Shown piece after piece: positions 1 through 33,065 of a stretch of 33,065 nt of DNA. The translations under genes were made by a program, and so were the position numbers. Under the pieces are notes generated by a model, which searched no databases, was not told where the DNA came from, and was given only the letters and a program-made list of their open reading frames with translations. Where the stretch lies: the NCBI RefSeq assembly GCF_900182905.1, contig NZ_FXUF01000023.1, positions 1 through 33,065 of the forward strand. Reading direction: 5' to 3'. Origin of the DNA: Anoxynatronum buryatiense (lineage in GTDB: Bacteria; Bacillota; Clostridia; Peptostreptococcales; Tindalliaceae). Positions within the stretch are counted from its first letter, which is position 1, and every line of letters starts with the position of its first letter.

Positions 1-114
1 AACTTTGGCGATGGCCCGCACAATGGCATCCACCTGGCTCTGGCTGAAGTGGGCATAGGCGGCCTGGGCGCTGCGGGCTTTGTGCATCAGGTCTTCTAAG
101 CGGGGGGTGTTCAT
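1..114 (-). CDS. Acylating aldehyde dehydrogenase, N-terminal fragment (gene runs off the window)
   Basis: Only the first 38 codons are present. The peptide starts MNTPRLEDLMHKARSAQAAY and continues with a helix like the N-terminal helices of CoA-acylating aldehyde dehydrogenases (EutE/AdhE-N type, which convert aldehyde plus CoA and NAD+ to acyl-CoA); this is family resemblance, since the catalytic cysteine lies outside the window. The ATG is preceded by GGAGGAA about 8 nt upstream on the minus strand. A good -24/-12 promoter lies about 55 bp upstream, and a terminator separates the gene from the response regulator, so it is probably its own sigma-54-controlled unit. The following gene content is unknown. 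Confidence 0.6.
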   Translation of the reverse strand, partial: MNTPRLEDLMHKARSAQAAYAHFSQSQVDAIVRAIAKV

Positions 115-169
115 GAACGATTTCCTCCGATCTTTATGAAATGAAGATCTGGTTCCTCCCCTAAGCTTC

Positions 170-185
170 TGCAAAAATGGTGCCG
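170..185 (-). promoter_or_regulatory. Sigma-54 (-24/-12) promoter for the aldehyde dehydrogenase
   Basis: Read on the minus strand the site is CGGCACCATTTTTGCA. The invariant GG and GC are separated by exactly 10 bases, and it matches the consensus TGGCAC-N5-TTGCA except for the first base. It points at the ATG at 114, giving a leader of about 45 nt. The position just downstream of a terminator and near two sigma-54 activator genes supports the call. Confidence 0.75.
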
Positions 186-234
186 GAAATATCCGATAAG
201 TATAAAAAAAGTGAATTAGCTGAAAATAGCAAAA

Positions 235-262
235 CCTGGACGTTGAAGAAGCAACGTCCAGG
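235..262 (-). terminator. Intrinsic terminator of the histidine kinase/response regulator operon
   Basis: A perfect 11-bp stem (CCTGGACGTTG / CAACGTCCAGG) with a 6-nt loop is followed on the minus strand by TTTTGCTATTTT. It lies about 80 bp after the response regulator stop codon. The plus-strand side has no T tract, so it works for minus-strand transcripts. Confidence 0.75.
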
Positions 263-302
263 TAAAAAGTGGTGTCAGTTTGAATTCATTACAAGAAATA
301 AA

Positions 303-352
303 TTTCCTGCAAGAAATATTTTTCCTGCGATTTCCCGCAATTAATTTCCTGC
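303..352. repeat. Four TTTCCTGC-type repeats, candidate activator sites
   Basis: TTTCCTGC occurs at 303, 321 and 345 and TTTCCCGC at 331. The first is part of a near palindrome (TTTCCTGCAAGAAA). The last overlaps the 3' end of the response regulator gene. They lie about 140-190 bp upstream of the expected start of the minus-strand sigma-54 transcript, the usual place for enhancer sites of NtrC-type activators. Binding is inferred only. Confidence 0.4.
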
Positions 353-1768
353 AGGGGTGCGCAACCCATATTCGTTAATCTTGTTGTTCAGTTGACGATG
401 GCTGATTTCCAGAATCTTGGAGGCCTCTGAAACATTGTAGTCACACTGCTTCAGTACTTCCTGAATATGGCGGCTTTCGGCTTCCTGGCGAATAACCCGC
501 AGGGCCCTGAAAGAACCGGCGACCCCATCTTCAGAGAAGGCTTCAGATGCTTCAGAAGCGGATTCCGGTGTGCCTGAGCCGGTGGCCGGTGTCGGTGATT
601 TTGGCGTGGGCAGGTCTTTTTCCATCAACGTGCCCGTGCTGCTGAGCACAATTAACCGTTCAATGATATTGCGCATTTCACGAATGTTCCCCGGGTAGCG
701 ATATTCCAGCAGAAATCTTTCCACAGCGGGCTCCATGCCGCTGACTTGTTTTTTCAGGTCCTGCTGAATCTGGTTGATAAAATAATCAATGTACAAAGGC
801 AGGTCTTCCCGGCGTTCCCTCAGGGGCGGCACCTCCAGCACAATGGTGGCGATTCTGAAATAAAGGTCTTCCCGAAAGCGCCCTTTTCGAATTTCGTCAT
901 CCAGATTTTTATGAGTGGCAGCAATGAGCCGAAAATCAACAGAAAGCGGCTGGTTGCTTCCGATGCGCTCTATTTCGTGGTTTTCCAGAACCCGCAGCAG
1001 CTTTGCCTGGGTGCTCAGGGGCATGTCACCCACCTCATCCAGAAAAAGGGTGCCGCCGTCAGCCGCTTCAAACCGGCCGATGCGCCGGGCCACCGCCCCT
1101 GTAAACGAGCCCTTTTCATGGCCGAACAACTCAGATTCCAGCACGCTGTCTGAAAAAACATGGCAGTTTACCGCCATAAACTGATTGGCTTCCCGGGAGC
1201 TGTGCTGGTGAATGTACCGGGCCAGCACTTCCTTTCCCACACCCGATTCACCCAAAACCAAAATGTTGGCATTGCTGTCGGCAGCCCGTTTCGCTGTTTC
1301 AATCAGGTGCCTGAAGTGACCATGGTGGGTGTTCAGCATGAAGTCGAACTGGTTGGTCTGTTTTTTCAGGGTGCGGTTTTCCAGTTCCAAATGCCGGAAA
1401 TGCTTGATTTTTTCAATTTCCAGCAACAGTTCTTCTGGGTCGCTTCCCTTGATCACATAGGTAAAAGCCCCCTGTCTCATGGCCTCCACCGCTTTTTCCA
1501 CAGAGCCGTAGGCGGTGATGACAATGATACTAATGCCGGGATTAGACCGCCGCACTTCGTTCAAGAGGGCAATGCCATCCATGCCCTTCATGCGATAGTC
1601 TGTGATCATCAGGTCAATTTCGTGTTGGCGGATCAGCGCCATGGCCTCCATCGCATCAGAAGCCGACTGGGTGTCGTACCCCTGGTTGGAAAGCAGCAGT
1701 TCCAGTACCTGCCGGTAGTCGTTATCGTCATCAACAATGAGGATGTTGAAGTTGTGTGTGTTTCTCAA
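341..1768 (-). CDS. NtrC-family sigma-54-dependent response regulator
   Basis: 475 aa. Residues 8-120 form a receiver domain with the acidic pocket DDD at 13-15, phospho-acceptor D57 and the conserved lysine K107. Residues about 150-380 are the sigma-54 AAA+ domain: Walker A GESGVGKE at 173-180, a GSFTGA loop at 220-225 (serine where GAFTGA is commonest) and Walker B LFLDE at 241-245. A Fis-type HTH lies at the C-terminus (VSEASKILEISHRQLNNKI). It would be phosphorylated by the adjacent kinase and open sigma-54 promoters by ATP hydrolysis. The start is TTG, with GGAGGG about 8 nt upstream; TTG overlaps the kinase TGA by 4 bp, so translation is coupled. A likely target is the -24/-12 promoter at 170-185, which is inference. 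Confidence 0.95.
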   Translation of the reverse strand: MRNTHNFNILIVDDDNDYRQVLELLLSNQGYDTQSASDAMEAMALIRQHEIDLMITDYRMKGMDGIALLNEVRRSNPGISIIVITAYGSVEKAVEAMRQGAFTYVIKGSDPEELLLEIEKIKHFRHLELENRTLKKQTNQFDFMLNTHHGHFRHLIETAKRAADSNANILVLGESGVGKEVLARYIHQHSSREANQFMAVNCHVFSDSVLESELFGHEKGSFTGAVARRIGRFEAADGGTLFLDEVGDMPLSTQAKLLRVLENHEIERIGSNQPLSVDFRLIAATHKNLDDEIRKGRFREDLYFRIATIVLEVPPLRERREDLPLYIDYFINQIQQDLKKQVSGMEPAVERFLLEYRYPGNIREMRNIIERLIVLSSTGTLMEKDLPTPKSPTPATGSGTPESASEASEAFSEDGVAGSFRALRVIRQEAESRHIQEVLKQCDYNVSEASKILEISHRQLNNKINEYGLRTPAGN

Positions 1769-3852
1769 TGGGAGCCCTCCCTCTTTGCTGGAATGAGAAT
1801 GCTGAATGTGGTGCCCTGGCCGGGGTGACTGTCCACATGAATTTCGCCGCCGATCTGATGAATCATATTGTAAACGATGTTCAGCCCCAGGCCAACCCCT
1901 TCTCCCGGTGGTTTTGTGGTGAAAAACGGGTCAAACACATTCAGTTTCACATCCGGGTTCATGCCAATCCCGGTGTCGGTCACCTGGAGATGAAGAAAAT
2001 CCTTTGCCTTCTCAAAGTGAATTTCAATTTTCCCCTGGTCATCAATGGCATCACGGGCATTGGAGATCAGGTTCACCAGGGTGGTGTCCATCACATCCAA
2101 AGGCAGGCTCATCTCCAGGCGGTCATCACCCGCTATTCTGATGTCAATGGTTTTATCCTTGAGGGTGCTTTGCTGAAGCTCCACAATGCGGGCGATGGAG
2201 TTCCACACCGATACGGTTTTCCACTGGCCGGATTCGGTGCGGCTGATGTCCAAAAGGTTGTTGAGAATGCCATTGGCCTTTTGCGCAATCTGATCAATGG
2301 TTTCGGCATACTGAAGCTCCGGTTCGGTACCCTGAAGGTGCTGTTTCAACAGAAAGGCGTAATTTCGAATCACTCCCAGAGGGTTTCTGATTTCGTGGGC
2401 AACACCGGCGGCCAGCTGGCCGATGGCGGCCATTTTATTTTTTTGAAGCAGCACCTGTTCCTGCTGGTATTCTTCGGTGACGTCTTTCAGGGTTAACAAC
2501 AGTTTGCTGACGCTGTCGTGGCGGTAGTCCAGGGGAGCGGTGCCCAGCTCGTAGATCCATTTGCCATGCTGAAAGACCCGGTCGTGGTTGATACATTTCT
2601 GAAAACTGTCGGTGACAATGGGGATGATTTTGGTGTAAATGGGTTCATCCATGATTTCTTCCAGCGTTTTTCCGGTAAGCTGTGATTCGGATTGCTGAAA
2701 CCAGCGAAGGGCATACTGATTCAGCAGTCGAATCCGGTAATTCCCGTCCACCACCATGATGACATGCTCAATACCGTCAAATGCATTTTGAAGCTCCTGC
2801 CGGCTGTCATCCAGTTCTTTCATTTTATCTTCGATGGCCATGCGCAGGGAGAAGTTGGATGAATAAAACAGATAGAAGATCAACGACAAGGCCAGGCCGA
2901 AAATCACCAGAATGCTCAGGTACCGTTCGGTCAGCGGTTCCCCCACCAGGGGATCAGAGATGCCAAAGATCATTTGTTGTATGTGGGTCATGGTGCCGGC
3001 CTGTTCCAGATTATAAACCGCCTTGTTCACCAGCGAGAACAGGATGACATGCTCAGTGGGAACAGCCAGGGAATATTCTTTTTTGAAAACAGGAAAGTCG
3101 GTCAGATGAAAATTGGCAGCAGGAAAAGCGGCAACCTGCAAATCAGGCAGATCTCCTGCTGCCCTGCCGTTTTCAGGCAACCCATCCAGCTCTTTGAGGG
3201 CTTTTAAAATCAGGGGCTCAGGGCCGATGAAAGCGTCTGCACTGCCTTCCTTCACCGCCTCCAGACCTTTTCCAATATGGGTGACCACACTGCCCTGATA
3301 CACCAAACGCTTTAAATTCAAAAATTCCTGGGCGTAATCCTCTTCAAGAGAAGCTACCCGCAAACCGCTAAAATCATCGATCTGGCTGATCAGGCCGGGT
3401 GAAGAAGTGATGGCAAAGCTTCTGACTTCATAGAGGGGCAGGGTGTAGCGAAGGCTTTCTTTATATTTCATAAGAGGCGGGGCGATGATGAGATCCACCT
3501 CACCCTGCTGAAGGGCAGCTGCCTGTTCCCGGCGTTCCAGAGGCACCAGCTCAATGGGAACCCCCAGTTCTCTTTCCAGATACCCAAGATACAGCACATC
3601 CACGCCACTCCAATAACCTTCTGAGGAGAAGCCGCTGAGCGGTTCGTTATCCCTCAGAACCGCTGCCTTCAGAACGCCCTTGGCCTTCAGCCACTGGGCT
3701 TCTTCATCTGTCAAAACCTCCAGCCGGGTGCGCTGAAACAGGCTTTTGCCTGTCTGCAGCTGATGGGAACGGTTGACAAAAAGGATGCCCAATACGAACA
3801 GCACAAACACAAAATATAAAATACGCTTGGGCCGCAAATGGTACTTCAGCAT
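1765..3852 (-). CDS. Membrane histidine kinase with periplasmic solute-binding sensor domain and PAS domain
   Basis: 695 aa from the ATG at 3852, chosen because GGGAGGCG lies about 8 nt upstream; an in-frame extension to 3978 has no such site. Order: a membrane segment near residues 10-28 (YFVFVLFVLGILFVN), an extracytoplasmic domain of about 250 residues resembling the amino-acid-binding SBP_bac_3 family, a second membrane segment (LSILVIFGLALSLIFYLF), a PAS domain, a HisKA domain with H-box GVAHEIRNPLG, and a HATPase domain with N-box NLISNARDAID and G-boxes DTGIGM and GEGVGLGLNIV. It probably senses a small polar ligand directly and phosphorylates the overlapping downstream response regulator. 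The ligand cannot be read from the sequence. Confidence 0.93.
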   Translation of the reverse strand: MLKYHLRPKRILYFVFVLFVLGILFVNRSHQLQTGKSLFQRTRLEVLTDEEAQWLKAKGVLKAAVLRDNEPLSGFSSEGYWSGVDVLYLGYLERELGVPIELVPLERREQAAALQQGEVDLIIAPPLMKYKESLRYTLPLYEVRSFAITSSPGLISQIDDFSGLRVASLEEDYAQEFLNLKRLVYQGSVVTHIGKGLEAVKEGSADAFIGPEPLILKALKELDGLPENGRAAGDLPDLQVAAFPAANFHLTDFPVFKKEYSLAVPTEHVILFSLVNKAVYNLEQAGTMTHIQQMIFGISDPLVGEPLTERYLSILVIFGLALSLIFYLFYSSNFSLRMAIEDKMKELDDSRQELQNAFDGIEHVIMVVDGNYRIRLLNQYALRWFQQSESQLTGKTLEEIMDEPIYTKIIPIVTDSFQKCINHDRVFQHGKWIYELGTAPLDYRHDSVSKLLLTLKDVTEEYQQEQVLLQKNKMAAIGQLAAGVAHEIRNPLGVIRNYAFLLKQHLQGTEPELQYAETIDQIAQKANGILNNLLDISRTESGQWKTVSVWNSIARIVELQQSTLKDKTIDIRIAGDDRLEMSLPLDVMDTTLVNLISNARDAIDDQGKIEIHFEKAKDFLHLQVTDTGIGMNPDVKLNVFDPFFTTKPPGEGVGLGLNIVYNMIHQIGGEIHVDSHPGQGTTFSILIPAKREGSH

Positions 3853-3930
3853 GGCAGAACGCCTCCCAAAGAAGGTGGTGGTGGAAAGCCGGGGCAAGCA
3901 TTGGGCTGAGGTGCGAGACTTCTGGCTTCT

Positions 3931-3936
3931 ATTATA
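3931..3936 (-). promoter_or_regulatory. Possible -10 element for the histidine kinase operon
   Basis: A perfect TATAAT on the minus strand lies about 80 bp upstream of the kinase ATG, in the 157-bp gap between it and the upstream activator gene. No convincing -35 is seen at 16-18 bp, so this is a weak call. Confidence 0.3.
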
Positions 3937-4009
3937 CACCATGGGAGCTGAAGGAATTACATTCGTTTTTGATCTCACTTTTTCAACCAGGAACCAATGC
4001 AGCGGGCGG

Positions 4010-5035
4010 TTATTTATCCCTGGTGAGTTTTCGGGAAATGGTGGATGGTGTCACATCCAGCGCCTTTGCCGCCTTCCTCAGGCTGCCGTGCCGTTCAATG
4101 GCCTTTTTAATAAGATCAATCTCATACGCTTCCACCATTGCTTTCAAGGGTTTGTCCGGCACAGAGACATCCTTTGCTTGATCAGTCATGCAGTCGGGAG
4201 CCTCTTTGTGCGTGATGGCATCAATGCAATCCAGATCCTCAACAGAAATCATCTCATTCACGGCGATAAGCACCAGCCGTTCCATGGTGTTCCGCAGTTC
4301 TCTGACATTTCCCGTCCACCGGCGCATGGTAAAAGCCTCCAGCACACTCCGGTGCAGTCGTTTGTGCGAATTATACTGGCGGTTGAAATGATCGGTGTAG
4401 TAGAGAGCCAGCAGGGAAATATCCTCCGGCCTTTCCGATAAGGGGGGCAGGATAATGGGAATCACATTCAGTCTGAAATACAGGTCATTTCGAAACAAGC
4501 CCTCATCCACCAGATCCTTTAGATTCTTATTGGTGGCACAAATCAGCCGCACATCCGATTTCACTTCCTTCGATCCCCCAACCCTGACAAACCTGCCATC
4601 CTGCAGTACCCTGAGAAGCGTTGATTGCATATTCATGGGCATTTCACCAATCTCATCCATCAGCAGGGTGCTGTTCTGTGAAGCCTCAATGAGGCCTTTC
4701 TTTCCATGTTTCAAAGCACCGGTGAAAGCGCCCGGCTCGTATCCAAACAGCTCCGATTCCTTCAGGCTGTCAGGAATGGCGGCACAGTTGATTTTCAGAA
4801 AGGGTTCTTTGTGTCGGTTACTGTTGGAGTGGATCAACTCGGCAAGCAGTTCCTTTCCCACGCCAGATTCACCGGTGATGAGGATAGGGGCATCCGATCT
4901 GGCGATTCGCAGGCACACATTGATCAGGTCAATCATGGCCGGGTTGCTGGTGATGATGCTGCCAATTTTGAACGCAGCAAAGTCCTGAGGAATAATGGCA
5001 CAATCATCCTGATCATAAACAACATCAAATTTCAT
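4010..5035 (-). CDS. Sigma-54-dependent transcriptional activator without a sensory domain
   Basis: 341 aa from the ATG at 5035, which has GGAGGG 8 nt upstream; a GTG seven codons earlier (5056) is an alternative. After only about 25 residues the AAA+ sigma-54 interaction domain begins: Walker A GESGVGKE, the loop GAFTGA, Walker B STLLMDEIGEM, and the arginine-rich region typical of the family. A Fis-type HTH ends the protein (GSLRKAAKALDVTPSTISRKL). There is no receiver, PAS or GAF domain, so activity must be set by expression or by a partner, as in PspF. It lies 32 bp downstream of the RpiR-type gene on the same strand. It is the best candidate to act on the divergent -24/-12 promoter at 6206 (inference). 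Confidence 0.93.
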   Translation of the reverse strand: MKFDVVYDQDDCAIIPQDFAAFKIGSIITSNPAMIDLINVCLRIARSDAPILITGESGVGKELLAELIHSNSNRHKEPFLKINCAAIPDSLKESELFGYEPGAFTGALKHGKKGLIEASQNSTLLMDEIGEMPMNMQSTLLRVLQDGRFVRVGGSKEVKSDVRLICATNKNLKDLVDEGLFRNDLYFRLNVIPIILPPLSERPEDISLLALYYTDHFNRQYNSHKRLHRSVLEAFTMRRWTGNVRELRNTMERLVLIAVNEMISVEDLDCIDAITHKEAPDCMTDQAKDVSVPDKPLKAMVEAYEIDLIKKAIERHGSLRKAAKALDVTPSTISRKLTRDK

Positions 5036-5067
5036 GATTTCTGATCCCTCCGCCACTGTTTTTCACC

Positions 5068-5931
5068 TCAGAAATAGAAGCCAAAGTCTTTGGCCATATC
5101 CTCAAATCGGTTTAAGTAGCTGGCTGATCTGTCTTTGTCGATCTGACTCAACAGAATGATGATCATATTGATGACGCTGAAAGGGGTGGCATAAAAATCG
5201 GTAATGGAAACTGACTGGCAGGGAACGGTGAAGGTCACATCAGAGAACGGGGTCAGAGGTGAAGTGGCGTGATCGGTAATGGAAACAACCGCATACTGGC
5301 GTTTCTTGAAAAAGCTGACCATTCGAACCGTTTCTTTTGGATACCGGGCAAAACCCAGGGCCAGCACCAGTGCTTCACTGTGAAGCAGCGGCAGGTTATC
5401 CAGCTGATTGGTGGCTCCTGAAGTAATGGCAATGGTGCGCTTGCCCAGCTTATTAAACATCTGATCAATGTAGAGGGCCAGAATACTGGAGCTTCTGGTA
5501 CCCACCACGATGATCTCAGGTGCAATGATGATTTTTTCCAGAAGCGAATAGAAGGCAGCTTCATCAAATCGGTCAATGAGCTTGTTGAGATTGGACAGCT
5601 CTTGATGGATGACCACATTTTTAATGTTGTTGATTTTAGGAACAATGCTGATCTGGGAAAATTCAAACCGGTCGGCAGAACTGAGCTCAGACATGGCAAA
5701 GTCTCTCAGTGTGCTTCTTAAATCTTCGTAATTTTTAAATCCCAGCTTGGTGATGTACCGCACAATCTGAACAGGCTCAATTGACAAAATTTTCGCCACA
5801 TCGTCCAGGTCAAGAAGAGAGACTTTCTTGTAATTTTCCTTCATGTAAGTTGCCAGTACCGTTTCGGCTTCATTCAAGTCAAGGGATGCTTCGGTCAGCT
5901 TTTTCAGGAAATTCTGTTTGTAGTCTTCCAC
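5068..5931 (-). CDS. RpiR/MurR-family transcriptional regulator (HTH plus SIS domain)
   Basis: 287 aa. The N-terminal 80 residues form an RpiR-type HTH (SLLDLDDVAKILSIEPVQIV with the recognition region RYITKLGFKNYEDLRSTLRD). A SIS fold follows from about residue 125 (EIIVVGTRSSSILALYIDQM, then ALVLALGFARYPKE and VVSITDHATSPL). SIS domains in this family bind phosphosugars or related small molecules; the effector here is unknown. The start is GTG with AAGGGAG about 9 nt upstream. The gene diverges from the hydantoinase operon across a 396-bp region rich in operators and appears co-transcribed with the sigma-54 activator that follows. It may repress or tune that activator; this is inference. 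Confidence 0.9.
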   Translation of the reverse strand: MEDYKQNFLKKLTEASLDLNEAETVLATYMKENYKKVSLLDLDDVAKILSIEPVQIVRYITKLGFKNYEDLRSTLRDFAMSELSSADRFEFSQISIVPKINNIKNVVIHQELSNLNKLIDRFDEAAFYSLLEKIIIAPEIIVVGTRSSSILALYIDQMFNKLGKRTIAITSGATNQLDNLPLLHSEALVLALGFARYPKETVRMVSFFKKRQYAVVSITDHATSPLTPFSDVTFTVPCQSVSITDFYATPFSVINMIIILLSQIDKDRSASYLNRFEDMAKDFGFYF

Positions 5932-6022
5932 TTAAACAACTCCCTTCCTACTTCAGAATATTTCCATTATTGAACTAAGCATACCATATATCCTGACAAG
6001 TTCAAGAAGGGATTCAAATAAA

Positions 6023-6040
6023 TGTGCCGTAAATGCAACG
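6023..6040. promoter_or_regulatory. Operator-like dyad, copy 1 (TGTGCC-N6-GCAACG)
   Basis: One of three 18-bp sites of the form TGTKSC-N6-GCAAC in this intergenic region. It is centred 84 bp upstream of copy 2, almost exactly eight helical turns, and about 200 bp upstream of the expected sigma-54 start. Copies 1 and 3 agree over 20 bp (6022-6041 and 6124-6143) with only two central differences. Confidence 0.6.
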
Positions 6041-6106
6041 AGATCATTAAGTGAAAGGCGGATTTGAAAGAAAAAGAGAAAAATGAAACGATTAACCTCA
6101 ATAAAG

Positions 6107-6124
6107 TGTTGCGAAATTGCAACA
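6107..6124. promoter_or_regulatory. Operator-like perfect dyad, copy 2 (TGTTGC-N6-GCAACA)
   Basis: A perfect 6+6 bp inverted repeat with a 6-bp spacer. It abuts copy 3 with no gap, so the two are 18 bp centre to centre. It is centred roughly 115 bp upstream of the expected sigma-54 transcription start, a typical enhancer position. It could serve the 341-aa activator or the RpiR-type regulator; sequence alone cannot decide. Confidence 0.65.
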
Positions 6125-6142
6125 TGTGCCGATAATGCAACG
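6125..6142. promoter_or_regulatory. Operator-like dyad, copy 3 (TGTGCC-N6-GCAACG)
   Basis: Third copy of the intergenic motif, immediately after copy 2 and centred about 98 bp upstream of the expected sigma-54 start. The right half is identical to copy 1. Confidence 0.6.
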
Positions 6143-6205
6143 AATTTTCCGAACAATCAACTATTAAAACGTTGAAAGATAGCCATTATGGAACAGATCA
6201 CTTCA

Positions 6206-6221
6206 TGGCATGGTAATTGCA
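6206..6221 (+). promoter_or_regulatory. Sigma-54 (-24/-12) promoter of the hydantoinase operon
   Basis: The site reads TGGCATGGTAATTGCA. GG (6207-6208) and GC (6219-6220) are 10 bases apart, and it matches TGGCAY-N5-TTGCA at all key positions. The predicted start near 6232 gives a leader of about 95 nt before the ATG at 6328. Three dyad sites lie at enhancer distance upstream and two sigma-54 activator genes are next door. Confidence 0.85.
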
Positions 6222-6327
6222 CTTATTAGAAGTCACGATGTGAGTAACTGTCGCGGCGTGAAGGCTTGAAACCTGAAAAAGCAGAACGGCAGGAAAGCAA
6301 TAAAGTGACAGGACAGGAGGAATGGTG

Positions 6328-7437
6328 ATGCGGTTGGTTAAATCCATCGGTTTTCCAAAGATGCATAAAGAAGAGAGTGAAAAGCGGGATTTTCTTCCGG
6401 CGTTCTTTTCAGATCTGCAAGGCTATGAAGTGGACATTGTGCTTGAAAAGGGATACGGCGAAAGGCTGGGATTCACCGAAAGCGAGTATCTCAAGAGTAA
6501 CCGAAACATCATTTTCGGTGATCTCTCAACGGTCTATCAAAGCGATGCCATCATTGTGTTGAGATGTCCGGAAACAGATGAAATCAATCTCATTCGCGAA
6601 GGGGCCGTCTTAATCTCCATGCTCCACTATGAAACCAGAGAAACCCGAAACGAGCTTCTGAGAGAGCGGAAAATCAACTGTTTTTCAATGGATGCCATGG
6701 TGAATGATGAAAACGAACGCATCCTGGTGAATTATCGGGGCACCTCCACCGCTGGTTCAAGAATCGCCTTCGAAGAACTGAAAAAAAGAAGCCGTGATTT
6801 CAGGGACATCCAGGAAAACCTCATTCATATTTCCATCATCGGGGCGGGTGCTGTGGCGGCAAATGCGGCCAGGGCCTTCGAGGCATTTGGCGACGGTGAG
6901 TTTCTGGCGACCGACAAAGGGCTGGTCATCCACATGCTTCCCAGGTCGGTGACGCAGAAGGAAAACCTGCTGCAACAAATACTGGAGCAAACCCATGTGC
7001 TGGTGGATGCCAGCAAAAGACCCGACCCCTCCAGGTTCATCATCGGTAACCGGCTGCTGGCATGCCTGCCGGCGTGCGCCGTCATTCTGGATCTGGCGGC
7101 AGACCCCTATAATGAGCAGATCACCCCCATCCAGGTGAAGGGCATCGAGGGAATCCCCACTGGAACCCTTGACAAATATATCATTGAGCCGGATGATGAC
7201 ATGTATGAACATCTGCCGCCTTCTGTTTCAGCAACCAACCGAAGGGTGGTTATCAGCTGTAATGCCTGGCCCGGCGTCGACGCCAAAGAGTGCATGGCGA
7301 TTTACGGAAAACAGATGATTCCCCACATCGATGTGTTGCTGTCAAAACCCATCGAAGCACTGGATCTGAACAGTCGAAATCTGTACGAACGCTCCCTGGT
7401 CAGATCATCACTGGATTACTACATGAACACAAAATAA
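6328..7437 (+). CDS. Alanine dehydrogenase/pyridine nucleotide transhydrogenase-like oxidoreductase
   Basis: 369 aa, close to the 370 aa usual for alanine dehydrogenases. The N-terminal half follows the AlaDH/PNT pattern (E-K-G-Y-G-E-R-L-G-F then a V/I-rich strand and LHYE around residue 100, matching the active-site LHLA). The C-terminal half has a Rossmann glycine motif IIGAGAVAANAA at about 170-181. The region that normally carries the substrate lysine (KVKEP) reads VLRCPE at 77-82, so the lysine is not conserved and the substrate is probably not alanine. The start is the ATG at 6328, with AGGAGG 7 nt upstream; the ATG at 6322 is only 1 nt from that site. First gene of the sigma-54 operon, 17 bp before hyuA. 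Reaction unknown; an NAD-linked amino or imino acid step fits. Confidence 0.7.
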   Translation: MRLVKSIGFPKMHKEESEKRDFLPAFFSDLQGYEVDIVLEKGYGERLGFTESEYLKSNRNIIFGDLSTVYQSDAIIVLRCPETDEINLIREGAVLISMLHYETRETRNELLRERKINCFSMDAMVNDENERILVNYRGTSTAGSRIAFEELKKRSRDFRDIQENLIHISIIGAGAVAANAARAFEAFGDGEFLATDKGLVIHMLPRSVTQKENLLQQILEQTHVLVDASKRPDPSRFIIGNRLLACLPACAVILDLAADPYNEQITPIQVKGIEGIPTGTLDKYIIEPDDDMYEHLPPSVSATNRRVVISCNAWPGVDAKECMAIYGKQMIPHIDVLLSKPIEALDLNSRNLYERSLVRSSLDYYMNTK

Positions 7438-7454
7438 AGAGAAGAGGTGAAAAG

Positions 7455-9521
7455 ATGTATCGTATCGGAATTGATACCGGTGGCACCAACACAGACGTTG
7501 TCTTAACCCATGTGGATACCGGAAGAATCTATTACACCAAGACCCCCACCACCCCAAAAGAACTTCTAACGGGTATCAACAACGGCATTCACAAAATCGT
7601 GGCGCAATGCGGCATCACCCCCCAGGAAATCAGGGAACTGGTGTATGGCACCACCATTGTGGTGAATATGATCGCCCAAAAAGAAAGCGAAGCAACGGCA
7701 CTGATCACCACCAAAGGCTTTCGAGACGTGCTGGAAATCGGCAGAGCCTATCGCAGTGAAAATATCTACGACATCAACATGGAAAAACCAGAACCGCTGG
7801 TGAAAAGAAACCTTCGGTTTGAAGTCTCTGAACGAATGAACTTCATGGGAGAAGCCCTCACCCCCGTCAGCGAAACCGAAGTGATGGCCATTGTTGAAAA
7901 ACTGAAAGAAAAAAATATCCGGGCCGTTGCAGTGTGCCTGATGCACGCCTATGCAAACCCCCAGCATGAAGTGGAAATCAAGCGCATTATTCAGCGGGAA
8001 TGGCCAGAGGTGTATGTGTCGGTGTCCTCGGAAATCATTCCCCAGTTCAGGGAATACGAGCGCACCTCCACCACAGTGATCAACGCCTACATGATGCCCA
8101 ACATGGCATCCCATATCGTTGAGTTTAAGGAGGAAATGGAGAAAAAGCAGATGGCAGCCAACTGCTATATGATGCAGGGCAATGCCGGCATCATGACCTT
8201 TGACGCAGCCCTTCAGAAACCGGTGTCGGTGTCTGAATCAGGGCCCATTGCCGGCATCATTGCCGCCAACTACATGTGTGAACTGATTGGCGAAAAAAAC
8301 ATCATCACCCTGGACATGGGGGGCACCAGTGCCGATGTGGCCTTGATTCAGAACAACATCATGCGCTTCACCACAGAAAACAGTGTGGAAGGCTACCCCA
8401 TCAGTATTCCCACCGTTGATTTAAGTTTTATCGGCGCAGGGGGCGGCAGCATTGCCTGGTGTGACGAAGGGGGCGCCCTGAAGGTGGGGCCCATCAGCGC
8501 CGGGGCCGACCCGGGGCCGGTATGCTATGGAAAAGGCGGCACCCGTCCAACAGTGACAGACGCCAACCTGGTCACCGGCAGAATCCGGCCTGAAATTTTT
8601 GAGGAAAACCTGGAGAACGCCATGGAAAAAACCGCCGCCGCCATCCGGGAACACGTGGCAGAACCCCTGGAAATTGACCTGGTGAAGGCAGCGGAAGGCA
8701 TTATTGATGTGGTGAACTCCAATATGATCCGGGCCATCAAATTCGTCTCCGTGCAAAAAGGATATGACCCCAGAGACTTCACCCTGGTGGCCTTCGGCGG
8801 CGCAGGGGGCCTTCATGCGGGTAAACTGGCAGAAGACCTGGAAATTCCCAAAGTAATCGTGCCCTACTCGCCAGGCACCTTCTGTGCCCTGGGACTGGTA
8901 CTCTCTGACATCAAATGTGACCGGGTACACACACGGCTGATGACAAAAGAACAAATCAGTGCCCGCCTGCTGAACCAGATCTACACCGAGCTTGATCAAC
9001 AGGGACTCCAGGAGCTGGAAAAACAGCAGGTGAACAAAGAACACATTCTGCTGGTGCGCACCTGTGACATGCGCTACTTCGGCCAGGCCTTTGAGATCAG
9101 CGTGCCCATGCCGTCCAAAGTGCTGAGTGAAGACGACATTGACAACATGATCGACCAGTTCCACACCCTCCACGAACAGGCCTACGGGCACTGCATGCGG
9201 GAAGACCCCATTGAGTTTGTCAATTACAGGGTCAGCGCCATCGGCACCTTCAGCAAGCCAGACCTGCTGCAAAATGCCAGGCTGATCCAGTCAGACGCAG
9301 GCGACGAACGACTGACGGGCACTGCCATCTTTGACGGCAGAGAATACCCGGTGGCGGTCATCAACCGTGATTCACTGAAGGCCGGGGAACAGGTGGAAGG
9401 CCCTGCCATCATTGCAGAAATGGGAGCCACCACCGTGGTCTATCCCGGTCACACCGCCGTCATTGATGAAATGAAGAACATCGTCATGTACACAAATCTC
9501 AAGGGAGAAGAGGTGAAGTAA
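7455..9521 (+). CDS. hyuA: Hydantoinase/oxoprolinase family protein, subunit A
   Basis: 688 aa, the usual length. The ATP-binding signature GIDTGGTNTD is at residues 5-14, a second phosphate motif TLDMGGTSADVAL is near 285-297, and FGGAGGLHA is near 446-454. These define the HyuA/acetophenone carboxylase beta/5-oxoprolinase A family, which uses ATP to activate a lactam or carbonyl substrate. The start at 7455 has GAGGTG 5 nt upstream; an open frame reaching back to 7290 is just overlap with the preceding gene. It directly abuts hyuB (TAA then ATG with no gap), and the A and B subunits form one enzyme. The family covers N-methylhydantoin, 5-oxoproline, caprolactam and ketone substrates, and sequence alone does not choose among them. 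Confidence 0.92.
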   Translation: MYRIGIDTGGTNTDVVLTHVDTGRIYYTKTPTTPKELLTGINNGIHKIVAQCGITPQEIRELVYGTTIVVNMIAQKESEATALITTKGFRDVLEIGRAYRSENIYDINMEKPEPLVKRNLRFEVSERMNFMGEALTPVSETEVMAIVEKLKEKNIRAVAVCLMHAYANPQHEVEIKRIIQREWPEVYVSVSSEIIPQFREYERTSTTVINAYMMPNMASHIVEFKEEMEKKQMAANCYMMQGNAGIMTFDAALQKPVSVSESGPIAGIIAANYMCELIGEKNIITLDMGGTSADVALIQNNIMRFTTENSVEGYPISIPTVDLSFIGAGGGSIAWCDEGGALKVGPISAGADPGPVCYGKGGTRPTVTDANLVTGRIRPEIFEENLENAMEKTAAAIREHVAEPLEIDLVKAAEGIIDVVNSNMIRAIKFVSVQKGYDPRDFTLVAFGGAGGLHAGKLAEDLEIPKVIVPYSPGTFCALGLVLSDIKCDRVHTRLMTKEQISARLLNQIYTELDQQGLQELEKQQVNKEHILLVRTCDMRYFGQAFEISVPMPSKVLSEDDIDNMIDQFHTLHEQAYGHCMREDPIEFVNYRVSAIGTFSKPDLLQNARLIQSDAGDERLTGTAIFDGREYPVAVINRDSLKAGEQVEGPAIIAEMGATTVVYPGHTAVIDEMKNIVMYTNLKGEEVK

Positions 9522-11291
9522 ATGTCCAATGCCATTTTGCTGGAAGTCGTCAACAATGCCCTTCGCTCGGTTGCAGAACAGATGTCGGCCACCATGGTGA
9601 GAAGCAGTTATTCCACCATTGTTAAAGAAATGATGGACTGCTCCTCGGCAGTCTTCGACAGTCAGGGAAGGCTGCTGGCCGAAGGTGCCAACGTGCCCAT
9701 TCACCTGAACTGCCTGGGGCCGTGCCTGAACACGGTGCTCACCAAATACTTCAGCCGGGAAGAGATGAATCCCGGCGACCTGATCCTTACCAACCATCCC
9801 TACGCAGGGGGTGAATCCCTGGGGAGCCACCATACCAAAGACCTGATCATGATCGCGCCGGTTTTTTCCGATGAAGAAGCCCTCATCGCCTTCTCCGTCA
9901 CAATGCTCCACCACAAAGATGTGGGCGGCGTGTGGACAGGCGACTCCTGGACAGTGGAAATCTGGCAGGAAGGCTTTCTCATGGAGCCGGTAAAGCTCTA
10001 TGACAAAGGCGTTCGCAATGAAGCTCTGTGGAATGTGATTCTCAACAACACCCGAAATCCCAGAGATATGAAGGGCGATCTCATGGCCCAGATCTCTGCC
10101 TGCAACATCGGCATCAAGGGTTTTCGGCAAATCGTCAAAAAATATGGGCTGGAACTGGTGAACGCAGTGGTGGAAGACCTCCTCAGCTACTCTGAGCGGT
10201 TAACCCGAAACGAGATTCGGCGCATCAAAGACGGCCGGTATGAACACGAAGAAAAAATTCTGGATGACGGCTTCCAGGGAGGGCCCTACACCCTGAAACT
10301 CACCGTCATCGTTGAAGGTGACAACATCACCTTTGATTACACCGGCACCGACAAACAAATTCGGGGGCCCATCAACTCCCCCCTGTCGGCCACCATCTCG
10401 GCAACCTATTACACCATGCGATGCATCACCAATGCCCACATCCCCAGCAACCAGGGCTGCCACCGCCCCATCACAGTCGTTGCCCCTGAAGGAACCCTGG
10501 TGAACTGCACCATGCCCATTGGCTGCTTCCAGCGCATGGTCACCGATCATATTCTGGTGGATCTCATCATGGGTGCCATGGCCCATGCAATTCCTGACAA
10601 GGTGATGGCAGATTCCTGCGGCACCAACTATGACTTCTGCTCAGGCACCAACCTGGAAACCCATCCCCGGGGCGGGGAAGTCAACCACCGGCAATACTGG
10701 GGAGAAATCGTACCGGGGGGTCTCGGGGCCAGACCCCACAGCGACGGCGTCAGCATCATGTCCTGTCACGTCACCAACTGTCCCATACCGCCCCTGGAGG
10801 CCCAGGAGATTGAAGCACCCATGCTGTTCATTGAGCGGTCCATCCTCCCTGATTCAGAGGGAGCAGGAAAATTCCGCAGCGGGTTCGCCCAGCGGAGAAA
10901 GTGGCAGCTGTTGGGTTACGACGGTATCTTCTCCCACGTCTCCCAGAAATCCAAAATCCCGCCCCAGGGCATTTTTGGCGGTCTGCCGGGGGAAACCAGC
11001 CAGTGGATCATCAATGAAGGAAAGAAAAATGAACAGGTGCTGGAGTACGCCATGGGAGATGTGATCTTCCTCAACTACGGCGACACTGTCACCTGCATCA
11101 CCGCCAGTGGAGGAGGCTGCGGCAATCCCTTCGAAAGAGACCCGGAAAAAGTGCGGGAAGACGTGGAAATGGGGCTGGTGTCTGTTGAAAGGGCGAAAGA
11201 GACGTACGGTGTTGTGATTGATTCTGAAACCTTTGAAGTGGATGTGAATGAAACGGCGAAAATCAGGGAGCATGCAGGCAGGAACCATTAA
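9522..11291 (+). CDS. hyuB: Hydantoinase/oxoprolinase family protein, subunit B
   Basis: 589 aa, typical HyuB length. Family landmarks are clear: the N-terminal LEVVNNALRSVAEQMSATMV, then LTNHPYAGG, the metal-region HLNCLGPCLNTV, FDYTGTDKQIRGPIN, and a glycine-rich C-terminus (TASGGGCGNPFERDP). The ATG follows the hyuA stop directly; GAGGTG inside the end of hyuA is the ribosome binding site, so the two subunits are translationally coupled. With HyuA it probably carries out ATP-dependent hydrolysis of a cyclic amide; carboxylase relatives usually need a third small subunit, and none is present here, which favours the hydrolase side of the family (inference). Confidence 0.92.
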   Translation: MSNAILLEVVNNALRSVAEQMSATMVRSSYSTIVKEMMDCSSAVFDSQGRLLAEGANVPIHLNCLGPCLNTVLTKYFSREEMNPGDLILTNHPYAGGESLGSHHTKDLIMIAPVFSDEEALIAFSVTMLHHKDVGGVWTGDSWTVEIWQEGFLMEPVKLYDKGVRNEALWNVILNNTRNPRDMKGDLMAQISACNIGIKGFRQIVKKYGLELVNAVVEDLLSYSERLTRNEIRRIKDGRYEHEEKILDDGFQGGPYTLKLTVIVEGDNITFDYTGTDKQIRGPINSPLSATISATYYTMRCITNAHIPSNQGCHRPITVVAPEGTLVNCTMPIGCFQRMVTDHILVDLIMGAMAHAIPDKVMADSCGTNYDFCSGTNLETHPRGGEVNHRQYWGEIVPGGLGARPHSDGVSIMSCHVTNCPIPPLEAQEIEAPMLFIERSILPDSEGAGKFRSGFAQRRKWQLLGYDGIFSHVSQKSKIPPQGIFGGLPGETSQWIINEGKKNEQVLEYAMGDVIFLNYGDTVTCITASGGGCGNPFERDPEKVREDVEMGLVSVERAKETYGVVIDSETFEVDVNETAKIREHAGRNH

Positions 11292-11316
11292 CCAACAGTG
11301 ACAAGGGGGTAAAAAA

Positions 11317-12753
11317 ATGGAAAGCTCAAAAGAGAAGTTGAAGGACAGCCGGCAGGTGAGTTTTGGAATGGCGGCAGTGGTGATGCTGGCCCTGGCGGTC
11401 ATCTTCATGGTGGGGTTCGGTGTTTTCAAGATCAACACCCAGGCCATCTTCCTGCTGGCGGTGGTGGCAGCTGCCATTGCCGGCCTGATGAGCGGCTTCA
11501 CACTGGAAGAAGTGCACCAGTTCTTTCTTGACGGATGTGGAAAGGTCATCATGGCAGCCATGATCCTCATGACCGTGGGAGCCGTCATTGGCTCGTGGAT
11601 TGTATCGGGTATTGTTCCCACCATCATCTATTACGGGCTGGGTGTCTTAACACCCACATCCTTTCTGCTGGCAGGCTTCTTCATTTGCTGCATTCTTTCC
11701 TTCTTCACAGGAAGCTCCTATTCATCCATTTCCACCCTGGGGGTGGCCTTTATGGGCATCAGCATCGGCCTCAATATCAATCCGGCCATCACCGCAGGCA
11801 TGATCGTCTCCGGCTCGGTATTCGGAGACAAGCTGTCCCCTTTTTCCGATTCCACCAACCTGGCAGCCGCCATGGCCGACGCCAATGTTTTTGACCACGT
11901 CAGATCCATGCTGTACACCACGGTGCCGGCCATGGTCATCTCTGCGGTGCTCTACTTTGTCATCAGCATGCGCTACAGTGCGGAAACACTGGATACGACC
12001 ATCATCATCAGCATGCAGCAGGCCCTGACACAGAACTTCAACATCAACCCGCTGCTGCTGTTGGTCCCCATTATCACTGTTGTGCTGGCCATCAAAAAAG
12101 TGCCGCCCATTGCGGCCCTCGTCGCCAGTGCGCTGTTGGGAATCGTCATGGCCTTCATCTTCCAGGGCGGCATATATGACATCAAAACCATCATCAGTTC
12201 TCTGGGAACAGGGTTCTCCATCAACACTGAGATTGCCGATTTAAATAAATTGCTTTCAAGAGGCGGCATGCTGGGAATGATGGGTGCCACCGCCCTGGCA
12301 TTTCTCGCTGTCGGAATGGGAGAAATATTACAGCGAATTGGTGTGCTCACCGTGATTCTCAGCAAGCTGAGTAAAGTGGTTAACTCCAAACCAGCCGTGG
12401 TTATCTCCACCCTGGTGATTGGCTTAGTGGTCACCGTGTTGTGCGCCAGCCAGTATATCTCCATTATTTTAACAGGCCAGATTATGAAGAACTCCTATAA
12501 AAAATTCGAACTGAGCCGGGTGGTGCTTTCAAGAACACTGGAAGACGGCGGCACCATTTTTGCCTACCTGGTACCCTGGTCAACGGCAGCGGTCTTTGTC
12601 ACGGGCGTCTTGGGGGTCGAAGTCTTCGCCTATGCCCCCTACGCATTCTTCTGTATCCTCTGTCCCGTCATCGCAGCCATCTATGCGCTGGTGGGCTTCG
12701 CCCAGTTTAAAGAAGTCTATGAAGATGAAGCAGAAGTGGCCGCTGAAATCTAA
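11317..12753 (+). CDS. NhaC-family Na+/H+ antiporter-like transporter
   Basis: 478 aa with about 11-12 hydrophobic segments. The signature GDKLSPFSDSTNLA (residues about 169-182) matches the NhaC family motif. Helices start near residue 17 (MAAVVMLALAVIFMVGFGVF) and the C-terminus is short and acidic (EVYEDEAEVAAEI). AAGGGGGT lies 6 nt before the ATG. As last gene of the hydantoinase operon, 25 bp after hyuB, it may move the operon substrate or product in exchange for Na+ or H+ rather than act only in ion balance; some family members exchange organic acids (for example malate/lactate). This role is inferred from position. Confidence 0.87.
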   Translation: MESSKEKLKDSRQVSFGMAAVVMLALAVIFMVGFGVFKINTQAIFLLAVVAAAIAGLMSGFTLEEVHQFFLDGCGKVIMAAMILMTVGAVIGSWIVSGIVPTIIYYGLGVLTPTSFLLAGFFICCILSFFTGSSYSSISTLGVAFMGISIGLNINPAITAGMIVSGSVFGDKLSPFSDSTNLAAAMADANVFDHVRSMLYTTVPAMVISAVLYFVISMRYSAETLDTTIIISMQQALTQNFNINPLLLLVPIITVVLAIKKVPPIAALVASALLGIVMAFIFQGGIYDIKTIISSLGTGFSINTEIADLNKLLSRGGMLGMMGATALAFLAVGMGEILQRIGVLTVILSKLSKVVNSKPAVVISTLVIGLVVTVLCASQYISIILTGQIMKNSYKKFELSRVVLSRTLEDGGTIFAYLVPWSTAAVFVTGVLGVEVFAYAPYAFFCILCPVIAAIYALVGFAQFKEVYEDEAEVAAEI

Positions 12754-12798
12754 TCATCGAATGAAGGGATCATCAGAGTGCGTTCGCCGATGATTAGA
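12749..12798 (+). other. Long-loop inverted repeat over the antiporter stop codon
   Basis: TCTAATCATCG (12749-12759, including the TAA stop) is matched perfectly by CGATGATTAGA (12788-12798), an 11-bp stem with a 28-nt loop. No T tract follows, so it is not a standard terminator. It could stabilise the operon mRNA 3' end. Confidence 0.45.
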
Positions 12799-12861
12799 CG
12801 GACTGATTCGGGGTAAAATAACAATAATGAATAGTTCTTTACCTTGAAAGGAGTCTATATG

Positions 12862-13017
12862 ATGCTTCGCTATTCGCTCATTTTTCTGGTCGTTGCCATC
12901 ATCGCCGGAGTGCTTGGATTTGGCGGAATTGCCGGGGCAGCCTCTGATATCGCTAAAATACTCTTCTTTGTATTCTTAGTATTAGTGGTGATCTCAGTAA
13001 TTACTGGTAGAAAGTAA
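12862..13017 (+). CDS. DUF1328-family small membrane protein
   Basis: 51 aa from the ATG at 12862 (52 from the adjacent ATG at 12859). The protein begins [20 protein letters not shown], then has GGIAG and a second hydrophobic stretch ([17 protein letters not shown]), the two-helix layout of the DUF1328/YtjA family. AAGGAG lies 8 nt before 12862. Function of the family is unknown; members are often stress-related. It is about 100 bp after the antiporter and is followed at once by a terminator, so it may be a separate unit. Confidence 0.85.
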
Positions 13018-13037
13018 CCATACTGTTTAAGTTTGAG

Positions 13038-13060
13038 GCGGGCCGCCTGGCCCGCTTTTT
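13038..13060 (+). terminator. Intrinsic terminator after the DUF1328 gene
   Basis: A perfect stem GCGGGCC / GGCCCGC with loop GCCT is followed by five T residues, 21 bp after the stop codon. Confidence 0.9.
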
Positions 13061-13171
13061 CTATTGTGAGTTTTCAGGTGTCAACCGATTTTTTCCGGAG
13101 CAGTTCGCAGTCAGCCCATAGAGTGCAGTCGGTTCATAGCGTAAAGATCAAATAAATGGATATGTATTCTC

Positions 13172-13177
13172 TATAAT
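13172..13177 (+). promoter_or_regulatory. Possible -10 element upstream of the GAF-PAS kinase
   Basis: TATAAT lies 115 bp before the kinase ATG in a 230-bp gap. No clear -35 is seen. A 10-bp palindrome GTGATATCAC follows at 13215-13224 and could be an operator. Confidence 0.3.
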
Positions 13178-13292
13178 CATCACCGCGTGAGATTTGACCA
13201 CCAGCGTTAGCGCAGTGATATCACGTGTCAAGTGTCACTATGAAAGGTCGTCAAAAAGGAAGACAACCCACTAAACATGAGGAGTGTGCCGC

Positions 13293-15413
13293 ATGGCAAA
13301 AGGTAAAGACACACATTCAACCGGCCGGCAGCAAATCAATCACACACCCCAATCACATCAGGAAAAAGAGGCATTAAAGCAGATGACAGCCTTTAACCGG
13401 CAGTTTATGGAAACCAACCAGGCGCCGGATTTACAAGCAATCACCGAGTTTATGCGCACCATTACCGGAGCCAGATATGCCTTTTTAAACCTTCTTGACG
13501 AAAACAGAATGGAAGTCGTCACCGAGGCTGTTGCCGGCCCGTCTGATTATCTGATGAAAATCTCAAATCTCCTGGGCTTTCAACTGGTGGGCAAAAGATG
13601 GCCCTATGATCAGGCCCGGCACGCAGCCATTGAATCCAGCAATCTGACCACTTTTGACAACCTTCAGGATAGCATCGGCAAGATAATCCCTTCCAGCCTG
13701 GCCAGCCTGCTGGAAAAAACCCTTAATTTTGGACAGGTGGCCATCTTCAAAATCAACAAAATGGATCAAATCATGGGAGAGTTCACCCTGATCATGCATG
13801 GGGATAACACCTTGGTCAATCATGAAATGGCCGATCTTTTTGCCTCCCAGGTGGGCTTGTTCCTTGACCGGTCAAAAAACATGCAGGATCTGCAGAATGA
13901 ACGCAACCGACTCACAGAAATTATCCAGGCCACCCATGTGGCCACCTGGGAATACAATGTGCAAACAGGCGAAAACGCCTATAACGAGCGGTGGGCTGAA
14001 ATGCTGGGCTATATGCTTTCAGAGTTGCAGCCCACTTATGCCCATGAATGGAGACATATGGTTCACCCCGATGATCTCCAAAGAGCCCTCGCCATTTTTG
14101 AAGAAGCTGCCGAAAAAGGCTCCATGTACACTGTCGAGTTGCGGCTGAAGCACAAGGCAGGCCACTGGGTGTGGGTGGAAGACAGAGGCAAAGTGGTTTC
14201 GCTAACAGAGGATGGCAAACCCCTGATCATGAGAGGCACCCGTACAGACATTACAGAACGAAAAGAAATGGAACTGGCCCTGGCGAAGAATGAACAAGCC
14301 TACCGTGCCTATGTGGACAAATCTCCCCTGGGCATTTTCGTCACAGACCACGAAACCCGTTACCTGCGGGTGAACCCGGCAGGCTGTGAGATGACCGGTT
14401 ATACAGAAGAAGAATTAAAAAAGATGAAAGTCGTCGACCTCCTGCCCCCGGAACTGGGTGAAAAGGGCAAAGTGGGAAAAGGGGAAGAAAAGGATCTGGG
14501 GCCAGTTTCGGGCGAGTACATCGGCCTTCGAAAAAACGGCGAACGATACTGGGGCAACATTCATATTGCCCGCATTGACGAAAATCAGCTGGTCGCCTTT
14601 TGTGAAGACATTACCCAGCGCAAACAGGTGGAAGAGAAGCTGCAGGAATTCTCCCTGCTGTTGGAACAAAAAAACCAGCAACTGGAAGCTGCTCTTCGCC
14701 AGGCCAAAGACGCCAATGAAGCCAAGAGCCGTTACCTCTCTCATATGAACCACGAAATGCGCACCCCCCTTAACGGATTTATCGGCTTCATTCAACTCCT
14801 CGAAACCACCCGGTTGGACGCAGAGCAGGCGGAATTCGTGCACAACATGCAACGGTCTGCCGGCAATTTGCTGGCCATTATCAACAACGTGCTTGATTAC
14901 GCTAAAATTGAAGCCGGGGAAATCAAACTGAATAACAGAGTCTTTTGCCTTGAAGATGAATTGCAAACAGCCTTTGCCCCCCTCCGCTCCCTGGCCATGC
15001 AAAAGAATCTTCACCTGGAAATAACCCTGGCCGACAACCTGCCACGCAAAGTATTGGCAGACCCGGACCGGCTGCGGCAGATCATCCTGAACCTGGGTGG
15101 CAACGCCATCAAGTTCACCGAAAAAGGGCAGGTTCACATCACCATCCAATGTGAGGAAACCACCCAATACCACCACTTGAAGCTGGTGGTGGAAGACACC
15201 GGACGCGGCATGACTCAGGAGACCCTGAAAAAACTCTTCCGACCCTTCTACCAGGCCGACGATGGCTCAGTATCTCAATCAAAAGGCACAGGGCTGGGCC
15301 TGGCCATCACCCGTGAACTGGTGGATCTGATGGGCGGCGATATTAAGATCAACAGCACACCGGGCGTGGGTACCCGGGTTGAAGTCAATGTGAAATTACC
15401 TAAGACAAAGTAA
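13293..15413 (+). CDS. Soluble GAF-PAS-PAS sensor histidine kinase
   Basis: 706 aa from the ATG at 13293, which has GAGGAG 8 nt upstream; a GTG at 13284 overlaps that site. Order: a GAF-like domain at about 35-190, a PAS/PAC unit at about 205-325 (PAC tail RGTRTDITERKEME), a second PAS at about 335-445 (ending FCEDITQRKQ), a coiled coil, HisKA with H-box SHMNHEMRTPLNG (H487), and a HATPase domain with NLGGNAIKFTEKG, VVEDTGRGM and GTGLGLAITRELV. There is no membrane segment or receiver domain, so it senses a cytoplasmic signal and must pass phosphate to a regulator encoded elsewhere. The H-box style resembles hybrid kinases. It stands alone between two terminators. Confidence 0.93.
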   Translation: MAKGKDTHSTGRQQINHTPQSHQEKEALKQMTAFNRQFMETNQAPDLQAITEFMRTITGARYAFLNLLDENRMEVVTEAVAGPSDYLMKISNLLGFQLVGKRWPYDQARHAAIESSNLTTFDNLQDSIGKIIPSSLASLLEKTLNFGQVAIFKINKMDQIMGEFTLIMHGDNTLVNHEMADLFASQVGLFLDRSKNMQDLQNERNRLTEIIQATHVATWEYNVQTGENAYNERWAEMLGYMLSELQPTYAHEWRHMVHPDDLQRALAIFEEAAEKGSMYTVELRLKHKAGHWVWVEDRGKVVSLTEDGKPLIMRGTRTDITERKEMELALAKNEQAYRAYVDKSPLGIFVTDHETRYLRVNPAGCEMTGYTEEELKKMKVVDLLPPELGEKGKVGKGEEKDLGPVSGEYIGLRKNGERYWGNIHIARIDENQLVAFCEDITQRKQVEEKLQEFSLLLEQKNQQLEAALRQAKDANEAKSRYLSHMNHEMRTPLNGFIGFIQLLETTRLDAEQAEFVHNMQRSAGNLLAIINNVLDYAKIEAGEIKLNNRVFCLEDELQTAFAPLRSLAMQKNLHLEITLADNLPRKVLADPDRLRQIILNLGGNAIKFTEKGQVHITIQCEETTQYHHLKLVVEDTGRGMTQETLKKLFRPFYQADDGSVSQSKGTGLGLAITRELVDLMGGDIKINSTPGVGTRVEVNVKLPKTK

Positions 15414-15433
15414 TGGCATCATCTTTCAAAAAA

Positions 15434-15480
15434 GCCTGTGGCGTGCAATGCTGTCCGAATTGCACACCACAGGCTTTTTT
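15434..15480 (+). terminator. Strong, probably bidirectional terminator after the kinase
   Basis: GCCTGTGG pairs with CCACAGGC and, after one mismatch, TGCAAT pairs with ATTGCA around a 9-nt loop. Six T follow on the plus strand and six A precede it, so it could end transcripts from either side. Confidence 0.9.
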
Positions 15481-15604
15481 GTGAGAAGCTTTACGGCACG
15501 GCCACTGAAACACTTCAGCCCAAAAGTTGAAAAAAAGTGAAAAAAGGTGAACAGTATTTCAATAAAATTGAAGGAAAAGTCCTGTTTTTGGCGAATAAAA
15601 CCTG

Positions 15605-15610
15605 TATAAT
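15605..15610 (+). promoter_or_regulatory. Possible -10 element of the hsd operon
   Basis: TATAAT lies 75 bp before the hsdM start, in the gap after a strong terminator. The -35 region is poor. A degraded copy of the sequence just before it occurs near 29540. Confidence 0.4.
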
Positions 15611-15684
15611 GGAAGGTAAGCGTATCACCCTTTTTCATCAATGCTATTATCAATACATTTCGCAAAACAACAGGAGGCAACAAA

Positions 15685-17136
15685 GTGATCACAGGCGAAC
15701 TGAAAAACAAAGTAGACAAAATCTGGGAAATATTTTGGACAGGCGGCATCACCAACCCCCTCTCCGTCATCGAACAATTCACCTACCTGCTCTTTATTAA
15801 AGGGCTGGACGATAAACAGACCGACCTGGAGCAAAATGCCGAAATCCTGGGCATCGAGTCAGAGCGCATTTTCACCCCAGACCAGGAAAACTACCGCTGG
15901 AAGAACTTCAAACAGCTCCATGCCAATGCCATGTACGAAGTGGTGAGTAAGCAGGTCTTTCCTTTTATCAAAAATATGCACAGCGACACTAACTCTGCCT
16001 TCGCCAAATACATGGACGACGCCATCTTCATGATCCCCACCCCCCAGATGCTGGAAAAAATCGTCACCAACATCGATGCCCTGCCTCTGGAAGACCGGGA
16101 CGCCAACGGCGATCTTTACGAATACCTCCTGTCCAAGGTGGCCACCGCCGGCACCAATGGCCAGTTCCGCACGCCCCGCCACATCATCCGCATGATGGTG
16201 GCCTTGATGCAACCTACCCCCACCGATGTGATCATCGACCCGGCCGCAGGATCTGCCGGGTTTTTGGTGGCTGCCGGTGAATACCTCCAGAAAAACCACG
16301 AAGACCTCTTTGCCAACAAAGAGCTGAAAGAGCATTACAGCAAAACCATGTTCCACGGTAATGATATGGACCGCACCATGCTCCGCATCGGCGCCATGAA
16401 CATGATGCTCCACGGCGTGGAAAATCCCAACATCGAATATCGGGATTCCCTGGCGGAAGTGAACAAGGACAAAGACCGCTACACCCTGGTCCTGGCCAAT
16501 CCCCCCTTCAAAGGCTCCCTGGACTACGACAGCGTTTCTGCCGAACTCCTTCAAATCACCAAAACCAAAAAGACAGAGATCCTTTTCCTGTCCCTATTTT
16601 TGCGCATCCTGAAAAAAGGCGGCCGCGTGGCCTCCATCGTCCCCGACGGCGTCCTCTTTGGCAGCTCCAACGCCCACAAAGCCATCCGCCGGGAAATCAT
16701 CGAAAACCACCACCTCCACGCCATCATTTCAATGCCCAGTGGCGTGTTCAAACCCTATGCCGGAGTCTCCACCGCCATCATGGTCTTCACCAAAACCGGT
16801 TCCGGAGGCACCGACAAGGTCTGGTTCTATGACATGAAAGCCGACGGCTATTCCCTGGACGACAAGCGCCAGCCCATTGAACGGAACGACATCCAGGACA
16901 TCATCCACCGCTTTCTCAACCGGGAAGAAGAGCAGGACCGAAAGCGAACGGAGCAGTCGTTCATGGTGGACAAGGCAGAGATCGTGGGGAATGACTATGA
17001 CCTGTCTATCAACCGGTACAAGGAAACGGAATATGAAGAAGTGGTTTATGAGGCACCCAAGGTGATTATTGAGAAGATCAGAACCCTTGAACAGCAGATT
17101 CTTGATGGGTTGGATGACATTGAGAGGATGGTGTAG
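15685..17136 (+). CDS. hsdM: Type I restriction-modification system, DNA methyltransferase subunit HsdM
   Basis: 483 aa. The N-terminal HsdM_N helical domain (ITGELKNKVDKIWEIFW... FTYLLFIKGLDD) is followed by the N6-adenine methylase domain, with S-adenosylmethionine motif DPAAGSAGF near residue 189 and catalytic motif NPPF in VLANPPFKGS near 272. It methylates adenine in the asymmetric target chosen by HsdS. The start is GTG at 15685 with AGGAGG 7 nt upstream. The stop is 2 bp before the HsdS start, so translation is probably coupled. The full M-S-R set is intact, suggesting an active system. Confidence 0.97.
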   Translation: MITGELKNKVDKIWEIFWTGGITNPLSVIEQFTYLLFIKGLDDKQTDLEQNAEILGIESERIFTPDQENYRWKNFKQLHANAMYEVVSKQVFPFIKNMHSDTNSAFAKYMDDAIFMIPTPQMLEKIVTNIDALPLEDRDANGDLYEYLLSKVATAGTNGQFRTPRHIIRMMVALMQPTPTDVIIDPAAGSAGFLVAAGEYLQKNHEDLFANKELKEHYSKTMFHGNDMDRTMLRIGAMNMMLHGVENPNIEYRDSLAEVNKDKDRYTLVLANPPFKGSLDYDSVSAELLQITKTKKTEILFLSLFLRILKKGGRVASIVPDGVLFGSSNAHKAIRREIIENHHLHAIISMPSGVFKPYAGVSTAIMVFTKTGSGGTDKVWFYDMKADGYSLDDKRQPIERNDIQDIIHRFLNREEEQDRKRTEQSFMVDKAEIVGNDYDLSINRYKETEYEEVVYEAPKVIIEKIRTLEQQILDGLDDIERMV

Positions 17137-17138
17137 GG

Positions 17139-18329
17139 GTGGATTTGGTAAAACTGAAAGAAGTTGCTGAAATTGTTTCTGGAAGCACTCCAAAAACCAA
17201 CAAAATAGAGTATTGGGATGGGCAAATACATTGGATAACACCAGCCGATTTAGAAAAAAAGAGTAACGGATATATTTACTCAACAAGCAGGAAAATAACC
17301 GATAAAGGATTTGAATCAAGCAATCTAAAAATGCTTCCAGTTGGCACGGTCCTATTAACAACAAGAGCGCCAATTGGAAAAGTGGCCTTGGCAGGTGTAG
17401 AACTTTGTACCAATCAGGGTTTCAAGAATATAATTTGCGATAGTGCTGTTTTGGCTAGCGAGTATTTATACTATTATCTAACGAGTCAACATGATCAACT
17501 TAATGCATTGGGTAGAGGAGCAACTTTCAAGGAAATATCTAAGAAAATTGTGGAGGATTTAATCATCCCCCTCCCACCGCTCCAAACCCAGCAAAAAATC
17601 GTCCAAGTCCTGGACAAAGCCCAATCGCTCATCGACAAGCGAAAAGAGCAGATTGAGCTGATGGATGAACTGATTCAATCCACTTTTTATGAGATGTTTG
17701 GGGATCCGGTGGTGAATGAGAAGGCTTGGATAACGAAAAAAGTCGGATCTCAGTTAGAAAGAATAATTTCTGGATGGAGCGTGAGCGGTGAAGAAAGAAA
17801 GAAAATAAATGGAGAGATTGCTGTTCTAAAAATAAGCTCAGTAACATCAGGTGCTTTCAAGCCAGATGAACACAAAGTTGCAAACCAATTAGATAAGAAA
17901 AAAGTCTTAGTTAAACCATTGAAAGGAGATATATTATTTAGCAGAGCTAATACAAGAGAGCTTGTAGCAGCATCGTGTATCGTAGAAGATAATTACGATG
18001 ATTTATTCTTGCCTGATAAGTTGTGGAAAATCGTTATTGACTCGAAAAAGCTATCAAATTATTGGTTTAATGCGCTTCTGCAAAATAATAGTTTCAGGGC
18101 AACATTAACTAAGCAAGCATCTGGCACAAGTGGTTCAATGCTAAACATATCAAAAAACAAGTTTGAGAACTCGCTAATGCCAGTTCCCCCAATCGAATTC
18201 CAAAAACAATTCGCCGATATCGTCCAAAAAATAGAAGCCCAAAAACAACTGATGGAGCAAGCCCTCACCGAAATGGAAAACAACTACAACAGCCTGATGC
18301 AGCGTGCCTTCAAAGGCGAAATAATGTAA
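17139..18329 (+). CDS. hsdS: Type I restriction-modification system, specificity subunit HsdS
   Basis: 396 aa, starting at GTG 17139. There are two target recognition domains, about residues 5-135 (LKEVAEIVSGSTPK...) and 195-345 (VGSQLERIISGWSV...). Each is followed by a conserved helical spacer: LPPLQTQQKIVQVLDKAQSLIDKRKEQ and the C-terminal PPIEFQKQFADIVQKIEAQ. The spacers set the distance between the two half-sites of the DNA target. The recognition domains are clearly more AT-rich than the spacers and than hsdM/hsdR, a sign of domain exchange between alleles. The target sequence cannot be predicted. Confidence 0.95.
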   Translation: MDLVKLKEVAEIVSGSTPKTNKIEYWDGQIHWITPADLEKKSNGYIYSTSRKITDKGFESSNLKMLPVGTVLLTTRAPIGKVALAGVELCTNQGFKNIICDSAVLASEYLYYYLTSQHDQLNALGRGATFKEISKKIVEDLIIPLPPLQTQQKIVQVLDKAQSLIDKRKEQIELMDELIQSTFYEMFGDPVVNEKAWITKKVGSQLERIISGWSVSGEERKKINGEIAVLKISSVTSGAFKPDEHKVANQLDKKKVLVKPLKGDILFSRANTRELVAASCIVEDNYDDLFLPDKLWKIVIDSKKLSNYWFNALLQNNSFRATLTKQASGTSGSMLNISKNKFENSLMPVPPIEFQKQFADIVQKIEAQKQLMEQALTEMENNYNSLMQRAFKGEIM

Positions 18330-18364
18330 AGAGATATAGAGGAACCCCCGAAAGGAGAACGCCT

Positions 18365-21300
18365 ATGCCCGGCAACTTCCAGTTTCTGCAAAAAGAAGCC
18401 AAGTACCGTTCCTTTTGTGATGCCTGTATGGAGGCGGAAAAAAGCCTGGTGGTTTCCTACGCCACCACCGCCATCCTCACCCGCCGGGCGCTGGAGCTGG
18501 CGGTGAAATGGGTGTATAGCTTCGACGAAGCCCTCACCGTTCCCTACGACGAAAAGCTGGGGGCCCTCCTTCATGACTACCAGTTTAAAAGCACCATCGA
18601 CAGCCAACTCTTCCCCATGCTCATCTACATTCAAAAGTTGGGGAACAAGGCTGTCCATTCCGCATCCCCCATCACCCGGGAGCAGGCAGTGCTGGCCCTG
18701 AAAAACCTCTTTGCCTTCACCGGGTGGATTGACTACTGTTATTCTGAGGACTATGCAGAAACCCACTTTGACGAAAGCCTGCTGCCGGACAAAGCCCAGG
18801 AGCAGAAAACCCTTCAGGAGCTTCAGGCCCTGCAGCAGCGTTTGGGTGCCCAGGACAAAAAGCTGGAAGAAATCATAGCCGAAAACCAGCGGCTGCGCCG
18901 GGAAAACACCGCCAAGCGGGAATCCAACCGACAGCAGCGTACCTATAAGGTGGACGAAATTACCGAATTCCAGACCCGGAAAATGTACATCGACCTGGAG
19001 CTGGAACTGTGCGGCTGGACCTTTGGCAAAAACTGCCTGGAAGAAGTGGAAGTCGCCGGGATGCCCAGCGCCAGCGGGATCGGCTACATCGACTATGTGC
19101 TCTATGGTGATGACGGCAAGCCCCTGGCTGTGGTGGAAGCCAAGAAAACCAGCATTGACCCCAAAATGGGCCAGGTGCAGGCGGAGCGTTATGCCGACTG
19201 CCTGGAAAAACAGTACGGCTACCGGCCCCTTATCTTTTATACCAACGGATTTGACTATTACCTGTGGGACGACCGCAGTTACCCGGAACGCATAGTGTCC
19301 GGCCTTTACACCAAGGAAGAACTCCTCTGGACTTTGTACCGGCGGGATCACCGCCAGTCACTGGAAAACCCCATGATCAACGACGCCATCACCAACCGGG
19401 CCTATCAAAAGCTGGCCATTGGTGCCGTTTGTCATTCCCTGAACCGGGGCAACCGAAAAGCCCTGTTGGTCATGGCCACCGGCTCGGGAAAGACCCGTAC
19501 CGCCATCTCTTTGGTGGATGTTCTTCTTAGCCGCGGATGGATCAAAAATGCCCTCTTCCTGGCAGACCGTACTGCTTTGGTGCGCCAGGCTAAAAAGAAC
19601 TTCAAGCACCAGCTGCCGGAGCTGTCCCTGTGCAACCTGCTGGACAGCAAAGACAACCCGGAAAGCCGCATGGTCTTTTCCACTTACCCCACCATGATGA
19701 ACGCCATTGACGATGTGAAAAACAGCACCGGGCAAAAGCTCTTTACCCGGGGCCATTTTGACCTGATCATCATTGACGAAAGTCACCGCAGCATCTACAA
19801 GAAATACCAGGCCATCTTTTCCTATTTTGATGCCATTCTCATCGGCCTCACCGCCACCCCCCGCAACGACCTGGATAAAAACACCTATGAAATCTTTGAG
19901 CTGGAAAACAACGTGCCCACCTACGCCTACGAGCTGGATGAAGCCATCAACGACGGCTATCTGGTGCCTTACCATACCATCGAAACCAAAATGAAGTTTC
20001 TGGAAGAAGGCATCCACTACGACGACCTGCCGGAGGACGAGAAGGAACTCTTTGAGGAAACCTTTGACGATGATGTGCGGGACATCAGCAGTGAAGAGCT
20101 AAACGCTTTTCTCTTCAACAGCGACACCGTCGACCGTGTGATTCGGGAGCTGATGGAAAAGGGGCTGAAGGTGGAAAGCGGCGACAAGCTGGGGAAAACC
20201 ATCATCTTCGCCAAAAACAAGAAACATGCCGATTTCATCGTGAAACGGTTTAACCTCCTGTATCCAGAATACAAGGGGGAGTTTGCCCTGCCTGTCTACA
20301 CCGGCATAAATTATGTCACTGCTACCATGGATGACTTTGAAGTGAAGGAGCGGCTCCCTCAAATTGCCGTTTCCGTGGACATGCTGGACACCGGCATCGA
20401 CATTCCCGAAATACTAAACCTGGTCTTTTTCAAAAAGGTGCGGTCTAAAACCAAGTTCTGGCAGATGATCGGCCGGGGCACCCGCCTGTGCGAAAACCTC
20501 TTTGGGGCCGGTATCCACAAGGAAGAGTTCCGCATCTTCGACTACTGTGGCAACTTTGAATTCTTCCGGGTGGACAAGAACGGCAAGGAAGCCAAAGTGA
20601 TGGTGAGCCTTACGGAGAAACTGTTCAATGTGAAGCTGGGAATTATCCGGGAGCTGCAGAACCTGGACTACCAGCGGGAAGATTACGAAGCCCATCGAAA
20701 AGCACTGATAGAAGAGGTGCTGGCAGAAGTGCTGAAGATAGACGAGAATAAGTTCAGCGCCCGTATGAAACTGAAATACATACACAAATTCAACCAGGCA
20801 GAGGCCTACGAAAACCTCTCTGAGAATGACCTGCGGGAATTGGCGGAACATGTGGCGCCCCTCATCCCAGCCCGGGATGAAGAAGAAATGGCCAAACGCT
20901 TCGATTACCTGATGTACACCATTGAGTACGCCGAGCTGAAGGGGCTTGAATCCTCCAAACCTAAGCGAAAAGTGGTGACCACCGCTGAAAAGCTGTCTGA
21001 AAAAGGCACCATCGAAAAAGTGCGGCAACAGGAAGAACTGATTCGCCGTGTCCAAACCCAGGAATTCTGGGACAACGCCGATTTAATGGATTATGAGATG
21101 GTGCGGGAAGCCTTCCGAGATTTGGTGCGATACATTGAAGAAGGGTCAAAACAGATCTACTACACAAACTTCACCGATGAAATACTGGAAAGCAAGGAGC
21201 ATAAAGGCGAATACAAGATCAATGACATGGAAAATTATCGAAAGAAAGTAAACCGGTACCTGAAAGACAACCAGGACGACCTGGTGGTCTATAAGCTGCG

Positions 21301-21688
21301 CCATAACATGGAACTGAATATTGAAGATCTGAAACACTTGGAGAAGGTTCTCTGGCATGACCTGGGTACCCGGGAAGACTATCAGAAAGAGTTTGGTGAC
21401 GAACCCTTGATGAAATTGGCCAGCGAAATCGTTGGCTTGGACCCCAAAGCCGCCAACGAAGTCTTCGCCGAATTCCTCTCCGACGAAAACCTTAATCAAA
21501 ATCAGATGGAGTTCGTGAACCTCATCGTCAAGCACATCATCCAAAACGGCAGCCTGGACAAAAAAGTGCTAATCGAGCACCCCTTCAACAAAGCGGGGAA
21601 CGTGACAAAGCTCTTTGACCAGAAAATTGATACGGCGAAAAAGATTATTCATGTGATTGACCGGTTGAATGGAAGGTTGAGTGTGTGA
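18365..21688 (+). CDS. hsdR: Type I restriction-modification system, restriction subunit HsdR
   Basis: 1107 aa. Residues about 15-125 resemble DUF4145, often found at the N-terminus of this HsdR type, followed by a coiled coil (about 140-195). The PD-(D/E)xK nuclease core shows D243 and E258-A-K260 (VVEAKKT). The SF2 translocase follows, with Walker A ATGSGKT at 371-377, motif II DESH, and the later motif QMIGRGTRLCENL, then a long helical C-terminus that docks on the M/S core. It cuts unmodified DNA after ATP-driven translocation. It lies 35 bp after hsdS, with GGAG upstream of the ATG. No frame damage is seen. Confidence 0.97.
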   Translation: MPGNFQFLQKEAKYRSFCDACMEAEKSLVVSYATTAILTRRALELAVKWVYSFDEALTVPYDEKLGALLHDYQFKSTIDSQLFPMLIYIQKLGNKAVHSASPITREQAVLALKNLFAFTGWIDYCYSEDYAETHFDESLLPDKAQEQKTLQELQALQQRLGAQDKKLEEIIAENQRLRRENTAKRESNRQQRTYKVDEITEFQTRKMYIDLELELCGWTFGKNCLEEVEVAGMPSASGIGYIDYVLYGDDGKPLAVVEAKKTSIDPKMGQVQAERYADCLEKQYGYRPLIFYTNGFDYYLWDDRSYPERIVSGLYTKEELLWTLYRRDHRQSLENPMINDAITNRAYQKLAIGAVCHSLNRGNRKALLVMATGSGKTRTAISLVDVLLSRGWIKNALFLADRTALVRQAKKNFKHQLPELSLCNLLDSKDNPESRMVFSTYPTMMNAIDDVKNSTGQKLFTRGHFDLIIIDESHRSIYKKYQAIFSYFDAILIGLTATPRNDLDKNTYEIFELENNVPTYAYELDEAINDGYLVPYHTIETKMKFLEEGIHYDDLPEDEKELFEETFDDDVRDISSEELNAFLFNSDTVDRVIRELMEKGLKVESGDKLGKTIIFAKNKKHADFIVKRFNLLYPEYKGEFALPVYTGINYVTATMDDFEVKERLPQIAVSVDMLDTGIDIPEILNLVFFKKVRSKTKFWQMIGRGTRLCENLFGAGIHKEEFRIFDYCGNFEFFRVDKNGKEAKVMVSLTEKLFNVKLGIIRELQNLDYQREDYEAHRKALIEEVLAEVLKIDENKFSARMKLKYIHKFNQAEAYENLSENDLRELAEHVAPLIPARDEEEMAKRFDYLMYTIEYAELKGLESSKPKRKVVTTAEKLSEKGTIEKVRQQEELIRRVQTQEFWDNADLMDYEMVREAFRDLVRYIEEGSKQIYYTNFTDEILESKEHKGEYKINDMENYRKKVNRYLKDNQDDLVVYKLRHNMELNIEDLKHLEKVLWHDLGTREDYQKEFGDEPLMKLASEIVGLDPKAANEVFAEFLSDENLNQNQMEFVNLIVKHIIQNGSLDKKVLIEHPFNKAGNVTKLFDQKIDTAKKIIHVIDRLNGRLSV

Positions 21689-21698
21689 GGGGGGGACT

Positions 21699-21738
21699 GA
21701 CTTTTAAAGATTAGACATCTTTCCACTGGATAAAAGTC
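21699..21738 (+). other. Nested inverted repeat after hsdR
   Basis: GACTTTTA (21699-21706) and TAAAAGTC (21731-21738) enclose AAAGAT / ATCTTT. No T run follows. It may be a weak terminator or an mRNA end structure between hsdR and the next operon. Confidence 0.35.
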
Positions 21739-21843
21739 ATGGATAGGTTATTTGCAGCATGCTTTTAAGGAATAGTCAGAGCATCACATCCCTTGTCCGG
21801 AAGCAAAATTCAATTATGCAACTACACATAAGGAGGTTGATCA

Positions 21844-22260
21844 GTGGCTATTATATGCGGGATCGAACTTAAGTCGTCTGAAGCAATATTCGCACTCATC
21901 GAATGGGAGGATGGTGAAGCCAAATACTTAGATACTGACCCAAAACGTCTGCAGATCGCAGATGATGAATGCGTGGTAGCTGTACAATCATTCCTTGATG
22001 CTTTCCGGAATTTTCTGCAAGATAACTACATCGACCAAATCGTCATCAAAAAACGCAACAAAAGGGGTCGGTTGTCCGGTGGCGCAGTCACGTTCAAACT
22101 TGAAGGTCTAATTCAAATCAACGGCACCGTTCCAGTAGACTTCATTTCTGGGCAAGGAATATCTGCAGCGCAGCGGCGTACCCCCTTGGAGATTCCAGAA
22201 GAGATTAAACGGTACCAAGAACAAGCATACTTGGCAGCCTATACTTGGGCTTTGAGGTAG
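21844..22260 (+). CDS. DUF3010-family protein
   Basis: 138 aa, the usual length of DUF3010 proteins. Shared features are the start CGIELKSSEAIFALIEW, the central strand QIVIKKR, GGAVTFKLEGLIQ, and the late TPLEIPEE motif. The pattern of an N-terminal hairpin with an acidic residue and a central basic strand loosely recalls RNase H-like folds such as RuvC/RuvX, but this is inference; no function is established. The start is GTG with a perfect AGGAGG 7 nt upstream. The gene is 4 bp before the protein kinase gene, and GAGGT in its own tail serves the kinase, so the two are translationally coupled. GC is lower than in hsdR. Confidence 0.75.
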   Translation: MAIICGIELKSSEAIFALIEWEDGEAKYLDTDPKRLQIADDECVVAVQSFLDAFRNFLQDNYIDQIVIKKRNKRGRLSGGAVTFKLEGLIQINGTVPVDFISGQGISAAQRRTPLEIPEEIKRYQEQAYLAAYTWALR

Positions 22261-22264
22261 ACAT

Positions 22265-23362
22265 ATGTCGAAAATTTTTATCGAGTGCCTCAGCGCTCCT
22301 GACAAAATTAAGAATCAGCTGCGGTCGTTGTCTGTTGATATTGAATTTACTCGTGAGGGGACAAAGGGAGCCAATGGTTATCTCTACTTTGGTGAAAATA
22401 GAATCCTACACACGAAAGTAGCTGTAAAATTTTACTATTGGGGAGGAGACACAAGATTTCACGCGGAACCATCTGCATTGGGAAAGCTAGCTGGAGAAAA
22501 CATCCTTCCAATTAACACTGCCGGTCTGCTGGATGGCGAGTGGGCATATTTCGTGACGCCCTATTGCCAGAATGGAGATCTTGATGACCTCTTGGATAAT
22601 TCTTGCATAGGCAACATTGAAGCTATTAACCGTACCTGTCAAATTCTGAGTGGAGTTGGTGTTCTCCATGCCCACCGCTATGTGCATCGAGACTTGAAAC
22701 CTGCGAATATCTACATAGGTGATAACTATCAATCCATCATCGGCGATTTCGGCTCAGTTAAGCATATACCAGAAGGCCAAAGTTCTATTCCTGCTTCAAG
22801 TCATGCGGTTCTTTATAGGCCGCCTGAATCAGTAGAGACGAGTTCTTATGGATTCGAAGGAGACATTTATCAATGTGGATTAGTTTTGTTTCAACTCTTG
22901 GGTGGTTCGCTACCTTACGAGGAAACATTCTGGCTAAACCGTTTACAGAGGAAGAAGTACGACGAACTAACGAATGAAGTTGATCGTGCGATTTATGCAG
23001 ATCAATGCATCAAGGCGAGAATAGTTAGCGGGAGAATAGTCGACATTTCCACCCTGCCCCCATGGGTTCCAGATGTATTAAAGCGAATAATCCGCAAAGC
23101 GACCCACATTGACCCATTGAGGCGATTTCAATCAATCTCTGCGTTCCATGTAACTTTGAATAACAACCGGGCTCGAGTTCAAGACTGGTGTATTACAGAC
23201 GGTGCCCCTCATCTACAAGCACAACCGCAGTTCAAAGTTTGTGAAGAAAATGGCCAGTATTTTGTGCTCAAGTCTAGGGACGGTTGCAACTGGCGCCGTG
23301 ACAACTCATTCAAAGGCAACAGCATAGATGAACTTGTTAAAGAAATTTCAGTGCGGGCTTAA
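22265..23362 (+). CDS. Eukaryotic-type Ser/Thr protein kinase with C-terminal extension
   Basis: 365 aa. The kinase domain is complete in its key residues: glycine loop EGTKGANG (31-38), ATP-anchoring lysine VAVK (K55), alpha-C glutamate E68, catalytic loop HRDLKPAN (141-148), Mg-binding DFG (161-163) and PPE (186-188). After the kinase fold, at about residue 290, comes a roughly 75-residue tail with many aromatic and charged residues (FKVCEENGQYFVLKSRDG) that I do not recognise. There is no membrane segment or PASTA repeat, so it is not the housekeeping PrkC type. It is coupled to DUF3010 upstream and sits between a restriction system and a STAND NTPase, so a role in phage defence signalling is plausible. 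Confidence 0.88.
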   Translation: MSKIFIECLSAPDKIKNQLRSLSVDIEFTREGTKGANGYLYFGENRILHTKVAVKFYYWGGDTRFHAEPSALGKLAGENILPINTAGLLDGEWAYFVTPYCQNGDLDDLLDNSCIGNIEAINRTCQILSGVGVLHAHRYVHRDLKPANIYIGDNYQSIIGDFGSVKHIPEGQSSIPASSHAVLYRPPESVETSSYGFEGDIYQCGLVLFQLLGGSLPYEETFWLNRLQRKKYDELTNEVDRAIYADQCIKARIVSGRIVDISTLPPWVPDVLKRIIRKATHIDPLRRFQSISAFHVTLNNNRARVQDWCITDGAPHLQAQPQFKVCEENGQYFVLKSRDGCNWRRDNSFKGNSIDELVKEISVRA

Positions 23363-23457
23363 CAATTTAAATATTTGCAACTAATCATAACAGGGACTTG
23401 CCAACATGGATAGTAACAAGGTTGGATATCCACGTAAGCACCTTGGACAGGGACGCC

Positions 23458-23480
23458 GGGACGGAGGTAATGTAACCTTC
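23458..23480 (+). repeat. GGGACGGAGG-type dispersed repeat, copy 1
   Basis: The copy begins GGGACGGAGGTAATGTAACC and continues to TTC, with GCC just before it. It lies in the 216-bp gap between the kinase and STAND genes. Four further degenerate copies, all in the same orientation, occur in the gap after the STAND gene. Confidence 0.6.
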
Positions 23481-23578
23481 AGAAAATCTAGTATTAGGTT
23501 CACTCAAACAGATCTGGGGGTTCACGCTGTTTGGTCGGCCTAATGCATAGATGATGGAATTACTGAAAGGGGAAGAAA

Positions 23579-26500
23579 ATGAGATTTTTTGAGCTTGAAT
23601 CTACTGACATCTCGGATCTAAATGATGCTGACCTACGAGAAATGGTAGCGCGATTATGCGAAGCGGAATTGATTATGCAAGGAATTCAGCCGTCTTGTGT
23701 TTTGTGGGGTGGTGCACAGGAAGCAGCAGACGGCGGCCTTGATATACGTGTGGAATCAACCAAGTCCATTAGGCCTGGTTTTATACCACGCAAAAATACT
23801 GGTTTTCAAGTGAAGAAAAGCAGCATGAGCAAAGCCGCATGTACAAAAGAGATGTTGGAGAAAGGATGCATAAAGCAGGTTATCACCACTTTGGCATCTC
23901 AAAATGGAGCGTATATCATAGTCAGTGGCAAAGATGATTGTTCTGACAAGATGCTCGATGAGCGGCTCATTGGGATGCGAAAAGCCGTTGAAGAAGTAAT
24001 AAATGAGGATGATCTGCTACTTGATTTTTATGGAAGAGATAGATTGACCACTTGGTTGAGGCAGTATCCAGGAGTTGCGTTATGGGTGCGTTCGCAATTA
24101 GGAAAGTCCCTGGCAGGCTGGAGTCCATTTGGTCGATGGGCGTCAACGCCACCTAATCAAGATGATGAGTTTTTACTCGATGATTACCCGTGTGTCATAG
24201 ATGCAAACTCGCAAGAAAAAGAGCCTATGGGAATTGCTGAAGGAATCAGTCTTGCACGCGAAAGACTACGGAATGCTGGCAGCACTGTTCGAATAACCGG
24301 TTTATCAGGTGTGGGAAAGACGCGTTTTGCTCAGGCACTTTTTGAAACTGACATAGGAGAAGATGCGTTGCCATCTGCAAATGTAATCTATGCCGATCTT
24401 GGTCATGACATTATACCCACTGCTTCAGAACTTGTTTCGTATCTTATTGCCAATGATTTTTCAGCTTACCTTGTTCTGGACAATTGCCCACCAGATGTCC
24501 ATCGCAGTTTGCAGAAAAATGTTTCATCCCATAGCGCGAGATTAAGCCTTCTGACAATTGAATACGATATTTCTGACGATCGGCCTGAAGAAACAGAAGT
24601 CATTCATTTAGAGCCGTCGAGCGAGGAGACTGTATCTAAGCTCGTCCAGAAAAGATTTCCGGATTTAGGGAGTATTAATGCTAACAAAGTGGCAGAATTT
24701 GCTGGTGGTAATGCTCGCGTTGCACTAGCTTTGGCAAGCAGGGTTGATGCGGATGATACATTATCGAATTTTTCTGATGAAGACTTGTTTCTGCGATTAT
24801 TTAACCAAAGAAAAGGAAGTACAGACTCCCTGATAGAATGCGCAGAAATTTTATCTCTTGTGTATTCATTCAATGTCTCCCAGTCAGAATACAATGATGA
24901 ACTGGGTGTTCTGGCGACCATCGGTGGAGTTGAACGTCGGTTACTTTTTCGAAGCCATGCTGAGCTTTTCAGAAGGCAACTATCACAACAACGCGGAAAT
25001 TGGCGAGCCGTTTTGCCACACGCCTTGGCTAACCGATTAGCCAAAAGAGGACTGCAGAACATCACTCATTATGAAATTAACAGCGAACTTTTTAAGCGAA
25101 AAAACTTGCGATTATTTAAATCCTGTGCGCATAGAATTGGATACTTACATGATTTTGAACCTGCGCGGCAATTAGCCTATACATGGATTCAATCAGGTGG
25201 TCCGCTGTATGATATCGCGTCTTGTGATGAGGAACATTTAGAGATTCTTAGCTATATCGCTCCTGTTTTCCCCGAAGCTGTGTTGACATCTATCGAAAAT
25301 GCATCCGCGGATCCTGAGTTTGCATCAAGGACAAATAAGCACTTTTCAGTTATTGTAAGGCTTCTGTGTCAACTCGCTTATGAGGATGAAAGTTTTGATC
25401 GGGCAGCAGAAATAATCCTGAAGTTTGCCGAGACAGAAAAAGTTGATGAGAATAACAATAGTGTTGTAAGGCAGCTAAGCTCCCTTTTTTCGTTGTACTT
25501 ATCAGGCACGCATGCTACTCCAAAGAGAAGACAGGCGTTTCTCGAACGTTTGCTTAGTTCAAGTAATCCGAAACATCAAGAAATGACTCATAAGCTGTTT
25601 CAGTCTGCATTAGAAGCGAATCATTGGTCTTCGTTCGGAACCTTTGGCTTCGGCGCCCGTTCTAGAGACTATGGTTGGAGACCCAAAACACACGAGGAGA
25701 GACTTGATTGGTATAAAGGTTTCATTGAGATACTGAAGCCCATATTGATTCCAAATAATGAGGCATCTGCAAAAGGGGTTAAGGATTTGCTTGCAGATTG
25801 CTTCCGAGGCTTGTGGACTTTTGCTGGTTGCTTTGATGTTCTTGAAGAACTTGTTCGTATATATGCATATGGTGGAAGCTGGCCAGAAATGTGGATATCT
25901 ATCAAGCAAACTATTTATTATGATGGGAAAAATCTTTCGCCAGAACTTCTCACCAAACTCGAAGCACTTGAGCGTTTGGCTGCTCCTTCGGACCCTTTTT
26001 CTGAAATTGAAGCCTATGCACTAATGGACACTTGGAAGCACAAAGAAATTGAGGATGAAAACTACGAAGAGAAGTCCAAAACTATCCATGAAAAATTAGT
26101 GAGATTGGGTGAACTTGCAGCCTCAACGCCTGAATATCTTGAAAAATTGGCACCTAGGCTTTGGGAAAAGCACATTAATTCGCTTTGGTCATTCGGGCAA
26201 GGGATTGCCAAAGGCAGTGATGACCCAAGTACAACATTTGACTTCCTCGTAGGATTAATGCAGGCACAAGATCTTGAAATTGTTCAACCTACTTTGTTTG
26301 GTGGCTTCATCCAAGGCGTTTACGCAGAAGATCCGATCATGGCACGCCAACTCCAAGAGCAAGTCATAGAAATACCAGAGCTTAAACCGCATTTTGTGTA
26401 CCTGCTGAGTTCTACACCAGTAGTTGAGTGGGGCGTTCAAAGACTGATAGAAATGGCACATCTTGGAGAAATAGATGCACAGCGCTTTGAACAAATCATG

Positions 26501-27403
26501 TATGGTCGAATACATGAGACAATTTCTGACAGGGATTTGGCGCAGATTCTTTCAGCAATCAATGAGTTAGAAGATGGTGTTTTCTCAACAATCGAGATGC
26601 TTGGAATGCGTATTTATACTTTAAAAGATAGCAAATGTGTGCCCAGTGAAGAGTTGCGAACAGTCGGGCGGGCGGCAATTAAAAAGTTGCTTAAGATGCA
26701 TAGGAAAACTTTTAAAATGCATCGGCAGATTGCACTGGATCGTGTGGCCACTGAGTGTTTATCTATATATGCGCCTGAGAATGAAGTTCGAGATATTGTG
26801 AGACTGCTTTGTGAAGGTATTGTAAGCTTTCGTCTCTACAGCTACGAACTAACAGAGATTATTGAAAATCTTATCGTTAATTTTCCAGAGGTGATTCTGA
26901 ACAGTGTTTTCACAGGCGATGAGAATGAAACTCTGCTTGTGGAGAGTCTTTTCAAAGATCGGGTTTCACTACGGCACGAACTGTCATTGAATATCGTTCC
27001 AGTGGACATCTTATTGAAATGGTGTAATGGAAATCAAGATCGAATACAAAGAATTGCAGCTGCGGTCAGGACCTACACGTATTCAGGGAAAGAAAACAAC
27101 CTATCAGACAATCCGAATCAGTTCAAACTTAGCAATCATATCGAAACGTTTCTTAACGTTGCAGAGAACCCGATAGACATTGTTGAAATTATATTCAAAG
27201 ATACTTGGCCTGATAGTTGTTCTGGGTCGCTTGCAGCCATTATTGAAGCTCGATCAAGAGCTTTTGCCGAACTTCTGGATCACACTTCGCGTGAGGTGCA
27301 AGACTTTGCTAGGCACAAGCTAACGATTATTGAGAGTTCAATACGAAAAAACAGAGAGCGGGAAGCAGCAGAAAACAGTTTGCGTGAACAAAGATTTGAA
27401 TGA
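23579..27403 (+). CDS. Large STAND-type NTPase with N-terminal Mrr/PD-(D/E)xK nuclease-like domain
   Basis: 1274 aa. Residues 1-175 look like a restriction-endonuclease fold: WGGAQEAADGGLD (D51, D55) followed by FQVKK (Q77, K79), a QxK variant of PD-(D/E)xK. The NTPase core has Walker A GLSGVGKTR at 241-249 and Walker B AYLVLDN with D301, then FAGGNARVALALA, typical of STAND/AAA+ signal ATPases. The last 800 or so residues are helical and probably form the repeat sensor. The layout matches Avs-like antiviral STAND proteins, in which a phage protein triggers oligomerisation and the nuclease kills the cell; membership is inferred, and no exact subtype is claimed. ATG with AAGGGG 8 nt upstream. 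No frameshifts seen. Confidence 0.85.
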   Translation: MRFFELESTDISDLNDADLREMVARLCEAELIMQGIQPSCVLWGGAQEAADGGLDIRVESTKSIRPGFIPRKNTGFQVKKSSMSKAACTKEMLEKGCIKQVITTLASQNGAYIIVSGKDDCSDKMLDERLIGMRKAVEEVINEDDLLLDFYGRDRLTTWLRQYPGVALWVRSQLGKSLAGWSPFGRWASTPPNQDDEFLLDDYPCVIDANSQEKEPMGIAEGISLARERLRNAGSTVRITGLSGVGKTRFAQALFETDIGEDALPSANVIYADLGHDIIPTASELVSYLIANDFSAYLVLDNCPPDVHRSLQKNVSSHSARLSLLTIEYDISDDRPEETEVIHLEPSSEETVSKLVQKRFPDLGSINANKVAEFAGGNARVALALASRVDADDTLSNFSDEDLFLRLFNQRKGSTDSLIECAEILSLVYSFNVSQSEYNDELGVLATIGGVERRLLFRSHAELFRRQLSQQRGNWRAVLPHALANRLAKRGLQNITHYEINSELFKRKNLRLFKSCAHRIGYLHDFEPARQLAYTWIQSGGPLYDIASCDEEHLEILSYIAPVFPEAVLTSIENASADPEFASRTNKHFSVIVRLLCQLAYEDESFDRAAEIILKFAETEKVDENNNSVVRQLSSLFSLYLSGTHATPKRRQAFLERLLSSSNPKHQEMTHKLFQSALEANHWSSFGTFGFGARSRDYGWRPKTHEERLDWYKGFIEILKPILIPNNEASAKGVKDLLADCFRGLWTFAGCFDVLEELVRIYAYGGSWPEMWISIKQTIYYDGKNLSPELLTKLEALERLAAPSDPFSEIEAYALMDTWKHKEIEDENYEEKSKTIHEKLVRLGELAASTPEYLEKLAPRLWEKHINSLWSFGQGIAKGSDDPSTTFDFLVGLMQAQDLEIVQPTLFGGFIQGVYAEDPIMARQLQEQVIEIPELKPHFVYLLSSTPVVEWGVQRLIEMAHLGEIDAQRFEQIMYGRIHETISDRDLAQILSAINELEDGVFSTIEMLGMRIYTLKDSKCVPSEELRTVGRAAIKKLLKMHRKTFKMHRQIALDRVATECLSIYAPENEVRDIVRLLCEGIVSFRLYSYELTEIIENLIVNFPEVILNSVFTGDENETLLVESLFKDRVSLRHELSLNIVPVDILLKWCNGNQDRIQRIAAAVRTYTYSGKENNLSDNPNQFKLSNHIETFLNVAENPIDIVEIIFKDTWPDSCSGSLAAIIEARSRAFAELLDHTSREVQDFARHKLTIIESSIRKNREREAAENSLREQRFE

Positions 27404-27445
27404 TACTAAGATAAATCGGTACCCAAATATTACACAAGGTATACC

Positions 27446-27470
27446 GGGGATGGAGGTGATTTAACCTTGA
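27446..27470 (+). repeat. GGGACGGAGG-type dispersed repeat, copy 2 (diverged)
   Basis: It begins GGGGATGGAGGTGATTTAAC, then CTTGA. It agrees with copy 1 over most positions (GGRAYGGAGGTRAT.TAACCTT). It is 43 bp after the STAND stop codon. Confidence 0.5.
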
Positions 27471-27538
27471 TAGAGCAAAAAGAGAAGGAAACCCTTGAAA
27501 GAATGGTTAAGTATGGTCATGAAAATGATGGGTTCGCT

Positions 27539-27577
27539 GGGACGGAGGTAATGCAAAGGCATCGGTGCCTGGCACTT
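27539..27577 (+). repeat. GGGACGGAGG-type dispersed repeat, copy 3, with hairpins
   Basis: GGGACGGAGGTAATGC is followed by AGGCA-TCGG-TGCCT and GGTGCCTGGCAC, short palindromes of the kind seen in REP-like elements of Gram-positive genomes. Confidence 0.55.
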
Positions 27578-27817
27578 AAGTTTTTAAGTTATTAAATATT
27601 CTGCAAATTCTAGCGTGCTATCGTGGGTAGGGTACTACTGAATAAAACCCATTATAATCGAACAACATAACACTCTTCAACAAACAGAACCCGTATAGAA
27701 CCATTTTCTGGCTCTGCCAGAGCCGGTTTGAAAAAGAGGATAAAAGAACCCGGAGCTTGCGCTCTAGACACCACAGTGCGTCCGGCATGGCCACAGTCTA
27801 ACGTACAAATGATACTC
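27578..27817. other. Non-coding stretch with one small hairpin
   Basis: No gene is supported here. The only structure seen is GGCTCT-GCC-AGAGCC near 27711-27725, with no T run. It is probably decayed sequence between two mobile-element remnants. Confidence 0.4.
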
Positions 27818-27863
27818 TGAAAGTGAACCCAAAATAGCTTTTGTGATGGCTTGAAAGTGAACC
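27818..27863 (+). repeat. Direct repeats of a decayed IS21-type left end
   Basis: TGAAAGTGAACC occurs twice, at 27818-27829 and 27852-27863, 34 bp apart. IS21-family elements carry several such transposase-binding repeats inside each end, and a recognisable istA remnant follows about 65 bp later. Confidence 0.55.
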
Positions 27864-27927
27864 ACCTTGACTACAATTCCTGTATACTTGATGAACTACA
27901 TCAATTTATGGGAGGCTGAGAGGTGCG

Positions 27928-28095
27928 ATCATCGAAGTGGATCTGTATAAGCAAGTACGACACATGTAGGTGAATCTGGGAGAGTCACGGCGCGCTATCG
28001 CACAGGTACTAAACATTTCACGCAACACGGTTATCAAGTACTGAGACGGTAGTTGTGTACCGTGGGAAAGAAAGACACCACAGTGTATGAGTGCA
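27928..28095 (+). pseudogene. istA: Remnant of IS21-family transposase istA (N-terminal part)
   Basis: Reading from ATC at 27928, the frame gives IIEVDLYKQVRHM, a TAG stop, VNLGESRRAIAQVLNISRN, TVIKY, a TGA stop, and DGSCVPW. This is the conserved start of IstA: the VDLYKKVR segment, an HTH, and RNTVRKY...VP. Two in-frame stops and an out-of-frame upstream GTG (27923) show it is dead, and the rest of istA and all of istB are missing. GGGAGG at 27910 may be the old ribosome binding site. Confidence 0.75.
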
Positions 28096-28116
28096 TGCTG
28101 GACACAGATGCACGCC

Positions 28117-28141
28117 GGGGACGGAGGATGTGTAACTTTGG
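28117..28141 (+). repeat. GGGACGGAGG-type dispersed repeat, copy 4
   Basis: It begins GGGGACGGAGGATGTGTAAC; the preceding ACGCC is also present before copy 1, so the shared unit is ACGCCGGG(G)ACGGAGG. Confidence 0.5.
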
Positions 28142-28181
28142 CATTGTAACCTTCAATGACGTTGCACTGACGTGTTCACTA

Positions 28182-28212
28182 GGGACGGAGGCACTGTCAA
28201 CTCTTACCTGTC
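28182..28212 (+). repeat. GGGACGGAGG-type dispersed repeat, copy 5
   Basis: GGGACGGAGGCACTGTC is followed by ACCTGTCC, which can pair back to GGAC.GG. It lies just before the NERD gene and may sit in its leader. Confidence 0.45.
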
Positions 28213-28250
28213 CTCTAACCGAAAATGAAAACTGGTTAGGAGGCTTCCTT

Positions 28251-29321
28251 ATGTCAATCATTGATTCACTGAAAGAAGTCATTACCCAAAAGCCGGTTCA
28301 TTTGAAAAAACCTCTCTTTTATAAATCTGATAGCGATGCAGAACGTCAGTTGAAAAGTTTAAAAGAACTTCTCGAGAGGGTACCGGCGCACGTGAAAGGC
28401 GATGTGGAAAAAGACATCAATTTGCTGACTTATGGTATTGTTGGGGAGAAAAACGTGGCATTTGAACTAAACAACAGCTTTCTTCCGATGATCGTGTTAC
28501 ACGATTTGTGTTTGATGTATGAAGAGCTCTCGGCTCAAATTGATTACTTAATCATCACACCAAAAGTAAATTTGGTGGTGGAGTGTAAAAATTTGGTGGG
28601 TGATATTGAAGTTAACGCGAGTGGAGATTTTATCCGAACCATTAAATATGGGGGCCGATATCACAAAGAGGGAATCTATAGTCCAATCACGCAAAACAGA
28701 CGCCATCTAGAGGTGATAAAGGCAGCCAGAAAGCAGAAAAAGGGCAACTTTTTCACTCAGGCGCTTTTTGAAAAATTCTTTGATGATAACTATAAATCAG
28801 TGGTGGTTCTGTCCAATCCCAAGACGGTAATCAACATGAGATATGCAAAAAAAGAAGTGAAAGAGCAAATTATTCGCAGTGATCAACTGATTGAGTATAT
28901 TAAGAAGCTGATGAATGAAAGCAGTAATCCCACATCAACTGAAAAAGAAATGTATGAAATAGCAGATGCTTTTCTTGAAATGCATACATCCAGAGAAATG
29001 GATTACACAAAGAAGTATGGTATGGAACTCAATCTGAAGGTGGCTGAGAACTTAGGAGATCAGCCAGTAATACCGGCAAGGGCAGGCGAAAAAACAAATA
29101 TTGAAGAAACATCTATTTACAAAGCATTGAAGCAGTACCGGCTTGAGACAAGCAAAAAAGAGGGCATCAAAGCATATTACATATACAACAATGCGCAAAT
29201 GGAAGAATTGATCGAAATGGCCCCCACAACCTTGGAAGACATTAAAAAAGTTTCGGGGTTTGGAGAAATGAAGTGCCGGAAATATGGAGAAGATATTTTG
29301 GAGATATTTCGGGCCCATTAA
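28251..29321 (+). CDS. NERD-HRDC nuclease-like protein
   Basis: 356 aa from the ATG at 28251, chosen for AGGAGG 7 nt upstream; the open frame reaches back to 28053 but that part is repeat and istA debris. Residues about 60-190 form a NERD domain, a PD-(D/E)xK relative, with E66 (GEKN), D98 (QIDYLIIT) and E111-C-K113 (VVECKN) as the likely catalytic set. Residues about 285-355 are an HRDC domain (KALKQYRLETSKKEG... LEDIKKVSGFGEMKCRKYGEDILEIF), a nucleic-acid-binding module of RecQ and RNase D. The pairing suggests a DNA- or RNA-processing enzyme. It is monocistronic within a defence island. GC about 40% by eye. Confidence 0.85.
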   Translation: MSIIDSLKEVITQKPVHLKKPLFYKSDSDAERQLKSLKELLERVPAHVKGDVEKDINLLTYGIVGEKNVAFELNNSFLPMIVLHDLCLMYEELSAQIDYLIITPKVNLVVECKNLVGDIEVNASGDFIRTIKYGGRYHKEGIYSPITQNRRHLEVIKAARKQKKGNFFTQALFEKFFDDNYKSVVVLSNPKTVINMRYAKKEVKEQIIRSDQLIEYIKKLMNESSNPTSTEKEMYEIADAFLEMHTSREMDYTKKYGMELNLKVAENLGDQPVIPARAGEKTNIEETSIYKALKQYRLETSKKEGIKAYYIYNNAQMEELIEMAPTTLEDIKKVSGFGEMKCRKYGEDILEIFRAH

Positions 29322-29539
29322 GGGGATTTGGCAAGAGGCACTAGCCATCAACTAGACTATCCCGACAACACTCCCTAAATTGAATGTCATCAGGGTAGAT
29401 TTATGCAACTTTGTGATTCAGGCACCTTTACTGCCTTGATATCATTATCAAAAATCCTGCGGCATACAGTGCCGGACGGACACATACTTATTCAAACGCC
29501 CGTTTCAAGTTGTGAAAGAAGTGATTGCAGAGTTTCCTT
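29322..29539. other. Intergenic sequence, nothing recognised
   Basis: No gene, clear promoter or terminator is seen between the NERD stop codon and the hsdM-like remnant. Confidence 0.5.
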
Positions 29540-29630
29540 AAAATGAAGGAGTATCCTCGGTAATAGCAAATAAAACCTGCTCCTTCACTCAAATAACCTA
29601 TCAAAAAATGATCACAAGTGAACTGGACAA
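29540..29630 (+). pseudogene. Possible decayed copy of the hsdM promoter and start region
   Basis: 29540-29579 aligns with 15564-15604 upstream of hsdM, sharing AAAATGAAGG, TCCT and GCRAATAAAACCTG. Then ATGATCACAAGTGAACTG (29608-29625) matches the hsdM start GTGATCACAGGCGAACTG at 15 of 18 positions, giving MITSEL versus MITGEL. About 50 bp between the two blocks is missing here, and homology fades after 29630. It is weak but ordered similarity; chance is possible. Confidence 0.35.
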
Positions 29631-29817
29631 TGTAGTATCAGAGGTGCTACATAGCGCTATTCCGATGGAGATATGGAGTGTATTCGATGGATTATCGAAA
29701 GAGTGAAGTATTAAAGGTTTATCATTGTTACAGAAAGAAGCCGATATTACCGAACCAAGGTTCGCAAATACCTACTGAAATGGGAGGTGAAGCGAACTGA
29801 GTGGCGGGAATAAGACG
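29631..29817. other. Sequence flanking the left cassette boundary
   Basis: No gene is supported. There is a hairpin CGAACC-AA-GGTTCG at 29751-29764. The end, GGGAATAAGACG, directly precedes the cassette boundary TTATGC and could be part of an attI site or of a lost attC; no full attC can be drawn here. Confidence 0.35.
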
Positions 29818-29874
29818 TTATGCGAAATAAAGTATTCATGTTTAGGATAAAATATACTATAGGGGGGATGAGTA

Positions 29875-30459
29875 ATGATGAAAATCAATCCAATTAAAAT
29901 TAATGGAGAGTGGGAAGAAGGATTTGCATTAGGTGTACATACTTTAAGTAGTGAATATTTAGGAGAAGATGAATACGGACGTAAACAGTTTGATACTATA
30001 AGAAGTGATATAGGTCAATTAGTTTATGAGTTGAAGTATGTTTGTAATAGAAGTAAAGTAGATGATATAATTAATTTAATAAGTCCATTTTTGAAAAAGT
30101 GGAATATTCGAGAAAATATAGATATTATAATCCCTGTTCCACCTACAAAATTAGAACGTGTATTTCAACCAGTTTTTGAAATAACAGATGCTTTAAGTAA
30201 TGTACTTAAAATTAGTACTGACAAAGGTGTACTTGAGAAAACTAACCGAACAGAGTGCAAAGAATTAAGCTCAGTGGAAAAAAATAAAATAGCAGGTACA
30301 ATTCAATTAATGAAGAGATTTGAAAGGGAAGTTAACATCCTATTAGTAGATGATTTATATCAATCAGGAACTACATTGAATGATGCTACTAAGGCTTTAA
30401 AGAAAGATTCAAATGTTAAAAAAGTATATGTTTTAACTATGACGAAAACAAGGAGATAA
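29875..30459 (+). CDS. ComF-like phosphoribosyltransferase
   Basis: 194 aa. The PRPP-binding signature ILLVDDLYQSGTT (residues 155-167) is intact, and the type I PRTase strand IDIIIPVPPTKLERVFQPV (82-100) matches the ComF group. Family members transfer phosphoribosyl groups or have lost catalysis; here the loop residues look complete, so an enzyme is plausible. The first 45 residues are unlike ComF zinc-ribbon N-termini and no cysteine cluster is present. ATG at 29875 (or 29878) after a G-rich AGGGGGG. It is 4 bp before the SLOG gene, whose ribosome binding site lies in its tail, so the two form an operon. Very AT-rich, unlike nearby genes. Confidence 0.78.
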   Translation: MMKINPIKINGEWEEGFALGVHTLSSEYLGEDEYGRKQFDTIRSDIGQLVYELKYVCNRSKVDDIINLISPFLKKWNIRENIDIIIPVPPTKLERVFQPVFEITDALSNVLKISTDKGVLEKTNRTECKELSSVEKNKIAGTIQLMKRFEREVNILLVDDLYQSGTTLNDATKALKKDSNVKKVYVLTMTKTRR

Positions 30460-30463
30460 AGCT

Positions 30464-30994
30464 ATGAAAATTTTTATTGGAGGTCCTAGAGCAATATCTA
30501 GATTAAATCAAGACATTAAAGAAAGATTAAATAATATTTTTCGTGATAATTACACAGTATTGGTTGGAGATGCGAATGGTATAGATAAAGCAATACAAAA
30601 GCATTGTTATGAGAGTAATTATAATAATGTTAATGTGTATGCAACTGACGGTAAAGCTAGAAATAACATTGGCAATTGGGAAGTTGTAAAAGTCATGGTA
30701 TCTTCAAGTACAAAAGGCTTTGAATACTATTCAGCTAAAGACAAAGAAATGGCTAAAGTAGCTGATTATGGTTTTATGATATGGAACGGCAAAAGCAAAG
30801 GAACATTAAACAACCTTATCAATCTTGTAAGTTATAATAAAAAAGTATTAGTATACTTCACTCCCAATCGAAAATTTTATACAATAAAAAAAATTAGTGA
30901 AATTGAAACTTTTGTTAGAAGTTGCGATGGTATAGCAAAAAAGAATTTTTCAAACCTCTCAAAACAAAATGAACAAATGATGTTAAATATATAG
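30464..30994 (+). CDS. YspA/YpsA-related SLOG-family protein
   Basis: 176 aa. It has the SLOG Rossmann-like pattern: a first strand ending in GGPR (6-9), VLVGDANGIDKAIQ (32-45), and the C-terminal KDKEMAKVADYGFMIWNG (92-109) followed by KSKGT, which forms the nucleotide-binding lip. SLOG proteins bind nucleotides or NAD/ADP-ribose-type ligands and are frequent in defence and nucleotide-signalling systems; the ligand here is unknown. The last 40 residues (KISEIETFVRSCDGIAKKNF...) are a helical tail. AAGGAG overlaps the phosphoribosyltransferase end, so translation is coupled. The pair probably makes or senses a nucleotide-derived molecule together, which is inference. Confidence 0.72.
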   Translation: MKIFIGGPRAISRLNQDIKERLNNIFRDNYTVLVGDANGIDKAIQKHCYESNYNNVNVYATDGKARNNIGNWEVVKVMVSSSTKGFEYYSAKDKEMAKVADYGFMIWNGKSKGTLNNLINLVSYNKKVLVYFTPNRKFYTIKKISEIETFVRSCDGIAKKNFSNLSKQNEQMMLNI

Positions 30995-31005
30995 GAGTCA
31001 TATAC

Positions 31006-31084
31006 TTCGCATAACAGAGGCTTAGCAACATCGGAGAGTAGCTTTCATAGGAAAGTCCGACGTCGCTAAGCCTCGAGACGTTAT
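31006..31084 (+). repeat. attC-like recombination hairpin ending cassette 1
   Basis: The outer arms ATAAC (31011-31015) and GTTAT (31080-31084) pair, with an asymmetric 1/5-nt loop. A perfect 10-bp stem follows, GAGGCTTAGC (31017-31026) with GCTAAGCCTC (31065-31074). Two mismatches then lead to ATCGGA / TCCGAC-type pairing, and CTTTC / GAAAG closes a 4-nt loop with a 6-nt bulge on one side. Overall size (about 75 nt), position at a gene 3' end and ...AAC / GTT... ends fit attC. The uneven spacer is not canonical, so this is a probable, not certain, call. Confidence 0.55.
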
Positions 31085-32622
31085 ATAAAATCTCGCACAA
31101 AAGAAAGTTGCATTACACTTAAAAAATTGAGAAAGGAAAACCCTATGAGAATTTTAAAATATATATTAAAAATTTCACTCCACTATGCTCCGTCCTAAAC
31201 TTTTCACCGAACTTTTAAGTTAGAATATTATTGATTTTATGATAGTAGATGATAATTATTATAATAGGAGGAGTGATATGGGTTCATATGCTTCATTGAT
31301 GTTAGGAAAATATGATTTGTTAATAAGCAAGAATTGTATAGCAGATTATCTGTTAATTATATTTAATAAGAACGATAAGGTTGTGGAAAAAGACTATGAT
31401 GAAGACGGGGAAGAATACTTCCGTTATCAGTATAAAACTAATGTTAAGAAAGCAAAAGAATGCTTAGATGTTTTGGGATACACTTTAAAAAAGGCTAAAG
31501 CTATTTTTGAAGAATACAAATGTGAATTAGAATTCAGATTTGAATTAGATTTTGAAGATAGATACGAAGAGATGTATAACCAATTTACTTATGAAACATG
31601 GTCAAAGACTATGGTTGATGTTGCGAGTGATTTAATAAGAAACGGGATGAACTATGAAAGAACTAGAGAAGATTTAAAGCACATAAGTAAAAATGAAAAT
31701 CTTGATAGATATATTATTTTAAGATCATTAGAATATGATGACGAATCTTATTTTGGAATGCCATATGAGATGGATCCTTGGTTTACAATTAGAATAATAC
31801 TTGAGAGTGTTTCTAATGAGGAAGAAACTATTTTAGATTATACTGATTTAGTTGATGGAGGATGGTACGACTCAAGTCAAGAGATAGAAAGTTTCTATAA
31901 TTCTAAGATTATAATTATGACTGAAGGAAAAAGCGATTCAAAAATTATATCAAAATCATTAGAGATAATGTATCCACATTTGTATCATTTTTATTATTTT
32001 ATGGATTTTGATATAGCTAAAGCTCAAGGTAGCACTAATTTTTTGACTCATTATATTAAAGCTTTTATTGGGTCGGGAATAAGTAATCAGATAATAGCTT
32101 TATTTGATAATGATGCGGCTGCTCATAATGAGATTTTAAATTTTGAGAAAGTGAAAATTCCATCTAATATTAGAATTATGACATTGCCAGATATTGAAAT
32201 AGCAAATGACTACCCTACCATTGGTCCGTTTAATTATCAAAATGCAAATATTAATGGTTTAGCTTGTAGTATCGAACTTTTTTTGGGTAAGGACGTTTTG
32301 TGTGATAATGATGGAAATTTAGCACCTGTAATATGGAAAGGATACATAGACAGAATCAATAAGTATCAAGGAGAAATAACCAATAAAGATCAAGTTCAAC
32401 AAAGCTTTTTTCATGTTATGGATCAAATTGAAAACAAGTCACTACCAATGGAAGGACATGATTGGAGTACAATGGAAAAATTATTACAAATGATCTTCAA
32501 TGCATTCCAGTAAAAAGATAAATAACATTAGGGGTAAGCGTCATATGGAACTGAGTCTAGGGGTGCGCGACTTTACATAACAATACATTGCCAGCTCCGC
32601 TGCGCTCCGACCCAAACCTTTT
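31081..32622 (+). mobile_element. Integron-type gene cassette 2 (HEPN/Toprim protein), attC cut off
   Basis: The cassette starts TTATATAAAATCTCGCAC after the boundary G. Its reverse complement is found after the gene: GTGCGCGACTTTACATAAC at 32563-32581 matches the complement of 31080-31098 at 16 of 19 positions. This is the same start/end complementarity as in cassette 1. After it, ATTGCC and a CG-rich palindromic stretch (GCTCCGCTGCGCTCC) look like the left half of an attC, but no GGCAAT or GTTAT partner follows; 23-bp tandem units begin instead. Confidence 0.5.
31278..32513 (+). CDS. HEPN/Toprim-associated domain protein
   Basis: 411 aa from the ATG at 31278, which has AGGAGGAG 4-5 nt upstream and gives the MGSYASL start typical of this family; an in-frame ATG at 31239 is upstream of that site. 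The C-terminal half is a Toprim fold: IIIMTEGKSDSK with E216, and ALFDNDAAA with D277 and D279, the acidic triad that binds Mg in OLD nucleases, primases and topoisomerases. The N-terminal 180 residues match the domain usually paired with HEPN or Toprim effectors. It is probably a nucleic-acid-cleaving defence effector (inference). It is the only gene of cassette 2 and is strongly AT-rich. Confidence 0.78.
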   Translation: MGSYASLMLGKYDLLISKNCIADYLLIIFNKNDKVVEKDYDEDGEEYFRYQYKTNVKKAKECLDVLGYTLKKAKAIFEEYKCELEFRFELDFEDRYEEMYNQFTYETWSKTMVDVASDLIRNGMNYERTREDLKHISKNENLDRYIILRSLEYDDESYFGMPYEMDPWFTIRIILESVSNEEETILDYTDLVDGGWYDSSQEIESFYNSKIIIMTEGKSDSKIISKSLEIMYPHLYHFYYFMDFDIAKAQGSTNFLTHYIKAFIGSGISNQIIALFDNDAAAHNEILNFEKVKIPSNIRIMTLPDIEIANDYPTIGPFNYQNANINGLACSIELFLGKDVLCDNDGNLAPVIWKGYIDRINKYQGEITNKDQVQQSFFHVMDQIENKSLPMEGHDWSTMEKLLQMIFNAFQ

Positions 32623-32768
32623 TGTGGGTGGTAAGATGTTTTTACAGTCATACGGTAAGGAGTTTTTCTCTTGCACAGTAAGGAGAATTTTTCTGGTACG
32701 GTAAGCACTTTTTTCACTGCATGGTAAACAGAATTTTCTTCTGATGGTAAGCACTTTTTTCCTGGCCC
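32623..32768 (+). repeat. Six tandem 23-bp units, probable IS terminal binding sites
   Basis: Units start at 32630, 32654, 32677, 32700, 32723 and 32746, with consensus GGTAAGNANTTTTTY and a variable 8-bp tail. Units 4 and 6 share GGTAAGCACTTTTTTC. The first is 24 bp, the rest 23. The likely element edge is TGTGGGTGGTAAG at 32623. Repeated transposase-binding sites inside the ends are a property of IS21-like elements, and an HTH ORF follows. There are no unique spacers, so it is not a CRISPR. Confidence 0.6.
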
Positions 32769-32812
32769 TATGACAAGTCTGCCACAAGGAGAAGGCATCC
32801 GCCTCACAAGAG

Positions 32813-32839
32813 TATATACTGTACTTATTGCAGTATATA
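32813..32839 (+). promoter_or_regulatory. Inverted repeat operator upstream of the HTH-like ORF
   Basis: TATATACTG (32813-32821) and CAGTATATA (32831-32839) form a perfect 9-bp dyad with a 9-bp spacer, ending just before GAGGAGG. It may be an operator or contain the -10 of the following genes. Confidence 0.45.
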
Positions 32840-32855
32840 TGAGGAGGCCGAGATG

Positions 32856-33020
32856 ATGCTGAGTAAAAAATACATGCAGGAAATCCAAGACCTAAAGCTG
32901 CGAGGTTACTCCATCAACGAGATCACACGCTACTACGAAGAGCAGGGCAGGAAAATGCCGTCCCTGCCAACCCCCAGTGTTAGGATAGTTGTCAGAGGCC
33001 TCCTCCTAAAGTATAGTTGA
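32856..33020 (+). CDS. Small HTH-like protein, possibly an IS-encoded regulator or transposase fragment
   Basis: 54 aa, starting at the ATG at 32856 with GAGGAGG 8 nt upstream (ATG at 32853 also possible). The sequence KKYMQEIQDLKLRGYSINEI followed by TRYYEEQGRKMPSLPTPSVR resembles the DNA-binding start of IstA-like transposases (helix, turn, then P..PT.R). The frame ends early at TGA, so it is either a short regulator or the remains of a longer transposase. Another ORF with a good ribosome binding site starts 28 bp later. Confidence 0.45.
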   Translation: MLSKKYMQEIQDLKLRGYSINEITRYYEEQGRKMPSLPTPSVRIVVRGLLLKYS

Positions 33021-33048
33021 AGAAACGAAGCCCATGAGGAGGAAAATG

Positions 33049-33065
33049 ATGCCCCGATACAGCCA
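33049..33065 (+). CDS. Start of an unidentified ORF cut by the window end
   Basis: ATG at 33049 follows AGGAGG by 6 nt and opens MPRYS. Several transposases begin with MPRYS-like peptides, and the setting (IS end repeats, HTH ORF) fits, but five residues cannot identify it. Confidence 0.35.

Follow-up and report, generated by a model that had tools for sequence, protein, structure and literature searches.

The closest described systems pair a DprA homologue with a phosphoribosyltransferase (PRTase). According to the accessible part of PMC9122126, a DprA and PRTase pair shields E. coli from T7 and lambda, and DprA homologues act as antitoxins in shosTA, psyrTA and rqlHI. Genetic work on RqlHI identified RqlI as the antitoxin and found the PRTase domain of RqlH to be non-toxic in isolation (PMC4670107, accessible part). 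Structures of ShosT and ShosA have been solved and, going by PDB titles only, one entry is named 'The ShosTA toxin-antitoxin system provides phage defence'. Cassette-borne phage defence is also an established idea, as indicated by two titles in the reference list of PMC13092281.

A gene pair was analysed in a stretch of 33,065 nucleotides from Anoxynatronum buryatiense (NZ_FXUF01000023.1, positions 1 to 33,065; hereafter the window). A sequence-only reading of the window had called its composition undescribed. That claim is dropped here, as a PRTase next to a DprA/SLOG protein is the composition of ShosTA and of PsyrTA/RqlHI; what is new is a compact branch and its recurrence as an integron cassette. 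The pair is most probably a toxin-antitoxin module of the ShosTA/PsyrTA kind in compact PRTase-SLOG form, and it travels as an integron cassette. A literature search, with subscription papers largely outside its scope, found no publication describing the pair as a cassette.

Genes, motifs and predicted folds

The genes and their motifs were as follows.

29875..30459, + strand: T, ComF-like PRTase, proposed toxin (194 aa, ATG start)
30340..30378, + strand: PRPP-binding loop LLVDDLYQSGTTL (T residues 156-168)
30464..30994, + strand: A, single-domain SLOG protein, proposed antitoxin (176 aa, ATG start)
30566..30586, + strand: SLOG motif GDANGID (A residues 35-41)

The two translationally coupled frames, the intact PRPP loop and the SLOG partner were already part of the sequence-only reading, and all three held up. 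The T stop and the A start are 4 bp apart, with an AGGAG stretch immediately upstream of the A start. D159, D160 and G165 of the PRPP loop were invariant across 54 T proteins, and G35, D36, A37, G39 and D41 of the SLOG motif across 53 A proteins. T matched TIGR00201 (comF) with an E-value of 1.6e-7, far under the model cut-off, and A matched Pfam DprA weakly (E 0.0035, under cut-off).

Both structures were predicted with confidence (mean pLDDT 92.2 for T and 93.8 for A). In a Foldseek search of the PDB with the predicted T, Helicobacter pylori ComF ranked first and ShosT next (8zvd and 8zvb, with 8zvc sixth); the ShosT matches comprised a phosphate-bound form, a second ShosTA entry and, in sixth place, a PRPP-Mg-bound form. 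By VIA-align Z, ComF scored 16.7 and ShosT 11.5, the latter barely above adenine PRTases at 10.5. The predicted A has a SLOG/DprA-like fold. ShosA (8zva) was its top PDB hit by Foldseek, and no other entry reached E <= 0.001; by VIA-align Z (12.1) ShosA tied with DprA, YpsA, LOG and molybdenum-carrier proteins (range 12-13.5). Searched against PDB sequences, the A profile gave no match at E <= 1, and a profile comparison of A with a ShosA-type protein was not significant.

Among 74 intact pairs, T ranged from 188 to 211 aa; A measured 158-203 aa in 60; in 13 others it was 275-295 aa long, and one reached 784 aa. The 784-aa frame (L089:4992-7343, Lysobacteraceae) joins A to a DNA methyltransferase-like region, and could be a genuine fusion or an artefact of read-through in assembling a metagenome. 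A PF21716 'probable addiction module antidote protein' domain was fused in 5 of 53 A proteins, and the one of these checked with NCBIfam, from Xanthomonas, exceeded the TIGR02684 cut-off. On an Agrobacterium vitis plasmid (L250:2001-3526), T and A are accompanied by a separate helix-turn-helix gene, which resembles the helix-turn-helix-bearing form of A split in two.

Comparison with described systems

T and A share with ShosTA (PDB 8zva, 8zvb, 8zvc, 8zvd) the two folds, adjacent genes and a retained PRPP site. They differ in extent: T aligns to ShosT residues 159-364 only and A to ShosA residues 131-290 only, and the N-terminal parts of both solved proteins are missing. The pair is for this reason called a variant, not a member, of ShosTA. 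The ShosTA models were weak on it (26.3 bits for T, 20.7 bits for A), compared with 58.9 (ShosT) and 237.9 bits (ShosA) for a ShosTA-type pair from another genome.

PsyrTA/RqlHI combines a RecQ-like helicase-PRTase fusion with a DprA-like partner. T resembled most closely the PRTase at the C terminus of PsyrT (48.5 bits, model positions 537-685 of 689), and the partner protein likewise carries a DprA-like domain; T lacks the helicase domain, its 194 aa being matched in the PRTase part only. PsyrA proteins adjacent to true PsyrT are 334-435 aa long and score 324-408 bits against the PsyrA model, unlike A. PsyrTA proper was rejected, there being no helicase fusion and no match to PsyrT at E <= 1e-60 in the genome. 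Each of the 54 T proteins scanned was hit by two PADLOC models, those for ShosT and for PsyrT (C-terminal PRTase), at E <= 0.01. On the A side, the ShosA model hit 7 of 53 proteins and the PsyrA model 4 of 53 (E <= 0.01), leaving 46 of 53 without a ShosA match. From these sequence comparisons the pair appears to be a compact, divergent branch of the ShosTA/PsyrTA kind, which existing models reach weakly.

A type III-A retron PRTase was also considered. The model matched T weakly (22.5 bits), and the candidate was rejected, as the neighbours are a NERD-HRDC gene (28053-29321) and a HEPN/Toprim gene (31239-32513), with no reverse transcriptase.

ComF as the best fold match of T, and DprA among the top fold matches of A, would also fit a displaced ComF-DprA pair serving competence or DNA uptake. 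This origin is highly improbable. The genome has a separate DprA-type match (E 6.5e-62, ShosA/DprA model) and another hit of the T model apart from T itself; these are presumably the native dprA and comF, respectively. Compared with ComF frames of 230-300 aa, T is without the additional N-terminal region, and the pair sits in a mobile cassette. In a PRTase tree, ten ComF proteins formed one side without any T (support 97/92); T, PsyrT and ShosT-type rows were not resolved from one another owing to long branches. The competence pair was rejected because the host's comF- and dprA-type matches, the former a probable identification, are separate from T and A.

Integron cassette and arrays

That the two genes travel as one mobile unit, as first proposed from sequence, could be sharpened: the pair is one integron cassette, with an attC on one side and an attI-like junction on the other.

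29723..29817, + strand: attI-like recombination site, directly 5' of the cassette; recurs in the same genome
29818..31080, + strand: integron gene cassette, 1263 bp, bounded by G/TTATGC and G/TTATAT
31009..31086, + strand: attC of the cassette, GCATAAC ... GTTATAT boxes around a long hairpin
31239..32513, + strand: probable second cassette gene, HEPN/Toprim_N protein (PF18871), 28.9% G+C

The cassette has a G+C content of 29.8%, against 48.3% across positions 1-29321 of the window. The bottom strand of the attC folds at -22.5 kcal/mol (z -8.1), and none of 200 shuffles was equally good. The first bases of the cassette, TTATGC, are complementary to the GCATAAC box in its own attC. In being a low-G+C unit with a terminal attC, the cassette resembles the known defence and toxin-antitoxin cassettes of integrons.

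Copies of the attI-like sequence (about 100 bp) were found elsewhere in the genome on contigs C17 (97% identity), C11 (86%) and C15 (88%). Similarity among the copies stops at the expected crossover, where the C11 copy reads GCTA instead of GTTA. The sequence showed no fold (z -0.45), thus behaving as an attI should and unlike an attC, and the upstream repeat is probably attI. On C17 the copy lies immediately 3' of a truncated tyrosine-recombinase frame of 154 aa, matched about equally by Xer and integron-integrase models, all under cut-offs. No match above the TIGR02249 cut-off for an intact integron integrase was found in the draft genome (4.16 Mb, 47 contigs), and the array may therefore be a fossil; an intact integrase is needed for present movement, not for cassette status. 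An exact attI scan of viral contigs returned 0 sites, and a promoter scan stayed at chance level (9 found, 9.9 expected).

No attC was recognised 3' of the HEPN/Toprim_N gene. Beyond that gene lies DNA common to the end of contig C15, IS-like by reading. In the same genome, C11 (L025), C15 (L019), C17 (L017) and C33 (L018) carry more attI-like copies or cassette-like low-G+C genes; those on C33 include HAD-like and hydrolase-like genes with attC-like sites (labels by reading). Several integron arrays are thus present in this genome, where no intact integrase was recognised.

Recurrence was scored at 102 A loci and in 1737 control windows with a simple attC score. Scores of at least 18 were reached at 3 loci (the window, L074 and L098) against 0.06 expected, and scores of at least 14 at 8 loci against 1.2 expected. 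The attC of the window had the top score among the A loci, and one control window reached 18. Two loci with a score of 14, L055 (Xanthomonadaceae) and L060 (Burkholderiales), each have a near-identical pair of attC flanks, about 10 nt 5' of T and directly 3' of A. Together with the window these attC-flanked pairs make T-A a recurring integron cargo; in the majority of T-A copies tested no attC was seen.

Relatives and gene order

GTDB species genomes were scanned with the A alignment. Of 239 confirmed relatives 80 were kept, and these with 20 viral contigs gave a set of 100 A loci, to which the window was added. Both genes were intact in 74, always with T first, A second and on the same strand (74 of 74; start codons were chosen by script). 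The genes overlap by 4 nt in 43 of these pairs and are separated by 2-22 nt in the other 31. Judged from record titles, the pair occurs in more than 10 phyla, and the A relatives include Bacillota, Acidobacteria, Planctomycetes, Nitrospirae, Chloroflexi, Proteobacteria and others. Further pairs were found on Listeria innocua pLI100, in Neisseria gonorrhoeae and Xanthomonas phaseoli, and on an E. coli plasmid, and plasmids host many copies. A search of phage records gave a single match for T (26%) and none for A.

The sequence-only reading had named two outcomes that would count against it, a pair not conserved in other genomes and homologues always lying in nucleotide salvage operons. The pair is conserved, and a non-systematic reading of neighbourhoods met no salvage operon; the closest to such a context was one Neisseria pair upstream of a carB-like gene (by reading).

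Some plasmids carry an A relative but no T. Those of Mesorhizobium and Shinella (L165, L167 and L168) have DUF2493 and DUF736 genes nearby. Two short A relatives on cyanobacterial plasmids (L166, L170), also without T, lie near another SLOG gene.

One-sided loss of T

Loss of either gene was counted after excluding 27 ComF loci (L129-L155) and, among the 100 A loci, 6 truncated at a contig end (L050, L069, L073, L098, L103, L118). Of the 94 uncut loci found through A, 73 have an intact T, 13 a broken one and 8 none (21 of 94 broken or absent); in this count the A query favours intact A, some breaks in T may be assembly errors, and L111, counted as broken, may hold a divergent T. Viral loci found through T had an intact A in 16 of 16 (15 distinct). 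In a sample of 398 genomes from the window's phylum, the window genome included, A adjoined all three full-length T genes (E < 1e-50). A itself occurred in six of these genomes; the three without a full-length T belong to one genus, and one of them has a T fragment.

For plasmids, 60 of 63 T records were listed, and the 51 single-piece rows covering at least 94% were counted. A lay right behind full-length T in 51 of 51, by tblastn in 49 (83-98% of A) and by profile match in L162 and L250; reading frames were checked in the fetched loci only. The nine other listed plasmid records, with split or partial T, had A in seven and none in two (L163, L164). Partial A in the fetched loci was seen in L188, where T is broken too, and in the short A relatives L166 and L170.

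The direction of loss, T lost and A kept, was consistent throughout all sets. Fisher values (0.02, or 4.6e-6 with plasmids) were not relied on, because the viral T contigs overlap with the A set in 13 of 16 cases and the plasmid rows contain many near-copies. A outlives T, and full-length T was never without A in the counted sets, which is the pattern expected for a toxin and its antitoxin.

These counts also bear on the function given to the pair by the sequence-only reading, in which T would make or salvage a nucleotide signal and the SLOG protein A would sense or process it. Such a scheme would resemble Thoeris. With the PRPP site intact in T, the SLOG motif conserved in A, and ThsA SLOG domains among the structural matches of A (6lhx, Z 10.6), such signalling can be imagined; we nevertheless consider it very unlikely. 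A maker of a signal should be tolerable without its partner, yet full-length T from the T searches always has A; A survives the loss of T; most A proteins carry no fused effector domain (60 of 74 being 158-203 aa); and the nearest studied partners, ShosA and RqlI, are antitoxins. A toxin-antitoxin pair is the better fit to the one-sided decay, the fused antidote domain and the genetics of RqlHI.

Defence neighbourhood

The window is rich in defence genes.

15685-21688: type I restriction genes
22265-23362: protein kinase
23579-27403: PD-Lambda-4_A, full-length (1023 bits)
28053-29321: NERD-HRDC protein, weak DpdF-model match, following PD-Lambda-4_A

A check for known defence genes near the pair had been suggested from sequence. 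A random draw of 105 from the 334 proteins encoded within 5 kb of A loci was set against 105 of the 134 proteins in 20 arbitrary 10-kb segments from the window's phylum. The neighbours of A matched 135 PADLOC families at E <= 1e-20 and the controls 37, a comparison in which the control includes a CRISPR locus, the taxa differ and there are no per-protein counts. The excess near A is suggestive, and no firmer than that.

At five of six Anoxybacillus loci, type I genes sharing 62-75% identity with HsdM or HsdR of the window lie no more than 0.3 kb from A or the pair (A alone in L027, L028 and L030; the T-A pair in L029 and L033). Hsd genes like those of the window (at least 62% identity) were found at 5 of 80 A loci and 0 of 20 controls, a difference that is not significant. 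Two more A loci match HsdM at 29%; the hit of L089 in this comparison is its own sequence. The Anoxybacillus adjacency, with the A-methyltransferase-like fusion in L089, gave rise to a further reading, which we regard as a long shot: the compact pair would be a distinct class in which the single-domain SLOG antitoxin guards a restriction system, and T would be freed once the complex is upset, whether by an anti-restriction protein of a phage or because the enzyme is lost.

Toxin-antitoxin cassettes stabilise integron arrays. With this precedent, T and A could serve chiefly to stabilise the cassette, or to maintain themselves selfishly by addiction, and play no part in phage defence, a reading that we hold doubtful but give some weight. 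It would suit the position of T-A first after the attI-like site, the failure to recognise an intact integron integrase in the genome, and the many plasmid-borne copies. The functional relatives of the pair, against this, protect from phage, and the window around it is defence-rich (type I restriction, full-length PD-Lambda-4). Addiction and defence can also coexist in one module.

Proposed function

For the compact toxin-antitoxin module, toxicity, binding of T by A, the trigger and phage defence are proposed by analogy with the studied relatives. Points against the module are the weak sequence likeness of A to ShosA, the structural ties of A with other SLOG-type folds, the narrow lead of ShosT over adenine PRTases among the T matches, the harmless isolated PRTase domain of RqlH, and the plasmids that carry A alone. 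T would be the toxin, a PRTase-fold enzyme using PRPP. A, as one SLOG domain made right after T, would keep it inactive, probably by attaching to it directly. Either an infecting phage or DNA stress would displace or occupy A. Free T may then drain PRPP, or may put phosphoribosyl on a base, a nucleotide or DNA, and growth would halt ahead of phage production.

Implications

Systems of the ShosTA/PsyrTA kind seem to include a large compact branch, to which current models respond weakly; plasmid records label T and A mostly as 'ComF family protein' and 'hypothetical protein'. A PRTase core with a bare SLOG domain is a handy form for studying the use of PRPP and its silencing by SLOG proteins. 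Integron cargo gains PRTase-SLOG pairs, found here in the window and, between attC sites, in two unrelated genomes.
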